This document shows, in pieces, positions 1 through 64,000 of a stretch of DNA of 64,000 bases. Below the pieces are notes generated by a model. That model saw only the letters and a program-made list of their open reading frames with translations. It was not told the DNA's origin and did no database searches. The DNA lies in the NCBI RefSeq assembly GCF_040790665.1, contig NZ_CP160849.1, positions 2,939,501-3,003,500 on the forward strand. Direction: 5' to 3'. The stretch's first letter is position 1. Each line of letters opens with the position of its first letter. The position numbers and the translations under genes were made by a program. Origin of the DNA: Sulfitobacter pontiacus (GTDB lineage: Bacteria; Pseudomonadota; Alphaproteobacteria; Rhodobacterales; Rhodobacteraceae).

Positions 1-172
1 TTTCGTTGGCGATATCTTTCGCAATAGCGTGGTCTTCGTCGCGGTCGGTAAAGGAGTTCAGCACAACATCCGCCCCCGCCCGCGCCAATGCCCAAGCGAT
101 GCCAAGCCCGATACCGGAATTGGACCCCGTGATGACTGCTGTTTTTCCTGAAAGATCGATGCTGTAAGCCAT
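1..172 (-). CDS. bdhA: 3-hydroxybutyrate dehydrogenase, N-terminal part (gene runs off the left edge)
   Basis: Only the first 57 codons are present. They show the start of a short-chain dehydrogenase Rossmann fold, with the nucleotide-binding [11 protein letters not shown] motif near residues 15-25 and the NSFTDR segment typical of 3-hydroxybutyrate dehydrogenases of Rhodobacteraceae. That enzyme oxidises 3-hydroxybutyrate to acetoacetate with NAD in polyhydroxybutyrate and ketone-body use. The start ATG at 172 is preceded by an AGGAG ribosome-binding site at 180-184. The SDR family is certain; the substrate is inferred from resemblance of the N-terminus. Confidence 0.75.
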
Positions 173-289
173 GAAAATCTCCTAGCGTTTCTGCAGGTGC
201 ATCATGGCGGGCTGTGAAACGAATGGAAACGGCTAATTCCGCACCCCGGCGGAATGCCCCTGCTGCCTAGACATATGCCGGATCACGGG

Positions 290-367
290 CAAAAAAAAAC
301 GTCCGCACGAAGCGGACGTTAAGTTATTGAGGCAGGTTTCATACAGGCAAGAAACCTATCGAGCAGT
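290..367 (-). ncRNA. candidate small RNA with its own promoter and rho-independent terminator
   Basis: Read on the minus strand, a good sigma-70 promoter ends near 374 and is followed by about 75 nt holding two hairpins. The first pairs AGGTTTC with GAAACCT (351-357 and 334-340). The second pairs AACGTCCGC with GCGGACGTT (312-320 and 298-306) and runs into a T-tract read from 298 down to about 291, a textbook intrinsic terminator. No coding gene on this strand lies between the promoter and the terminator. The arrangement is therefore best explained as a free-standing sRNA gene; its family and targets are unknown to me. Confidence 0.55.
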
Positions 368-373
368 GAGTTC

Positions 374-402
374 GTTATACGCAATTCGCCGCCGTAATCC
401 AA
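374..402 (-). promoter_or_regulatory. sigma-70-like promoter for the candidate sRNA
   Basis: On the minus strand TTGGAT (402-397) and TATAAC (379-374) are separated by exactly 17 nt. Transcription would start near 367 and end at the terminator at about 290. Confidence 0.55.
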
Positions 403-481
403 GCTTAAAGTTTGAACTGTAGCCGCCGCATCGCTAAGGAATACGCTAATAAAACAAGGGCAGAGCGGGATTGTTGCTAAA

Positions 482-2302
482 ATGGCGTTTAAATTTTTCC
501 AAAGCTGTCGGGCAGTTGCAGCTGTTTCTTCACTGATTCTTCTCAGTGGATTCGCCCGCGCCGAGCCCGCACATGGTATATCTATGTATGGGGACCCTGC
601 TCTCCCACCTGATTTTGTGTCGCTGCCCTATGCCAACCCGGACGCGCCCCAAGGCGGCGCGATCGTTCTGGGCAACACCGGCGGGTTTGACAGCCTCAAT
701 CCCTTCGTGCGCAAGGGCACCTCTCCGTGGCAGTTGCCGTTCTTTACCCATGAAAGCCTGATGGGCCGTTCGTGGGATGAACCTTTCGCGCTTTACGGGC
801 TTTTGGCCGAATCGATTGAGGTCCCGGAGGACCGGTCCTGGGTCGAATTCACCCTGCGACCCGAGGCGCGCTTCTCTGATGGCAGTCCGGTCACCCCCGA
901 GGATGTGATCTTTAGCTACGAAATGCTCGGCACAAAGGGGCACCCGCGCTACCACGGGCTTTATGCCCAGATCGACAGCATCACCCAGACCGGTCCGCGC
1001 AGCGTCAGAATGGCGTTCAACACCGACAACCGAGAGCTGGCCCTGCTGGCAGGGATGCGCCCGATCCTAAGCAAGGCGCAATGGGAGGGCCGCGATTTCG
1101 CCAACGCCCCGCTGGCGGAGATACCGCTTGGCTCCGGCCCCTATGTGGTCAGCGATTATAAGGCGGGCAAACAGGTCATCCTGACGCGTAACCCTGACTA
1201 CTGGGGCAAGGACGTGCCGTTTCGCAAAGGCACCCATAACATCGACGAGATAAAGCTCGACTTTTACGGCGACGCGAATGTGTTGTTCGAGGCGTTCAAG
1301 GCCGGAGAGATTTCCGCCCTGCGCGAATTCAACGCCGAAAGCTGGGCGACGCAATATGACTTCCCCGCCGTGCAGCGCGGTGATGTGGTCAGATCCACCT
1401 TCGCCCATAGCAAACCCTCGGGCATGACCGGATTGGTCATGAACACCCGCCGCGCTCCGTTTGACGACATCCGCGTGCGTGAGGCGCTGATCGCGGCCTT
1501 TAACTTTGAGTATATCAACGAGACGCTGACCGGCGGGGCGCAACCGCGCATTACCTCTTATTTCTCGAACTCTCCACTGGCGATGCAAGACGGCCCCGCC
1601 ACCGGCCGCGTGGCCGAGTTGTTGACCCCCTTTGCTGATGACCTGCCTGCCGGCGCGCTTGACGGCTATGCGCTGCCCGTGTCCGACGGATCCGCCCGCA
1701 ACCGCGCGGGCATCCGCCGCGCCATGGGCGCGTTGGCCGACGCGGGATACAGCGCCGATGGCGGCACCATGCGGGGGCCTGACGGGCAACCCTTGTCGTT
1801 CAGCATCCTGCTGTCCAAAGGCAGCAGCGAGAATATCGCCATTGCCGAGCTTTATATCCAGGCGCTGGCCCGATTGGGCATCACCGCCCGCGTGGACGCT
1901 GTGGATGACGCGCAATTCGTCGCGCGTAACGCGGCCTTCGACTTTGACATGGCCATCTTCCGCCGCGCCCTCTCGCTGAGCCCGGGCAACGAACAACGCT
2001 ATTACTGGGGGTCGGAGGCTGCCGATCAGGAAGGCAGCCGCAACCTGATGGGGGTGAAATCCCCTGCCATTGACGCGATGATCAATACGATGGTCGGGGC
2101 CAGCAGCGCCGAGGATTTCACCGCCGCCACCCGCGCGCTGGATCGCGTGCTGACCGCCGGGCGCTATGTCATCCCGTTCTGGCAGTTCACCGAAGACCGC
2201 ATCGCCCATGTCGCAGCGATGAAATACCCCTCCCACGTGCCGCTGTATGGCGACGGGCCGAACTATATGCCCGAGGTCTGGTGGATTGAACCGGCCCAGT
2301 AA
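482..2302 (+). CDS. periplasmic oligopeptide-binding protein (family 5 SBP, YejA-like)
   Basis: A 606-residue extracellular solute-binding protein of ABC-transporter family 5. A signal peptide with a hydrophobic core at about 11-22 and cleavage after ARA near residue 27 sends it to the periplasm. The mature N-terminus (HGISMYGDPALPPDF, then NPDAPQGG and FDSLNPF) matches the YejA type, which captures oligopeptides or microcin-C-like compounds for the Yej permease. The length fits the family. No permease or ATPase genes follow; the next gene is a convergent regulator, so it is either an orphan binding protein or its permease lies elsewhere. The family is firm, the ligand is inferred. Confidence 0.85.
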   Translation: MAFKFFQSCRAVAAVSSLILLSGFARAEPAHGISMYGDPALPPDFVSLPYANPDAPQGGAIVLGNTGGFDSLNPFVRKGTSPWQLPFFTHESLMGRSWDEPFALYGLLAESIEVPEDRSWVEFTLRPEARFSDGSPVTPEDVIFSYEMLGTKGHPRYHGLYAQIDSITQTGPRSVRMAFNTDNRELALLAGMRPILSKAQWEGRDFANAPLAEIPLGSGPYVVSDYKAGKQVILTRNPDYWGKDVPFRKGTHNIDEIKLDFYGDANVLFEAFKAGEISALREFNAESWATQYDFPAVQRGDVVRSTFAHSKPSGMTGLVMNTRRAPFDDIRVREALIAAFNFEYINETLTGGAQPRITSYFSNSPLAMQDGPATGRVAELLTPFADDLPAGALDGYALPVSDGSARNRAGIRRAMGALADAGYSADGGTMRGPDGQPLSFSILLSKGSSENIAIAELYIQALARLGITARVDAVDDAQFVARNAAFDFDMAIFRRALSLSPGNEQRYYWGSEAADQEGSRNLMGVKSPAIDAMINTMVGASSAEDFTAATRALDRVLTAGRYVIPFWQFTEDRIAHVAAMKYPSHVPLYGDGPNYMPEVWWIEPAQ

Positions 2303-2346
2303 GCGACGCGTGTAGGTATCAGGCGGCGGTGCCTGTGGCGTAGCGG

Positions 2347-2380
2347 CCCTTCGGGGAGAGTTTATTTGGCAAAATGAAGC
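2347..2380 (+). repeat. dispersed intergenic motif, copy 1
   Basis: A ~33-nt sequence starting CCCTTCGGGGAGAG and ending GGCAAAATGAAG lies just after the solute-binding protein gene. Related copies lie at 7198-7231 (same strand), 17801-17831 and 32153-32183 (opposite strand), always just outside gene ends. Confidence 0.55.
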
Positions 2381-2393
2381 GCGGGCCCGTCGG

Positions 2394-3017
2394 TTAGGTG
2401 AGCGATGTGACCCAAAGGATCGTGGCGTCCTCATCGCTGGTAGAAACGACGTTATGCCCCATCGTCGCATCATAATAGGCGCTGTCGCCGCGGCGCATTT
2501 CGACGGGTTCGTAGAATTCGGTGTATAAGGTGATGACGCCGGTCAGCACGTAAAGGAACTCCTCCCCGTCGTGGCGCACCCAGCCGTCGAACTCATCCAT
2601 CCGGCGGGCACGGATACGCGCGCGGTAGGGCAGCATCTGCTTTTTGCGCAGCGTATCGGCCAGCATCATGTGCTCGTAGGTGGTCGTCGCCTTGGCCGCC
2701 CCCTCGCCCGATTTGGTGACCGCCATGCGCCCGTTGATCTGCCCCGCCGAGGGGGGCGTAAAGAGCTGTGGCACCGAGATTTCCAACCCCACGGCGAGCT
2801 TTTTCAGCGCCTCATAGGTGGGCGACATCTGGCCGTTCTCGATCTTGCTGAGCGTGGAACGGGCCAGTCCGGCCTGATTGGCGGCTTGCTCCAGCGTCCA
2901 GTTGCGCGCCTTGCGCAGCTCGCGCACGCGCGCCCCCAGATCAACAGGCGGGGCGGTTTCCGTCTCGCCGCTTTCGCGGGCGATCTGGATCATGGATTTC
3001 GGGCCGTCTTGCGTCAT
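2394..3017 (-). CDS. XRE-family transcriptional regulator with C-terminal cupin domain
   Basis: A 207-residue protein with a Cro/C1-type helix-turn-helix at about residues 29-85 (LEQAANQAGLARSTLSKIENG) followed by a small beta-barrel cupin at about 130-200 (DGEEFLYVLTG, then RRGDSAYYDA and GHNVVS). This two-domain type usually senses a small ligand through the cupin and controls amino-acid, polyamine or transport genes. I chose the ATG at 3017; a second ATG at 2993 is possible, and neither has a strong ribosome-binding site. It is divergent from the acyl-CoA ligase gene at 3082 with about 60 nt between, so it may control that gene. Confidence 0.85.
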   Translation of the reverse strand: MTQDGPKSMIQIARESGETETAPPVDLGARVRELRKARNWTLEQAANQAGLARSTLSKIENGQMSPTYEALKKLAVGLEISVPQLFTPPSAGQINGRMAVTKSGEGAAKATTTYEHMMLADTLRKKQMLPYRARIRARRMDEFDGWVRHDGEEFLYVLTGVITLYTEFYEPVEMRRGDSAYYDATMGHNVVSTSDEDATILWVTSLT

Positions 3018-3081
3018 GCGCTGGCTATAGCGTCGCGCCGGAGCGCTTGCAACGCTGCTGCGCGCGGGGTAGCGATTGGGC

Positions 3082-4596
3082 ATGCTGTCCGTCTCTGCGT
3101 CCACCGGCTTTGCGCCTTGCCCCGCCCCGTTCAATCTTGCCGCCCATGTTCTGGGCCGCGCCGCCGATTTGGGCGACAAGACGGCGCTTGCCATTGTCGG
3201 GCCCGATCGCGTTGAGGCGTGGCGTTTCGACCAGCTTGAGGCCGCCGTGCGCGGCACCGCGACGGGATTGCTGGGCATGGGGCTGCGCCCGGGGGACATC
3301 GTGCTGATGCGCCTTGGCAATACTGTGGATTTCCCGCTGGCCTATCTGGGCGCGCTGGCCGCAGGCTTGGTGCCTGTCCCCACCGCCGCCGCACTGACAG
3401 AGCCGGAGGTTGCCGCGATCATCGCCACCCTCGCGCCCAAGGCGGTCTTGCGCGATCCCGCCGTGCCCTGCCCGCCGAATGACACCACCGTGGATCTGGC
3501 CCAGCTCAGGTCCATGCGCGATTTGCCCGCGGCCCCCTGGCATATGGGAGACCCCGACCGGCTGGGCTATATCATCTATACCTCTGGCACGTCGGGCCGG
3601 CCGAGCGCGGTGATGCATGCACATCGCGCCATCTGGGCACGGCAGATGATGGTGCGCGGATGGTATGATCTGAAGCCCGAGGATCGGGTCATGCATGCAG
3701 GCGCGTTCAATTGGACCTATACGCTGGGGACCGGCCTGATGGACCCCTGGACCGCCGGTGCCACCGCCCTGATCCCGGCTGCGGGCGTGGCACCTGCGGA
3801 TTTACCTGCCTTGATGGCGCGGCATGAGGCGAGCCTTTTTGCAGCCGCACCGGGGGTGTACCGTCAGATCCTGAAACGCCACGACCAGATCAATGTGCCA
3901 AGCCTGCGCCATGGGCTAAGCGCGGGGGAGAAGCTTCCCTCGGCCGTTGCCCGCGCGTGGCAGGCTGCCAGCGGCACGCCGATCTTCGAGGCCTACGGTA
4001 TGTCGGAGTGTTCGACCTTTCTCTCCGCCTCTCCCGACCGTCCGGCGCGGGCCGGCACATTGGGCCAGCCTCAGGACGGGCGGCGCATCGCGTTGATCGG
4101 GACGGAAGGCCCGGTAGAGATCGGCCAAGAGGGCACCATCGCGATCCACAAGAGCGACCCGGGGCTGATGCTTGGCTATCTTGGCGCGCCGGATCAAACG
4201 GCCCAGAAATATCAGGGTGACTGGTTCATGACCGGCGATCAAGGTGTCATGGGCACGGATGGGCAGATCACCTATCTGGGGCGCAATGACGATATGATGA
4301 ACGCGGGCGGGTTCCGCGTCTCGCCGATCGAGGTGGAACAAACCCTCGCCAAATTCCCAGGCATCCATGCTGTCGGCGCGGCGGAGGTCGAGGTTAAACC
4401 CGACGTGACCGTGATCGCGGCCTTCTATACCGCCGATAGCCCGCTGGACGAGGCCGCGCTGGCGCTTTATGCACAAGACAACATGGCGCGCTACAAGCAG
4501 CCGCGCCTTTTCATCCACCTGCCAGAGCTGCCGATGGGCGCGAATGGCAAACTGCTGCGCCGGTCCTTGCGTGCAGCCTATGAGGCACAACGATGA
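3082..4596 (+). CDS. AMP-dependent acyl-CoA synthetase/ligase
   Basis: An ANL-superfamily adenylating enzyme of about 504 residues that would activate a carboxylic acid with ATP and join it to CoA. The P-loop YTSGTSG (about 167-173), the EAYGMSE adenine-binding motif (about 305-311), the MTGD motif (about 385) and the C-terminal lysine in GANGKLLRR (about 495) are all present in the right order. The ATG at 3082 is preferred over a TTG two codons upstream. The gene overlaps the DsbA-family gene behind it by 4 nt, so the two are translationally coupled. The substrate cannot be told from sequence; short or medium fatty or aromatic acids are typical. Confidence 0.85.
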   Translation: MLSVSASTGFAPCPAPFNLAAHVLGRAADLGDKTALAIVGPDRVEAWRFDQLEAAVRGTATGLLGMGLRPGDIVLMRLGNTVDFPLAYLGALAAGLVPVPTAAALTEPEVAAIIATLAPKAVLRDPAVPCPPNDTTVDLAQLRSMRDLPAAPWHMGDPDRLGYIIYTSGTSGRPSAVMHAHRAIWARQMMVRGWYDLKPEDRVMHAGAFNWTYTLGTGLMDPWTAGATALIPAAGVAPADLPALMARHEASLFAAAPGVYRQILKRHDQINVPSLRHGLSAGEKLPSAVARAWQAASGTPIFEAYGMSECSTFLSASPDRPARAGTLGQPQDGRRIALIGTEGPVEIGQEGTIAIHKSDPGLMLGYLGAPDQTAQKYQGDWFMTGDQGVMGTDGQITYLGRNDDMMNAGGFRVSPIEVEQTLAKFPGIHAVGAAEVEVKPDVTVIAAFYTADSPLDEAALALYAQDNMARYKQPRLFIHLPELPMGANGKLLRRSLRAAYEAQR

Positions 4597-5234
4597 CCCA
4601 GACGATCAAGCTTGATATCATGTCCGACCCGATTTGCCCTTGGTGCTATATCGGCAAAGCCCATCTGGACCGCGCACTGGAAAGCGAGCCGGACCACCCT
4701 TTCGCGATCGAATGGCACCCGTTCCAGCTTAACCCCGACATGCCTGCCGACGGGATGGACCGCCGTGCCTATCTGGAAGGCAAGTTCGGCGGCAAGGAAG
4801 GTGCGGTGCGGGCCTATGCCCCTGTGGTGGAACATGCCGAGAAAGCCGGTCTCAAGATCAACTTCGAGGCGATGCAGCGCACCCCCAACACGCTGAACGC
4901 CCATCGGTTGATCCACTGGGCCGGGATCGAAGGGCGCCAAACCGCTGCGGTATCGGCGTTGTTCAAAGCCTATTTTGTTGATGCGCGCGATATTGGCGAT
5001 GCCGAGGTGCTCGCCGATATCGCCGACGGGATCGAGATGGATGCATCTGTTGTGACGCGTCTATTGGCGACAGATGAGGATATGGAAGACATCCGCAAAC
5101 GCGATGCGCACAGCCGCGAGATGGGCATCAACTCCGTCCCGACCTTTATCGTGGGCGGGCGTCACGCGGTGCCGGGCGCGCAGCCGCCAGAGCTTTGGAA
5201 AAAAGTACTGGCCGAGCTGCGCAACGAAGGCTGA
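4593..5234 (+). CDS. DsbA-family oxidoreductase (FrnE-like)
   Basis: A 213-residue thioredoxin-fold protein of the DsbA/2-hydroxychromene-2-carboxylate isomerase class. The redox motif CPWC sits at residues 15-18 directly after the first beta strand, and the cis-proline element SVPTFIVGG is near residue 180. No signal peptide is visible, so unlike classical DsbA it is cytoplasmic, as expected for FrnE-type proteins, which act on thiols in the cytosol. Its ATG overlaps the stop of the acyl-CoA ligase (ATGA), which indicates co-expression. The biological partner is unknown. Confidence 0.85.
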   Translation: MTQTIKLDIMSDPICPWCYIGKAHLDRALESEPDHPFAIEWHPFQLNPDMPADGMDRRAYLEGKFGGKEGAVRAYAPVVEHAEKAGLKINFEAMQRTPNTLNAHRLIHWAGIEGRQTAAVSALFKAYFVDARDIGDAEVLADIADGIEMDASVVTRLLATDEDMEDIRKRDAHSREMGINSVPTFIVGGRHAVPGAQPPELWKKVLAELRNEG

Positions 5235-5349
5235 GGCCACGCGCCCGATCTGGAAGTCAGGGGCAGAAAGGCTTTGCCTTTGCGCTGAAACCCGCCTAGA
5301 ATCAAACGGATAAAGGGGCAAAGACCTCTATCCAGATCGAGCGGGCAGC

Positions 5350-5832
5350 ATGAAATACGATATCCCCTTTCCCTTTATGGGACGCGGGCGGGCGACGGTG
5401 GTGACACCGGCGGCGCGCCCGTCCAGCTTCACACCCTCCACGCCAATGACGCGGACGATCCTGACCTATGGCGGGTTCGACGGATTCCACACCGGTCACG
5501 CCGACTGGCTGCGGCAGCTGGCCCGTATGGGCAGCGATCTGGTCGTCGGATGCCAGAGCGAACAGTTCTGTCAACGTGCGGGGCGTCCGGCGCATCTCGG
5601 CTTTGCCGCCCGCCGTGCGGTGTTGGAACGGTGCCGCTATGTCTCGCGTGTCATTCCGCTTGAGACATGGGATCAGGTGCGCAGCGATATCGTGAATTAC
5701 AACGTCTCGGTATTGGCCCTGCCCGCGCATCTTCCCCTGCCGGTGTCGGGACTGGACGAGATCGTTCAGGTACTGCGTTTGCCGGTGACCGCCCGCGAGA
5801 CAGTGCAGCGCCAGCGCGCCCAAGCCAGCTGA
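5350..5832 (+). CDS. cytidylyltransferase-like nucleotidyltransferase
   Basis: A short protein with the hallmark GGFDGFHTGH (about residues 41-50), the HxGH motif of the glycerol-3-phosphate cytidylyltransferase/nucleotidyl-transferase fold that binds CTP or ATP. With the ATG at 5350 it has 160 residues. The first 32 precede the core strand and are Pro/Ala-rich, so an internal ATG at 5446 (starting MTRTILTYGG) may be the true start. It lacks a clear RTxGISTT-type second signature, so the substrate is uncertain; glycerol-3-phosphate or another polyol phosphate is possible. Confidence 0.7.
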   Translation: MKYDIPFPFMGRGRATVVTPAARPSSFTPSTPMTRTILTYGGFDGFHTGHADWLRQLARMGSDLVVGCQSEQFCQRAGRPAHLGFAARRAVLERCRYVSRVIPLETWDQVRSDIVNYNVSVLALPAHLPLPVSGLDEIVQVLRLPVTARETVQRQRAQAS

Positions 5833-5922
5833 CGGCGCGACGCCGATTGCACTATCTGTAAGGCAGCCTTATGAACACCATAGGCTGCGCCCTGCGGCCC
5901 ACCGTCACGATGGAGCCGATGG

Positions 5923-7158
5923 ATGACCGACGACCGCCCCGACATCAACATGAGCCGCCCTGAGTTTGTAGCGCTGATTGCGATGATGTTCGCAATCATT
6001 GCTTTCTCGACCGATGCAATGCTGCCTGCCCTGCCAGAGATCGGCGCAGAGCTGTCGCCTTCGGATATGACAAAAGTCCCGCTGATTGTGACCGCCTTTA
6101 TTCTGGGCATGGGGATGGGCACTTTTGTCACCGGCCCACTGTCCGATGCATTCGGGCGCAAGAATATCATCTACCTCGGATCTGCGATCTATATCGCGGG
6201 GGCTGTGGTGGCGTGGCTGAGCCAATCGCTGGAGGTGATGCTGATCGCGCGGGTCGTGCAGGGTGTGGGGGCTGCGGGCCCTCGGGTTGTGGCGCTTGCG
6301 GTGATCCGCGATCTGTATTCCGGCCGGCAAATGGCCAAGATCATGTCTTTCGTGATGATGATCTTTGTCGTCGTGCCCGCCTTTGCCCCTGCAATGGGGG
6401 CTGTGATCATCGCCCTGTCCGATTGGCGTGGCGTATTCTTGTCATTCATCGTTTTCTCGGCAACCTGTGTGGTCTGGGCCATGCTCCGCCTGCCCGAAAC
6501 CCTGCCCAAGCCCAAGCGTCGACCTTTACAGATCGGCCTGCTGTGGAACGCGGTGAAAGAGATATTCAGCAACCCGATGGTGTGTCTGTCGATCACGGTG
6601 CAGACGCTGGTGATGGGGTTCTTGTTCTCGACGCTGATGCTGGTGCAACCCATTTACGACCAAGTCTATGACCGCGCCGAGAGCTTCCCCTTCTGGTTTG
6701 GCGTCGCGGCGCTGATCTCGGGGACGTCGAGCCTGCTGAACGCGCTGCTGGTCGTCCGGCTGGGGATGCAGCGCATCGTGATCCTTGCGCTTGGCCTGCA
6801 GATCGTATTGTCGGGCCTGATGCTGGGCCTTGGTCTGGGCGATCTGCCCGAGCCCTATGGCTTTGTCTTTTTCCTGATGTGGCAGGCGTCGCTGTTCTTT
6901 CAGGTGGGGCTGGTGATGGGCAATCTCAACGCGCTGGCGATGGAGCCTTTGGGCCATATCGCCGGCATGGCGGCGTCGGTCATCGGGGCGGTGTCGACGG
7001 TGATGGCGGCCATGCTCGCCTCGCCCATCGGGTTGATGTTCAACGGCACGATCACCCCGCTGATCGGCGCGGTACTGACGCTGGCGACACTCGCCTTTGC
7101 GCTGATGCTGCTTCTGGCGCGGGTCAACCGGCAGGCGGCAGCAGACCCCGCGGAATAG
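5923..7158 (+). CDS. MFS multidrug efflux transporter, Bcr/CflA type
   Basis: A 411-residue inner-membrane protein with about 12 hydrophobic segments. After helix 1 (STDAMLPALPEIG) comes GPLSDAFGRKN, the loop 2-3 signature of the major facilitator superfamily, then ARVVQGVGAAGPRVVALAVIRD, characteristic of drug:H+ antiporter-1 proteins of the Bcr/CflA branch. It would export small toxic compounds using the proton gradient. It stands alone between the nucleotidyltransferase gene and a convergent helicase gene. The substrate is unknown. Confidence 0.85.
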   Translation: MTDDRPDINMSRPEFVALIAMMFAIIAFSTDAMLPALPEIGAELSPSDMTKVPLIVTAFILGMGMGTFVTGPLSDAFGRKNIIYLGSAIYIAGAVVAWLSQSLEVMLIARVVQGVGAAGPRVVALAVIRDLYSGRQMAKIMSFVMMIFVVVPAFAPAMGAVIIALSDWRGVFLSFIVFSATCVVWAMLRLPETLPKPKRRPLQIGLLWNAVKEIFSNPMVCLSITVQTLVMGFLFSTLMLVQPIYDQVYDRAESFPFWFGVAALISGTSSLLNALLVVRLGMQRIVILALGLQIVLSGLMLGLGLGDLPEPYGFVFFLMWQASLFFQVGLVMGNLNALAMEPLGHIAGMAASVIGAVSTVMAAMLASPIGLMFNGTITPLIGAVLTLATLAFALMLLLARVNRQAAADPAE

Positions 7159-7197
7159 GGCTGAGCGACCACGTGGTGGCTGGTGGTGCCGGTTTCG

Positions 7198-7231
7198 CCC
7201 TTCGGGCGAGGATTTAGAGCCATTTGGAAGC
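7198..7231 (+). repeat. dispersed intergenic motif, copy 2
   Basis: CCCTTCGGGCGAGG followed by ATTT...GCCATTTGGAAG lies 40 nt after the MFS gene. It is colinear with the copy at 2347-2380, with differences in the centre. Confidence 0.55.
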
Positions 7232-7261
7232 GCGGACGAAGGCGCTTTAAGGAGGGGTAAC

Positions 7262-7297
7262 AAAAAGGGGCACCGCTGATAGCGGTGCCCCCTTTTG
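7262..7297. terminator. bidirectional rho-independent terminator
   Basis: A near-perfect stem pairs AAAAGGGGCACCGCT with AGCGGTGCCCCCTTTT around a GAT loop. Flanking A- and T-tracts allow it to work on both strands, between the convergent MFS transporter and helicase genes. Confidence 0.85.
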
Positions 7298-7320
7298 ATA
7301 GTGCGTTGATACCTGTGCGT

Positions 7321-8628
7321 TTATGCGGCGCGCTGAGCGCTTGGCTTGCGACGACGCCGCGCGGCACCGGCGGGTTTGCCCGCACCGCCGCCGTTACCAC
7401 CGCCACCGTTACCGCCACCGCCGCCGCCGCCGGGGCGACCACCGCGACCACGACCGCGTCCGCCGCGACCCTTTGGCTTGGCGGGTTCGTCAATCGCTTC
7501 CCACGGACGGCCGGAGGCCACGGGGATCGAGATTTTCATCGTCTTCTGAATATCTTTCAGCTCGCCCATTTCATCCGGTGCGCAGAAAGCGATCGCCGCC
7601 CCGTCTTTGCCCGCGCGCGCGGTCCGGCCGATACGATGGACATAATTGTCGGGCACATTGGGCAGCTCGTAGTTGTAGACGTGCTTCACGTCGGGAATAT
7701 CCAGACCGCGGGCGGCGACATCCGTTGCCACCAGCACAGTGACCTCGCCTTTCTTGAAGGATTCGATGGCGCGGTCCCGCTGACCCTGGCTTTTGTTGCC
7801 ATGGATAGAGGCGGCTTTGAAACCGGCTTTGACCAGATCTTTCATCAGCTTTTCACAGCCGTGTTTGGTCCGCCCGAACACCAGGGCGCGTTCCTCGGTG
7901 TGTTTGCCAAGCAGTTCGATCAGCAGGGATTTCTTTTCCGCCTTGGCGATGAAATGCACCTCTTGGGTGATCTTGTCCGCCGCCTTGCCCGGAGGCGAGA
8001 CTTCGATGCGGATCGGGCTGTTGAGGTAGCTGTTGGCGATCTCGTTCATCAGTTTCGGCATGGTTGCCGAGAAGAGCATCGTTTGACGCTCTTTCGGCAG
8101 CACCGCCGCGATCTTTCGCAGATCGTGGATAAAGCCCATGTCGAGCATCTGGTCCGCTTCATCCAGCACAAGGAAAGTGGTCTTGTGCAGCAGCACCGCG
8201 CGGCGGTCCATCAGGTCCAGCAAGCGCCCGGGTGTGGCCACCAGCAGGTCGACGCCGCGCTCCATCCGTTTGATCTGCGGGTTGATCGACTGGCCGCCGA
8301 CAATCATCATGGTTTTCAGCTGGGTCCCTTCGCAGAACCCCTTGAGGTTTTCCATGATCTGGTTGGCCAGCTCGCGGGTCGGGGCCAGCACCAACCCGCG
8401 CACGGTGCGCGGCTCGGGCCGGGCTTCGCGTTCCAGCATCTGGGCCACCAGCGGGATACCGAAGGCGGCGGTTTTGCCGGTGCCGGTCTGTGCCAGCCCC
8501 ATTACGTCGCGGCCATTCATCCCGTGGGGGATCGCCTGTTTCTGGATCGGGGTCGGATCGGTCATACCCATGTTGGTCAAGGCTTTGACCAGACGGCGCG
8601 GCAGGCCCATCATTTCAAAATCGCTCAT
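7321..8628 (-). CDS. DEAD-box ATP-dependent RNA helicase (RhlE-like)
   Basis: A 435-residue RNA helicase with the full DEAD-box set: Q-motif with PTPIQKQAIP (about 26-34), Walker A AQTGTGKT (46-53), PTREL, DEAD (156-159), SAT, and motif VI HRIGRTAR (near 318). The C-terminal 50 residues are Gly/Arg-rich (RGGRGRGRGG, then Gly/Asn runs and a basic end), a tail that binds RNA non-specifically in RhlE-type helicases working on ribosome assembly or RNA decay. I chose the ATG at 8628 because the protein then begins at the conserved MSDFEMMGL. An in-frame upstream start would add 18 atypical residues. Confidence 0.9.
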   Translation of the reverse strand: MSDFEMMGLPRRLVKALTNMGMTDPTPIQKQAIPHGMNGRDVMGLAQTGTGKTAAFGIPLVAQMLEREARPEPRTVRGLVLAPTRELANQIMENLKGFCEGTQLKTMMIVGGQSINPQIKRMERGVDLLVATPGRLLDLMDRRAVLLHKTTFLVLDEADQMLDMGFIHDLRKIAAVLPKERQTMLFSATMPKLMNEIANSYLNSPIRIEVSPPGKAADKITQEVHFIAKAEKKSLLIELLGKHTEERALVFGRTKHGCEKLMKDLVKAGFKAASIHGNKSQGQRDRAIESFKKGEVTVLVATDVAARGLDIPDVKHVYNYELPNVPDNYVHRIGRTARAGKDGAAIAFCAPDEMGELKDIQKTMKISIPVASGRPWEAIDEPAKPKGRGGRGRGRGGRPGGGGGGGNGGGGNGGGAGKPAGAARRRRKPSAQRAA

Positions 8629-8945
8629 CGTTTTGTCGTCTTTCCGCGGGATGCGGGGCAATGCCCCTTCCCGCCATAGCAATCACGCGGGCCCTGTCGA
8701 TGCAGGGAAACCGCGAGGGACGCAAAGCAGATCGCAGGGGGCAGCCTAGTGCCAACACCCTGTCTGTTGCGCTTGGCCCCACGCGTGATTTTGGGAACAT
8801 CGGCGGCCTTTTGTTCAGCTCTCATAAGACGCGACGATTTTAGGTCGACAGGTCAAGGGCTGGTCTGCTCACGCGGCAGAAGGCATCGCTTGCGCCCCAG
8901 ATGGGCTGTTTGGGCGGCAAAGTCAACGGTGCTGTGAAAGATAGC
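8629..8945. other. gene-free spacer upstream of the helicase
   Basis: About 317 nt of mixed GC between two minus-strand genes. It should hold the helicase promoter and leader. I see no convincing gene, hairpin terminator or riboswitch in it. Confidence 0.4.
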
Positions 8946-9989
8946 CTAGCGCGGGGTGCTGCGGGCCAGCATCAGGGGCAGCACAGCGCTGAGGATGAAT
9001 AGGCGCATCATGTGGCAGGCGGCGACGAAACCCGGGCTGATCCCCAGCACGCTGCCCATGGCGATCATGGTCTCGAACCCACCGGGTGCAAAGGCCACGA
9101 GGATATGCGCCAGCGGCATGCCAAGCGCCATAGCGACCGGGATCGCCCCCAGCAGGGCCAACCCCACGGCAAGGCAGGTCACAGCCAGCCCCGCGGCAAG
9201 CCCCTTGGTCAGATCGTCAAGCCGCACGCCGGAGAACCGCGTGCCGATCAAGGCACCGAGCACCACATAGGCGGGCATCACCAGCCACAGGGGCAGCACA
9301 CCGGGGGCGAGCCCTGTCACATGCGCAAGCGATGACACCAGCATCGGCCCGATCAACATCGGCGCGGGCACCCGGATGCGCCCCAGCAGCAGCCCTGCCC
9401 CGACGGAGAGCACCGCCATCACCAGCAATGTCACGCCGCCCATAACGGGGCCGTCGGGCACGATGGACCCGCCCAGATCAACCCCCATCGCCAGTGCGAC
9501 AAAGGGCACCACCAGCGTGAGCGACAACAGCCGCACCGACTGCGTGGTCGAGATACGCACCACATTATCCCCGCCATCGGCCGCCATCGCCAGCACAAAG
9601 CTGAGGTGTCCGGGGGCCGAAGCCAGCAGTGCTGCACGACGGTCAAAGCCAAAGAACCGCGCCAGCAGCCAGCGGCTGAGCACCAGCATCGCCCAGACCA
9701 GCACGGCCATCCCTACAAAAGCCAGCGGCCAGCGCAGCATGGCATCGACCGCGTTCTGGTCAAACCCTGCCCCCACCGACAGGCCAATGACGACAAAGCA
9801 GATGTTGCGCAGCGGCAGCGACACCCCCATGCGCGCGCCCGCCAGACCGGCCAGCGACACCAGCACCGCAGGCCCCAGCAGCATGTAAATCGGCGCGTTC
9901 AGCAGCCAGCCGATACCGGCCCCCACCGCGCCGATACAGACGGTGAAAACGGTCGTAAGCGTATCAGTCGGGGGGCGCGGCCATTTCAT
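8946..9989 (-). CDS. AbrB-family integral membrane protein
   Basis: A 347-residue, almost entirely hydrophobic protein with about 10 membrane segments arranged as two similar halves. The repeated pattern around LLGPAVLVSLAGL and LIGPMLVSSLAHV, and the APGHLSFVLAMAADGGDN and APGGFETMIAMG segments, are typical of the AbrB (PF05145) family, once annotated as putative ammonia monooxygenase. The family is thought to be transport-related; no substrate is established. It is a single gene, divergent from the EamA transporter at 10124. Confidence 0.8.
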   Translation of the reverse strand: MKWPRPPTDTLTTVFTVCIGAVGAGIGWLLNAPIYMLLGPAVLVSLAGLAGARMGVSLPLRNICFVVIGLSVGAGFDQNAVDAMLRWPLAFVGMAVLVWAMLVLSRWLLARFFGFDRRAALLASAPGHLSFVLAMAADGGDNVVRISTTQSVRLLSLTLVVPFVALAMGVDLGGSIVPDGPVMGGVTLLVMAVLSVGAGLLLGRIRVPAPMLIGPMLVSSLAHVTGLAPGVLPLWLVMPAYVVLGALIGTRFSGVRLDDLTKGLAAGLAVTCLAVGLALLGAIPVAMALGMPLAHILVAFAPGGFETMIAMGSVLGISPGFVAACHMMRLFILSAVLPLMLARSTPR

Positions 9990-10123
9990 ACGCTTGTGCT
10001 ATCAGTTGGTCCCTTCCGCCACCAGCCCCGTCACGGGATGCGCCGCGAGGCTTGCACATCCCCCGACAAAGGGACATGCATCCACTGACGGATTTTTAGA
10101 ACGATTGTATGAAGGAATAGGAT

Positions 10124-10993
10124 ATGGACAATCTGCGCGGCGCTTTGATCATGGTGCTGTCGATGTTGGGCTTTGCCATTGAGGACATGTTCATCAAGCT
10201 GATCGGGACGGATATCCCGATCGGGCAGATTATCTTTATGCTCGGGACCGGTGGCGCGCTTTGCTATGGTGCGATGGTGGTTATGAAGGGCGAGCCCTTG
10301 ATGGATCGCGCGATGCTGACCCGCCCGATCCTGCTGCGCGCCTTGGGCGAGATTGTCGGCACCTTGGGGTTCGTATCGGCCATTGTGCTGACACCGATTT
10401 CTTCTGCCTCGGCCATTTTGCAGGCGACACCGCTGGTGGTGACCCTAGGCGCGGCGCTGTTTCTGGGCGATCCCGTCGGCTGGCGCCGGTGGAGCGCTAT
10501 TCTGGTTGGTATGCTGGGCGTCTTGCTGGTGATCCGCCCCGGGATGGACAGCTTTCAGGCGCTGTCCCTGCTGGCGGTGCTCGGGGTGCTGGGGCTGTCC
10601 TTGCGCGATCTGGCGACGCGACGGGTGCCGAAATCGACCTCTACGTTCCAACTGTCGTTCCTTGCGTTTCTGGCGTTGGTCCCTGCAAGCCTGCTTTTCA
10701 TGCTGGGCACGGGCACGGCTTTTGCGCCGATGTCGGGGGTGCAATGGCTGTTCATGGGGGCCGCGCTGACAACCGGCATGGTCGCCTATTATGGCATCGT
10801 CGCGGCCATGCGCATCGGCGAAATCAGCTTTGTCACACCGTTCCGATATGCGCGCCTGCTGTTCGCGATGGTTGTGGGCATCACGATCTTTGGCGAACGC
10901 CCCGATCTGCTGACCTATGTTGGCGCAACCATCATTGTTGCCTCGGGCATCTATACGGTATGGCGTGAGCGAAAGGTCAAAGAACAGGCCTGA
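10124..10993 (+). CDS. EamA/DMT-family transporter
   Basis: A 289-residue drug/metabolite-transporter protein made of two EamA repeats, ten predicted helices in all. The halves are recognisable from ISSASAILQATPLVVTLGAALFLGD, which precedes helix 5, and from ISFVTPFRYARLLFAMVVGITIFGE in the second repeat. Members move amino acids, nucleobases or other small metabolites across the inner membrane. The GAAGGAATAGG stretch just upstream serves as ribosome-binding site. The substrate is unknown. Confidence 0.85.
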   Translation: MDNLRGALIMVLSMLGFAIEDMFIKLIGTDIPIGQIIFMLGTGGALCYGAMVVMKGEPLMDRAMLTRPILLRALGEIVGTLGFVSAIVLTPISSASAILQATPLVVTLGAALFLGDPVGWRRWSAILVGMLGVLLVIRPGMDSFQALSLLAVLGVLGLSLRDLATRRVPKSTSTFQLSFLAFLALVPASLLFMLGTGTAFAPMSGVQWLFMGAALTTGMVAYYGIVAAMRIGEISFVTPFRYARLLFAMVVGITIFGERPDLLTYVGATIIVASGIYTVWRERKVKEQA

Positions 10994-11056
10994 ACACTTT
11001 CCATCCTCCCCCCGGCGCGCTAAACCGCTGCGCAATTGTCATCTGCAAAAGGATAG

Positions 11057-12340
<1,284 letters not shown>

Positions 12341-12374
12341 TTACGGGGGGCAGTTCGCCCCGCCCGAAGATACG

Positions 12375-12404
12375 AAAGCGCGCCGATCAAGGCGCGCTTT
12401 TTTT
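12375..12404 (+). terminator. rho-independent terminator of eno
   Basis: The arms AAAGCGCGCC (12375-12384) and GGCGCGCTTT (12391-12400) form a 10-bp stem with a 6-nt loop, followed by a run of seven T. Confidence 0.9.
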
Positions 12405-12428
12405 ATGCTTGCAGTATCGCGTCCGGCG

Positions 12429-13109
12429 TCAGCTTTGGATCTGACGCAACAGGCTCGACCTGGTAAAGCCCACACGTATCATGTCCGTGTCGCTTTTCAG
12501 CATCGGCATCTTGATCTGGATCGTCCGCGGCTGCGCGCCAAAGGCCACGTTCATCCGGATGGTGGCCACGAATTTGCCTTGCGTCGACGGGCGCACGTCT
12601 TCGATCATACCCACGACCTCGCGGTCGGTGGTCATGACCGTAGCGCCCAATGCCGCCGTGATCGGGACAGAGGCCGCGGCGCGGGTCACATCGCCGCTGA
12701 CACTGCGCGATACCGCGGCAGTCGTGCTGCCGGTCGTTCCGCTGTTGTCGGTCGTCGTGCCGCCACCGCTGTTGGACCCGCCAGTGCTGCCGACACCCAC
12801 GCCAACGCCCGCGACGGAACCCCCGCCAACCGAGGCCCCGACACCAGCGCCCACGCCGCCGACAGAGGCGCCAGCGCCCGCATCAGCAACCGAACCGCCA
12901 CCGACAGAGGCTCCCGCCCCCGCGCCGACGCTGCCTGCGCCCACACCAACACCGACATCCGCGGCGGACCCGTGGCCGACACTGGCCCCTACGCCCGCGC
13001 CAATACCGCCCACGCTGGCACCGACGCCGACATCCAGCGCAAAGGCCGACGTGGCGATGAATACCGTTGCAACCGAAGTTGCGGCGTTTTTAAGAAACAT
13101 ACTCGTCAT
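12429..13109 (-). CDS. secreted glycine-rich repeat protein with PRC-barrel-like C-terminus
   Basis: A 226-residue exported protein of unknown function. A signal peptide ends at the ALDVGVG junction near residue 26. Residues of about 25-120 are a low-complexity array of V-G-A-S-V-G-G-G-S-like repeats made almost only of G, A, V and S, followed by a Gly/Ser/Thr linker. The last 85 residues (GATVMTTDREVVGMIEDVR onward) resemble a PRC-barrel/beta-barrel module. The ATG at 13109 has AAGGAG eight nt upstream; an ATG two codons earlier sits too close to that site. The repeats may form a flexible or surface-layer-like segment. Confidence 0.75.
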   Translation of the reverse strand: MTSMFLKNAATSVATVFIATSAFALDVGVGASVGGIGAGVGASVGHGSAADVGVGVGAGSVGAGAGASVGGGSVADAGAGASVGGVGAGVGASVGGGSVAGVGVGVGSTGGSNSGGGTTTDNSGTTGSTTAAVSRSVSGDVTRAAASVPITAALGATVMTTDREVVGMIEDVRPSTQGKFVATIRMNVAFGAQPRTIQIKMPMLKSDTDMIRVGFTRSSLLRQIQS

Positions 13110-13442
13110 GGTCATTCTCCTTTTGAAAAGGAACGGCGCAAGTAAAGCCCCCACTTTCTGCGCCACCGTTCTGAGGTAGCACAATTCAAGGTAGAACCAC
13201 CCCGATCCCAAGCAAGGAAACAGACTGTTTACGGAACGCCGCTATGCAAGCGAGCAACAGCCCTTTGCCGCGTGGAAAACCCGCGGCGCACAGCTAACCT
13301 ATTCGGGAAAAACGAAGATTACGCACGACCATAGCGCGAAAAGCAAACGGGCGACTCACGCCACAACACGTCCTGTCCAGCGAAAAACGCAGGTCACAAG
13401 GGCGACGATACGCTGGCGCGCCACCCATCAAAGGGCCTTATT
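13110..13442. other. gene-free spacer
   Basis: About 333 nt between the divergently positioned start of the glycine-rich protein and the end of anmK. It carries the promoter of the former. I see no further gene or structured element. Confidence 0.4.
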
Positions 13443-14588
13443 CTAAACGCTGATCGCCTCGGTCGGCATGCTGACGGTGCCGCCCCCGACCGCAGCCCGC
13501 ACCCCAGTGGTGCCGGGGCAAGAGGTCGGCAGCCCGCGCGCCACCCGCACGGCAAGATATCCGAAGGCTTGCGCCTCCAGCATATCACCGTCGAGCCCGA
13601 TCTCTTCAATCGGCATGACCGGACAATCCAGACTGACACTGAGCATCTTCATCAACACAGGGTTGTGCCGCCCGCCCCCGGTGACCAACACACGATCGGG
13701 CAAACGCGGACAATGCTGCATTGCTTCGGCCACGCCAGCGGCACACATGGCCGTCAGCGTCGCGGCGGCGTCGGCGTCCGACAGTTCGGTCACCAGCGCG
13801 ACCATCTCGTCAAAATCGTTCCGGTCCAGCGACTTGGGGGGCATCCGTGCGAAATAGGGCTCGGCCAGAAACAGCTCAAGCGCGCCGGCCTCGACCTGCC
13901 CGCGCGACGCGGTCTTGCCGCCCTCGTCAAAGGGCAACCCCAGACGCGCCTGCAACAGATCGTTGATGGGCGCATTGGCGGGCCCCGTGTCGAAAGCCAG
14001 CAGCGCCCCCTCCGCCTCGGGCAAGGGGATCGCCGGATCCACCCAGGTCAGGTTGCCCACCCCGCCAAGATTCAAAAAGGCCACCGGCCCCGTCAGCCCG
14101 GCATAGCGGGCGCAGGCGTGGTGAAAGAACGGGGCCAGCGGTGCGCCCTCTCCGCCCAGATGTACATCGGCGCTGCGGAAATCCCACACGACGGGCAGCC
14201 CCAGATGATCCGCCAGCGCTGCACCGTCGCCCACCTGCAACGTCCCCTGCATGCGCGGCGCATGGGCCAGCGTCTGTCCGTGAAAGCCGATCAGATCGAC
14301 ATCGGTATACGCCCCAAGGGCATCGATATGCGCCGCCTCGACCACCTGCGTCGCCGCCGCCACCTCTGGCCCTGACCATTTGCCGAAACCGGCCGCGATG
14401 GTGCGGCGCTCCTCGGCTGAATAGCTGCGGTAGCTCGACGTGCCGAAGCCCATGATATCGCGGCCGTCCGTCTCGATCACCGCAACGTCCACACCGTCGA
14501 GCGAGGTGCCGCTCATCGCGCCTGCGGCCCGCAACGGGCCTGTTTTAGCGATCCGTGTCGGGGTTCTTGCCCCTTGGGCCTTATTCAT
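13443..14588 (-). CDS. anmK: anhydro-N-acetylmuramic acid kinase
   Basis: A 381-residue sugar kinase of the ASKHA fold that phosphorylates 1,6-anhydro-MurNAc to MurNAc-6-phosphate during peptidoglycan recycling. The N-terminal phosphate loop [15 protein letters not shown] (about 23-37), the catalytic-base segment [22 protein letters not shown] and the C-terminal [12 protein letters not shown] are all family signatures. The ATG at 14588 has AAGGAAAAGG upstream. It is divergent from tyrS, a pairing common in alphaproteobacteria. Together with nagZ at 26.7 kb it supplies two steps of wall recycling in this window. Confidence 0.95.
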
Positions 14589-14653
14589 GGCCTTTTCCTT
14601 TGTCTGCTCAGCACCTATAGAGTGCACCACCACCCAAGCTGAGGGCAAGCACC

Positions 14654-15904
14654 ATGACATACCACCCCAAATCCGATTTCATCCGCATCATGATGGAGCG
14701 CGGCTTTCTCGCCGATTGTACGGACTATCAGGGCCTTGATGACGCGCTTATCAACGGGGCTGTGCCTGCCTATATCGGCTATGACGCGACAGCGAAATCC
14801 CTTCATGTGGGGCATCTGATGAATATCATGGTGCTGCGCTGGTTGCAGAAATGCGGCGGCAAACCGATCACCCTAATGGGCGGCGGCACCACCAAAGTGG
14901 GCGACCCGTCCTTCCGGTCGGATGAACGCCCCCTGCTCGACAATGCCGCCATCGACGCCAATATCGCCGGCATGCAGCAGGTGTTCGAGAAATACCTGTC
15001 CTACGGTGACGGCGACAGTGACGCGATCATGCTGAACAATGCCGAATGGCTGGACAATCTGAACTACCTCGAATTCCTGCGCGACATCGGGCGGCATTTC
15101 AGCGTGAACCGGATGCTGTCGTTCGAAAGCGTCAAATCCCGTCTTGATCGGGAACAGTCGCTGTCCTTCCTCGAATTCAACTACATGATCCTGCAGGCCT
15201 ATGACTTCCTTGAACTCAACCGCCGCTATGGCTGTTTGCTGCAGATGGGCGGCTCGGATCAATGGGGTAATATCGTCAACGGGATCGACCTGACCCGCCG
15301 CGTGCTGGATCAAGAGATTTTCGGCCTCACCACGCCTTTGCTCACCACCAGCGACGGCCGCAAAATGGGCAAATCCCAAGGCGGCGCGATCTGGCTGAAC
15401 GGGGACATGCTGTCGCCTTACGAGTTCTGGCAGTTCTGGCGCAACACCACCGATGCGGACACGGGCAAGTTCCTCAAGATCTTCACCGAACTACCGGTCG
15501 AGGAATGCGACCGTCTGGGCGCACTGGAAGGCTCCGACATCAACGCGGCCAAGATCATCCTCGCGAACGAGGTCACGACCCTGCTGCACGGTGCCGAAGC
15601 GGCAAAGAACGCCGAAGCCACGGCACGCGAAGTGTTCGAAAAAGGCGGTGTCGGCGATGACCTACCCACCCTGACGCTCAGCGCGGCGGATATCGGCGAC
15701 GGCATTTCTATCGTGCAGTTGATCGTGAAATCCGGTCTGGCCGGTTCGGGCAAAGAGGCAAAGCGTCTGATCACCGAAAACGGTGCCCGCTATAATGACG
15801 AACCGCTGACAGACGCAGGCCTGATGGTCGATGCCGCCACGCTGGCCACACCGATCAAGCTGAGCGCGGGCAAGAAACGCCACGCGCTGGTACAACTGGG
15901 CTAA
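14654..15904 (+). CDS. tyrS: tyrosyl-tRNA synthetase
   Basis: A 416-residue class I synthetase that charges tRNA-Tyr. The HIGH motif appears as HVGHL (51-55), the KMSKS loop as KMGKS (near 237), and the tyrosine/tRNA-binding region includes the [12 protein letters not shown] segment. A C-terminal S4-like RNA-binding domain ([18 protein letters not shown]) closes the protein. The length is as expected. It is a single gene with convergent neighbour uup. Confidence 0.97.
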
Positions 15905-15920
15905 GCCCCCGCAGTATGAG

Positions 15921-15945
15921 AGGGGGGCGGGTCGCCCTGCCCCCT
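15921..15945. terminator. probable terminator between tyrS and the ABC-F gene
   Basis: AGGGGGGCGGG faces CCCTGCCCCCT around a TCG loop, an imperfect GC-rich stem in the 41-nt gap between convergent genes. It lacks a long T-run. Confidence 0.45.
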
Positions 15946-17757
15946 TCAGCTTTCGGCTTTTTCTTCCAGCATCAGCCACTCGGCCTCTGCGTCCTGCAGC
16001 TTTTCATTCCGCTCGACCAAGGCATCGGTCGCTTTCTGGAATTTCACCGGATTGTCGGAATAGAGCGTCGGGTCGCTCATCAACTCTTCCAGTTTCGCGA
16101 TTTCAGCTTCCAGTCGCGCAATCTCGGCAGGCAGCGCCTCAAGCCGGTGCTTTTCGGTAAAGCTCAGTCCCGATTGCTGCGCCGCTTTGGGCTTTTCGGA
16201 TTTCGCCCCGGGCTTTGATTTGACAACAACGCTTTGGTCAAAATCATCCTGCTGGCGCTGCGCCAGATAATCCGTCCAACCGCCCGCATAGACAGTCGCC
16301 TTGCCGTCACCTTCCATCGCGATGGTGGTCGCGGCAACACGGTCAAGGAAGTCACGGTCGTGGCTGACCAGCAGCACGGTGCCGTCATAGGTCGACAGCA
16401 GCTCCTGCATCAGATCAAGGGTTTCGACATCCAGATCGTTGGTCGGTTCGTCAAGCACCAAGAGGTTGCTGGAGCGCGCCATGATCTTGGCCAGCAGCAA
16501 CCGCGCCTTTTCACCCCCCGACAAGGACCGCACGGGCGCACGGGCCTGCCCCTCGTCGAAGAGGAATTCTTTCAGGTACCCAACCACGTGTTTCGGCTGC
16601 CCACGCACCAGAATCTGGTCCGCCTTGCCCGATACACGCATTTCCGGATCCCCGGTCAGACTGTCCCACAGCGACATATCGCCATCAAGCTGCGCGCGCG
16701 CCTGGTCGAACAGCGCGATCTCAAGGTTGGTACCCTGTTTGATCTCGCCCCCGTCGGGCTGTTCTTTCCCGATCAGCATATTCAGCAACGTCGTCTTGCC
16801 CACACCATTCGGCCCGACCAAGGCGATCCGATCCCCCCGCTGGATGGTGATGTCAAAGGGGCGTAGAATCGTCTTGTCGCCAAAGGCTTTGGTGATGCCC
16901 ATAGCCTCGACCACCTTGCGGCCCGACTTCGGACCCGCTTCCAGCGCCATGGCGGCGGTGCCCTGACGTTTGATCTGGCTGGCGCGTTCGGCCCGCAGGT
17001 CTTGCAGGGCACGCACACGGCCCTGGTTGCGCTTGCGCCGCGCCGAAATGCCTTCGACAGCCCACCGTGCCTCCGCCTTGATCTTGCGGTTCAGCTTGTG
17101 GCGCTGCATGTCCTCTTCTTCCCACATCTGGTCGCGCCAGGCTTCAAACCCGCCAAAGCCGATGTCCTGCCGACGCACAACACCGCGGTCGACCCAGAGC
17201 GTCGCACGGGTCAACTCGCGCAGGAACGCCCTATCGTGAGAGATAATCACAAAAGCGGCCCGCGTCGCTTTCAGCTCGTCTTCAAGCCAGCGGATCGCTT
17301 CGATATCCAGGTGGTTCGTCGGCTCGTCCAGCAACATCAGCTCGGGCTCAGAGGCCATCAGACGCGCCAATGCCGCGCGGCGACGTTCCCCACCCGACGC
17401 GGTGCTGACAGGGCGCGCGGGGTCGAACTTCAGCCCCTCTCCGGCGCGTTCGACCTTGTACATCTCTGACGGGTCCAGTCCATGGGCCGCGAAGTCGCCC
17501 AAAGTCTCGAAACCGGTCAGATCCGGGTCTTGCTCCATATAGCCCACCGAAACGCCGGGCCCGACGATCACGTCGCCGCTGTCGGCCTCGACCAATCCGG
17601 CCATAACCTTCATCAAAGTGGATTTACCTGACCCGTTCCGGCCTACCAGCGCCAGTCGGTCGCCGGATTGAACCACAAGGGACATGTCTTCGAATACGGG
17701 ATCGCCGCCGAATGTCAGCGAGATCTCGTTAACTTGTAAAAGGGGTGCGCGTGCCAT
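15946..17757 (-). CDS. ABC-F family ATPase (Uup-like)
   Basis: A 603-residue soluble protein with two ABC ATPase domains and no membrane segments. Walker A motifs are GRNGSGKST (near 39) and GPNGVGKTT (near 318). ABC signatures ASGGERRRAALARL and LSGGEKARLLLAKI and Walker B stretches LLDEPTNHLD and VLDEPTNDLD follow. The basic linker between the domains and a C-terminal coiled coil (LEALPAEIARLEAEIAKLEEL) fit the Uup branch, which acts on ribosomes or structured DNA. The start is given by conservation of the MARAPLLQVNEISLTFGG opening. Confidence 0.9.
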   Translation of the reverse strand: MARAPLLQVNEISLTFGGDPVFEDMSLVVQSGDRLALVGRNGSGKSTLMKVMAGLVEADSGDVIVGPGVSVGYMEQDPDLTGFETLGDFAAHGLDPSEMYKVERAGEGLKFDPARPVSTASGGERRRAALARLMASEPELMLLDEPTNHLDIEAIRWLEDELKATRAAFVIISHDRAFLRELTRATLWVDRGVVRRQDIGFGGFEAWRDQMWEEEDMQRHKLNRKIKAEARWAVEGISARRKRNQGRVRALQDLRAERASQIKRQGTAAMALEAGPKSGRKVVEAMGITKAFGDKTILRPFDITIQRGDRIALVGPNGVGKTTLLNMLIGKEQPDGGEIKQGTNLEIALFDQARAQLDGDMSLWDSLTGDPEMRVSGKADQILVRGQPKHVVGYLKEFLFDEGQARAPVRSLSGGEKARLLLAKIMARSSNLLVLDEPTNDLDVETLDLMQELLSTYDGTVLLVSHDRDFLDRVAATTIAMEGDGKATVYAGGWTDYLAQRQQDDFDQSVVVKSKPGAKSEKPKAAQQSGLSFTEKHRLEALPAEIARLEAEIAKLEELMSDPTLYSDNPVKFQKATDALVERNEKLQDAEAEWLMLEEKAES

Positions 17758-17800
17758 GACAGCCAGCTAGCGCCGCGCCGCGTCAGCGTCAATGACCCCT

Positions 17801-17831
17801 CTTCCAAATGGGCTAAAATCCTCGCCGAAGG
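17801..17831 (-). repeat. dispersed intergenic motif, copy 3
   Basis: On the minus strand CCTTCGGCGAGGATTTT is followed by AGCCCATTTGGAAG. It lies just after olsB (which ends at 17842) and matches copy 2 closely. Confidence 0.55.
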
Positions 17832-17841
17832 CATGAAACTC

Positions 17842-18591
17842 TTAGGTGGCACCGCGCAGCAGGCGCTTACGCCCCTCGGGGATCGCCGCGATTTCAAGGC
17901 CGGTAAATACATGCAGCGTGTTCATCTGGTGGTCGATCACCGCATGATCGCTCACCCAGCCCCCCATCATCAGATAGCTCCGCAGCAGCGGCGGCAGCAT
18001 TTGTAGCGCGGCTTTCTCGGCCGGTTTATCCAACGTCCGTTCCACAAAGCCCACCGTATCGGGGGCCTTGACCTGCGGCTGCCAGTGCAGTGGCGCAAGG
18101 TGGCGGCTGTGCAAAAGCGCCATGACATCGCTATAGGGTGCCGGATCGGTACCCTTGAAGGAGGTGCACCCAAAGAGCAACGCGACCCTATGGGCATCCA
18201 CAAACTGCGCCAGCGCGGCCCAGGCCATGCGCACGACATCCGGGTCTGTGACCCCCGGGGCCAGACAGAACCGCCCCAGCTCCATCATCGCGCCGGGGAA
18301 ATATGCAAGCTTGGTCAGATCGTAGAATTGCGCGGCATAGCTTTGATCCAGCGACGCGCCCTCCATCAGCCCGATCCGGTAGCAGCACAGCAGGTCACCG
18401 CTGCCTTGATGTCGCACGAGGATATGATGTTTTTGCGCATCAAACCCGTCGATATCGCGCGGCTGAACCAGCCCAAAGGCCCGCGCGCGCAAGGCTTGCG
18501 CGGCGTCGATATCCTCAGGCGTGGTGGCACAATAGGCGCGGTACGGACCGCGTAAAAGCGGCTTGATCACAGCACCCTGTGGCACCGTCAC
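17842..18591 (-). CDS. olsB: L-ornithine N-acyltransferase (OlsB-like)
   Basis: A 249-residue GNAT-fold protein of the OlsB/hemolysin-like class that transfers a 3-hydroxyacyl chain from acyl-carrier protein to the alpha-amine of ornithine, giving lyso-ornithine lipid, a phosphorus-free membrane lipid. It shows the AQALRARAFGL opening, the ELGRFCLAPG core strand, and the LFGCTSFKGTDP segment of this family. The OlsA partner gene is not in the window. Nine nt separate it from bamE upstream, so the two may be co-transcribed. Confidence 0.85.
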   Translation of the reverse strand: MTVPQGAVIKPLLRGPYRAYCATTPEDIDAAQALRARAFGLVQPRDIDGFDAQKHHILVRHQGSGDLLCCYRIGLMEGASLDQSYAAQFYDLTKLAYFPGAMMELGRFCLAPGVTDPDVVRMAWAALAQFVDAHRVALLFGCTSFKGTDPAPYSDVMALLHSRHLAPLHWQPQVKAPDTVGFVERTLDKPAEKAALQMLPPLLRSYLMMGGWVSDHAVIDHQMNTLHVFTGLEIAAIPEGRKRLLRGAT

Positions 18592-18600
18592 GGGCCTGCC

Positions 18601-19065
18601 CTAGCCAGCCAGCGCCGCAGGGTTGAAGCGGCCAATGTTGCCCAGAAGCTGGCGGATAAAGGATTTATCCGAGATCGGCGAACTGGTGACGCGGCGGTCA
18701 AGGGTGACGACATTGCCACGCTCCAGCCCGAACCGTTCGACGTTCTGCACCACCCCGTTGCTGTCAAAGCTGACAGCGACAACTTCGCGCTCTGTCTCGC
18801 GCGGGGCCATGAACCACATCGCCTGACGGCGCGACCGCACATAGTAATACCCCGAATTGGTCAGCAACCCTGCCGACGCGGGCACGCCCACGGTTTCGGC
18901 CACGGTGTCGCGAGTGTCCTGGCCCACGGTGATCTTCTCAAGATCCTCTTGCGGCGGGATATAGCCGTGGTTGGAGTATTGCGGGGAGCAGGCCCCAAGC
19001 GTCAGACCAGCAGCGAGAACTGTGGCGGTCAGCAGTGTCTTTTTGACATGGCGGTCGATACGCAT
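18601..19065 (-). CDS. bamE: outer-membrane assembly lipoprotein BamE (SmpA/OmlA)
   Basis: A 154-residue lipoprotein of the Bam complex that inserts beta-barrels into the outer membrane. A lipobox LGAC near residues 23-26 makes Cys26 the lipidated residue. The SmpA/OmlA fold follows: HGYIPPQEDLEKITVGQDTRDTVAETVG, then YYYV, EREVVAVSFDSNGVVQNVERF and the end of the domain. The ATG at 19065 has an AGAGGG site upstream, and longer frames upstream are not conserved. It is divergent from the DUF177 gene. Confidence 0.9.
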   Translation of the reverse strand: MRIDRHVKKTLLTATVLAAGLTLGACSPQYSNHGYIPPQEDLEKITVGQDTRDTVAETVGVPASAGLLTNSGYYYVRSRRQAMWFMAPRETEREVVAVSFDSNGVVQNVERFGLERGNVVTLDRRVTSSPISDKSFIRQLLGNIGRFNPAALAG

Positions 19066-19156
19066 TCTTGGTGCCCTCTTGCCCTTGGGGATCATGGCTT
19101 TTATCTCGCATACACTAAGCACGCCCCATGGTTCAAGAAACGAAAGTACCCCTAAC

Positions 19157-19711
19157 ATGTCTCGCACGCCCCCAAGCCCCACAGCATTGCGCGTCGCAGA
19201 GCTGTCGCAGAATGCGCAAACCCCTTTCTCCCTGCGTCCCGACGCCGACAGCTTGCGGATGATCGCAGAAGAACTTGATCTTTCAGCATTACGTAAACTT
19301 TCATTCGAAGGGCGTCTCAAGGCGCTTGGTCGCAGTGATTGGGAGCTCAAGGCGCGTCTGGGGGCCACTGTGGTGCAGCCCTGCGTGGTGACGCTGGAGC
19401 CGGTACAGACGCGGATCGACGTCGATGTCACACGGCTTTTCGTGCAGGATTACGAAGAACCCGAGGAAGCCGAGGTCGAGATGCCCGAGGATGATCGCAC
19501 CGAACCGCTTGGCGCGTGGATTGATCCCGCGGCCATCATGATCGAAGCGCTGGCGCTTGAGATTCCCGAATACCCCCGCGCCGACGGGGCCGAACTGGGG
19601 CAAGCGGTCTATACCAAACCCGGCGACACCCCGATGACCGACGAAGACGCCCGCCCCTTTGCGGGGCTGGCCGGCCTGAAGAACCAGCTTAAGGACGATA
19701 CCACCGAATAA
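19157..19711 (+). CDS. DUF177/YceD family protein
   Basis: A 184-residue cytoplasmic protein of the DUF177 (YceD) family, almost always encoded just before rpmF, as here. It has the core segment LSFEGRLKALGRSDWELKARLGATVVQPCVVTLEPV, an acidic centre, and the typical C-terminal ending DARPFAGLAGLKNQLK. Homologues have been linked to ribosomal RNA or ribosome maturation, but the molecular role is not settled. The ATG at 19157 starts the conserved part. Confidence 0.88.
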   Translation: MSRTPPSPTALRVAELSQNAQTPFSLRPDADSLRMIAEELDLSALRKLSFEGRLKALGRSDWELKARLGATVVQPCVVTLEPVQTRIDVDVTRLFVQDYEEPEEAEVEMPEDDRTEPLGAWIDPAAIMIEALALEIPEYPRADGAELGQAVYTKPGDTPMTDEDARPFAGLAGLKNQLKDDTTE

Positions 19712-19906
19712 CCCTGCCGGTTTGGGTGAAAAAAGGGTTGCTTCGGCGGGTTTTCGCAGTATTTTGCGCCCTTCACCCCAATTAAGGTTGGACATCGGAT
19801 AGGCTTCGGCCTAAACGCACGTCACGCCCAAACCGGGAGTTGATCTGAAACACGGTCGTCTTTGGCAGGAAGCCGATGAACGACCCCGAAGGCAAAGGCA
19901 CCAGAC

Positions 19907-20113
19907 ATGGCTGTCCAACAGAATAAAGTTTCCAAATCGCGTCGCAACAACCGCCGCGCACACGATTCGCTGACTGCAGCGAACCCGAACGAATGCTCCA
20001 ACTGTGGTGAGCTGAAGCGCCCGCACCACGTTTGCGCAGCATGCGGTCACTATGACGACAACGAAGTTGTTTCTCTGAACGAAGAGATCGACCTCGACGA
20101 AGACGCGGCGTAA
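19907..20113 (+). CDS. rpmF: 50S ribosomal protein L32
   Basis: A 68-residue L32. It begins [20 protein letters not shown] and carries the zinc-binding [18 protein letters not shown] (two CxxC pairs), so this is the zinc-dependent C+ form. It sits between DUF177 and plsX, the usual order, allowing coordinated control of ribosome and lipid synthesis. The 195-nt leader before it contains no gene. Confidence 0.97.
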
Positions 20114-20155
20114 GCTCGTCACGTCAACCGCAGTTCATAAGAGGCATCGCACCAG

Positions 20156-21232
20156 ATGACGGCCACGTCCGATCAGCCTAGCGCGAGAACTCAGCGCACC
20201 CTTATCTCAGTTGATGCGATGGGGGGCGATCAGGGCCCGGCAATCGTTGTTGCCGGGTGCTCTGCGTCCGCGCTAAAGAATCCCGATATCAGCTTTATCC
20301 TGCACGGCCCTGCCGAAACGCTGGAACCGCTGGTGGCAAAGCGGCCCGAACTGAAAGGGCGCTGCACCATTCGGGATGCCCAAGGGGTTGTCACAATGGA
20401 TGACAAGCCCAGTAATGTCGTGCGCAATGGCAAGGGCACATCGATGTGGTCCGCCATCGAATCCGTGCGCGACAACGAAGCCTCGGTCGCGGTCAGCTGC
20501 GGGAACACCGGCGCGCTGATGGCGCTGTCGATGATCCGCCTAAAAAAGCTGCCGGGTGTGAACCGCCCTGCCATCGCCGTGCTCTATCCCTCCACCAACC
20601 CTCAGGGCTTTAACGTTCTGCTGGATGTGGGTGCGGATGTGCGTGCGGATGCCGATGACCTGCTGCGCTATGCGCTGATGGGCAAATCCTACGCCCGCAA
20701 CGGCATGGACATCGAACGCCCGCGCATCGGGTTGCTGAATGTCGGCACCGAAGAACACAAAGGCCGGACCGAACTGAAAGAAGCCCACGAGTTGATTCGC
20801 GACGCCGCGGATGACGCGGGTTTTGAATTTGTCGGTTTCGTCGAAGGCGGCGATATCTCGGGTGATGTCGCAGATGTGATCGTCACCGATGGATTTACAG
20901 GTAATATTGCGATCAAGACCGGTGAAGGCACCGCGACGCTGATCGGCAATGGCCTGCGCCAAGCGTTCAAGAATTCGATCTGGTCCCGCGCGGCATCGCT
21001 GCTGGCCTATACCTCGCTGCGCCGCGTCAGCAAACGGTTTGACCCGCGCCGTGTGAACGGCGGTGTGTTTTTGGGGTTGAACGGCACGGTCGTTAAATCA
21101 CACGGTGCCGCTGACGCGACGGGGGTTTCCTCGGCGATCAAACTGGCCGCGCGATTAGCGGAGAGTGAATTTACAAATCGGTTGGCTGCGCGTGTTGCTG
21201 CAGCAAAGCCGACGAAAGAGACCGAAGAATGA
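20156..21232 (+). CDS. plsX: phosphate acyltransferase PlsX
   Basis: A 358-residue enzyme that converts acyl-ACP and phosphate to acyl-phosphate, the first step of phospholipid synthesis with PlsY. It shows VDAMGGDQGP at the start of the fold, VSCGNTGALMALS, RPAIAVLYPS, GLLNVGTEEHKG and VTDGFTGNIAIKTGEG, all family signatures. The gene stop overlaps the fabH start by 4 nt, so both are translationally coupled in a lipid-initiation operon. Confidence 0.96.
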   Translation: MTATSDQPSARTQRTLISVDAMGGDQGPAIVVAGCSASALKNPDISFILHGPAETLEPLVAKRPELKGRCTIRDAQGVVTMDDKPSNVVRNGKGTSMWSAIESVRDNEASVAVSCGNTGALMALSMIRLKKLPGVNRPAIAVLYPSTNPQGFNVLLDVGADVRADADDLLRYALMGKSYARNGMDIERPRIGLLNVGTEEHKGRTELKEAHELIRDAADDAGFEFVGFVEGGDISGDVADVIVTDGFTGNIAIKTGEGTATLIGNGLRQAFKNSIWSRAASLLAYTSLRRVSKRFDPRRVNGGVFLGLNGTVVKSHGAADATGVSSAIKLAARLAESEFTNRLAARVAAAKPTKETEE

Positions 21233-22200
21233 CAAAAAGAGCCGTCGTAATTGGTGCCGGACACTACCTTCCGGAACGCATTGTCGAAAACGCAGAGTTT
21301 GAAGGCAAGATCGACACCAGTGACGAATGGATCCGGTCACGCTCCGGCATTGAACGGCGTCACTTTGTCGGCGAAGGCGAAACCACGTCGACCATGGCCA
21401 CCGCAGCCGCCAAGGCCGCGTTGGCCGACGCGGGCAAGACAGCCGCCGATGTGGATGCGGTGATTGTCGCCACCTCTACCCCCGATCTGACTTTCCCCTC
21501 CGCCGCAACGATGGTGCAGGCGCAGCTTGAGATGGAGCGCGGCTTTGCCTTTGATGTACAGGCTGTGTGCGCGGGCTTTGTCTATGCGCTGGCCAATGCC
21601 AACGCGCTGATCGTCTCGGGTCAGGCTGACCGCGTGCTGGTCATCGGCTCCGAGACGTTCTCGAAAATCATGGACTGGACCGACCGCAGCACCAGCGTGT
21701 TGTTCGGTGACGGTGCGGGCGCGATCCTGCTTGAAGCGCAAGACGGCGACGGCACCGCAGCCGACCGCGGTATCCTCTCCACCGATCTGAATTCGGACGG
21801 GCGCTACAAAGACTTGCTGTATGTCGACGGTGGCATAAGCACGGGCACGACCGGCTATCTGCGCATGCAGGGGAATCAGGTCTTCCGTCACGCGGTCGAA
21901 AAGCTCGCCGCGTCGGCAAACACAGCGATGGACCGTGCCGGTGTCAGCGCCGAGGACGTCGACTGGATCGTCCCGCATCAGGCGAATATCCGTATTATTC
22001 AAGGCACTGCCAAAAAGCTGAACCTGTCGATGGATAACGTCGTCGTGACGGTTCAGGACCACGGCAACACCTCTGCCGCGTCGATTCCGCTGGCCCTTTC
22101 CGTCGGGCAAGAGCGCGGCCAGATCAAGAAAGGCGACCTGCTGGTCACCGAGGCGATCGGCGGCGGGCTGGCCTGGGGCGCGATCGTTCTGCGCTGGTAA
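21229..22200 (+). CDS. fabH: beta-ketoacyl-ACP synthase III
   Basis: A 323-residue condensing enzyme that joins acetyl-CoA to malonyl-ACP to start type II fatty-acid synthesis. The active-site cysteine is in VQAVCAGFVYAL (about 113), the histidine in VPHQANIRI (about 248) and the asparagine in HGNTSAASIP (about 278). IDTSDEWIRSRSGIERRH near the N-terminus is typical. It is in an operon with plsX; ihfA follows after 97 nt. Confidence 0.97.
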   Translation: MTKRAVVIGAGHYLPERIVENAEFEGKIDTSDEWIRSRSGIERRHFVGEGETTSTMATAAAKAALADAGKTAADVDAVIVATSTPDLTFPSAATMVQAQLEMERGFAFDVQAVCAGFVYALANANALIVSGQADRVLVIGSETFSKIMDWTDRSTSVLFGDGAGAILLEAQDGDGTAADRGILSTDLNSDGRYKDLLYVDGGISTGTTGYLRMQGNQVFRHAVEKLAASANTAMDRAGVSAEDVDWIVPHQANIRIIQGTAKKLNLSMDNVVVTVQDHGNTSAASIPLALSVGQERGQIKKGDLLVTEAIGGGLAWGAIVLRW

Positions 22201-22297
22201 GCGGCTTTTCTTCGCGCGAACAGCACGTTACGCCCCATAGTTGTTGACTTGCGGAAAAATCACAGCCTATGCTGCTTAAAACACATGGGGGGAAGAT

Positions 22298-22600
22298 ATG
22301 GCCGACAAAACGTTGACCCGGATGGATTTGAGCGAAGCAGTCTTTCGTGAAGTAGGTCTTTCCCGCAATGAAAGCGCACAGCTGGTCGAAGCGGTGCTTG
22401 AACATATGTCCGACGCGCTGGTCAAAGGCGAACAGGTCAAGATTTCATCTTTCGGCACTTTTTCGGTGCGCGACAAGTCGGCCCGCGTGGGCCGGAACCC
22501 CAAAACCGGCGAAGAGGTCCCGATTAACCCGCGCCGCGTGCTCACATTCCGCCCGTCCCATCTGATGAAGGACCGGGTTGCAGACGGGAACAAGCGATAA
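22298..22600 (+). CDS. ihfA: integration host factor subunit alpha
   Basis: A 100-residue HU/IHF-family DNA-bending protein. [27 protein letters not shown] at the N-terminus, [30 protein letters not shown] in the beta arm and [12 protein letters not shown] at the end identify the alpha subunit. It forms a heterodimer with IhfB to bend DNA in replication, recombination and transcription. A GGGGGAAG site precedes the ATG. Its stop is 4 nt before the merR-type gene. Confidence 0.95.
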
Positions 22601-22604
22601 CCTA

Positions 22605-23615
22605 ATGCCCAAGTCTCCGGACGCATTCAGAACCATCTCCGAAGTTGCAGAATGGCTTGAAATTCAGGCACATGTCCTGCGTTTCTGGGAAAGCAAGTTC
22701 ACGCAAGTCAAACCGATCAAACGCGCAGGCGGGCGGCGATATTATCGCCCCAACGATATGCTGCTGCTTGGCGGTATCAAACGCTTGCTGCATGAAGACG
22801 GGCTGACGATCAAAGGCGTCCAGAAGGTATTGCGCGAAGAAGGCATGGGCCATGTCGCGGCCCTGTCTGCGCCTCTTGACGGGGTCACGCAGGATGATCT
22901 GGATGCGGGTGGCGACACGATCGACATGACCCCCGCGCCGATGCACGAGGATGCAGAACAGACCCACGAGGGTGTTGTCCTCCCGTTCGAGCAACGCGGG
23001 AGCAAAGCGGCCAAGCCAGCCCCTGTCGAAGCGCCCGAAACACACGCAGAAACCACTTCGAAGCCCGAGGTGTCGGCAGAGGATACCCCCCCCCTGCCTA
23101 CCGACGAACCGACCCTCGACGCGACAGAGGCGGAGCCGGAAGAGACCACCGTCGCCCCCGCTGATACCTCTGCGGAGGACGGTGCTACCCTGCCCGGCTT
23201 CCTGCGCCACCCGATGACCGACGCACCGGTGCCGCCAAGCGATAACACGCCGGACGAAGCCCCTGACGCTGCGCAAACACGCACCCCGGATCAGGACGCG
23301 CCCGCGCCGACCATCGACAGCACGCCAGAGGCAGCGCCGGAAGACAGCACCGCCGAAGCGCGGAACGTCGAAATGCCAGAGATCAACGCCGCACCGGAAG
23401 ACCCTGTTGTTGCAAGTCCCAAGCCGCGTGTGATCGATCTGCCGCCTCTGACGGCAGAAGAAGACTTCCCCGCCAAACCCTCTGTGCTTTCTGCTGCATT
23501 GCTGTGCCGCGATCTGCCCGAGGATTCGGCCCGCGATATCGCCCCTTTGCTGAGCCGTTTGGGCGAACTGCGCGATTCCATTCGGGCCGATGTGGTCCGC
23601 GGCACAAAAGTCTAA
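22605..23615 (+). CDS. MerR-family transcriptional regulator with long acidic C-terminal region
   Basis: A 336-residue protein. Residues 1-80 are a MerR winged helix ([58 protein letters not shown]). The following ~190 residues are a disordered Pro/Ala/Glu/Asp/Thr-rich stretch, and a short ordered segment near the end ([27 protein letters not shown]) is conserved in Rhodobacteraceae. This MerR always follows ihfA in the group. No metal-binding cysteines are visible, so it is not a metal sensor of the classical sort. The signal is unknown. Confidence 0.88.
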
Positions 23616-23684
23616 GCCGCGCGTGCGATTTGCGACAATTCCCCCTTGCACGCACGGTTTTATCAGGTATGAAACGCCTCATGT

Positions 23685-23761
23685 CGGGCTATGGCGCAGC
23701 CTGGTAGCGCGTCCGTCTGGGGGACGGAAGGTCGCAGGTTCGAGTCCTGCTAGCCCGACCA
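23685..23761 (+). tRNA. tRNA-Pro (anticodon GGG)
   Basis: A 77-nt cloverleaf. The acceptor CGGGCTA pairs with TAGCCCG, the anticodon stem TCCGT/ACGGA encloses the loop CTGGGGG with anticodon GGG, and the T-arm contains GGTTCGAGTCC. The CCA end is encoded. It lies 69 nt downstream of the merR gene. Confidence 0.95.
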
Positions 23762-23774
23762 ACCGACATACAAC

Positions 23775-23806
23775 AAACGCCCGTACCCTAATGGGTGCGG
23801 GTGTTT
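23775..23806 (+). terminator. terminator after tRNA-Pro
   Basis: AAACGCCCGTACCC pairs with GGGTGCGGGTGTTT across a TAAT loop (with two G-U or mismatched positions) 14 nt after the tRNA. Confidence 0.7.
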
Positions 23807-23825
23807 GCATTTGAAAGGCCCGGAT

Positions 23826-24905
23826 ATGATCGGCGTAGTTCCCAACCAGCATATCACCGACATGATCGCTTCGGGTCAGATCATCGGCACACCGCCTGTC
23901 GACAGTGCCCAGATCCAGCCTGCGAGCCTAGATCTTCGTCTAGGAACAGTGGCTTACCGCGTGCGTGCGTCTTTTCTTGCGGGGCATGGGGCAAAGGTCG
24001 CCGACCGTCTGGAAGAGTTCGAGATGCACCGCGTCGACCTGACGAATGGGGCGGTGCTGGAAAAGGGCTGCGTCTACGTTGTCCCGCTGATGGAAAGCCT
24101 CGCCCTGCCCCAAGGCACCTCAGCGGCGGCGAATGCCAAAAGCTCCACCGGGCGGCTGGACCTGCTCACGCGCACCATCACCGACGGCGGGACCGAATTT
24201 GATCGCATCGCGCCGGGCTATACCGGCCCGCTTTACGCAGAGATTTGTCCGCGCTCTTTTTCGGTGCTCGTACGTCCGGGCATGCGGCTGAACCAGATCC
24301 GTTTTTCCACCGGTGCCGCCACGCTTGACGATGCCGCGCTGCGTGCATTGCACGCCGACAGCCCGCTGGTGGACGGCGAGGCCGTGATCGATGATGGTCT
24401 GGGATTCTCGGTCGATCTGCGCCTGCCTGACACCACGCTGGTCGGCTACCGCGCCAAGCCGCATACGGGTGTGATCGATCTGGACAAGATCGGCCATTAT
24501 GACCCCGCGCAGTACTGGGAAGAGGTCCACAGCGACAACGGTCAGATCATCCTCGACCCCGGTGCGTTCTACATTCTGGTCAGCCGCGAAGCCGTGACCA
24601 TCCCGCCCGAATATGCCGCTGAAATGGCCCCCTATCTGGCGATGGTGGGCGAATTCCGCGTGCATTACGCAGGTTTCTTTGACCCCGGTTTCGGCCATGC
24701 CTCTGCAGGGGGTGCGGGATCACGCGGCGTGCTTGAAGTGCGCTGCCACGAGGCCCCTTTCGTGCTGGAGCATGGTCAGGTTGTCGGACGGTTGGTCTAT
24801 GAGAAAATGACCGACGTACCGACCCAGCTTTACGGGTCGGGCATCGCGTCGAACTATCAGGGTCAGGGTCTCAAGCTCAGCAAGCATTTCAGCGCGCCGC
24901 GCTAA
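23826..24905 (+). CDS. dcd: dCTP deaminase, long (two-domain) alphaproteobacterial form
   Basis: A 359-residue protein, about twice the usual dCTP deaminase length, because two dUTPase-fold domains are joined. The first has QIQPASLDLRLG and NAKSSTGRLDLLTR followed by GYTGPLYAEICPRSFSVLVRPGMRLNQIRF; the second has DPGAFYILVSREAVTIPPEYAAEM and FDPGFG. It would deaminate dCTP to dUTP for thymidylate synthesis. The ATG at 23826 is chosen because the conserved MIGVVPNQHI starts there. The long form is normal in this group. Confidence 0.88.
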   Translation: MIGVVPNQHITDMIASGQIIGTPPVDSAQIQPASLDLRLGTVAYRVRASFLAGHGAKVADRLEEFEMHRVDLTNGAVLEKGCVYVVPLMESLALPQGTSAAANAKSSTGRLDLLTRTITDGGTEFDRIAPGYTGPLYAEICPRSFSVLVRPGMRLNQIRFSTGAATLDDAALRALHADSPLVDGEAVIDDGLGFSVDLRLPDTTLVGYRAKPHTGVIDLDKIGHYDPAQYWEEVHSDNGQIILDPGAFYILVSREAVTIPPEYAAEMAPYLAMVGEFRVHYAGFFDPGFGHASAGGAGSRGVLEVRCHEAPFVLEHGQVVGRLVYEKMTDVPTQLYGSGIASNYQGQGLKLSKHFSAPR

Positions 24906-24930
24906 GCTTCGCAGCGCCTGATCACGCGGG

Positions 24931-25173
24931 TTAGAAACGCGTCAGCTTGCGCATGTTCTTGACCATATTGCGCGCCTGTTTGCCCTGCTCGCGGCTGCTT
25001 CTGTCACGACGGGCCATTTCCTCGGCGCTTGGTTGGACAGGATTACCGTCACGGTCCACTGACGCCCGACGCCCCTTGCCCAGTTTTGATGCCTGATCAA
25101 AGCCGATATCCACGCCTTTGTTGATCAAACGCCCCATCACGCGACGCATGATCATATTGATTATCTGGTTCAT
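24931..25173 (-). CDS. conserved hypothetical protein, basic, 80 residues
   Basis: A small, strongly basic protein (MNQIINMIMRRVMGRLINKG at the start, KQARNMVKNMRKL near the end), rich in Arg, Lys, Gln and Ser, without a recognisable domain or signal peptide. It lies 83 nt after scpB on the same strand and may be the last gene of the dgt-argS-nagZ-scpAB operon. I do not recognise a function. Confidence 0.7.
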   Translation of the reverse strand: MNQIINMIMRRVMGRLINKGVDIGFDQASKLGKGRRASVDRDGNPVQPSAEEMARRDRSSREQGKQARNMVKNMRKLTRF

Positions 25174-25256
25174 GTCCTGACCTCTTTACCGCGCGTTAAA
25201 CTGTGTCTGAGGTCAATATAGCACCTATTGCGGCGATTTTCAGGCCGCCTGCGGGA

Positions 25257-25910
25257 TTAATCCTCGAACAGCTCGCTCTGGCCTTCGGTCGCTTCTGGCT
25301 CTTCTTCGCTGTCGACACCGGGCATCTCGCCAAAGGCGGGGCGGCTTTCCAGCAATCCGGCAGAGCGGAGCTCTTTCAACCCCGGCAGGTCGCGGGGGCT
25401 TTCCAGCCCGAAGTGGGCCAGAAATTCCTGTGTTACGACAAAGGTCACCGGACGACCGGGGGTCATTTTGCGGCGGCCAAAGCGAATCCAGTCCAGCTCA
25501 AGCAGCTGATCCAGCGTGCCGCGCGATACGGATACGCCGCGGATCTCTTCGATCTCGGCGCGGGTGGCGGGCTGGTGGTAGGCGATGATCGCCAAGGTCT
25601 CGATCGCGGCGCGCGACAGTTTGCGCGTCTCTACCGTTTCGTGCTGCATGAGATACCCCAGATCCGCCGCCGTGCGCATGGCGTAGGCATCCCCGATGCG
25701 GCACAGCTCGACACCGCGGCCGGTGTAGCGTTTGCGCAGATGCACCATCGCTTCGGCAGGGTCACAGCCATGCGGCAGACGCGCCGCGATCTCGCGCAGG
25801 GTCATCGGCTCTGCGGTGGCGAAAAGGATCGCTTCGATCATGCGCTCCTGTTCGGCCAATGGCGGGGCCTCGAACAGGCTTTCTTCTGTGTGTTCAACGG
25901 GTTCGGCCAC
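25257..25910 (-). CDS. scpB: segregation and condensation protein B
   Basis: A 217-residue kleisin-associated protein with two winged-helix domains that forms the SMC-ScpA-ScpB complex and helps condense and segregate the chromosome. The segments QERMIEAILFATAEPMTLREIAARLP, LSRAAIETLAIIAYHQPATRAEIEEIRGV and GRPVTFVVTQEFLAHFGLESPRDLPGL are diagnostic. I chose the GTG at 25910, directly after the scpA stop; an upstream ATG at 25946 would overlap scpA by 35 nt. The last 25 residues are acidic. Confidence 0.92.
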   Translation of the reverse strand: MAEPVEHTEESLFEAPPLAEQERMIEAILFATAEPMTLREIAARLPHGCDPAEAMVHLRKRYTGRGVELCRIGDAYAMRTAADLGYLMQHETVETRKLSRAAIETLAIIAYHQPATRAEIEEIRGVSVSRGTLDQLLELDWIRFGRRKMTPGRPVTFVVTQEFLAHFGLESPRDLPGLKELRSAGLLESRPAFGEMPGVDSEEEPEATEGQSELFED

Positions 25911-25911
25911 G

Positions 25912-26697
25912 TCAGATATCCTTCTTGCGCAACTGGATCGGGGCAAACACGCCCTCTTGGCGAATTTCCAGATGCCCTTCCTTTACCAATTCAAGCGACG
26001 CCGCAAACGTCGATGCCGTGGCCGAGCGGCGCATTGCCGGTTCTTCGCCCCATCCGTCGGGCATGTAGCTGGTCAGGTCAGACCAATCACCAGAAAAGCC
26101 AATCAAGCCGCGCATGCGTTCCAGTGCCTGCTCCATCGTAAAGACCTTGTCACGGTCCATCACGAAGGGGCGGAAATCGTCGCGGGTGCGGATACGCGCG
26201 TAGCCCTGCATCAGGTCCAGCAAGGTCGCGGTATAGGTCACGCGGCGGGTCTGGCGCATTTCCTGCGTCTGGCCGCGGGCAAAGAAGTCGCGCCCCAACT
26301 GGTCGCGGGCCATCAGCTGGGCCGCCACGTCGCGCATCGCTTGCAGACGTTCAAGCTGGAACGCCAGATGCGCGGCCAGTTCCTCGCCCGAGGGGCCATC
26401 GTCCTGCGGATCAGGCGGCAGCAGCAGGCGGGATTTCAGAAAGGCGAGCCACGCAGCCATGACCAGATAATCCGCCGCAAGCTCAAGCCGCAGCGCCTTG
26501 GCCTTGTCCACGAACATCAGATATTGGCGTGCCAGTTGCAGCACAGATATCTTGCGCAGGTCGACCTTCTGGGTGCGGCTGAGGGTCAGCAACAGGTCCA
26601 ACGGGCCCTCGAACCCGTCGACATCCACGATCAGCGCCTCGGCCGCGAGCCGTTCAGCAACTTTCGTTTGCCCGTCTTCCAACTGCGTTTCAGCCAT
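25912..26697 (-). CDS. scpA: segregation and condensation protein A
   Basis: A 261-residue kleisin bridging the SMC heads. The N-terminal LIVDVDGFEGPLDLLLTLSRTQKVDLRKISVLQLARQYL and LAADYLVMAAWLAFLKSRLLLP segments are the ScpA signature; the C-terminal winged helix is seen in LELVKEGHLEIRQEGVFAPIQLR. It overlaps nagZ upstream by 8 nt and is followed at once by scpB, so the genes are expressed together. Confidence 0.94.
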   Translation of the reverse strand: MAETQLEDGQTKVAERLAAEALIVDVDGFEGPLDLLLTLSRTQKVDLRKISVLQLARQYLMFVDKAKALRLELAADYLVMAAWLAFLKSRLLLPPDPQDDGPSGEELAAHLAFQLERLQAMRDVAAQLMARDQLGRDFFARGQTQEMRQTRRVTYTATLLDLMQGYARIRTRDDFRPFVMDRDKVFTMEQALERMRGLIGFSGDWSDLTSYMPDGWGEEPAMRRSATASTFAASLELVKEGHLEIRQEGVFAPIQLRKKDI

Positions 26698-27694
26698 ATA
26701 CCGTCCCGCCCAAAAGCCTGTCGAGCTTTGCAGTCAGGGCAGGAATGTCAACATCATCAGGCGTCCGGCGCATGGCAAGGGCGCGCACGGCCCGTGTTTG
26801 CGCGGCCTCGGACATCTCTCCGGCAGCATCGGCAACACGGGTGCGATCCTCAAGCGTGGCGTTGCAGTACAACACCACATCACAGCCTGCGGCCAACGCT
26901 CCGGCGGCGATGGCATCCACCTCGCCCGCCAGTGCTTTCATCGAGATGTCATCCGTCATGATCAGGTTATCAAAGCCGATATCCTCGCGGATCAACCGCA
27001 TCATCACGGGCGACAGCGTGGCAGGGCGCGGATCAATCGCGTCATAGACCAGATGCGCCGTCATTCCCATCGGCAGGTCGTTCAACGCCTTGAACGGGGC
27101 GAAATCATGGGTGTCCAACGCGGCACGCGGCGCATCAACCTGCGGCAAGTCGAAATGACTATCCATGGTGGCGCGCCCATGTCCGGGCATATGTTTGACC
27201 ACGGGCAAGACGCCCCCCGCCAGCATTCCGTCAGCCGCCGCACGGCCCAAAGCCGCCACCGCATCGGGCGTCGTGCCGTAACAGCGGTTGCGTAAAAATG
27301 CGTGGGTTTGCGCCCCCGCGACATCGACCATCGGCGCGCAATTGCTGTCGATGCCCACGCGGTGCAGCTCGTCCGCGATCAGTCGAAAGCGCAGATACAT
27401 CGCCTCTGCCGCGTTGGGGCCTGCTGCCTGCACGAAGTCCAGCGGTGCCGTCCAGTCACGCCAATGTGGAGCGCGCAAACGCTGCACCCGCCCGCCTTCT
27501 TGATCCACGGTGATCACAGCCTCGTGGCCCGCCGCCTCGCGCAGTTCATCACACAGCGCGCGGACCTGATCCGGCGTGTCGATATTGCGCGCAAAGAGAA
27601 TGAACCCAAAGGGCTTTACGGCGCGAAACAACGCCTTTTCCTGCGCCGTCAGCCGAAGCCCCGACGCGTCCAGTATCGTCGCCCCGTATCGCAT
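26690..27694 (-). CDS. nagZ: beta-N-acetylhexosaminidase NagZ
   Basis: A 334-residue glycoside hydrolase family 3 enzyme that removes GlcNAc from anhydro-muropeptides in the cytoplasm during wall recycling, the step before AnmK. It has FGFILFARNIDTPDQV, the QEGGRVQRL substrate loop, KHMPGHGRATMDSHFDLP with the catalytic His/Asp dyad, and the nucleophile Asp in LIMTDDISMKAL. It overlaps the SPOR gene by one base and scpA by eight. Confidence 0.93.
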   Translation of the reverse strand: MRYGATILDASGLRLTAQEKALFRAVKPFGFILFARNIDTPDQVRALCDELREAAGHEAVITVDQEGGRVQRLRAPHWRDWTAPLDFVQAAGPNAAEAMYLRFRLIADELHRVGIDSNCAPMVDVAGAQTHAFLRNRCYGTTPDAVAALGRAAADGMLAGGVLPVVKHMPGHGRATMDSHFDLPQVDAPRAALDTHDFAPFKALNDLPMGMTAHLVYDAIDPRPATLSPVMMRLIREDIGFDNLIMTDDISMKALAGEVDAIAAGALAAGCDVVLYCNATLEDRTRVADAAGEMSEAAQTRAVRALAMRRTPDDVDIPALTAKLDRLLGGTVYG

Positions 27695-28698
27695 CAGCGT
27701 GTAACGACGGGAATGCAGTCGGTGTTTTCAGCAACCAGCGCCGAACAGAAGCGTCGCGCATCCGCGATGTCCGAGAACCCATGCGCGCGCAAACGGTAGA
27801 AGGTGCGCCCGCCGCTGCTGGCCTCTTGGATGATGCGGTCCTTGCCTTCCATATAGGCCCCGAAACGCGCGTTCAGACGGACCCATTGCGCACGTGCGAT
27901 CTGCGGTGAATCGAATGCGCCAAGCTGCACCAGACGCGTCCCTGTCGGCAGGCTGTCGGGCGAAAGCTCTTTCACTTCGGCGGCGGCAACCGGTGCGGGT
28001 TCAAACGACGCTTTGGTCGCCACGGCACGGCCACCGGGGCGCGTTTGAGGACGCAAGGAGGCGCGCACGCCCGGCTCTTCGCCCATGGCAACGGCCACCG
28101 CGTTCGACACCGCCATCTCAAGCGGATCGACATCCATCGTGGCACTTGCGTTCATCGGCTCTGGCACGGCGGTGCCGTCTTCTTCGTCTTCCAGTGGTTC
28201 CACCCCATCGGTGAGAGAGGCGACAAGATCGTCCACATCGCCGTTTTTCAACGCCTCTGCCACGTCAGCCGCAGGCGAAGATTGCGTTGGTGCCTGTTGC
28301 GCAGGTGCAACCATCGCGACGGGAATGGGCTGGTCTTCTTCTTCCAGATCCAGTGGCTTCGGGGCCAAAATCAGCTGTTCCGCGAATTGGTTCGCCGTCC
28401 CTTCAGAGGCCACGGCATTGACCGACAGACCCTGATTGTCCGCCAGTTGGCCGCCCGGATTTTCGGGCCGCACGCGCATATCGCCCTGGGCCGCACGCAC
28501 CACCGGAATGCCGGTAACATCGCGCACCAACAGCTTGTAGCCCCAGACCCCGATGCCGACGATCAAGGTGATGGAAAGCGCCGCGCCTGCGAAATTTGCA
28601 AACTTGGTCAAGGGTTTGGCCGCAACTTGCGGTGCCAACCCTGCGTCATGTTCAAAGGAGTACCCCCCACCCTGGGAGGAGGACGTGTAATCTGCCAT
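27694..28698 (-). CDS. SPOR-domain cell-envelope protein
   Basis: A 334-residue bitopic membrane protein. After a ~40-residue cytoplasmic part a single helix spans the membrane (FANFAGAALSITLIVGIGVWGYKLLV). A long disordered acidic/Pro-rich linker follows, and the last 80 residues form a SPOR domain (RLVQLGAFDSPQIARAQWVRLNARF, RTFYRLRAHGFSDIADARRFCSAL) that binds denuded peptidoglycan at the division site. I chose the ATG at 28698 (MADYTSSSQ) with GAGG upstream. It lies between argS and nagZ, its usual place. Confidence 0.88.
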   Translation of the reverse strand: MADYTSSSQGGGYSFEHDAGLAPQVAAKPLTKFANFAGAALSITLIVGIGVWGYKLLVRDVTGIPVVRAAQGDMRVRPENPGGQLADNQGLSVNAVASEGTANQFAEQLILAPKPLDLEEEDQPIPVAMVAPAQQAPTQSSPAADVAEALKNGDVDDLVASLTDGVEPLEDEEDGTAVPEPMNASATMDVDPLEMAVSNAVAVAMGEEPGVRASLRPQTRPGGRAVATKASFEPAPVAAAEVKELSPDSLPTGTRLVQLGAFDSPQIARAQWVRLNARFGAYMEGKDRIIQEASSGGRTFYRLRAHGFSDIADARRFCSALVAENTDCIPVVTR

Positions 28699-28773
28699 TT
28701 CTGCCTCACTGCCCGCGTCAGATATCACCCGCGCGGGTCTGTTTTTTGAACCTGCCTGACCAGCATTGGTGCG

Positions 28774-30516
28774 TTATCGCATCTCTTCCGCTGGCTTGAC
28801 CCCAAGAATACCAAGACCTGACGCAATTACAATCGCTGCGGCTTGGGCCAGCGCGATTTTTGACTGGGACAGGGCCGCATCATCCTGCAGGAAACGCAGT
28901 TCAGGCACGTCGTTGCCGCGGTTCCACAGGCCGTGGAAATCGCCCGCCAGCTCGTAGAGATAAAAGGCGATCCGGTGCGGTTCGTTGCTGCGCGCCGCGG
29001 TCTCTACCATCCGGGGCCATTCGGCCAGCTTTTGCGCCAGTTTCAACTCTGCTTCGTGGTCAAGCTGGCTCAGGTCGGCACGCTGCAAGGTTTCCATATC
29101 CGTGGCAACACCCGCCTCTGCCGCCTTGCGCAGGACAGAGTGCACACGCGCATGGGCATATTGCACGTAGAACACCGGATTCTCGCGCGACTGTTCCAGC
29201 ACCTTGGCAAAGTCAAAGTCCAGCATCGCGTCATTCTTGCGGGTCAGCATGACAAAACGCGTCACATCAGGGCCCACCTGATCAACCACATCGCGCAGGG
29301 TGACAAATGTCCCTGCCCGTTTGGACATCTTGAATTCCTTGCCGTTCTTGAACAGCTTGACCAGCTGCGTCAGCTTGATGTCGAGCGGCACCGACCCCTC
29401 GGACAGCGCCGAAACAGCGGCTTTCATCCGTTTGACATAGCCGCCGTGATCCGCGCCAAAGACGTCGATCAGCATGTCAAAGCCACGCTGCACCTTGTCA
29501 TAGTGATAGGCGATATCGGGCGCGAAATAGGTCCAGCCGCCGTCGGACTTCATCACCGGACGGTCAACGTCATCGCCATGGGCGGTGGATTTGAACAGGG
29601 TCTGCTCGCGCGGCTCCCAGTCCTCGGGCTTCTTGCCTTTTGGCGGCTCAAGCACGCCCTCATAGATCAGCCCCTTGGCTTTCAGATCATCAATCGCGGA
29701 TTCAATCCGGCCCGTGCCATAAAGCGACTTTTCAGAATAAAATACATCCATCTCCACCCCGAGAGAGGCGAGATCATCGCGGATCAGCTTCATCATCTCG
29801 TCGGTGGCAAAGTTGCGCACCTCTTCAAGCCAAACGGATTCATCGGCGTCGATATAGGCGTCGCCCACCTTGTCTTTCAGCGCGGCCCCCACATCCTTCA
29901 GATAGTCGCCGGGGTATGTGCCTTCGGGAAAGGCGACCTCTTGGCCGTGCGCCTCCAGATAGCGCAGATAGACAGAGCGCGCCAAAACATCGACCTGCGC
30001 GCCGCCGTCGTTAATGTAATATTCACGCGTGACATCGAAACCCGCGAAATCCAGCAAGGACGCCAGCGCATCGCCAAAGACCGCACCGCGGGTGTGCCCT
30101 ACATGCAGCGGCCCCGTCGGGTTGGCCGAGACATATTCGACGTTGACCCGTTTGCCCTGCCCCAGATCGCCGCGGCCAAAGTCTGTGCCCTGCCCCAGAA
30201 CGGCACCGACAACGCCCTGCCAAACCGCAGCACTCAGCCGCAGGTTCAAGAACCCCGGGCCCGCCACATCCGCCGCCGTGATCCGTGGATCCTCGGCCAG
30301 TTTTTCGGCCAGTTTCTCGGCGATATCGCGCGGTTTCATACGGGCCGGTTTCGCCAGCACCATCGCGGCATTGGTCGCCATATCCCCATGCGCCGCATCG
30401 CGCGGCGGCTCTACGGTGATGGCGTCAAAGCTCAGCCCCTCGGGCAGAAACCCGTCGGCAACCAGCGTATCAAGGGTGGACAGCACGAGGCTGCGGATAT
30501 CGGCAAATAGGTTCAT
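28774..30516 (-). CDS. argS: arginyl-tRNA synthetase
   Basis: A 580-residue class I synthetase charging tRNA-Arg. It shows the N-terminal additional domain, the HIGH motif as [15 protein letters not shown], the KMSKS-like [17 protein letters not shown], and the C-terminal anticodon-binding helix bundle with [31 protein letters not shown]. The length is normal. It lies between dgt and the SPOR gene in one operon. Confidence 0.97.
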
Positions 30517-30579
30517 AACGGGGTTCCTTCGACTTGGCCCCGTGTATCACCTGAATATGCGCCCATAATCAAGGGCGGT

Positions 30580-31722
30580 TCAGCCTTTAACGATCAACCG
30601 CTCATGTTCCTGCAAGGCAAAGCGATCTGTCATCCCCGAGATATAGTCGCTGACGATCCGCGCAAGCGCCGTATCGCCGTCCGCGTCCTCTACATCCTTG
30701 CGCCATTGCTTGGGCAATTGGTCCGTATGCGCGCAGAAATAGGGGAACAGATCCTCGACCACCTGCGTGACCTGCTTGCGCATGATCACCACGGATGGCG
30801 CGCGGTACATGCGGTCGAACAGAAAGGCGCGGATGACCTTGAGATCCTGGAAAACCGGATCGGAGAACTGGATCAACGTGCGCCCGGCCATGCGAATATC
30901 GGTGGCGGTTTCGGGCTTCATCTCGGCCAGACGGTGCCGCGCGACGCTGATCACGTCCTCCACCAGTACGCCAAAGAAACGGCGCAGCGCTTCGTGACGG
31001 CGGCGATAGTAGTTCAGACCGGGATACAGCCTGTCCACTTCGGCGAAATTCTGCTTCAGGATCGGCAGTTCGGCCAGCTCGTCCGTCGAGAACAGCTCGG
31101 CCCGCAGACCGTCATGCAGGTCGTGGTGGTTATAGGCCACATCATCGGCAATCGCCGCCACCTGCGCCTCGGCACTGGCGAATGTCTCCAGCTCAAGATC
31201 ATGCTGACACTCATAGGCCGCAAGCGCCCACGGCAGCTCTCCCGTCACCGGCCCGTTATGTTTGGCCAACCCCTCCAGCGTGTCCCAAGTCAGGTTCAGC
31301 CCGTCAAAATCCGCGTAATGCCGCTCCAGATGGGTGACGATGCGGATGGCTTGGGCGTTGTGGTCAAACCCGCCATAGGGGGCCATCAAGGCTTCCAGCG
31401 CGTCCTCGCCCGTGTGACCAAAGGGCGGATGCCCCAGATCATGGGCCAGGGCGACCGCCTCTGTCAGCTCGGCATTCAGACCCAACGCACCGGCGATCGT
31501 GCGTGCCACCTGCGCCACCTCGATCGAATGGGTCAGCCGCGTGCGATAGTAATCGCCCTCATGTTCGATAAAGACCTGCGTCTTGTGCTTGAGCCGCCGG
31601 AAGGCGCTGGCGTGGATGATCCGGTCGCGGTCCCGCTGAAAGCAGGAACGAAAGGTGCTTTCCTCTTCCGGTATCAACCGTCCCCGGGTCAATGCCGGAT
31701 CAGAGGCAAAAGAAGCGCGCAT
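30580..31722 (-). CDS. dgt: deoxyguanosinetriphosphate triphosphohydrolase-like protein
   Basis: A 380-residue HD-domain enzyme that splits dGTP (or other dNTPs) into nucleoside and triphosphate. The RDRDRIIHASAFRRLKHKTQV opening and the metal-binding set H...HD (HSIEVAQVARTIAGAL, ALAHDLGHPPFGHTGEDAL) followed by the distal Asp in ADDVAYNHHDLHDGL are typical of the dGTPase-like family. It is the first gene of the operon leading to argS and nagZ. It is divergent from erpA. Confidence 0.92.
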   Translation of the reverse strand: MRASFASDPALTRGRLIPEEESTFRSCFQRDRDRIIHASAFRRLKHKTQVFIEHEGDYYRTRLTHSIEVAQVARTIAGALGLNAELTEAVALAHDLGHPPFGHTGEDALEALMAPYGGFDHNAQAIRIVTHLERHYADFDGLNLTWDTLEGLAKHNGPVTGELPWALAAYECQHDLELETFASAEAQVAAIADDVAYNHHDLHDGLRAELFSTDELAELPILKQNFAEVDRLYPGLNYYRRRHEALRRFFGVLVEDVISVARHRLAEMKPETATDIRMAGRTLIQFSDPVFQDLKVIRAFLFDRMYRAPSVVIMRKQVTQVVEDLFPYFCAHTDQLPKQWRKDVEDADGDTALARIVSDYISGMTDRFALQEHERLIVKG

Positions 31723-31806
31723 AGTCGGTGGTCCTTGTGGCCTGTCCTGCGGGTTTCTATATTGTAAGACAACACAGATGGAAACCGATCACACCGGAGC
31801 CCGAAA

Positions 31807-32130
31807 ATGAACCTGCCCCCCCAAGTTACCCCGCGCGCCTTTGACCGCCTTGCCGAAATCGGTGCCGCCGCAGAGGGCAAAGCCCTACGCGTCGCAGTAG
31901 AGGGCGGCGGCTGCTCCGGCTTTCAGTACGACATCGCGCTGGATGATCCCAAAGACGATGACCTGATCCTTGAAGGGGCCGGCCAGAAAGTTGTGGTCGA
32001 CAGCATCTCCCTGCCCTTTCTTGCCAATGCCGTCATCGACTTTTCCGAGGAATTGATCGGCGCGCGTTTCGTGATCGAAAACCCCAATGCCACCAGCGCC
32101 TGCGGCTGCGGCACGTCTTTCTCGATGTAA
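31807..32130 (+). CDS. erpA: iron-sulfur cluster insertion protein (ErpA/IscA family)
   Basis: A 107-residue A-type carrier that passes Fe-S clusters to apoproteins. The three cluster cysteines are present in GGGCSGFQY (about 38) and the C-terminal SACGCGTSF (about 100 and 102). The length is normal. It stands alone, divergent from dgt. Between ErpA and IscA the assignment is uncertain because no isc genes are nearby. Confidence 0.92.
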   Translation: MNLPPQVTPRAFDRLAEIGAAAEGKALRVAVEGGGCSGFQYDIALDDPKDDDLILEGAGQKVVVDSISLPFLANAVIDFSEELIGARFVIENPNATSACGCGTSFSM

Positions 32131-32152
32131 CGCCCGCCCGATACACGAGCCC

Positions 32153-32183
32153 GCTTCATTTTGCCGAAGTAAACTCCCGCCGG
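32153..32183 (-). repeat. dispersed intergenic motif, copy 4
   Basis: On the minus strand CCGGCGGGAGTTTACTT is followed by CGGCAAAATGAAGC, similar to copy 1 at 2347. It lies between the stops of erpA and the next, convergent gene. Confidence 0.5.
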
Positions 32184-32213
32184 AGGCTGGCCTCATGCCC
32201 GCATGAGGCCATT

Positions 32214-33305
32214 CTAGTGCCGTCGCTGCACCATAGAAGCCACTGCCGGGATCGGTGCCCGCGCAAACCGCGCGAAAAACGCTTCAAATTGCGGGCAGGA
32301 CGCCTCTGCTCCGGTCAGTATCTCTTGCGCCTCAGGGTCCAGCGCTCTCATGACCCGTCCACGCATAAGCGACCACTGCGCTTGCCGCGTCTCTCCCATG
32401 TCAAAAAGCGCCGCCGACAGCGCCTGCAGCGCCCCGTTTGGCGGGGTATACCGGATGGCCACTGCCCCTTGTGGCACCGGTTGGCAGAATGCCGCCCCTC
32501 CGGACATGTGCGCGGCCCAGCCGCTCACCAGATAGGCGTGATACCCGTCCACCGGTCCGCCCCCCTGCTGCGGTACGATCCGGCAGGCACGCGCAGCGGA
32601 CTGAACCGCATCCTCCCACAGTGCAGGTGCCGCAGCGCCTGCAAACCGTAGCGCGGCACAAATCTCGGCCAGCAGATCCATATCCTGATCAAGATACGCC
32701 AGAATACCGGCAAAATTCAGGCCTCTGATCGCTGTCGCCGGCAGTTGGGGGTCGCGCTGACCGTAGTCGGACAGATAAAAAACGATATGTGCCAGCTCAT
32801 AGGATGCTTTCTTGTTGGGCAGCGCAAAGGTTTCGGATCGCGTGAAAAACCGGCGCAAGCGTGACTGCAGAGCGTCATCGCGCGGCACGGACATCCGACG
32901 CGCCAGTAGGCGCTGCGCTTCGGCGCGTTGCAGGTCAGACAGTTCCCCATCCGCCAGCCGCATGCGGGCCACCCAATGCACCAACCGCTCCCCCGCGTCG
33001 CCGGGCAAGCCCAGATCCTCAAGGTCCAGCGCGAGGGACAGGAAAAAGCGGTAGTACTGCGGAAAAAAGCGGATCGTCTCTTCGATGTGGTCATAGAAGG
33101 ATGCATAGGGCACCAGAGCGTCTGGCGGGACAGGCATGTCCGCGCTTGCCAGAATCCCCAGCCATTCCGCGTTTTCCTTCAACCAGAACACATCCCCCGC
33201 AAGGCGTCGCTGTACCGCAAACATACGGCTGATCGCGGCGCTATCGGCGTGTTTGCGACCGCTATTGCGCGCACGTACGGATGAAAGCGGTATAACATTC
33301 GACAT
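32214..33305 (-). CDS. uncharacterised protein, partner of a repeat peptide
   Basis: A 363-residue soluble protein with no domain I recognise. It starts MSNVIPLSSVRARN; the body is helical, with an early segment RRLAGDVFWLKENAEWLGIL, a central FYDHIEETIRFFPQYYRFFLSLALDLEDLG and a later YLDQDMDLLAEICAALRFAG. There is no signal peptide or membrane helix and no obvious catalytic motif; the later part has alternating helices that could form a repeat scaffold. It follows the 76-residue repeat peptide gene on the same strand after a 55-nt gap containing a hairpin, so the two probably function together. Confidence 0.75.
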   Translation of the reverse strand: MSNVIPLSSVRARNSGRKHADSAAISRMFAVQRRLAGDVFWLKENAEWLGILASADMPVPPDALVPYASFYDHIEETIRFFPQYYRFFLSLALDLEDLGLPGDAGERLVHWVARMRLADGELSDLQRAEAQRLLARRMSVPRDDALQSRLRRFFTRSETFALPNKKASYELAHIVFYLSDYGQRDPQLPATAIRGLNFAGILAYLDQDMDLLAEICAALRFAGAAAPALWEDAVQSAARACRIVPQQGGGPVDGYHAYLVSGWAAHMSGGAAFCQPVPQGAVAIRYTPPNGALQALSAALFDMGETRQAQWSLMRGRVMRALDPEAQEILTGAEASCPQFEAFFARFARAPIPAVASMVQRRH

Positions 33306-33326
33306 AGGCCCCCCTTGGCAAGAAAC

Positions 33327-33350
33327 CCCTGCGCCGGTTCCAGCGCAGGG
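33327..33350 (-). terminator. intercistronic hairpin (attenuating terminator?)
   Basis: CCCTGCGC and GCGCAGGG form a perfect 8-bp stem with an 8-nt loop between the peptide gene and the 363-residue protein gene, followed on the minus strand by GTTTCTTG. It could partly stop transcription so that the peptide is made in excess. Confidence 0.55.
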
Positions 33351-33360
33351 TGTGTTTGGA

Positions 33361-33591
33361 TTAGCAGCCGGTGGTAAACAAACCGGTAAGCTCCCCAGTC
33401 GCCATGCCGCCTGCCTGCGGTCCCGACTGTAGCCCTGTGGTGAACAGCCCGGTGCCGTGGCCGCAATGGGGGTCTTGCCCTGCACGGATACAGCCGGTGG
33501 TATAAAACCCTGTCCCCGCCCCCTGATGGAGCGATGCCGCCCCGGCGTGAACATTCGGGAAAGCAGTTTCGACGTAGGCAATAGCGGTCAT
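33361..33591 (-). CDS. small repeat peptide with three G-[LF]-[FY]-T-T-G units
   Basis: A 76-residue protein starting MTAIAYVETAFPNVHAGAAS. The second half holds three near-identical units: GTGFYTTGC, GTGLFTTGL and LTGLFTTGC, the last ending the protein, separated by Gly/Gln-rich spacers with further Cys and His (DPHCGHG). There is no signal peptide or membrane helix. The ATG at 33591 is preceded by AAGGAAAA. The leader-like front and a repetitive Thr/Cys/Gly-rich back resemble ribosomally made peptide precursors, but no maturation enzyme is seen nearby apart from the unknown neighbour. Function unknown. Confidence 0.7.
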   Translation of the reverse strand: MTAIAYVETAFPNVHAGAASLHQGAGTGFYTTGCIRAGQDPHCGHGTGLFTTGLQSGPQAGGMATGELTGLFTTGC

Positions 33592-33940
33592 GAGTTTTCC
33601 TTTTTGACGTGATTTTGAAATCGGCAACTAAACCTCAAGCTGCACTCTCTTCATCAATCACCACCTAAGGGCTTTAACCTAGGCGACAAAAAGATCGCAT
33701 TTTAACGATGTAAATCATCCACATGCGCTGCGTCTTTGATCCGGTTGAAACCACGCGACGATGCCGTGTTCTCCACAATAGCGACAATTGTAACGGAACG
33801 CAGGCAAAGCACCCCGCGGCGGCGCAGGCACTGTCGGCTCACCTTCGAATCGCGGGCGAAACATGCCCAAACCGGTGCAGCCCCCTTGCCCCATATTGCG
33901 GTATGCGCGATAGCTGCGGGGACCAATGCAGGGGGCCGCC
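33592..33940. other. spacer between the repeat peptide and xthA
   Basis: About 349 nt with lower GC in the middle (33600-33730). It must contain divergent promoters for the repeat peptide and for xthA. Short frames here have no support as genes. Confidence 0.4.
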
Positions 33941-34723
33941 ATGAAAATCGCCACGTTCAACATCAACGGGATCAAAGCGCGGATCGACGCCCTGCCCCAA
34001 TGGCTCGACGAAGCGCAGCCCGACGTCGCCATTCTGCAAGAGATCAAATCCGTCGACGAAGGCTTCCCGCGCGAGCTGTTCGAGGATCGCGGCTATAACG
34101 TCGAGACCCACGGGCAGAAATCATTTAACGGCGTCGCGATCCTGTCAAAGCTCCCGCTTGAGGATGTGACCCGTGGCCTGCCCGGGGACGACAGCGACGA
34201 ACAGGCGCGCTATATCGAGGCAACGGTCGTGGGCGATCATTCTTCGGTTCGGCTTTGTGGGTTGTATCTGCCCAACGGCAACCCCGCGCCGGGCCCGAAG
34301 TACGATTACAAACTGGCGTGGATGCAGCGTCTTGAAGACCGTGCGCGCGCACTCTTGGCCGAGGAAACACCGTTTCTGCTGACGGGCGACTTCAACATCA
34401 TTCCCCAGGCCGAAGACGCAGCAACGCCGGATGCCTGGCGTGAAGATGCGCTGTTTCGCCCTGAATCCCGCGCCGCCTGGCGACGTCTGCTGGCCCTTGG
34501 CCTGACAGAGGCGTTCCGCGCACGGACCCAAGGGCCGGGGCATTACAGCTTTTGGGATTATCAGGCAGGCGCGTGGAACCGCAACAACGGCATCCGTATC
34601 GACCATTTCCTGCTGAGCCCTACCATCGCCGACAGCCTGCGCGACTGCCAGATCGACAAGGATGTACGCGGACGCGAGAAACCCTCCGATCACGTGCCCG
34701 TCTGGGTGGAGCTTGACCTCTAG
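33941..34723 (+). CDS. xthA: exodeoxyribonuclease III
   Basis: A 260-residue AP endonuclease/exonuclease of the ExoIII family for base-excision repair. It begins MKIATFNINGIKARID, has the catalytic ILQEIKSVDEGFP glutamate, LLTGDFNIIP with the Asp/Asn pair, and the C-terminal RIDHFLLSP and KPSDHVPVWVEL with the catalytic histidine. The ATG at 33941 starts the conserved part. The gene is adjacent to a convergent HNH endonuclease gene. Confidence 0.95.
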   Translation: MKIATFNINGIKARIDALPQWLDEAQPDVAILQEIKSVDEGFPRELFEDRGYNVETHGQKSFNGVAILSKLPLEDVTRGLPGDDSDEQARYIEATVVGDHSSVRLCGLYLPNGNPAPGPKYDYKLAWMQRLEDRARALLAEETPFLLTGDFNIIPQAEDAATPDAWREDALFRPESRAAWRRLLALGLTEAFRARTQGPGHYSFWDYQAGAWNRNNGIRIDHFLLSPTIADSLRDCQIDKDVRGREKPSDHVPVWVELDL

Positions 34724-34749
34724 CTCGGACGCACAAGCGCGGCCCTAGA

Positions 34750-35334
34750 TCACGCCTGAAGCTCGGCGTCCCAATAAAGAAAATCCATCCAGCTATCATG
34801 CAGGTAGTTGGGCGGGAATTTCCGGCCCATATTGCGTAAATCCTCGGCTTGCGGCTGGCGCGGCGGTTTGCGCAGCTGAAACCCGGTCTGGTGCAGCGCC
34901 TTGGACCCTTTTTTCAGATTGCACGGGCTACACGCCGCAACAACGTTCTGCCAGCTTGTGATACCGCCCGCCGCACGGGGCACCACGTGGTCAAAGGTCA
35001 GATCCCCCCGTGCACCGCAGTACTGGCAGCAGAATTCGTCCCTCAGAAATAAATTAAAGCGCGTGAAGGCCACGCGCTTTTGAGGTTTGACATAATCTTT
35101 GAGAACGACCACCGACGGGATGCGAATTTGCATCGACGGGCTGTGAACATAGTCGTCATATTCAGCGACGATATCCACCCGATCCAGCCATTTGGCCTTC
35201 ACCGCTTCCTGCCAGGGCCACAGCGACAACGGATAGTAGGACAAGGGCCTGTAATCCGCGTTCAGCACAAGGGCCGGTTTGTTTTTCAGCCCTGCCGGGC
35301 TTCGGGTGAATTCAGTTCTAAAGTCGCCGTCCAT
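34750..35334 (-). CDS. HNH endonuclease family protein
   Basis: A 194-residue protein of the common bacterial HNH family. It opens with KPALVLNADYRPLSYYPLSLWPWQEAVKAKWLDRVDIVAEYD and carries the nuclease core FCCQYCGARGDLTFDHVVPRAAGGITSWQNVVAACSPCNLKKG, containing two CxxC zinc pairs and the DHVxPxxxGG HNH motif. Such genes are widespread chromosomal single genes, not restriction enzymes with a known partner; the substrate is unknown. Confidence 0.85.
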   Translation of the reverse strand: MDGDFRTEFTRSPAGLKNKPALVLNADYRPLSYYPLSLWPWQEAVKAKWLDRVDIVAEYDDYVHSPSMQIRIPSVVVLKDYVKPQKRVAFTRFNLFLRDEFCCQYCGARGDLTFDHVVPRAAGGITSWQNVVAACSPCNLKKGSKALHQTGFQLRKPPRQPQAEDLRNMGRKFPPNYLHDSWMDFLYWDAELQA

Positions 35335-35547
35335 TGTTCGATAGCCCCTTGCCGTTCCGCGTCCGGTCCAGCGGGACAGCCCCGCTGATGCTTTCGACTA
35401 TATCTCGTGGTTTGCGTCTGACAAGTCGCAAACGGATACAAGATGTCGCAGAATGCGTAAGCTGATTACGTAACAGGCATGTGACGGAAACGGCCAATCC
35501 GGCCGGGGCCTTCCTGCGGGTCGCGCATGCGCCCGCAGGGGATGGGA

Positions 35548-36213
35548 TCAAAGACCCAGTTTGTCGCGCATAAAGGCCAGCGCCACGCTCAGCCCGTCGG
35601 GGGCGATTCCGTGGCCTGTGCCCTTCATGATATGGGCGAAAACGTCCGTCCATCCGGCCTCTTGCAAGGTTTCGGCGGCCTGCGGCAGGGATTGCGGCGG
35701 GACAACATCATCGGCGTCGCCGTGCACCAGCAAGACCGGAGGGCGCACGACCGCTTCGTCTTTCAGGCTCTCGGGAGACAGCAAGCGGCCCGAAAACGCG
35801 ACAACACCGGCCACGGCATCTTCGCGGCGCGGCGCGACATGCAGCGCCATCATCGTACCTTGGGAAAAGCCAAACAGCACAACCTGTTCGGGCAGCAGAT
35901 CTTCGTCGACCATCAGCGCATCGAGAAAGGCGTTCAGGTCGTCGACCGCCTGCATCATCCCGCGTTCGGCTTCTTCCTCAGAGGAGTTATCGATCCAGGG
36001 GATCGGGAACCACTGGAACCCCATGGGCGCACCGGCACAGGCTTCGGGCGCATCGGGGGCCACGAACAGGGTGTCGGGCAGATGTTCCCCCAACGGGTCG
36101 GCAAGCCCCAGCAGATCGGCACCATTCGCGCCATAGCCATGCAGGAACACGACGGCAGACCGCGTTTCCCCCGAGACCGGTTCGCGGCGCTCTGCGTTTA
36201 GTACTCGTGTCAT
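35548..36213 (-). CDS. phospholipase/carboxylesterase-type alpha/beta hydrolase
   Basis: A 221-residue cytoplasmic serine hydrolase. It has FLHGYGANGADLLGLA near the start, the nucleophile elbow GFSQGTMMAL (Ser near 117), the acid in LVHGDADDVVPP and the histidine in KGTGHGIAPDG. This pattern is the carboxylesterase/acyl-protein thioesterase family. It overlaps the AlkA-like gene upstream by 4 nt, in the operon cobK, alkA-like, esterase. Substrate unknown. Confidence 0.85.
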   Translation of the reverse strand: MTRVLNAERREPVSGETRSAVVFLHGYGANGADLLGLADPLGEHLPDTLFVAPDAPEACAGAPMGFQWFPIPWIDNSSEEEAERGMMQAVDDLNAFLDALMVDEDLLPEQVVLFGFSQGTMMALHVAPRREDAVAGVVAFSGRLLSPESLKDEAVVRPPVLLVHGDADDVVPPQSLPQAAETLQEAGWTDVFAHIMKGTGHGIAPDGLSVALAFMRDKLGL

Positions 36214-36842
36214 GAAATCCCTTCCCGTTGTTTTGCCACGCGGTAGTACGAAAACAGGATGCGGGCTGCAACCGATCGCCAGGGCGACCAGTCCTGCGCC
36301 ATGTCCGCAAGCTGCTTCGGCTTTGGTCGCTGGGGCAGATCAAACAGGATTTTTGCGGCCTCTTGCAAGGCCAGATCGCCCTGCGGCAGGATATCGGCGC
36401 GGCCCAGCGAAAACATCGCATAGATCTGCGCCGTCCACAGCCCCACACCGGGCACCGCGGTCAGCGTCTCGATCACCACGGCATCAGGCGCGTCCCGCAA
36501 CGCGGTATAGTCGATCCCGGCCTCGGCCAACGCCAACGCATAGCGGATTTTCTGGCGGCTCAGCCCCGCCGCGCGCAGGCCATCCTCGCCCGCGGTGAGT
36601 ATCGCCGTCTCATGGGTCAGTCCCGCCGCATCCATCTTGGCACGCATGGCATTGGCCGACGCGACAGAGACTTGCTGGCTGATGATCGCCCCGATCAATG
36701 CGTCAAACCCGTCCGCACGCAACCGCAGAGGCAAAGGGCCAGTTGCGGCCAAGGCGGTAGCAAACTGCGGCACATGGGCCGCGAGCCACTCCGCCCCTTC
36801 AGCGACATCCGCGTCGCCAGTGATAATCCGTCCGATGCTCAT
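36210..36842 (-). CDS. DNA-3-methyladenine glycosylase II (AlkA-like)
   Basis: A 210-residue HhH-GPD superfamily glycosylase that removes alkylated bases. The front has LRADGFDALIGAIISQQVSVASANAMRAKM; the helix-hairpin-helix and catalytic Asp region is LTAVPGVGLWTAQIYAMFSLGRADILPQGDLAL. It lacks the N-terminal Ada-like and iron-sulfur parts. It overlaps both neighbours by 4 nt, so all three genes are coupled. Confidence 0.88.
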   Translation of the reverse strand: MSIGRIITGDADVAEGAEWLAAHVPQFATALAATGPLPLRLRADGFDALIGAIISQQVSVASANAMRAKMDAAGLTHETAILTAGEDGLRAAGLSRQKIRYALALAEAGIDYTALRDAPDAVVIETLTAVPGVGLWTAQIYAMFSLGRADILPQGDLALQEAAKILFDLPQRPKPKQLADMAQDWSPWRSVAARILFSYYRVAKQREGIS

Positions 36843-37597
36843 CCGGTTTTGCCCCCCTTTGTCAGCGTCTCGACCCAGTGGATCGCCGCATCCGGCGCAG
36901 CGCGAACCTGCGCGCCGACGGGGGCCGCCGGACGGTCAATGGCAATCACCCGTAGACCCAATGCGCGCGCTGCGTCCAGTTTGGGGCGGCTTGGCACGCC
37001 ACCGACGTTGCGCAGGACCAGCGTATCGATCTGCAAGGCGCGAAACAACGCCTCCTCCGCCGCCCGAGTGAAGGGCGGCTGGCCATAGACGGCTTCGGCA
37101 AAGGGGGGCAGCTTGGTCCGGGCATGCGCGTTGGTCTGCCGCAGATAAAGCCGCGCGCCTGCGAAGGGGGCGTAATCCTCCACCGTTCCGCGCCCCGTCG
37201 CGGCAAAGACCCGTGCTTTGGGTCGGATCATCCGTGCCGCCGCCGCGACCGACGCGGCCCGTTCGACCGGTGCCGCGATGTCCCACATGGGCCGCAGGAC
37301 ACGCAGATAAGGCAGCCCCAACCGCGCGGTGGCGTCATAAGCGATCTGCGAAATATCCGCGTCAAACCCGTGTCCTGCGTCCAGCACCGCGGTAAACCCA
37401 TGGGCGCGCAGGTAAGCTGCCATCTCATCCACGGTGCGCGGCGACCAGATCTCTGATGGTACGGCCAGCGGGCCAAAGCTGCGCTCCGCCCGCCTTAACA
37501 CCGCCCTTGCAGAGACGTCAGACCCCGCCAATGCAACAGCGATCTCATGCGCTTCGGCGCTGCCAGCGATCAGCAGAATATGGGGGGCCTGGTTCAT
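36839..37597 (-). CDS. cobK: precorrin-6A reductase
   Basis: A 252-residue CobK/CbiJ-family reductase that reduces precorrin-6A (NADPH-dependent) in the aerobic B12 pathway. It starts with a Rossmann-like strand ILLIAGSAEAHEIAVAL, shows AVLDAGHGFDADISQIAYDA, the LRVLRPMW segment, FAATGRGTVEDYA and LVLRNVGGVPSRPKLDAARALGLRVIAIDRP near the end. The ATG at 37597 is chosen from the conserved N-terminus; longer frames upstream are antisense to the transporter gene. No other cob gene is in the window. Cobalamin synthesis would need a cluster elsewhere. Confidence 0.88.
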   Translation of the reverse strand: MNQAPHILLIAGSAEAHEIAVALAGSDVSARAVLRRAERSFGPLAVPSEIWSPRTVDEMAAYLRAHGFTAVLDAGHGFDADISQIAYDATARLGLPYLRVLRPMWDIAAPVERAASVAAAARMIRPKARVFAATGRGTVEDYAPFAGARLYLRQTNAHARTKLPPFAEAVYGQPPFTRAAEEALFRALQIDTLVLRNVGGVPSRPKLDAARALGLRVIAIDRPAAPVGAQVRAAPDAAIHWVETLTKGGKTG

Positions 37598-37672
37598 GGC
37601 GCGACCATCGTTGACCCCGCCGCGGGACGCAAGGCCCTTGCAGCCCCCCAAAGCCCGGTCTACGCATTCACC

Positions 37673-38896
37673 ATGACAGTGATTGATGACACCCGCGCCA
37701 AGCGCAACGTCGCCGTGCTGGTGACCGCGCAGGCCTTTCTTGGCAGCCAGATGCCGATGTATTTTGTGGTCGGCGGATTGGCGGGGCAACAGCTGTCGCC
37801 GAACGTCTGCCTCGCGACGCTGCCGATCTCTATGATCGTCTTCGGGTCGATGACCACGGCCCCGTGGCTGTCGACGGTGATGCAACGCTTTGGCCGTCGC
37901 GCGGGCTTTGTGGCGGGCGCATTTGGCGGGATGACGGGGGCCGCACTTTGCGCCTATGCCCTGACGATCCAGAGCTTCATGACCTTCCTGCTGGGCAGCT
38001 ATCTGATCGGCATCTACATGTGCTCGCAAGGGTTTTTCCGCTTTGCAGCGACGGACACCGCATCTGACGCGTTCCGGCCCAAGGCGATTTCCTATGTCAT
38101 GGCGGGCGGGCTGATCTCGGCCATCATCGGGCCGCAGCTGGTAGGGTTTCTGACCGGAGCAAACGGCGATGCGACGATGATGCGGTTTTTCCCGGTCTAC
38201 CTTGCCGCGATTGCGCTGAACGCTGTGGGCATGGTGCTTTTCGCCTTCCTCAACATCCCCAAGCCGCCGGTGCCGGCCGTGGATGCCCCCAAGGGCCGCA
38301 CCCGGATGGAGCTTTTGAAGACCCCGCGCATCGCCGTCGCTGTGATCTGCGGGATGGTATCCTATGCGCTGATGAACCTTGTCATGACCTCGACGCCGCT
38401 GGCGGTTGTGGGCTGCGGCTATGACATCGTGGATGCGTCCCATGTGGTCACAGGCCACGTTCTGGCGATGTATGCGCCATCGTTTTTCACCGGCCACCTG
38501 ATCGCGAAATTCGGGGTCGAAAAGATCCTCGGCCTTGGCATCGCGATCCTTGCGGGGGCCGGTGTGGTCGCGCTGCAGGGGGTGGAGCTGAACAACTTCT
38601 ACATCGCGCTGATCCTGCTGGGGATCGGCTGGAACTTCGGCTTTATCGGCGCGACATCCATGCTGGCCGGTGCCCATGAACCGCACGAGCGTGGCCGCAT
38701 GCAAGGTCTGAACGATCTGCTGGTCTTTGGCGGGGTGACCTTTGCGTCGCTGTCAAGCGGCGGGCTGATGAACTGCTCGGGCGGCAACCCCGTCGAAGGC
38801 TGGGCCGCCGTCAATATCGCGATGATCCCGTTTCTGGTGCTGGCAGGCGGGTCGCTGATCTGGCTGATGCTGCGGCAACGTAGCGCGCGGGTCTAG
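37673..38896 (+). CDS. MFS transporter
   Basis: A 407-residue membrane protein with about 12 helices of the major facilitator superfamily, with MQRFGRRAGFVAGAFGG as the loop 2-3 motif. No signature marks a substrate; the helix GVEKILGLGIAILAGAGVVAL and GATSMLAGAHEPHERGRMQGLNDLLVFG are like YfkF/putative drug-transporter subfamilies. The ATG at 37673 gives the usual short N-terminus. It is divergent from cobK (75 nt), so a link to cobalt or corrinoid transport is conceivable but unproven. Confidence 0.8.
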   Translation: MTVIDDTRAKRNVAVLVTAQAFLGSQMPMYFVVGGLAGQQLSPNVCLATLPISMIVFGSMTTAPWLSTVMQRFGRRAGFVAGAFGGMTGAALCAYALTIQSFMTFLLGSYLIGIYMCSQGFFRFAATDTASDAFRPKAISYVMAGGLISAIIGPQLVGFLTGANGDATMMRFFPVYLAAIALNAVGMVLFAFLNIPKPPVPAVDAPKGRTRMELLKTPRIAVAVICGMVSYALMNLVMTSTPLAVVGCGYDIVDASHVVTGHVLAMYAPSFFTGHLIAKFGVEKILGLGIAILAGAGVVALQGVELNNFYIALILLGIGWNFGFIGATSMLAGAHEPHERGRMQGLNDLLVFGGVTFASLSSGGLMNCSGGNPVEGWAAVNIAMIPFLVLAGGSLIWLMLRQRSARV

Positions 38897-38898
38897 CG

Positions 38899-39666
38899 CT
38901 ACCAACGCCCCGACAAAGCCCGCCACGACAGGGCGAAATCATTCATCGGCGGCAGTTCTGCGGCGCTGACACGCCCGGGGGCGGCGATGGCCGCGCTCAG
39001 CACCTTGTCTGCCGCGCCGACGCTATACATCGCCGGTCGCGCCGCTATCGAGATCTTACCACGGTTGGCCCGCGCCTGTCGTAACCGCGCCCGTGCCTTT
39101 TGGGCCAGCGCCACAACGCCAGCGTCGGTGCCGTCCAACAACGGGACGCGCCCCTGCTCTACCAGCTGCGGGATTGCGTGCAGCCAAGCCGCCACCCCCG
39201 CCCCATAGGCCGCACCGCGCACCGTGGTCTCCTCCGCTGGTCCCAAAGCCCGCGCGGCCACCCACATCAGATGGCCCGCGGTCTGGTCGATATAGGCGTC
39301 GAAATGGGCGGCATCTTCAAAGGCGTCGCGGTAGATATCCCACCGCCGCGCGGCGGCCAGCGTGTCCAGCAACACAGCGTCTTCGGGCGAGATAGCCAGT
39401 GCAAGGGGCGTCGCAACCTCGTGCCGCCGCACAACGCCACGGTTCGCGATCTCGTCACAGACATCGCGCCACCACTGCAAACGCATCTCGGCGATCATGG
39501 TTTCCTGCGTCACCCAGGGCGCGCGCGCCACCTCGATATTAAAGGCATACAGCGGGAACAACACACGGCGTGCGGCCACGGGGGCCGCCATGCTGGCGCG
39601 AAAGCGCAGCGGATCGGCACGCTCGATAATTGCCGCGCAGGCGCTTAGATCGGCATCAAATTCCAT
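38899..39666 (-). CDS. squalene/phytoene synthase family protein
   Basis: A 255-residue all-helical protein of the trans-isoprenyl-diphosphate-synthase fold. It has FPLYAFNIEVARAPWVTQETMIAEMRLQWWRDVCDEI, which matches the first region of the family, and GHLMWVAARALGPAEETTVRGAAYGAGVAAWL. The usual DxxxD pair is not clear, so it may be one of the catalytically divergent members related to NDUFAF6. It starts five nt after cimA, so it is in that operon. Confidence 0.8.
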   Translation of the reverse strand: MEFDADLSACAAIIERADPLRFRASMAAPVAARRVLFPLYAFNIEVARAPWVTQETMIAEMRLQWWRDVCDEIANRGVVRRHEVATPLALAISPEDAVLLDTLAAARRWDIYRDAFEDAAHFDAYIDQTAGHLMWVAARALGPAEETTVRGAAYGAGVAAWLHAIPQLVEQGRVPLLDGTDAGVVALAQKARARLRQARANRGKISIAARPAMYSVGAADKVLSAAIAAPGRVSAAELPPMNDFALSWRALSGRW

Positions 39667-39671
39667 GGGTC

Positions 39672-41288
39672 CTATCCCTTGCGGTCGCGGATCAGCTTCC
39701 AGCGGATCGCGTCCAACAGCGCTTCGAAAGACGCATCGACGATGTTGGCCGACACACCCACGGTAGACCAACGCCGCCCCTGCCCGTCTTCGCTGTCGAT
39801 GATCACCCGCGTCACCGCCTCTGTGCCACCTTGCGTGATCCGCACCTTGAAATCCACCAGATGCATATCCTCCAGCAGCGCCGAGTACTGCCCCAGATCC
39901 TTGACCAGCGCCTTGCTGAGCGCGTTCACCGGCCCGCGGTCGCAGCCTTCGGCATCCATGCTCTCGCTCACCGACAGACGTTTCTCGCCATCCACCTTCA
40001 CGACGACAACCGCTTCTGACAGGCTGACCATCTGGTCGTATTTGTTTTTGCGCCGCTCGACGGTCACACGATAGCGTTTTACCTCGAAGAGATCCGGCAT
40101 CTGCCCCAGAGCCTTCCGCGCTAGCAGCTCAAAGCTGGCCTGAGCGGTGTCATAGCTATAGCCTTCGGCCTCGCGCGCCTTCACCTCGTCAAGGATCTGC
40201 CCCAAGGCCGGATCCCCCTTGGCGATGGTCAAGCCCGCACTTTCAAGGCGCCGGCGCAGGTTTGACTGGCCCGCCTGGTTCGACATGGGGATGATGCGCG
40301 TGTTGCCGACCAGCGCGGGGTCGATATGTTCATAAGTGGACGGGTCTTTCAGGATCGCGCTGGCATGCAGCCCCGCCTTATGCGCAAAGGCCGACGACCC
40401 GACAAAGGCCGCCTGTTTGGTCGGCACCCGGTTCAAGATCTCGTCCAGTGCACGGCTGATCTGGGTAAGGTTCGCCAGACCGTCTAGCGGGATTCCCGTG
40501 TCGAAACGGCTGGCATAGGGTTCTTTCAGCAGCAGGATCGGGATCAGCGTGGTCAGGTTGGCATTGCCGCAGCGTTCGCCCAAGCCGTTCAACGTGCCCT
40601 GTATCTGCCGCGCGCCCGCGTCAATGGCGGCCAGCGAACAGGCGACCGCGTTTTCGGTGTCGTTATGGGTATGGATGCCCAGATGATCGCCGGGGATGCC
40701 TGCGGCGATGACCTCGGCTGTCATACGCCCGACCTCGGCGGGCATGGTGCCGCCATTGGTATCACAAAGCACGATCCACCGCGCGCCAGCCTCATAGGCC
40801 GCCTTGATGGCGGTCAGCGCATAATCGGGATTGGCGCGGTAGCCATCAAAAAAATGCTCCGCATCGAACAGCGCCTCGCGGCCCTGCGCCACCAGATGCG
40901 CGATAGACTTCGCGATATTATCCGTGTTCTCATCCAGCGTGATCCCGAGCGCTGCCGAGACGTGAAAATCATGGGTCTTTCCCACCAAGCAGACCGTCCG
41001 CGTGCCCGCATTCATCACCGCCGCCAGCACATCATCGTTCTGCGCCGACATGCCGTTGCGCTTGGTCATACCAAAGGCCGTCATCTTCGCCCGCGTGGTC
41101 GGTGCCGCGTCGAAAAAGGCACTGTCCGTCGGGTTCGCGCCGGGCCAGCCGCCCTCGATGTAGTCCACCCCCAGCGTATCGAGCGCGGTCGCAATCGTGA
41201 TCTTTTCCGCGGTCGAGAATTGCACCCCTTGGGTCTGCTGCCCGTCGCGCAGCGTGGTGTCATACAGATAAAGGCGTTCGCGGGTCAT
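39672..41288 (-). CDS. cimA: citramalate synthase
   Basis: A 538-residue enzyme of the alpha-isopropylmalate/homocitrate synthase family that condenses acetyl-CoA with pyruvate to make (R)-citramalate for isoleucine synthesis. It shows LYDTTLRDGQQTQGVQFS with the metal Asp, the VDYIEGGWPGANPTD segment specific to CimA, LGIHTHNDTENAVACSLAAIDAGARQIQGTLNGLGERCGNANL with the His pair, and the C-terminal regulatory domain with VLVKVDGEK-like strands. It is the first gene of a two-gene operon with the squalene-synthase-like gene. Confidence 0.92.
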   Translation of the reverse strand: MTRERLYLYDTTLRDGQQTQGVQFSTAEKITIATALDTLGVDYIEGGWPGANPTDSAFFDAAPTTRAKMTAFGMTKRNGMSAQNDDVLAAVMNAGTRTVCLVGKTHDFHVSAALGITLDENTDNIAKSIAHLVAQGREALFDAEHFFDGYRANPDYALTAIKAAYEAGARWIVLCDTNGGTMPAEVGRMTAEVIAAGIPGDHLGIHTHNDTENAVACSLAAIDAGARQIQGTLNGLGERCGNANLTTLIPILLLKEPYASRFDTGIPLDGLANLTQISRALDEILNRVPTKQAAFVGSSAFAHKAGLHASAILKDPSTYEHIDPALVGNTRIIPMSNQAGQSNLRRRLESAGLTIAKGDPALGQILDEVKAREAEGYSYDTAQASFELLARKALGQMPDLFEVKRYRVTVERRKNKYDQMVSLSEAVVVVKVDGEKRLSVSESMDAEGCDRGPVNALSKALVKDLGQYSALLEDMHLVDFKVRITQGGTEAVTRVIIDSEDGQGRRWSTVGVSANIVDASFEALLDAIRWKLIRDRKG

Positions 41289-41319
41289 AGGCTGCGCCCT
41301 TTCAGTTGCTCACTCTTGA

Positions 41320-41397
41320 GGTCGTGCACTTCGCACGACCAGCCCCCGTCCGCCCCCACGGGCGGGGGCTTCGCCCCAACCCTCGGCCGGGGGCTGG
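41320..41397 (-). terminator. nested GC-rich inverted repeats between cysS and cimA
   Basis: GGTCGTGC (41320-41327) pairs with GCACGACC (41333-41340). Next to it CCAGCCCCCG (41339-41348) pairs perfectly with CGGGGGCTGG (41388-41397), enclosing a smaller GCCCCCG-type stem. In the 172-nt gap between two minus-strand genes, this is likely to be the cysS terminator or a leader structure of cimA. Confidence 0.5.
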
Positions 41398-41460
41398 TCT
41401 GCGTTGTGATATGGGTCATTAAGTGCCGATTTTTCGTGCGCAGACGCGAACAACCATTCA

Positions 41461-42903
41461 TCACGTATCCGCCCATAATCTATCTAGTTTAGTGGCGTCA
41501 AAGTTCGGGAGCCGTTCGAAATGCGCTTCCGCACCAGTGTCTTTAACCAATACCCCAGCACCAAGCATCTCATCACGTATTTTATCTGCCAGATTAAAAT
41601 CTTTGCTTTGCCTAGCAGTTTGACGCCTTTGCAAAAGGTCCTGAATCAACCCTGCCTCAGCATCGCTAAATCCATCAATTCTGGCCCAGTCTGGAATAGT
41701 ACCGTCGAATAATCCTAGAAATGCCATCGATTGCCTTAGCTGCGAAACATCACCGCCAGTGGATAACGCGTGGCAATTTGTGATGGCATCCGGTGTGTTG
41801 AGATCATCTGCCAACGCGGCCAAAGTACCATCGTGTACATCATCGCCAAGTTTCGTAGTCGACAGACCAATTTGACGATACCACTTCCTCAACGTCTTCT
41901 CCGCCTCGTCCCGCTTTTTCTCGGTCCAGTCCATCGGCTTGCGGTAATGCGTGCTGAGCATGACGAAACGGATCACCTCTCCCGGAACGCCTTGATCCAG
42001 CAGATCGCGCACGGTGAAGAAGTTACCAAGCGACTTGGACATTTTCTTGCCCTCGACCTGCAACATCTCGTTGTGCAGCCAGTAGCGTGCCATCTCGTCG
42101 GTGCCATTGGCGCAGCAGCTTTGGGCGATCTCGTCCTCGTGGTGCGGGAATTGCAGGTCCAGACCGCCGCCGTGGATGTCAAAGACGTGCGGTGTGCTCT
42201 TCGCCTTGTCCGACAGACGGTCCTGACGCAGGGGCTCTTTCCACAGCAGCTCGTCCGCCATGGCGGAACATTCGATGTGCCAGCCGGGGCGGCCTCGGCC
42301 CCAGGGGCTGTCCCACCCCGGCGTCGCGTCGTCAGACGGTTTCCAAAGCACGAAATCCATCGGGTTACGCTTGTAGGGCGCAACCTCGACCCGCGCGCCG
42401 GCAATCATATCGTCGATCGACCGGCCCGACAGCGCGCCATAGGCTTTGTAGCTTTCGACTGAAAATAGCACATGCCCCTCGGCGGTATAGGCGTGGCCCT
42501 TGGCGATCAGATCTTCGATCATCGCGACCATCTGCGGAATATAGGCGGTGGCGCGTGGCATGTGGTCGGGCTCAAGCGCGCCGACGGCGGCCATATCGTC
42601 CAGAAACCACTGGGTTGTCTCGGCGGTGATCTCTCCGATCGACCGCCCGCTTTGCACTGCGCGCGCGTTGATCTTGTCATCCACATCCGTGAAGTTGCGC
42701 ACATAGGTCACGTGGGCGTCGCCATAGACATGGCGCAGCAACCGGTTGAGCACGTCAAACACGATCACGGGGCGCGCATTGCCCAGATGGGCGCGGTCGT
42801 ACACCGTGGGCCCACAGACATACATCCGCACGTTTTTATCATCAATCGGGGTGAAATCCTCGCGTTTGCGGGTTTTCGTGTTGTGCAGCTTGATCGTGGT
42901 CAT
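41461..42903 (-). CDS. cysS: cysteinyl-tRNA synthetase
   Basis: A 480-residue class I synthetase charging tRNA-Cys. It has [22 protein letters not shown] (HIGH equivalent), [14 protein letters not shown] and [14 protein letters not shown] for zinc binding, and [17 protein letters not shown]. The length is normal. An oddity is composition: from the stop at 41461 to about 41920 the gene is clearly AT-richer than the rest (for example 41581-41640 is 24 of 60 G/C, against 43 of 60 at 42241-42300). This suggests a mosaic gene in which the C-terminal third was replaced by recombination. Confidence 0.95.
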
Positions 42904-43128
42904 GGCGCGTCCTTACGCAAGGATTGCGCGGGCATGGCACAGAAATCTCGGGAAGAAAACGATGTGAGCAAGCCCGCCGGAAGGTCTTAGCAGGTAATAC
43001 AGCAAATAATGAGTGGCATCATCTTCATGCCGTCTGCGTAGCCCGACCCGCCACTGGCGGTCAAGCCTGATTGACAAATCAACCATGCTCTGCGCCCCTG
43101 CGTCTTCAAGTTACGAGGGAGAGACGGC

Positions 43129-44307
43129 ATGCAACTATCATCGCGCATCACAGGGCTGCTTGGCGGCGGATCAGACGGCTGGGGCGTTTTCCTGCGCGCC
43201 CGCCAGATGATTGAACAGGGTACGCAGGTGACAGAGCTGACGATTGGCGAACATGACATCCGCACCGCCGCACCGATCCTGCAAGATATGCACCGCGCCG
43301 CTTTGGCCGGTCACACCGGATATGCGGCCATCCCCGGCACCACGGGTCTGCGCGATGCCGTGGCCGCGCGGTTGCAGGAACGTACCGGCGTGCCGACGAC
43401 GCGCGACAATGTGCTGATCACGCCGGGCGGACAAAGCGCGCTGTTTGCCGCGCATATGGCGACCTGCAACCCCGGCGAGACAGCGCTTTATATCGATCCC
43501 TATTACGCCACCTACCCCGGTACGATCCGCGGTGTCAGCGCCCTGCCCCATGCGATCGCCGCCCGTGCGGAGGATGCGTTCCAGCCCCGTGCGGACGTGA
43601 TTGCCGCCGCTGCGAAGCAGACCAACGCGGCGTCGCTGCTGGTGAATTCGCCCAACAACCCCACCGGCGTTGTCTACTCCCGCAAGACACTTGAAGGCAT
43701 CGCGCAGGTCTGCCGCGATCACGACATGTGGCTGATCTCGGACGAGGTTTACGACACACAAGTCTGGGAGGGCGCGCATCTCTCGCCACGCGCGCTGGAC
43801 GGGATGGCGGAGCATACTCTGGTCGTAGGGTCGATGTCGAAAAGCCACGCGATGACCGGCTCGCGCTGCGGCTGGATCGTCGGGCCCGTGGATGCGATCG
43901 AGCATCTGACCAATCTGGCGACCCACACGACCTATGGCGTGCCCGGGTACATTCAAGACGCGGCGCTGTTCGCGCTGAACCAAGGCACCGGTTTCGAGAC
44001 AGAGATCGCCGCCCCGTTCCAGCGCCGCCGTCTGCTGGCGCAAGACATTCTTGCGCGACAGAACGCCGTCAGCCTCGTGCCCGCCCAAGGCGCGATGTAT
44101 CTGATGCTGGATGTGCGCAGCACCGGCATGAGCGGCGAGGATTTCGCCTATGCGCTGCTGGAAAAACACCACATCGCGGTGATGCCCGGCGAAAGCTTCG
44201 GGACGGCAGCAGCAGGCCATATCCGCGTCGCGATGACCATCGAGGACACGCGCTTTGCCCAAGCGCTGGCGACAGTATGCGACTTCGCGGAAAGCCTCGC
44301 CGCCTGA
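43129..44307 (+). CDS. pyridoxal-phosphate-dependent aminotransferase (class I/II)
   Basis: A 392-residue fold-type I aminotransferase. It has ITPGGQSALFAAHMATCNPGE for the cofactor pocket, NSPNNPTGVVYSRKTLEGIAQVCRDHDMWLISDEVYDT with the typical N-PTG and DEVY elements, and the Schiff-base lysine in VVGSMSKSHAMTGSRCGWIVG (about residue 240). It lies next to no pathway genes, so substrates (aspartate, aromatic or other amino acids) are uncertain. A strong terminator follows. Confidence 0.88.
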   Translation: MQLSSRITGLLGGGSDGWGVFLRARQMIEQGTQVTELTIGEHDIRTAAPILQDMHRAALAGHTGYAAIPGTTGLRDAVAARLQERTGVPTTRDNVLITPGGQSALFAAHMATCNPGETALYIDPYYATYPGTIRGVSALPHAIAARAEDAFQPRADVIAAAAKQTNAASLLVNSPNNPTGVVYSRKTLEGIAQVCRDHDMWLISDEVYDTQVWEGAHLSPRALDGMAEHTLVVGSMSKSHAMTGSRCGWIVGPVDAIEHLTNLATHTTYGVPGYIQDAALFALNQGTGFETEIAAPFQRRRLLAQDILARQNAVSLVPAQGAMYLMLDVRSTGMSGEDFAYALLEKHHIAVMPGESFGTAAAGHIRVAMTIEDTRFAQALATVCDFAESLAA

Positions 44308-44342
44308 CGAAAACGTCGCGCGACCGCAGCTGCCAACATACG

Positions 44343-44375
44343 AAAAAGGCCGGAGGATGATCCTCCGGCCTTTTT
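44343..44375. terminator. bidirectional rho-independent terminator
   Basis: AAAAAGGCCGGAGGA and TCCTCCGGCCTTTTT form a perfect 15-bp stem with a 3-nt loop, between the convergent aminotransferase and outer-membrane protein genes. Confidence 0.92.
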
Positions 44376-44458
44376 GACTGGCACATTATTATTTCCTGCC
44401 GAGAGCACCGTTATGCGACGCCCTCGGCAGATACACCGCCAGTTGTCAGCGTGTCAGC

Positions 44459-45067
44459 TTAGAAGCGGTAGGAACCACGGATGTTGAATGTGGTTACGTC
44501 CGCGTCGTCACCGGAAACACCGTTTACGTCGTCAAACTTGTGCTCAAGCAGTTCTGCGCCGACGCTGTATTGCTCGGTGATTTTGTAATCCATGCCGATA
44601 CCGTAGAAGGCACCGTCTTCGTCACCCAAGGATGTGTCGGCACGAGCGTAACCGCCGGTTGCGTAGATCAGAGTGCTACCCAAGTCGTAGCCACCTTTGA
44701 TTTTCGCACGAGCAACGGAGTCGATGGAACCCTGTGTTACGCCTGCAGCGTCTTCTAGGTCGATGTCTGTCTTGTCGTAGTCAAGCTCACCGCCCAATAC
44801 GAAGCGACCGAAGTCGTAGTTGTAACCAGCGTGGAAACCGTAGGACCCGTTGTCACCTTCCAGACCGTTGTCGATCTCAGCGTCGGAATAGCCCAGTTGC
44901 AGACCGGTGTAGAAGCCTGTCCAGTCGCCACCCAGGTCGGGTGCAGGAACAGGTGCGGTCATCACGGGCTCAACCACTGGCTCTGCCAGGCTACCGGCGT
45001 ATGTTGCGCCAGCGAATGCTGTGGATGCCAGAACGGCTGCGGATGCAAGTTTCATAGTGCGTTTCAT
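44459..45067 (-). CDS. outer-membrane beta-barrel protein
   Basis: A 202-residue protein with a signal peptide (ASAAVLASTAFAGATYAGS, cleaved after about residue 24), a proline-rich spacer (VVEPVMTAPVPAPD), then an 8-strand barrel typical of OmpA/Omp25-type surface proteins: GGDWTGFYTGLQLGY, YGFHAGYNYDFGRFVLGGELDYD, and the final strand FNIRGSYRF with C-terminal Phe. The ATG at 45067 has GAGGAG upstream. It probably acts as a surface structural or adhesion-type protein. Its GC is slightly lower than that of neighbours. Confidence 0.85.
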   Translation of the reverse strand: MKRTMKLASAAVLASTAFAGATYAGSLAEPVVEPVMTAPVPAPDLGGDWTGFYTGLQLGYSDAEIDNGLEGDNGSYGFHAGYNYDFGRFVLGGELDYDKTDIDLEDAAGVTQGSIDSVARAKIKGGYDLGSTLIYATGGYARADTSLGDEDGAFYGIGMDYKITEQYSVGAELLEHKFDDVNGVSGDDADVTTFNIRGSYRF

Positions 45068-45438
45068 AATCGTAACTCCTCGATCAGTTTGTACCGGAGC
45101 GGGCGCTTCCCGCTTCATCGACACAACACGGCAGCTAAGATCTGGTTTCGGGATTTCCCAATCACGGGTTGGTGATCGGTAAATTGTTGCTCAAATGCAC
45201 GGCGTCTCGGCGGCCCGTCGCCGCTATTAATCCTTTTTACCAAGGCCAAAACGCAGTTCCGCGGAGATGCGCCAAAATCACCCGAAATTAAATTTTCAAG
45301 AAGATGGAACAATCTGCGCGTAGGCTGCAGCAGGAATCCCGCGAAAATGCTGCAAAAAGTGGCGTTTACCCCCCTATGTGCTAGGTAGCGATGCGGCGCG
45401 GATGACAGCATGTCCGGCATAATCGAGGCGAAACGAGT
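45068..45438. other. divergent promoter region
   Basis: About 371 nt between the outer-membrane protein and cls, AT-rich in the middle (around 45280-45310). It should carry promoters for both genes. I see no further gene. Confidence 0.4.
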
Positions 45439-46803
45439 ATGATCAATTTCTTCATTACCCATATAGAGGTCGTTGGCGTCATCCTTTTGACCCTCGGCGT
45501 GGCCTTCATCCTGCTTCAGCAGCGCCGCAGCCCACAATCTACTGCCGCTTGGATCCTGTTTCTGGTGGTGATGCCCTATGTCGCCGCGCCCTTGTTCTTG
45601 GCGCTTGGCTTTCGCAAACAGGGCAAACGCTACGAGCCTATTATCTTTACCCAAAAAGAAGACCCGCAAACGCCCGTGCATGCTCTGGACGAGATGTTCC
45701 AGAGCTTCAACCTGCCCCCCGCGCTGGAAGCACAGCGACTGAACCTGCATGATACACCGCAAACCGCCTATGCCGCCGCGATGGAGGTCATCGAGAGCGC
45801 GACACAGACGATTGATGTGCTGTTCTATATCGTCTCGGACGATGACACCGGCAATCACGTGGTCGACGCCCTGACCGAAAAAGCCCGCAACGGCGTCAAG
45901 GTGCGCCTGCTGATGGACCGGCTTGGCACCCTGCGCGGCCCCTCCAAGGCGGTCAAGGCGCTGCGCAAGGCCGGCGGCGAGGTGCTGTTCTTTTCGCCGA
46001 TCCTGCAACTGCCCAGCAGTGGCCACCTGAACCTGCGCAACCATCGCAAGATGATCATCGCCGATCATGCCCGTGCTTTTTCAGGCGGGATGAACATTGG
46101 CGAACACTATATGTCAGACCATCCCCACACCGATCACTGGGTTGATCTGGCCTTCACCCTTGAAGGGCAATCGGTACAGACCTTCTGCGATGTCTTCCGC
46201 TCGGACTGGGAAGTCGCCTGTGGTGAAGACGTGGATCATATCACAACGCCTGCCCCGACCACTGCGGGCAATGCCACCGTGCAGTTGATACCCTCGGGCC
46301 CCGATATTGTCGAAGACCCGCTGCACGACGGGATCATTCGCGCGCTGCATCTGGCGAAAACCCGTATCTGGATCGCCACCCCCTATTTCGTCCCGACCGA
46401 GCCGCTGGCCAATGCGCTGCGCATCGCGGCGCTGCGCGGGGTGGATGTGCGTATTCTGGTGCCACAAAAGTCGAACCAGCATATCGCGGACTTCGCCCGT
46501 GGCGGCTATCTGCGCGATGCGCATACCGCAGGGGCCAAGGTCAAATACTTTGAACCTGCGATGATCCACGCGAAAGCCGCGCTGATTGATGATGTGGGGC
46601 TTGTGGGCACGGCGAATTTCGACGTGCGCAGTATGCTTTTGAACTTTGAGGCGATGTTGTTCGTTTATGATGCACGCAGCGTGTCAACCCTGTCGGACTG
46701 GTTCACGGCCCGCGAGGCAGACTGCCACGAGAATATGCCAAGCCCGCATTTGCCCCGCCGTCTGGCCGAGGGCGTCTTTCGCATAGGAGCACCGATCTTG
46801 TGA
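45439..46803 (+). CDS. cls: cardiolipin synthase (phospholipase D family)
   Basis: A 454-residue enzyme that condenses phospholipids to cardiolipin. Two N-terminal membrane helices (FFITHIEVVGVILLTLGVAFILLQ and QSTAAWILFLVVMPYVAAPLFLALGF) anchor it, and two HKD motifs follow: HLNLRNHRKMIIADHARAFSGGMNIG and MIHAKAALIDDVGLVGTANFD. This is the Cls layout with a first HKD having HRK. The gene overlaps the nuclease-like gene behind it by 4 nt. Confidence 0.92.
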   Translation: MINFFITHIEVVGVILLTLGVAFILLQQRRSPQSTAAWILFLVVMPYVAAPLFLALGFRKQGKRYEPIIFTQKEDPQTPVHALDEMFQSFNLPPALEAQRLNLHDTPQTAYAAAMEVIESATQTIDVLFYIVSDDDTGNHVVDALTEKARNGVKVRLLMDRLGTLRGPSKAVKALRKAGGEVLFFSPILQLPSSGHLNLRNHRKMIIADHARAFSGGMNIGEHYMSDHPHTDHWVDLAFTLEGQSVQTFCDVFRSDWEVACGEDVDHITTPAPTTAGNATVQLIPSGPDIVEDPLHDGIIRALHLAKTRIWIATPYFVPTEPLANALRIAALRGVDVRILVPQKSNQHIADFARGGYLRDAHTAGAKVKYFEPAMIHAKAALIDDVGLVGTANFDVRSMLLNFEAMLFVYDARSVSTLSDWFTAREADCHENMPSPHLPRRLAEGVFRIGAPIL

Positions 46804-47507
46804 CCCAAGCCCCCCTTCGCATCGCCAGCTACAACATGCGCAAGGCCATGGGCACTGACCGCAAACGGGATCCCGCCCGCATCCTGCGCGTGATCCAGAC
46901 GCTCGCGGCGGATATCGTCGTGCTGCAAGAGGCCGACATGCGCCTTGGCCCCCGCCCCTCGGCGCTGCCCATGGATCAGGTGACGGCGCAGACCGGTTTG
47001 ATCGCCGTGCCTGTCCCCAGTGAGGTCAGCATCGGCTGGCATGGCAACGCGGTCTTGCTGCGCCCCGAGGCAGAGCTGATCGAGGTCAAACACCTGAACC
47101 TGCCGGGGATGGAGCCGCGCGGTGCGATGGTGGTGGATTTCGACCTGCGCGATATCCCGCTGCGCATCATTGCCACCCATCTGGGGCTGATGCGCCGGTC
47201 GCGGCGCGCTCAGCTTTCCGCGCTCATCGCCCATCTGGATGCACAGTCCAAACGGCCGACGTTGATCGCGGGCGATATGAATGAATGGTCGCTGAACGTC
47301 GGGCTCGGACGTCTGGCGCATCACTTTGACATCTACGCACCGGGTAAAAGCTATCACGCGCGCTTGCCTTTGGCCGCATTGGATCGCATCGCGGTGGACG
47401 ACGCGCTGCATGTGATTGACGGTGGCGTCTGCGAGACTGACGATGCGCGCCGCGCCTCGGACCACCTGCCCATCTGGCTGGATTTCGCGCGTTCTACAGG
47501 TCAGTAG
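46800..47507 (+). CDS. endonuclease/exonuclease/phosphatase family protein
   Basis: A 235-residue EEP-fold protein. It has RIASYNMRKAMGTD, VVLQEADMRLG with the metal Glu, LIAGDMNEW and SDHLPIWLDF with the catalytic histidine. It begins with GTG overlapping the cls stop (GTGA), so both are coupled, as in many bacteria where an EEP protein accompanies cardiolipin synthase. It could act on phosphodiester bonds in lipids or nucleic acids. Function unproven. Confidence 0.88.
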   Translation: MTQAPLRIASYNMRKAMGTDRKRDPARILRVIQTLAADIVVLQEADMRLGPRPSALPMDQVTAQTGLIAVPVPSEVSIGWHGNAVLLRPEAELIEVKHLNLPGMEPRGAMVVDFDLRDIPLRIIATHLGLMRRSRRAQLSALIAHLDAQSKRPTLIAGDMNEWSLNVGLGRLAHHFDIYAPGKSYHARLPLAALDRIAVDDALHVIDGGVCETDDARRASDHLPIWLDFARSTGQ

Positions 47508-47606
47508 AGCGCGCGAAATCAGCTAAATTATCAGGTGAGACTGCCAGCACAACCTATTGATAATTATAATACAAACGCCACACTTAAACCAATTTATGAA
47601 GTACCG

Positions 47607-50600
47607 TCAGAGCAGTTTCCGCAGCCGCGCCTCCTCTGCGCGCGCCTGTTCGATCGCGGCGTGTTTCACCGGCCCATAGCCCCGAATATCCATCGGCAGT
47701 GCCAGCAGCTTTTGCACCGTCTCGACCGTTGTCTCACAGGTCTTGGCGGGCAGCTCTGCCAGCAAGGCTTCATACCAGCGGATCAGCGCCACTTCTTCGC
47801 GACGTTCCTGAGTGTAGGAAAACACATCCAGCGCCGTGCCCCGTAGCGGACGCAGCTTTGATAGCGTGGCCAGCACCGGCGCGAACCACGCACCGAACGC
47901 GCGCTTGACGGGCCGCCCCCGCGCGTCCTTGCGCAGAGACACGATCGGCGGAGCCATGTGGTAGTTGATCTTGAACCCCGGCTCGAATTCCTGTGCCAGC
48001 ATCTCGGCGAAGGCAGGATCACTGTGCAGCCGCGCGACCTCGTATTCATCCTTGAACGCCATCAGTTTGAACAGGGCCTTAGCTGCCACCTGCGTCAGCG
48101 CGTCGGCATGAGCGGCGGGGACGGCGGCGCTGAACTGCGCAAGCCGGTCGCGGTAGCGCTGCGCGTAGCTGTCGTTTTGATAGGCCCGCAACCGGTCGGC
48201 CCGATCCGCGATCAACGCGGCGCAGTCCAGATCGGGCTGTTCGTTCGACGGCAAGGCTAGAGCGTCAGGCGTTTCGGCCATCACGCGGCCCAGATCAAAG
48301 GCACGGTGGTTTTTGTCGATGGCCACGCCGTTTAACACAATCGCCTGCCGCAGCGCGCCGTGAGACACGGGCACCAGCCCTTTCTGCCACGCGAAGCCCA
48401 GCATGATCATATTGGCGAAAACCGTATCACCCAAAAACCGTTCTGCCATCGCATTGGCATCGAAACCGGCAAGGTTTTCACCCCCCACGGTATCGCGGAT
48501 CACACTCTCGCGCTGGTCAGTGTGCAGCTGCGCGTCACGGTGCAACACCAGATCGCCCGTGGGCATTTCGGCGAGGTTCAGCACCACCTTGGTCGCGGGC
48601 CCGTAGTAGACCGACGCCTGCGCGGCAGAGGAAACGACGATGTCGCAGCCAATCACCGCATCCGCCGCCCCGTGATCAATGCGCACCTGATGGATTGCAT
48701 TAGGGCGCGCGCCGATCCGGATAAAGCTAAGCACCGTGCCGAACTTCTGCGCGAAGCCGGTGAAATCCAGCACGCTGGCACCCTTGCCCTCCAGATGCGC
48801 GGCCATGGTGATCAGCGCCCCGACCGTGATCACGCCGGTGCCGCCCACGCCTGTGACCAACAGATCAAAGGGCGCATCAAGGCTGGGCAGTTCGGGACGC
48901 GAGATACCCGCCAGCAGCGCGTCCACGTCGACCTCTGCCCCGGTTTTCTTGCGCCGCACCGCCCCTTCAAGGGTGACGAAGCTGGGGCAGAACCCGTTCA
49001 GACACGAGAAATCCTTGTTGCAGCTCGACAGGTTGATCTTGCGCTTGCGGCCCAGATCCGTTTCTAGCGGTTCGATGCTCAGACAGTTGCTTTCAAGCGA
49101 GCAATCGCCGCAGCCCTCGCATACAGCGGGGTTGATGAAGGCAAAGCGTTTGGGGTCCTCCATCTGCCCGCGCTTGCGGCGGCGGCGTTTTTCGGTAGCG
49201 CAGGTCTGTTCGTAGATCAGCACCGACACGCCTTTGACCTCACGCAGTTCGCGTTGCACAGTGTCCATCTCTTCACGCGGGTGAAAGCTGGTGCCTTGGG
49301 GGAAATCGCCGCGGTCGAATTTGTCGATCACATCCGACACCAAGGCGATACGCTGGACCCCTTCAGCACGACAGGCCTGCGCGATCCCGGTCACGCTGAT
49401 CGGCCCGTCGACGGGTTGGCCCCCGGTCATGGCCACCGCGTCGTTATAGAGGATCTTATAGGCGATATTCGTCCCTGCCGCGACAGCCTGCCGAATGGCA
49501 AGCGACCCTGAATGGTACCACGTGCCCTCGCCCAAATTCTGGAACAGATGTTTGCCGCCGTTGAACTTAGAGGCCACCACATGCGGCACACCCTCGCCGC
49601 CCATCTGCGCATAGCCACCGGTTTCGCGGTCCATCCACCCCGCCATGACGTGGCAACCGATGCCCGATGCGGCCTGCGACCCCTCGGGCAGCTTGGTCGA
49701 GGTGTTATGCGGGCAGCCCGAACAGAAATATGGCGTGCGTTTTGCCCCCGGCACATTCAGCAGGACAGGAGGCTTTTCAGTCAGCGCGCGCGCCTTTTGC
49801 GGCAGGTTTTCATCGGGGAAGAACGCGTCCAACCTCTCGGCCACCACGGGCACCAGCGCCAGCGGGCTTAGTTCGCCGGTCCAGGGCAGCAGCGGGTCGC
49901 CGGCCGCGCGGTGTTTGCCGACCATGCGACCGGGCTTGTGCCCCGGCCAGTCGTAGAAATATTCCTTCAGCTGGCTTTCGATGATGCCGCGCTTTTCCTC
50001 GATCACCAGCACTTCTTCCGTGTCGGCAACAAAGGCCAGCGCATCACGCCGCGCCAAGGGCCAGACCATGCCGACTTTGTAGATATCGATGCCAAGACGG
50101 CGGCAGGCGGCTTCGTCCAGACCCAGCAGACGCAGCGCCTCCATCAGATCCAGATGGCCCTTGCCGGTGGTGACGATGCCAAAGGTGGCATTGTCCAGAT
50201 TGTAGATACGCCTGTCGATCGGGTTGGCCTCGACAAAGGCTTCGACGGCGCTGAGCTTATGTTGCAACCGGGTCTCGATCTCGGGGCTTGGCATGTCCGA
50301 GCGGCGCACATGCAGCCCGCCGGGCGGTGGCGTGATCTGGGGCAGCGTAAACGCGCGGTCAGGCTGCAACGCCACCGACTGCCCGCTTTCCACCGTCTCG
50401 GAAATCGCTTTGAACCCGACCCATGTGCCGGAAAAACGGCTTAGCGCGAGCCCATAGGCCCCGAACTCCAGAAACTCTCCGACATTCGCGGGATTCAGCG
50501 TCGGCATCATCCAGGTCATAAAGGCGACATCCGATTGATGCGGCATGGACGACGACACACAGCCGTGGTCATCCCCCGCCACAACCAGCACGCCCCCCTT

Positions 50601-51023
50601 GGGCGAAGAGCCATAGGCGTTGCCGTGGCGTAGCGCGTCCCCCGACCGGTCCACCCCCGGCCCCTTGCCGTACCACATGGAGAATACGCCCTCGACCTCG
50701 CAATGGGGATCAAGCACAGCCTGCTGCGCCCCCAGAACCGCCGTGGCCCCCAAATCTTCGTTCACCGCGGGCATAAAGGTGATGTTGTTGTCCTTGGTCA
50801 CATCCCGTGCGCGCCATAGTTCAAGATCGACCGCGCCCAAAGGCGATCCGCGATACCCCGAGATAAACCCCGCGGTGTTCAGCCCCTGCTGCTTATCGCG
50901 CCGCGCCTGATCCAACATGATCCGCACCAGCGCTTGGGTGCCGGTCAGAAACACCGTTCCTTCTGTGCGCGCGTAGCGGTCGGATAAGGCATAGGGGTAA
51001 AAATCGTGGGTTTCTTTGGTCAT
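47607..51023 (-). CDS. indolepyruvate ferredoxin oxidoreductase, fused alpha-gamma subunits
   Basis: A 1138-residue fusion that oxidatively decarboxylates aryl pyruvates from aromatic amino acids to aryl-acetyl-CoA, passing electrons to ferredoxin or flavodoxin. It has the N-terminal pyrimidine-domain part, a thiamine-diphosphate segment (GIGCHVMAG, then GDFPQGTSF), the iron-sulfur part CEGCGDCSLESNCLSIEP, and the C-terminal gamma domain from LLVTGVGGTGVITVGALITMAAHLEG onward. Fused IorAB proteins of this length are usual in proteobacteria. It is divergent from the Lrp gene, which probably controls it. Confidence 0.93.
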   Translation of the reverse strand: MTKETHDFYPYALSDRYARTEGTVFLTGTQALVRIMLDQARRDKQQGLNTAGFISGYRGSPLGAVDLELWRARDVTKDNNITFMPAVNEDLGATAVLGAQQAVLDPHCEVEGVFSMWYGKGPGVDRSGDALRHGNAYGSSPKGGVLVVAGDDHGCVSSSMPHQSDVAFMTWMMPTLNPANVGEFLEFGAYGLALSRFSGTWVGFKAISETVESGQSVALQPDRAFTLPQITPPPGGLHVRRSDMPSPEIETRLQHKLSAVEAFVEANPIDRRIYNLDNATFGIVTTGKGHLDLMEALRLLGLDEAACRRLGIDIYKVGMVWPLARRDALAFVADTEEVLVIEEKRGIIESQLKEYFYDWPGHKPGRMVGKHRAAGDPLLPWTGELSPLALVPVVAERLDAFFPDENLPQKARALTEKPPVLLNVPGAKRTPYFCSGCPHNTSTKLPEGSQAASGIGCHVMAGWMDRETGGYAQMGGEGVPHVVASKFNGGKHLFQNLGEGTWYHSGSLAIRQAVAAGTNIAYKILYNDAVAMTGGQPVDGPISVTGIAQACRAEGVQRIALVSDVIDKFDRGDFPQGTSFHPREEMDTVQRELREVKGVSVLIYEQTCATEKRRRRKRGQMEDPKRFAFINPAVCEGCGDCSLESNCLSIEPLETDLGRKRKINLSSCNKDFSCLNGFCPSFVTLEGAVRRKKTGAEVDVDALLAGISRPELPSLDAPFDLLVTGVGGTGVITVGALITMAAHLEGKGASVLDFTGFAQKFGTVLSFIRIGARPNAIHQVRIDHGAADAVIGCDIVVSSAAQASVYYGPATKVVLNLAEMPTGDLVLHRDAQLHTDQRESVIRDTVGGENLAGFDANAMAERFLGDTVFANMIMLGFAWQKGLVPVSHGALRQAIVLNGVAIDKNHRAFDLGRVMAETPDALALPSNEQPDLDCAALIADRADRLRAYQNDSYAQRYRDRLAQFSAAVPAAHADALTQVAAKALFKLMAFKDEYEVARLHSDPAFAEMLAQEFEPGFKINYHMAPPIVSLRKDARGRPVKRAFGAWFAPVLATLSKLRPLRGTALDVFSYTQERREEVALIRWYEALLAELPAKTCETTVETVQKLLALPMDIRGYGPVKHAAIEQARAEEARLRKLL

Positions 51024-51099
51024 GATGGCAATCCTTGGCTGTCTTGACCATCAAACCACGTTTCCGTGAAATATCTGCCCCCTCTTGCGCCTGCACGCG

Positions 51100-51120
51100 G
51101 AATAAACGAATGTTTTATTC
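51100..51120. promoter_or_regulatory. candidate Lrp operator between ior and lrp
   Basis: A 21-bp palindrome with arms GAATAAA (51100-51106) and TTTATTC (51114-51120) and a 7-bp spacer lies in the 118-nt divergent gap, 22 nt before the lrp-type start. Size and AT content fit an Lrp/AsnC dimer site. Confidence 0.45.
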
Positions 51121-51141
51121 AGCATATAGGGGATTGATGAA

Positions 51142-51612
51142 ATGTCTGACCAAATGCGCTTTGACGACCGCGACCGCAAGATACTGGAGCTGTTGCAGCG
51201 CGACTGCCGCATCTCGAACGCCGACCTGGCAGAGCGGGCCGGCATGTCCGCCTCCGCCTGCTGGCGGCGGGTGAAAGCGTTCGAGGACGCCGGCGTGATC
51301 GAACGCTACCGCGCGGATGTGTCCCCGACCAAAGCGGGCAACAGCTTTCAGGCGCTGGTGCAGGTGCAGCTTGCGCGTCACAATCAGGAAAAGCTGGCCG
51401 AGTTCATCAAAGCCATCGCGCATCGTGCCGAGGTGCTGGAATGCTATGCCACCACCGGACAGGCCGACTACCAAATGCGCGTCCTCTGCCGCGACATCGC
51501 CGCCTATAACCGCTTTCTCGAAGATTTCCTGTTCCGCCTCCCCGCCGTCGAAAGCGCCCAAACCAACGTGGTCCTGCGCGAGATCAAACGGAATACGAGC
51601 GTTCCGATGTAG
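51142..51612 (+). CDS. Lrp/AsnC-family transcriptional regulator
   Basis: A 156-residue regulator. Residues of about 5-60 form the winged helix (DDRDRKILELLQRDCRISNADLAERAGMSASACWRRVKAFEDAGVIERY); the rest is the RAM ligand-binding domain (FQALVQVQLARHNQEKLAEF, VLECYATTGQADYQMRVLCRDIAAY). It probably senses an aromatic amino acid or its pyruvate and controls the divergent indolepyruvate oxidoreductase gene. Confidence 0.93.
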   Translation: MSDQMRFDDRDRKILELLQRDCRISNADLAERAGMSASACWRRVKAFEDAGVIERYRADVSPTKAGNSFQALVQVQLARHNQEKLAEFIKAIAHRAEVLECYATTGQADYQMRVLCRDIAAYNRFLEDFLFRLPAVESAQTNVVLREIKRNTSVPM

Positions 51613-51630
51613 CGACACCAAACGAAGAAA

Positions 51631-51650
51631 GGGTGCCCGATGGGGCACCC
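51631..51650 (+). terminator. terminator after the lrp-type gene
   Basis: GGGTGCCC and GGGCACCC form a perfect 8-bp stem with a 4-nt loop 18 nt after the stop codon. It marks the end of typical chromosomal sequence. Confidence 0.7.
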
Positions 51651-51693
51651 TGAGTTTCGCCTGACCTTGCTCATCGTTCACCGCTCGTTTGTT

Positions 51694-51790
51694 TTATGCC
51701 TGCGGCAAGGCCAGCGTCAGGGGCAAGCGCACCTGCCCCATGTAGAAAGCCCCGACCGCAAGTGAAACGCCAACCAATTGAAGCCCATAG
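51694..51790 (-). pseudogene. 3' stub of a chromosomal gene at the transposon edge
   Basis: Read on the minus strand, about 30 codons give LQLVGVSLAVGAFYMGQV and RLPLTLALPQA ending in TAA at 51694-51696. The composition is GC-rich like the chromosome, and the stretch reads like the last helix and tail of a membrane protein. Upstream, beyond about 51790, the sequence turns AT-rich and loses that character, and no start codon exists. The natural explanation is that the Tn7-like element entered this gene and split it; the rest would lie beyond the far transposon end. I do not recognise the family. Confidence 0.5.
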
Positions 51791-51901
51791 CAAGAAGTTA
51801 AGGCCTTATTTTTAATGATTCTTTTTCGACCCGTAACCAAAAACGGCGGTTTAAGTGTACTTTTGCAAACCAATTATCGCCCACTGAAAATCATTGTTGA
51901 A

Positions 51902-51927
51902 CAAAAAAAACCGCCCCAGAGGGCGGC
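51902..51927 (-). terminator. terminator of the tns operon
   Basis: On the minus strand GCCGCCC and GGGCGG(T) form a short GC stem with loop TCTG, followed by eight T (complement of 51903-51910). It lies 22 nt after the tniQ stop. Confidence 0.85.
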
Positions 51928-51949
51928 TAAATCGTTTAAAGTTCGAGGT

Positions 51950-53788
51950 TTAGATATCTGCGATCCTGTAAAATTCCGCGTTTGCATCAGCAGGATTCCA
52001 AACTGGAAAAACCCCTCTCGCTTGTAAGTTGGTTCGTAGTCGATTTGGATCGCCACCCCAGTAGCCTTCTATCGAAGATAACTTTCGATAGCGCTCTTTG
52101 AAACGCGTCACACTATCTTGGTCGACAAGATTACGCATGACTCCCATATGACGGACGCGACCACTGACCTTTAATGGCGTCTCGCCTTTACCCTCTTCAG
52201 CAATTAACAAAAATTCAACCGTTTCAGCGCTCACACCGAGAGCCTTGGATGTCGCTGAAACGGTCATACCGCCCTCGCCCGTTCTCGCGCCGAGCTTGTA
52301 GGCAACTTCCTGAACGTTGATTAATACGGAGTTGAACTTCAGGTCCTCCGAGAGCAACTCGACATGTTCAAGCTGGCCTTGCAGCACCAGCGAAAGCACT
52401 TCCATCGATGAAACATTGAGTGCCTTTGCAACGTGGCCGATATCCATCATGCCTTTGTTCGGCACTCGAATGTCCTCCCCAAACCGCCGCATTTCAACAA
52501 TGAGCTGGTCAAGGTCGTCGACATCGACACCTTTATAGCGCGCTGTACGGTTTTCACCGTCTTCAACGACAGTTCTTAAGAAGCCTTTTTCCAGTAGCAA
52601 AGCGACCTGAGGCCGCGTGCACCCGATGCGCTCTGGAATCTTGGCGACTGGAATTGCGCGCTTCAACTTGGCAATTAGTTCTTCTGCTGGCTCCGCCTCA
52701 ACAGTTTGCCGACTATCTGCATGATATACATCTTTGGGCAACATACCCGACTGTGACAAAATATTGGCTACGGTTTTCGGGTGTACCCCCATTGATGTGG
52801 CTAGGGAGGCAACGGTATGCCGCCTTCGTTTTTCAACAACCCGTCCAAATAGTACAGCTCCGGGTTTGATCGGATAATGATCTAGGATAAATTCGCTTAG
52901 AGTATCCAAAATTGGGCCAACCGGCTTATCCGACTTTCTGAACTGCACCCATTGATAAAGCCTCCCAAATGTCCCTTGTGGTCCACATTTAACCGCGCCC
53001 TTTTGAGGCTTCGTGTATAGATACTCTAAGGCTTGCCGAATGCCCGCGTCACCATTTGAAGTAAACTCAAATCCGACCTGACCGGCTCGGTCCCAGTCGT
53101 CATCAGTCAGTTCTGGGAGTGACGCATGGGGACCATATTCAACACATACTCCCAACATTTCAGTCGCTTTACATGCAAGGTCGATCTGTTGGGCGTCCAA
53201 CCATGACGGCCCTGTGGCACCAGCAAAACGCGCAGTGACGTATTCTTGGAGAGCGGATGGTTTACGCTGTACTGAGTTACGCCAAAGCTCTTCCAAAGCT
53301 TTATGATCAGGTGTGTGTGCCCATACATTCAGCTCAAGGCCGCCCCCACTTTCACGAGGCTTCCTATATAATCCCACACCGTGGTGTTCACACGTTCTGA
53401 TCGCGCTAAAGGCCCAGTTGCTACGCCCAATACCAATGGGCATACCTCCCGGGCGTTCTGAAATATCAGACAACAGACACGCTGGGCAGAAGGTAACTTG
53501 GCTTCGCAGCAAAAATTCCTTGAAAAAGACCTCACCATTATATCGATAGAGGCGATCCGAAACATGCTGAAAACTTTTGGATGCCAGCTCATCCGCAGGC
53601 ATACCACAGATAGGCGATAGCCGGTCACAAATCTCGCGGCGACCCAAATTCAAATCTTGCTGCCTTAACCCGATAAATCTGAGGAAGTTGTCGAGTGATA
53701 ACCCGAAATGTAAATGTCCAAAACGGTGCAACCAGGAAATCAAGCTCTCACCTGGCTCGGGAAGTAAGCATGGCTTCAACAAGTCCAT
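51950..53788 (-). CDS. tniQ: TniQ/TnsD-family target-site protein
   Basis: A 612-residue TniQ-domain protein. The first 160 residues hold LLPEPGESLISWLHRFGHLHFGLSLDNFLRF and the zinc-binding FCPACL...CEHHG set typical of TniQ/TnsD. The rest contains several winged-helix or HTH-like segments (PKTVANILSQSG, KIPERIGCTRPQVALLLEKGFL, GVSAETVEFLLIAEEG). The length fits the TnsD type that recognises a fixed attachment site in DNA, unlike the short TniQ of CRISPR-associated elements. It starts directly after the tnsC stop (TGA-ATG). The target gene is unknown. Confidence 0.88.
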   Translation of the reverse strand: MDLLKPCLLPEPGESLISWLHRFGHLHFGLSLDNFLRFIGLRQQDLNLGRREICDRLSPICGMPADELASKSFQHVSDRLYRYNGEVFFKEFLLRSQVTFCPACLLSDISERPGGMPIGIGRSNWAFSAIRTCEHHGVGLYRKPRESGGGLELNVWAHTPDHKALEELWRNSVQRKPSALQEYVTARFAGATGPSWLDAQQIDLACKATEMLGVCVEYGPHASLPELTDDDWDRAGQVGFEFTSNGDAGIRQALEYLYTKPQKGAVKCGPQGTFGRLYQWVQFRKSDKPVGPILDTLSEFILDHYPIKPGAVLFGRVVEKRRRHTVASLATSMGVHPKTVANILSQSGMLPKDVYHADSRQTVEAEPAEELIAKLKRAIPVAKIPERIGCTRPQVALLLEKGFLRTVVEDGENRTARYKGVDVDDLDQLIVEMRRFGEDIRVPNKGMMDIGHVAKALNVSSMEVLSLVLQGQLEHVELLSEDLKFNSVLINVQEVAYKLGARTGEGGMTVSATSKALGVSAETVEFLLIAEEGKGETPLKVSGRVRHMGVMRNLVDQDSVTRFKERYRKLSSIEGYWGGDPNRLRTNLQARGVFPVWNPADANAEFYRIADI

Positions 53789-54787
53789 TCAGCGTCTCCC
53801 GACCTGACGGGTTTGCCGCTTGGTCCGCTCTGCTTCGAAATTTTCTGCATCCGTATCAAGCTCAATCGCGGCCCAATCAGTAGCGGCAAAGACGTTTTGC
53901 TCCCAGTCACATCCCTCCTGCATCCCCCAAGCTGTTGCGAAATGCTCCCATGTCAGAACTCGAGTTCCCTCCTCCAACGCGCTTTCGATAGCATTGATAA
54001 CCGTTTCAATTGCTCGACCAAAACGGTGTCGGCTTGCGTGGATCAAGCGAAGTGCCAATGTGTCATCGACCTCAGGTTTTAGCCCGACCTCCGCACAATA
54101 CTCCTCGATCATACTATAGAGCGGCCCCTCATCCACTCCCTGACATAAGGGCTTTGGTACGACCTTGGTTAGCCGCCGGTTCACTTGTTCATCAAAACGC
54201 GTGATTTCCGCCAGGCGTTGAGTGCCACTGAGAATGGGGATTACGGCGGAGTCATTCTGCATCAACGATTTCAACATTTTCAGCATATCGTCGATTTCAC
54301 GCGCAGAACCGGAGAGAAACATGTCGTGTGCTTCATCAAACCAGAGAACAACGATACCTAAAAGAGCGAGCCTGTGTCGGACGACCCCCCAGATTTCCCA
54401 GGCAGATGCTCTCGGTGATACGTCTACTAAACCTGTAGCTTTTAGGACCTCCCGACCGAGACTCTTCAGAGTAGCCGGGCTAGGAACTTGGATTCGCAGG
54501 AACTTCGGCGGGTCGCCTGCCGAAGTCGGTTTTAATACAGGGTGTGTTGATAGCACTCGATCCACAGCAGTCGTTTTGCCCGAACCCGAGCCTTCGATAA
54601 GGGCAATGCCGCGAGTTTCAAGGTTGCCTGTAAACCGCATCGGTTCAGCAATAAGGCTCCCTTCGTCGTCATGTTTTAAGAGCCGGTTTAGCTGCCGCAG
54701 AATTTCTTCGTCGCGCTCAGTAGAAATGTGATGACCCCGGAGTGTGGCGAGAGATTTTCTCCAGCTATGTTTTGCTACGCGGCCCAT
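53789..54787 (-). CDS. tnsC: TnsC/TniB-family AAA+ ATPase
   Basis: A 332-residue ATPase that links the target protein to the transposase in Tn7-like transposition. Walker A is GSGSGKT (residues 66-72), Walker B VVLWFDEAHD (about 147-156), and sensor 1 is in IPILSGTQRL. Its ATG shares one base with the original tnsB stop (TAATG). Translation would now have to start without intact tnsB ahead, because the IS separates them from the operon promoter. Confidence 0.9.
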   Translation of the reverse strand: MGRVAKHSWRKSLATLRGHHISTERDEEILRQLNRLLKHDDEGSLIAEPMRFTGNLETRGIALIEGSGSGKTTAVDRVLSTHPVLKPTSAGDPPKFLRIQVPSPATLKSLGREVLKATGLVDVSPRASAWEIWGVVRHRLALLGIVVLWFDEAHDMFLSGSAREIDDMLKMLKSLMQNDSAVIPILSGTQRLAEITRFDEQVNRRLTKVVPKPLCQGVDEGPLYSMIEEYCAEVGLKPEVDDTLALRLIHASRHRFGRAIETVINAIESALEEGTRVLTWEHFATAWGMQEGCDWEQNVFAATDWAAIELDTDAENFEAERTKRQTRQVGRR

Positions 54788-54960
54788 TATTGATCTCCCT
54801 TTTCGATTTTCCAGCTTTTCTTCATGGTCGTTTCTGGTTTCGCCGGAGCAGGACGTGTTGATTTCGTAGGTGTAGCCTCAAGCCGGGCTTCTGAAGGTTG
54901 CAATGTTCGGCCGAACTGGCTCGAAGCACTTGTGGTAGGAGCTTCTGTTCCAGCAATATT
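54787..54960 (-). pseudogene. tnsB: displaced 3' end of tnsB
   Basis: In the frame that continues from tnsB once the IS is removed, this stretch encodes about 56 residues: NIAGTEAPTTSASSQFGRTL, a Ser/Thr/Pro-rich linker, and the basic end KKSWKIEKGDQ, followed by TAA overlapping the tnsC ATG. Joined to the main part it gives a TnsB of about 737 residues. The tail is low-complexity with a short conserved end, as in TnsB-type proteins where the C-terminus binds TnsC. Confidence 0.85.
54953..54960. repeat. left target-site duplication of the IS256-family element
   Basis: GCAATATT at 54953-54960 is repeated at 56278-56285, directly outside both IS ends. An 8-bp duplication is normal for IS256 elements. 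Confidence 0.92.
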
Positions 54961-54988
54961 GAGACTGTGCAGAATTTTGTGCGTGACG
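54961..54988 (+). repeat. left terminal inverted repeat of the IS256-family element
   Basis: The left end (GAGACTGTGCAGAATTTTG, then TGCG) matches the reverse complement of 56249-56277 (GGGACTATCCTGAATTTTG, then TGCG) at most positions. Confidence 0.88.
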
Positions 54989-54995
54989 CGTTTTC

Positions 54996-56219
54996 TTACG
55001 CCATCGGGAAGCGGTCTTCGAACATGATGGCAAGCTGAGATCTGACAGCGTGCCATTCGCGGACCGAACGCTTCCACTCGGTCGATGTAGCATTGAGCGC
55101 CAGATAGATCAATTTCGCCGCAGCGTCGTCGCTTGGGAAATGACCTCGGGTTCTGACGGCACGGCGAATTTTCGAGTTCAAGGCCTCAATGGAATTCGTG
55201 GTGTAGATCAGCCTGCGGACCTCGGGCGGGTAATCGAGGAACGGGATGACCTCGTTCCAGGCCCGGCGCCAGCTCGGCGCGATCGCCGGATACTGCCTTG
55301 CCAGATCGCTGTCCTCGAACTCAGCCAGAGCCAGTTCTGCCGCCTCGACGTCCACGGCCGTGTAGATCGCCTTTAGGGCGGCGGCGACGGCCTTGCGGTC
55401 CCTGTAGCTGGCGAAGTTCATGGAATGGCGCAGCAGATGGACGATGCAGGTCTGGACCCGAGTCTGGGGGAATGCGGCCTCGATGGCCTGGGGAAAGCCC
55501 TTCAGCCCGTCCACGACGGCGATGAGGATGTCCTGGACGCCCCTGTTGCGCAGGTCGCTGAGCACTTTGGCCCAGAACTTCGCGCCCTCATTGGCCTGAA
55601 ACCACAGGCCCAGAACGTCCCGCGTGCCATCCGGCAGCACCGCGAGGGCCACGAAGACCGCCTTGTTCGAGACCGCCCCGTCGCTGCGGATATTGACCCG
55701 GATCGCGTCCATGAAGACGATCGGATAGCAGGGATCCAGCGGGCGGTTCTGCCAGGCGGTGACCTCCTCCATGACCGCGTCGGTGATCGCGGAAATCAGG
55801 CTGGGCGAGGCCTCGACGCCGTAGATTTCCTCGATATGCCCCTGGATCTCTCGGGTCGTCATTCCCCGGGCATACATGCTGACAATCTTGCGGTCGAATT
55901 CAGGAAAGCGCCGCTGATACTTCGCGATCAGCATCGGATCGAAGGTGCCGTTCCGGTCGCGGGGAATGTCCAGAACCACCTTGCCGCTGTCCATGGTCAC
56001 GGTCTTCTGGCTGCTGCCATTGCGCCGATTGGGCGGCTGGTTCTGGCCCTCAGACGCATCATCTGCGCGCTCTTCATCGAGATGGACATCCATCTCTGTG
56101 CTCAGCGCGCGTTCCGCCAGCGCCTTGGTCAGCTCCGCCAGGATGCCGTTCTTGCCAAACAGGTCACCGGGTGAACGCCCTTCCATCAGACGGTCTAGCA
56201 AGTCTTTGTCGATGCTCAT
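54996..56219 (-). CDS. IS256-family transposase
   Basis: A 407-residue DDE (mutator-type) transposase. The acidic triad is in VFMDAIRVN, AVVDGLKGF and TTNSIEALNSKIRR, all conserved in IS256 enzymes. The helical insertion between second Asp and Glu carries the CIVHLLRHS motif. The ATG at 56219 (MSIDKDLLDRLMEGRSPG) is chosen as the usual start; an upstream in-frame start would enter the left-over linker. The gene is intact and could be active. Confidence 0.95.
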   Translation of the reverse strand: MSIDKDLLDRLMEGRSPGDLFGKNGILAELTKALAERALSTEMDVHLDEERADDASEGQNQPPNRRNGSSQKTVTMDSGKVVLDIPRDRNGTFDPMLIAKYQRRFPEFDRKIVSMYARGMTTREIQGHIEEIYGVEASPSLISAITDAVMEEVTAWQNRPLDPCYPIVFMDAIRVNIRSDGAVSNKAVFVALAVLPDGTRDVLGLWFQANEGAKFWAKVLSDLRNRGVQDILIAVVDGLKGFPQAIEAAFPQTRVQTCIVHLLRHSMNFASYRDRKAVAAALKAIYTAVDVEAAELALAEFEDSDLARQYPAIAPSWRRAWNEVIPFLDYPPEVRRLIYTTNSIEALNSKIRRAVRTRGHFPSDDAAAKLIYLALNATSTEWKRSVREWHAVRSQLAIMFEDRFPMA

Positions 56220-56248
56220 ACGTGGGTCTCCTCTGTGAGCAGTTACCA

Positions 56249-56277
56249 CGTCAGCGCACAAAATTCAGGATAGTCCC
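56249..56277 (-). repeat. right terminal inverted repeat of the IS256-family element
   Basis: It is the inverted partner of 54961-54988. The outermost bases read GGGACTATCC on the minus strand and abut the target duplication at 56278. Confidence 0.88.
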
Positions 56278-58325
56278 GCAATATTGAAACCGCAGAAAAG
56301 AGCTTCTTCAGCAGACGCAATGCGCTCTGAATTCCAAGGCTGTGTAATTAAACCGAACTCCAGAGTACGTTCGCCATTCATATTTTGAATGGCACAAATA
56401 GCGTTGCACACGACATCGTCGCGCCATTTAAGCTTCGCGGGGTCGCTTGTCTTCAAGCTGCGCCGCGCTGTGAGCCATTGCTGCGCATGCACCCCATCGA
56501 AAATACCAAGCACAGCCTGTACCTGATGCCACTCATCACCCAAGCGAACTTCGACGGCACCGATATCATTGGCCAGCCATCGTACATTCAAATCCTGCTT
56601 ACCAAATTTGTTGTACCAATTCGAAAGCATCTCCGAGTGGTATTTGACACCGAGAACTGTCACACCGTATTTATCCAGCTGCCGTTCAACTGTTGTACCA
56701 AAAGCGAGCCGGTCATTGCGTACGGATGGGCTTGCTTTCAACGGATAGTTGCCAACTTTCATGTCATCTTCCCATTGTTCGAGCGGTGTTTTACCTCCCA
56801 AGCCCGAGTGTGGCGTATTATGGTAAATATCTACAATCCACCGGACAAGGGCGAAACAAAGGTCCTCAGGCTTCAGACAGGCTCGTGCCTCTGCAGGATG
56901 ACTTCCTTTTTCCAGTACGGACGAGAACGTTCGGCCGTTCAACCGAGGCAAAAGGCCCATCGACGCTGTTCGGAAAAGGCGTTCTACGGTTCCCCTCATA
57001 CTTGGCAATCCAGCAATTGAACGTTCATGAGTGATGCCCAAGTCGCTACACGCGGCCAAGAAATTCAATGCTTTGAAGGCTGATCCATTATCGGTCACCA
57101 GCGTCTCTGGTGTAGCAGCCATATGCCATCCCGAAACAGCGCCGACGGCATCCGCCCAATCGCCTTTGTCGGAGGTCGTCATGCGGAGACAGTCAAGAGC
57201 TGCGCAGGAAGTCGGATTAAGGGTCAATTTCATACCCAAAACGCAGCGTGTCCGACAATCGATAGATGCCGTGATCCACCAGCGTCCCGATTTATCGTCG
57301 AGACCTAAACGTTGAAGCTCTTCCATCGTAAAGAGCGACTTGAGCCCTGAACCGGCCAGAATGGTGATCAAATCGATATTCCACTCATCCATCTCTACTC
57401 GTTCATATGGACGATAGACCTGCAACCCAGAGCTAACCGGTTTAAACATCTTTACTGCCTCTTCGTGCCCTTTCCTCTTCAAAACCACTTGGAACTTATC
57501 AATACTGCCGATTGCGTTGCGAACAGCTTGGCGAGAAGGAACTCGATGCGGTGTCAAGCCTTGAGCTTTGCGTTTCAGGTTCTCGTTGTGGAATGCTACT
57601 TTGACGTCGTCTGCCGTAGTCTTTTGGGATGGCCGGTTCAGCGATAGATAGCTTTCGTAAACAGTGCGCATCAGTAGCTCCTTCTCCTCGGCACTGAAGT
57701 AGCTTGTCCGGTTCCCTCGATTTGCAACGGAGTCGGCCAAACCTGTCATTCCGAAATCGTTGAACAAAGCGAGCCATTTTCGAAGCGTTCGCGGATGCAC
57801 AGGCGCTACCGACGGTGTGACGCACCCGCCACGAGGTTTTCGACGCAAACCATCGCGAATTTCGTTTTCGCGCAAAATTGTTTCAGGGCTTGGAGCCTCC
57901 TCTAACAAGAACGCTTGTGCGCGCCGACAAATTTCGGGCATATTCTCTTCAATCGAAGCATCATTCACTGACACAAGCGCTTCATCCCGCATTTCCACCA
58001 AAGCTGAAACCAAAGCGTGCCTTACATGAAGCCGCTTACGTTGTTTGACGGAAAGATGCGACATTTGAGTGCTAACGCCTGTAGGACGATGCGCCGCCAC
58101 ATCAGGGTTATAGAAATCAGGCTCATGCAAAATCTGTTTGCTAGCGTTCAAGCGAGAAAGAAGGCCAAAATCAAATGTTTCTGAGATGCCTGATCCGTCT
58201 GCATCCATCAAGACATAGCCATTTCGTGTTTGATGCGCCAAGCGCAAAGCACGCCCTCGGATCGTGATCTTGTCGTGAGGCTTGATGTGAAAACGGCCAA
58301 AGTAGGTTTCAGAGTAGCTGGTCAT
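56265..58325 (-). CDS. tnsB: TnsB/TniA-family DDE transposase, C-terminus cut by an IS
   Basis: A 686-residue remaining part of the transposase that cuts the 3' ends and joins them to the target. N-terminal HTH domains (PRTLRKWLALFNDFGMTGL, about 178-197) bind the transposon ends. The RNase-H-like core has the triad D313 (VEMDEWN), D412 (LVTDNGSAF) and E448 (GTVERLF) with a DD-35-E spacing. A beta-barrel follows up to about 610. The last two residues (LS) and stop come from the IS; 53 natural residues are lost. Its start overlaps the tnsA stop by 4 nt. Catalysis might be intact but coupling to TnsC is probably lost. Confidence 0.92.
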   Translation of the reverse strand: MTSYSETYFGRFHIKPHDKITIRGRALRLAHQTRNGYVLMDADGSGISETFDFGLLSRLNASKQILHEPDFYNPDVAAHRPTGVSTQMSHLSVKQRKRLHVRHALVSALVEMRDEALVSVNDASIEENMPEICRRAQAFLLEEAPSPETILRENEIRDGLRRKPRGGCVTPSVAPVHPRTLRKWLALFNDFGMTGLADSVANRGNRTSYFSAEEKELLMRTVYESYLSLNRPSQKTTADDVKVAFHNENLKRKAQGLTPHRVPSRQAVRNAIGSIDKFQVVLKRKGHEEAVKMFKPVSSGLQVYRPYERVEMDEWNIDLITILAGSGLKSLFTMEELQRLGLDDKSGRWWITASIDCRTRCVLGMKLTLNPTSCAALDCLRMTTSDKGDWADAVGAVSGWHMAATPETLVTDNGSAFKALNFLAACSDLGITHERSIAGLPSMRGTVERLFRTASMGLLPRLNGRTFSSVLEKGSHPAEARACLKPEDLCFALVRWIVDIYHNTPHSGLGGKTPLEQWEDDMKVGNYPLKASPSVRNDRLAFGTTVERQLDKYGVTVLGVKYHSEMLSNWYNKFGKQDLNVRWLANDIGAVEVRLGDEWHQVQAVLGIFDGVHAQQWLTARRSLKTSDPAKLKWRDDVVCNAICAIQNMNGERTLEFGLITQPWNSERIASAEEALFCGFNIAGLS

Positions 58326-58996
58326 TGTACGACCTCCATTTTGTTTACGAGAGTTTTGGGGTTGATAATTTCATGGTTCACAGGACGGAGATGATGATCC
58401 CGAACTAAACGGAGCAGAGCACGGTAGCCCTTCTCGTTTAGACCGGTCCTGACGGTTAGATCCCGAAGCGAAAGAGCTCCCGAAAGTTCAGATACGGTCT
58501 TCAAGGCAATGCGATCTGCTTCGGAATCAAGTTCGCGAACAGCCGCTAACTGCCTAGCGTTATTTTCGCTGATTGGATCGATGTCCCTCTCAGTGACCAA
58601 CCTGACCTCGTCACAGAATCCGGCATCAAGCGCATGACGTGTAACGTCCTGCATTTCTGCAAGAAATTTGCCGGAGAGAAGACGGACCTCAGGTTTGACG
58701 GTAAAGGCAATCTTGCGGCCATCGACGAAAACCGCGATAATGTCGAAGTAGTGTTTTTTGTGACTTGCACCCTCGCACCATTCGAAGAGCACCTGCTCTT
58801 TGATTTGCGCGACACCTGGCAAGTCATTCACCACAAACAAGGTACGCAGTTCGAGATGGGACTCCGCCTGAAATCGACGGCCGTTGTCACTTCCTAAAAT
58901 GACATGAGCCGTACAGTGGCCTTTGGAGGCCTTCGCAATAGATCGATCTGCCTGCGAAGCGGCAGGTAGTCGAATACCGGCTGTATTGGTATACAT
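58322..58996 (-). CDS. tnsA: TnsA-family endonuclease
   Basis: A 224-residue restriction-enzyme-fold nuclease that cuts the 5' ends of the element, so transposition is cut-and-paste. With the ATG at 58996 as residue 1, the acidic/lysine set is E49 (SHLELRT), D85 (HYFDIIAVFVDGRK) and K101 (FTVKPE). The C-terminal winged helix (LSLRDLTVRTGLNEKGYRALLRLVRDHHLRP) is also seen. The ATG at 58996 has GGGGAAG upstream. It is the first gene of the tns operon. Confidence 0.85.
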   Translation of the reverse strand: MYTNTAGIRLPAASQADRSIAKASKGHCTAHVILGSDNGRRFQAESHLELRTLFVVNDLPGVAQIKEQVLFEWCEGASHKKHYFDIIAVFVDGRKIAFTVKPEVRLLSGKFLAEMQDVTRHALDAGFCDEVRLVTERDIDPISENNARQLAAVRELDSEADRIALKTVSELSGALSLRDLTVRTGLNEKGYRALLRLVRDHHLRPVNHEIINPKTLVNKMEVVQ

Positions 58997-59011
58997 TTTT
59001 CTTCCCCACAC

Positions 59012-59914
59012 TTGACCAGGTGACAGCCCAAATCAGGGCAAATACACCAAGTCGATTTCGAATATGACGTGTGAAAGGCGGCTTAACCGCCGTATCAGAC
59101 GACTATTCGCGTGAGGGAATTGCTACGACGATAACTTTGGGTAATTGAAATTCCAACAAAGCTACAGTGCGCTTCGCTAACTCCAATAAAATAAGGATAG
59201 GATTTCATGATGAAGATTCCGATACCAATTGAACACTAAGTTAGGGATTCAAGGTAACGCTCAATCAAGGTAGCAATCGTTAGCCAAACAGATGATCGAG
59301 AGCCCTTTAAAGGCCCCATATCTGGGTAAGTGCAATATGATCAGCTACATTCTTCATACGTATATTTAAAAACAACTTTTTTGGAAGCGCAAGACCAAAA
59401 ATGGAAAAAATTGATTTTGCTAAGATATCATCAAATTTTGGGGGTCGGCAGAGGTGTAGAACCAACCTATTCATTCTTGCAGTCAAGTTGACTCAAAAAA
59501 TTGATTTTGAAGAAACATTCCCAAAAATGGTCATAACTCACATCAAACTTAGCGAGAGAATCATCTGAGAAACCGACATCGATATGAGGTGATTCGGTGG
59601 AAATGAAGCAGATATTGGATACGAAATTACCAATTTAGGGCACTAACGGCTTAAGGATAGCGAAATCAGAAAAGGTTTCGCTATCGTTTAATTTCCCCGC
59701 ATCCAATCCTTTTACAATTCATTGCATGATCCGGACAGAGGATTAGGCGTAGCCTAATCCTCTGAAATTATAATTCTGAATTTCAGCCTATCCATGGATA
59801 AGTTATCCTTATCAGATACTTATTGACTCGACCCCTTCCAAATCTCACAATTTACCCATCAGCGGATTGTCAGTTTTGATAGTCTGGAATTTGGGATTGG
59901 AAGTGGAGGATACA
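59012..59914. other. AT-rich non-coding stretch upstream of tnsA
   Basis: About 900 nt of AT-rich DNA with no supported gene. It should hold the tns promoter and perhaps the right transposon end (GGCGGCTTAACCGCC near 59078-59092). Two copies of AAAAAATTGATTTTG lie at 59405-59419 and 59495-59509, flanked outside by CCAAAAATGG copies at 59395-59404 and 59521-59530. Confidence 0.5.
59738..59818. repeat. cluster of three hairpins
   Basis: A perfect stem of GAGGATTAGGC and GCCTAATCCTC with loop GTA (59738-59762) is followed by CTGAAATT/AATTTCAG with a 9-nt loop (59762-59786) and by a short GATAA/TTATC hairpin (near 59798-59814). They could be part of a terminator/attachment site or a structured RNA. 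Confidence 0.45.
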
Positions 59915-60124
59915 ATGACGTTTGCGAACGAGATGAACGGAGGCTCAGATCAGCGCGTTCTAGAGTGCGGCGCAGGTTACACAAGGAACCCGTGCACTGG
60001 TCCGAGAGCCAACTGGGTAATGCCTGCTGAAATCTATCGCGATGGCGTTCTGCGAAATGGGAGTTATGCCAGCATTGCATTTTTGTACTTTCTGATGAAG
60101 AAATATCTTCAGTCGATAAGATAA
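59915..60124 (+). CDS. possible small protein, 69 residues
   Basis: The ATG at 59915 has a perfect GTGGAGG site five nt upstream. The product (MTFANEMNGGSDQRVLECGA, then a Gly/Asn/Pro-rich centre and FLYFLMKKYLQSIR at the end) has no recognised domain and no signal peptide; the end could be a short amphipathic or membrane helix. Codon use and AT-richness differ from chromosomal genes. It stands alone. The main support is the ribosome-binding site. Confidence 0.3.
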   Translation: MTFANEMNGGSDQRVLECGAGYTRNPCTGPRANWVMPAEIYRDGVLRNGSYASIAFLYFLMKKYLQSIR

Positions 60125-60754
60125 CATCCGCTATTGGCATATTTGATAGAAGTAAAAAATAGAATACATCCAGTTTATAATAGGCTGAAGAAAAACAGCC
60201 CCACCATTTTCAATGAATGAAACTATCTTGAACTAATTTTCCAAACGCATTGCGCGATTTCCTTCAGCGAGCTTTTACGCCTAACGTGAAAACACAGCCC
60301 AAGAATTCAGTTAGTACGCCCGAAGGAGCCCCCCCCCATAAACTATTGCTTGTAAATTTCGCTCAATTCCATGTCAGACTATTGGCACTATGTAGTTCGA
60401 AAGCTCCCCACTACTCGGGCTCGCCTACCAATACGCCCTCTACCACCTCGTCGAGCACCTCTAGTCTACATTGATCCTGATTATGGCATGGTCGACGGGG
60501 AGATCAGGCCTAGATCGTGAAACTGGGATCACCTTAAGCGTGGTCACCGAATTTTGCGTGATTACGTTATAAATCAACGAAGTATAAATGATCTCACGCT
60601 CACTAGGTACCAGTTGACGGAACAGCTTAACTCACAATTGTCGCGGTAGAAGCTTGACGGCGCAGATTATCTCGATCTATCAGTTAAGGATGACCTATAG
60701 ATTCCACATAACTCTGAGCGCTCGAATACCGTTTTAATTCTCAAACGGATTTTC
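60125..60754. other. AT-rich non-coding stretch
   Basis: About 630 nt with no supported gene. A short open frame at 60250-60474 has low-complexity composition and no ribosome-binding site. Confidence 0.45.
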
Positions 60755-60843
60755 GGGAGTGCCATGGTGGGACGCGGGATTTATACACCCTTCAGCAGTA
60801 GATGACTGTGTAGTCGACGGTTCAAATCCGTCCATTCCTACCA
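60755..60843 (+). tRNA. tRNA-like sequence, probably a degenerate type II tRNA
   Basis: The 3' half is well preserved: a T-arm GACGG-TTCAAAT-CCGTC with canonical loop, then CATTCCT, A and an encoded CCA. The 5' GGGAGTG (60755-60761) pairs with CATTCCT including two G-U pairs. The total of 89 nt and a GACT-GTGT-AGTC stem as long variable arm resemble tRNA-Leu or tRNA-Ser. The D-arm and especially the anticodon stem do not fold properly, so no anticodon can be given and it is likely to be a relic or attachment-site remnant. Confidence 0.35.
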
Positions 60844-60860
60844 ACCGTTTGGTTGGTAGG
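60837..60860. repeat. perfect inverted repeat over the tRNA-like 3' end
   Basis: CCTACCAACC and GGTTGGTAGG form a 10-bp stem with loop GTTT that includes the CCA end of the tRNA-like sequence. It could be a terminator stem or a recombination scar. Confidence 0.5.
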
Positions 60861-62132
60861 GTAACCGAACGAACAAAATTTAGGCCCCATTTAAAACTGA
60901 TGCGACTGTTCTCGCCCTTATTACAGATCTCATGTCAGTGATGACCGCTTCCGGTCACCTGAGACCTTGAGTAAAGTATGTCTGCTACGATAAAGCTGCG
61001 TATGGTGTCGAATTCTGATCAGCTTTGACCACGGAATTTGTAACTCCATCAGCTAGGCTATGGTTACATCAGCGTTATTTGCACCCATCCACAGTTCTCA
61101 GCATTGCACTCAAGGGTCTAATTTCCAGCGGCTTGCGAGCAGATAGAGCACATCGCACGACCTCTTACGGCCGCTTCCAATGCCTACTAGGCCCTGCCAC
61201 TTACCGGACTGTCCGGCAACAAGAACACGAACAGCGACGCTGGCGAATTGCCCTTGGTCAATCATACCAGTCTCTCGAAACACCGTTTACACACATGCCG
61301 CCTCAAGAGCACCGATATCGGGGACAGAACTTCGGACATCACGAATGCTCGCCATGCCCCACCTCCCTTTCCGTAGCTTTGAAATTTCATCATTCCGGGC
61401 TCTAACGGTTAACCAATGTGGGATCGGTTAGGGATTGGCGTTTTTGTGAGCGGGGGTTTCTTAAATCTGATCGCAATTGCGTATGTTAGGTCGATACTGC
61501 GACAGCAACGCACGCACATAATGAACTTATCGGCGGGTACGGATCCCCAGCAAAAGAGAGTAACTGTCCAAAATGTGAACTCCTCCCCTATATTATCGTA
61601 ACGAATGAGCGCTGACAGCATCACCACTATTTTCTTGCGGACTACCACGCAAGGTGGCCGGTTTTTTACCCTATTCTAATTATTGAAATAGGGTAAAAAT
61701 TTTTGCTGAATGAGAGGTTCCAGACTTGCTCGTTTTAGGACTGAAACTCAGCCTCTAAGTCATCGCAGAAAACCCCAACCATAAAGTAAATCAATCTACG
61801 TTCGCGCGAAAGTTTGAGATCCGGAAACCCTACAGCTTAAAGTGATACCTCTGCGTGCCTCACGGCATCAAAGTCACCCCATGTACAGGTAAAATCCAAT
61901 ATTGTGTTCGCGCTCCTCGTCAAGAAGGGCCGGAAGCTGACCTTCGTAGCGCTCTGCATTGAGACCCGTAGGGCGGATTTTGCTGCCTTATGCTGCGGGC
62001 GCACATCCTCCATTGCAGTTGAGAAGACCTTTTGGAGGAAGGGCGGAGAGCTGCCGTTCGGCGCGTCTTGGACGAATGGCAACTCTGCGCGGACGAGCTA
62101 ACTTCGCAGACTTTGGCTAGTTAAAGTGGGGT
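60861..62132. other. non-coding stretch with possible decayed genes
   Basis: About 1.27 kb without a supported gene. Protein-like frames on the minus strand around 61130-61370 (for example MASIRDVRSSVPDIGAL, then a stop) may be remnants. A perfect 10-bp stem TTACCCTATT/AATAGGGTAA at 61666-61696, flanked by T- and A-tracts, looks like a bidirectional terminator. Confidence 0.45.
61666..61696. terminator. possible bidirectional terminator
   Basis: TTACCCTATT (61666-61675... ) faces AATAGGGTAA (61687-61696) with an 11-nt loop. T-tracts before and A-tracts after would let it stop transcripts from either side. Confidence 0.5.
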
Positions 62133-63170
62133 TTACCTTTGTCGGCCATACAACTTGCGGAGCTCAACCACTCGCTCCATGGTCTTCTTCATTTGCACAT
62201 TGTCCGGCTCAATGTGTTCCCAAAATCGTGCTCTTCCTTCCAATTGCTCAATATAATTTGGAAAGAAAATTCTGCGTCGCGCTACGTGGCTAGATAATCC
62301 TGACGACCAGACGAAATACACGTCTCGTTTCAAATCACGGCGGAACTGCCTTGTCGGTCTCGGCTTGCCGGAGGTTATATCCAAGCCGGTTACGATCTTC
62401 TTGTCGCCTTCACACAAGAAACGAACTTTTTTCTCATTAACTTGGAAACCCTCACTAGCAATAACTTCGAAGAACAGTCTCCTAATCCCTTTGGGGATGG
62501 CTTTTCCAGAGATAACGATGTCATCCGCATACCTAGTGTATCTCAAACGCCTGGACTTGCAGATCTTCATGATCCTTTGATCCAAATCTCGGCAAATTAT
62601 ATTGCTTAGAAGTGGGCTAGATGCGGCTCCTTGCGGTAACTTTCGATCCAATGTGCAGAGGTTTGCCAGCAGAAAGGCTACATTCGAGGGATATCCGAAA
62701 TCAATAAAAACCTTAACCACCCTCGAAAAACCAATAGAGGGGAAAAAGTCCTTAAGGTCTATCTTGAGGACTTCCTTTCTGCCGCAATGCACGAGTGCGT
62801 TATCTAAAATAGAGACGCCTTCTCGATATCCAGTAGAGCAAACCGGCAGTCTGACCGAAGAAAGCACTTCACCGACTATCCAGCGCTGCACTTCAAGCAG
62901 TGATGGATAGGGGGCTTGAATTTCTCGCAAGCCTCCTGATCTCTTTCTGATCTTGAAACTTCGGTAGTAACTCTTGGCTCCAAATCCCATCGCGCTAAGG
63001 TCAGCCGGATTTCGCCCAACTAATACCGCTAGGTGGGAAGACTCAAAAATGGGTGGAACCCCATTTGAAATGCAGCGCCTTATATATGGCGTATAAGAGC
63101 GCACCAAATCACTTCGTAGCCCTATGTCTTCGAAATACTGATGCCACTTGTATAGTAAATTGTCGTTCAT
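62133..63170 (-). CDS. retron-type reverse transcriptase
   Basis: A 345-residue reverse transcriptase that would copy the adjacent ncRNA into branched msDNA. The retron-specific X motif NAxxH is NALVH (124-128), motif A is LKIDLKDFFPSI (about 135-146), LPQGAASSP (178-186) precedes motif C YTRYADDIVIS (YADD 214-217), and the Y motif VTG is at 260-262. Length and the absence of maturase, Cas or integrase domains support a stand-alone retron RT. The ATG at 63170 lies three nt after the a2 repeat of the ncRNA. It belongs to an operon with the two upstream genes. Confidence 0.92.
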   Translation of the reverse strand: MNDNLLYKWHQYFEDIGLRSDLVRSYTPYIRRCISNGVPPIFESSHLAVLVGRNPADLSAMGFGAKSYYRSFKIRKRSGGLREIQAPYPSLLEVQRWIVGEVLSSVRLPVCSTGYREGVSILDNALVHCGRKEVLKIDLKDFFPSIGFSRVVKVFIDFGYPSNVAFLLANLCTLDRKLPQGAASSPLLSNIICRDLDQRIMKICKSRRLRYTRYADDIVISGKAIPKGIRRLFFEVIASEGFQVNEKKVRFLCEGDKKIVTGLDITSGKPRPTRQFRRDLKRDVYFVWSSGLSSHVARRRIFFPNYIEQLEGRARFWEHIEPDNVQMKKTMERVVELRKLYGRQR

Positions 63171-63173
63171 AGC

Positions 63174-63398
63174 GTGGCCACCGCTACCAGATCTCTTCGA
63201 TGCTCGCATCGCTTACGCCTGAAATTCGATGAATTTCCATTTTCAGCATTGAAAATTGAAATTTCATCGTATTTCGGGCCTGCCGACGCAAGGAGGCACA
63301 GTAACACTTTCTTGAGAAACTCAAGAAATGTTACTGTAAGGCTTTCGCCCACCTTAACCGTAGAAGCGACTACACTTCTAAACGCTAGCGGTGACCAC
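63174..63398 (-). ncRNA. retron msr-msd RNA
   Basis: On the minus strand the 13-nt a1 repeat GTGGTCACCGCTA (63398-63386) and the a2 repeat TAGCGGTGGCCAC (63186-63174) pair fully with one G-U. Directly after a1, TAGCG contains the expected branching G (63385). The msr part shows a TAGAAG/CTTCTA hairpin (63361-63380) and a GGC-GAAA-GCC hairpin (63340-63349). The msd part has a 34-nt hairpin GTAACA...TGTTAC (63301-63334) and a 55-nt hairpin GAAAT...ATTTC (63221-63275). The layout and position upstream of the RT gene match known retrons. Confidence 0.88.
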
Positions 63399-63422
63399 TC
63401 TTCTGCCCGCATATCACACACT

Positions 63423-63782
63423 TTAGTCTCCTCCAATCCCAAAGTAGCGCTGCGATAGCTTTGAAACTCTAGGAGCGTATGGTTCAAACGGACTGATCTT
63501 GCTGCCCTTGAAGCGTTCTGGCACCTCTCTCCAAGTTTTCTTACCTCTGAAAGCAAACATTTCTTGATTGGCCTGAATCCAAGAAAGCCCAGCCTTCGTA
63601 AGGTGCAAAGAAACGCCTTTCGCGGCGATGAGGTTGAACTTTGTCAGGTTCCTAGTTGCCCTTGATAGGTCTTTAATCGAGACGCCGAACTTCAAGGTCA
63701 ACGAGGAAATGGTCACACCACCTTCTCCTCTGCGGGCCTGATCCAAAATTCTCAATTCAAGGGAGGATAGGCGATTTGTCAT
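63423..63782 (-). CDS. winged-helix-like DNA-binding protein of the retron operon
   Basis: A 119-residue protein with a helix-turn-helix pattern at about residues 6-60 (LSSLELRILDQARRGEGGVTISSLTLKFGVSIKDLSRATRNLTKFNLI, then a wing with LHLTKAGL). The rest is basic and aromatic. Its start overlaps the preceding gene's stop by 4 nt (ATGA) and its stop is 24 nt before the retron RNA. Several retron types carry a separate winged-helix protein together with an enzyme effector (nucleoside deoxyribosyltransferase- or phosphoribosyltransferase-like); this fits that layout. The assignment to a fold is from pattern alone. Confidence 0.65.
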   Translation of the reverse strand: MTNRLSSLELRILDQARRGEGGVTISSLTLKFGVSIKDLSRATRNLTKFNLIAAKGVSLHLTKAGLSWIQANQEMFAFRGKKTWREVPERFKGSKISPFEPYAPRVSKLSQRYFGIGGD

Positions 63783-64000
63783 AACTCGCTCCTATAGACG
63801 AGTGTATCTCGTGGCTTTCCACGCCAATCTTCTGGCCACCAGAGAATTGGGAAGTTGGAATTGGGTGCATTGTGTCCCTTTAGACAAAACAAAGCCTCTG
63901 CTCGCCCGTAGCCAAAGCTCGGAAGCATTTTTCCGTCGATTATTTGCGCCAAACCAGATTCAAGTCGATTCATGTGACAAGATTTCACGCCTAGCTCTGT
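63779..64000 (-). CDS. C-terminal part of an unidentified protein, probable retron effector (runs off the right edge)
   Basis: The last ~73 codons of a gene whose start lies beyond the window; the frame is open to the edge. The end contains SGLAQIIDGKMLPSFGYGRAE, a CLKGHN segment and PILWWPEDWRGKPRDTLVYRS. I do not recognise the domain. The gene overlaps the winged-helix gene by 4 nt and precedes the retron RNA and RT, where effectors commonly are. Confidence 0.6.
   Translation of the reverse strand, partial: TELGVKSCHMNRLESGLAQIIDGKMLPSFGYGRAEALFCLKGHNAPNSNFPILWWPEDWRGKPRDTLVYRSEL

Follow-up and report, generated by a model that had tools for sequence, protein, structure and literature searches.

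We wondered whether a reverse transcriptase (RT) gene and a pair of short repeats in Sulfitobacter pontiacus form a functional retron and, if so, of which type and with what effector. The window, meaning the whole 64,000-nt stretch of DNA that was analysed, ends inside a phosphoribosyltransferase (PRTase) gene, the rest of which was read from the neighbouring contig. An initial annotation had placed a retron at 62133-63398. This span covers the RT and its RNA but omits effector genes of the same operon, namely the type-defining genes for the PRTase and a winged-helix protein, which had been overlooked. Read 5' to 3' on the minus strand, the operon has the order PRTase - winged helix - msr/msd - RT (Table 1). 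The PRTase stop and the winged-helix start overlap by 4 bases (ATGA), and the a1 repeat is located 24 nt past the winged-helix stop. A second possible RT start, the in-frame ATG at 63209 (62133-63209, 358 aa), lies within the ncRNA. Further upstream of the retron are two small minus-strand genes of 160 and 193 aa (L003:1536-2918, corresponding to window 65035-66417) that were matched by no NCBIfam or PADLOC model.

Table 1. Features of the retron operon and of the neighbouring Tn7-like gene set (window coordinates)
Feature	Position	Strand	Remarks
PRTase gene, C-terminal part within window	63779..64000	-	effector
Whole PRTase gene	63779-64612 = L003:280-1113	-	277 aa, start outside window
Winged-helix gene	63423..63782	-	119 aa
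a1 repeat GTGGTCACCGCTA	63386..63398	-	no equal among 1000 dinucleotide shuffles
Putative branching G (2'-5' linkage)	63385	-	first base after a1, context CTA-G-C; position inferred
Conserved msr hairpin	63361..63380	-	core GAAGTG-TAGT-CGCTTC; compensatory stem changes across relatives
msr core	63331..63391	-	covariance model built without window sequence
Predicted msd	63188..63337	-	template for ~150 nt msDNA; both ends inferred by Retron-Eco1 analogy
a2 repeat TAGCGGTGGCCAC	63174..63186	-	end 3 nt upstream of ATG 63170
Retron RT	62133..63170	-	345 aa; Pfam RVT_1, PADLOC RT_III-A 406 bits, clade 99/99
TniQ-like	51950-53788	-	
TniB-like	53789-54787	-	
IS256/Mutator-family transposase	54996-56261		between TniB and TnsB
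TnsB-like rve protein	56265-58325	-	
TnsA-like	58322-59011	-	

The RT carries all three motifs that had been read from its translation (NALVH, YADD and VTG), and its best matches in PADLOC and NCBIfam were retron models. The PADLOC model RT_III-A scored 406 bits and the next-best type 246 bits. Group II intron and DRT enzymes were considered as candidates and rejected: in profile searches the group II intron model reached 42.6 bits and the DRT models about 40 bits, so that neither family came above 43 bits. Phylogenetic placement, named as a check in the initial annotation, put the RT inside a PRTase-retron clade of 18 rows (support 99/99) that contains every PRTase-associated RT found. An adjacent PRTase is present in 17 of the 18 members, the exception being a locus that is cut by a contig end (L015). 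The nearest relative is the RT of Rhizobium skierniewicense (55% identity, tree support 100/99).

We then asked whether the RNA that accompanies this RT is equally convincing. The repeats a1 and a2 pair, as had been described, over 13 bp, one of them G-U; when the region was shuffled 1000 times with dinucleotides preserved, a helix of equal score at the allowed spacing did not arise once. The enclosed 226 nt RNA folds with -106.5 kcal/mol compared to -60.4 kcal/mol for shuffles (z about -10). Two details of the earlier description needed adjustment. The motif TAGC had been placed directly after a1; a G does follow a1 immediately, but the preceding TA belongs to the 13-bp helix. Likewise, two msd hairpins are present, but in the predicted msDNA fold they extend over 63298-63337 (about 40 nt) and 63217-63279 (63 nt); the lengths of 34 and 55 nt given earlier presumably describe their inner parts. 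A small third hairpin is predicted at 63198-63211, and the predicted 150-nt msDNA, when folded as DNA, has a z of -9.6.

We looked for relatives by scanning genomes, by searching plasmids and by going through genomes of the same family, class and phylum, and obtained 17 distinct ones in which PRTase and RT are arranged as here. A homologue of the winged-helix protein was seen in about half of them using a single-sequence search. Near the RT start all 17 form an a1/a2 helix, 7-19 bp long, in which the sequences are unrelated and the pairing is kept, and in each this outer helix is part of the minimum-energy fold. In most relatives TAG follows right after a1, which is the sequence context of the putative branching G. 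Downstream of a1, a hairpin of the form GAAGTG-nAGT-CGCTTC (or GAGGCG-nAGT-CGCCTC and similar) recurs from Alphaproteobacteria to Bacteroidota; 96% of its cells pair and three of its pairs show compensatory changes. In Rhizobium skierniewicense (L004:3530-4365) the PRTase frame is broken near the C-terminus and continues in another frame, whereas the winged helix, ncRNA and RT beside it appear intact; this could be the result of decay, of a sequencing error or of frameshifting.

The conserved msr made an independent search feasible. An Rfam scan of the window at gathering threshold returned tRNA only and no retron RNA. A covariance model built from the msr of the 17 relatives, with the window excluded, matched 63331-63391 with 42.2 bits (E 4e-8), as the single match in the window and in the whole genome to which it belongs. 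Across 289 sampled genomes of the class, all hits of the model fell in systems for which the RT was known beforehand. One might argue that the RT is a non-retron enzyme of the DRT/Abi, DGR or group II intron type lying next to repeats that arose by chance. We found nothing in its favour. Profiles and tree already refute this idea, the conserved msr was recovered independently and no shuffle matched the a1/a2 helix, leaving it practically no chance of being correct. The reading of the RT as a retron RT, as initially annotated, is thus borne out by the PADLOC score, the PRTase-retron clade and an msr homologous to that of the 17 relatives.

The effector genes point to the same type. The PADLOC model PRTase_III-A scored 245 bits for the PRTase, and WH_III-A scored 83 bits (E 3e-24) for the winged-helix protein. 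The PRTase retains a PRPP-loop-like motif (VDDFAGTGST) and family-invariant columns, including D93, K103 and an FP-x-x-WW motif. Its structure, predicted from the alignment version without plasmid rows, shows a type I PRTase fold (pLDDT 94) and is closest to HGPRT and orotate PRTases in structure comparison (Z about 12-13). At the level of sequence the best PDB profile match has an E of 0.02; as sequence alone thus barely reaches solved PRTases, the protein is far from the housekeeping enzymes.

With type III-A defined by the PADLOC models (classification of Mestre et al., 2020 as used there) and PMC12548924, the locus is a retron of this known type and not a new type, its layout and RNA matching those of at least 17 relatives. 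It shares with type III-A retrons the combination of PRTase, winged helix, RT and msr-msd in one operon, the high-scoring protein profiles, and the a1/a2 helix and msr hairpin common to the 17 relatives found. It differs from them in an RT that is at most 55% identical to any found, in its own msd hairpin sequences and in the absence of the U-run that follows a2 in 7 relatives. Among solved structures the top RT match is Retron-Kva2 (36ht, E 1e-39), a type IX retron that differs in type and effector, and the PADLOC score for RT_IX is 203 bits against 406 for RT_III-A. The RT is also homologous to that of the type II-A Retron-Eco1 (Ec86; PDB 7v9u, E 5e-39). The context of the branching G is similar in both, TTAGC in Retron-Eco1 (CCCTTAGC) and CTAGC here, and a2 ends near the RT start in Retron-Eco1 too. 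However, the Retron-Eco1 RT falls outside the type III-A clade, and its effector is nucleoside deoxyribosyltransferase-like instead of a PRTase with a winged helix.

How might such an operon act? It holds four apparently intact components in canonical order, with a conserved foldable ncRNA and a PRTase fold. We infer msDNA production and an anti-phage role by analogy with other retrons, and consider it very probable that this is a complete type III-A retron operon that works through msDNA synthesis, effector sequestration and abortive infection. As expected from its family, the RT would bind the msr hairpin, prime at the 2'-OH of G63385 beside the a1/a2 helix and copy the msd into a branched msDNA of about 150 nt that contains two long hairpins. 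RT and msDNA would then form a complex that silences the PRTase/winged-helix pair, and this hold would be lost once the msDNA is altered or removed by a phage factor. In other retron types, DNA methylation, SSB binding and msDNA degradation serve as triggers (PMC13158370). The freed PRTase would then halt growth or kill the cell, its target probably being a nucleotide or a PRPP-linked metabolite; phosphoribosyltransferases are listed in the same review among the retron effectors yet to be characterised (PMC13158370).

Two type III-A retrons, Retron-Bpu1 and Retron-Ppe1, have been isolated by their RT-DNA bands (PMC12548924). Retron-Bpu1 made RT-DNA and protected against 0 of 12 phages, and transformation of Retron-Ppe1 into E. 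coli failed (PMC12548924). We found no demonstration of anti-phage activity of type III-A in the literature searched, which includes PMC12548924. This, together with the lack of protection by Retron-Bpu1, would fit a retron that makes msDNA and has no role in defence, with RT-DNA acting as cofactor or regulator and the PRTase and winged helix serving nucleotide metabolism or gene regulation. Yet PRTase, winged helix and RT are kept together across phyla, and the PRTase is distant from housekeeping PRTases. Moreover, the operon is rare and patchy, as expected for mobile defence genes: it was not found in a same-genus genome (G055), and close relatives occur in few genomes. A role outside defence therefore strikes us as improbable, and we favour the abortive infection model. 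Comparison with the same-genus genome allowed no empty insertion site to be named because the right flank is not syntenic.

The retron lies 3-10 kb from a Tn7-like gene set on the minus strand (window 51950-59011; Table 1). Short repeats containing ACCAATT are located at 51769, 51865 and 59224, and a search for the ends of the element gave no convincing pair of terminal repeats. Retrons are known cargo of Tn7-like elements (PMC8649781, Table 1 therein), and the present one may be such cargo.

Finally, we considered the junction between a2 and the RT gene. The gap of 3 nt holds for the start at 63170; with the ATG at 63209 the open reading frame would traverse a2. The tight spacing had been noted as something that may couple RNA folding to RT translation; as a peculiarity of this locus it finds no support, as it is a general trait common to 18 type III-A systems and to Retron-Eco1 (6 nt). 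The gap ranges from -17 to +20 nt across the 18 systems. L004 and L029, both close relatives, have their RT start codon within a2 itself. At least five T follow directly after a2 in 7 of the 18 systems (L006, L007, L008, L009, L010, L011 and L045) compared to 0.19 expected, an excess that was noticed by inspection and counted in the same systems in which it was spotted. Together, the a1/a2 helix and the U-run look, by sequence, like an intrinsic terminator just before the RT gene. None of the 18 systems, this one with its ATG 63170 included, has an SD-like 4-mer among the 15 nt that precede the RT start. Bacteroidota often do without SD sequences, and since most of these systems are from Bacteroidota this part of the argument is weak; the U-run is the stronger evidence. 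We speculate, while regarding it as rather unlikely, that the type III-A a1/a2 helix doubles as a switch of RT expression, with folding of the ncRNA ending or silencing the RT message. If so, template RNA and RT would be made in a fixed ratio. The S. pontiacus copy has the spacing but lacks the U-run.

As no SD-like 4-mer precedes the start at 63170, the level of RT expression is uncertain. Along with the end of a2 only 3 nt upstream and the broken PRTase frame in the nearest relative, this might be taken to mean that the operon is decayed or silent here, its frames intact and its expression blocked by an RT start and ribosome binding site buried in a2. All frames are open, however, and conservation is seen in the a1/a2 helix, in the msr hairpin and in the PRPP-loop-like motif; nor is the a2/RT arrangement a sign of decay, because all 18 systems share it. 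We thus hold a decayed or silent operon to be very improbable and retain the reading as an intact one.

By itself, this locus leaves existing knowledge of retrons unchanged. What type III-A, with its effector yet to be characterised, gains from it is an intact member that is annotated in full and whose msDNA can be predicted. These data further indicate that the msr of type III-A retrons has one hairpin conserved from Alphaproteobacteria to Bacteroidota, which is usable as a search model.
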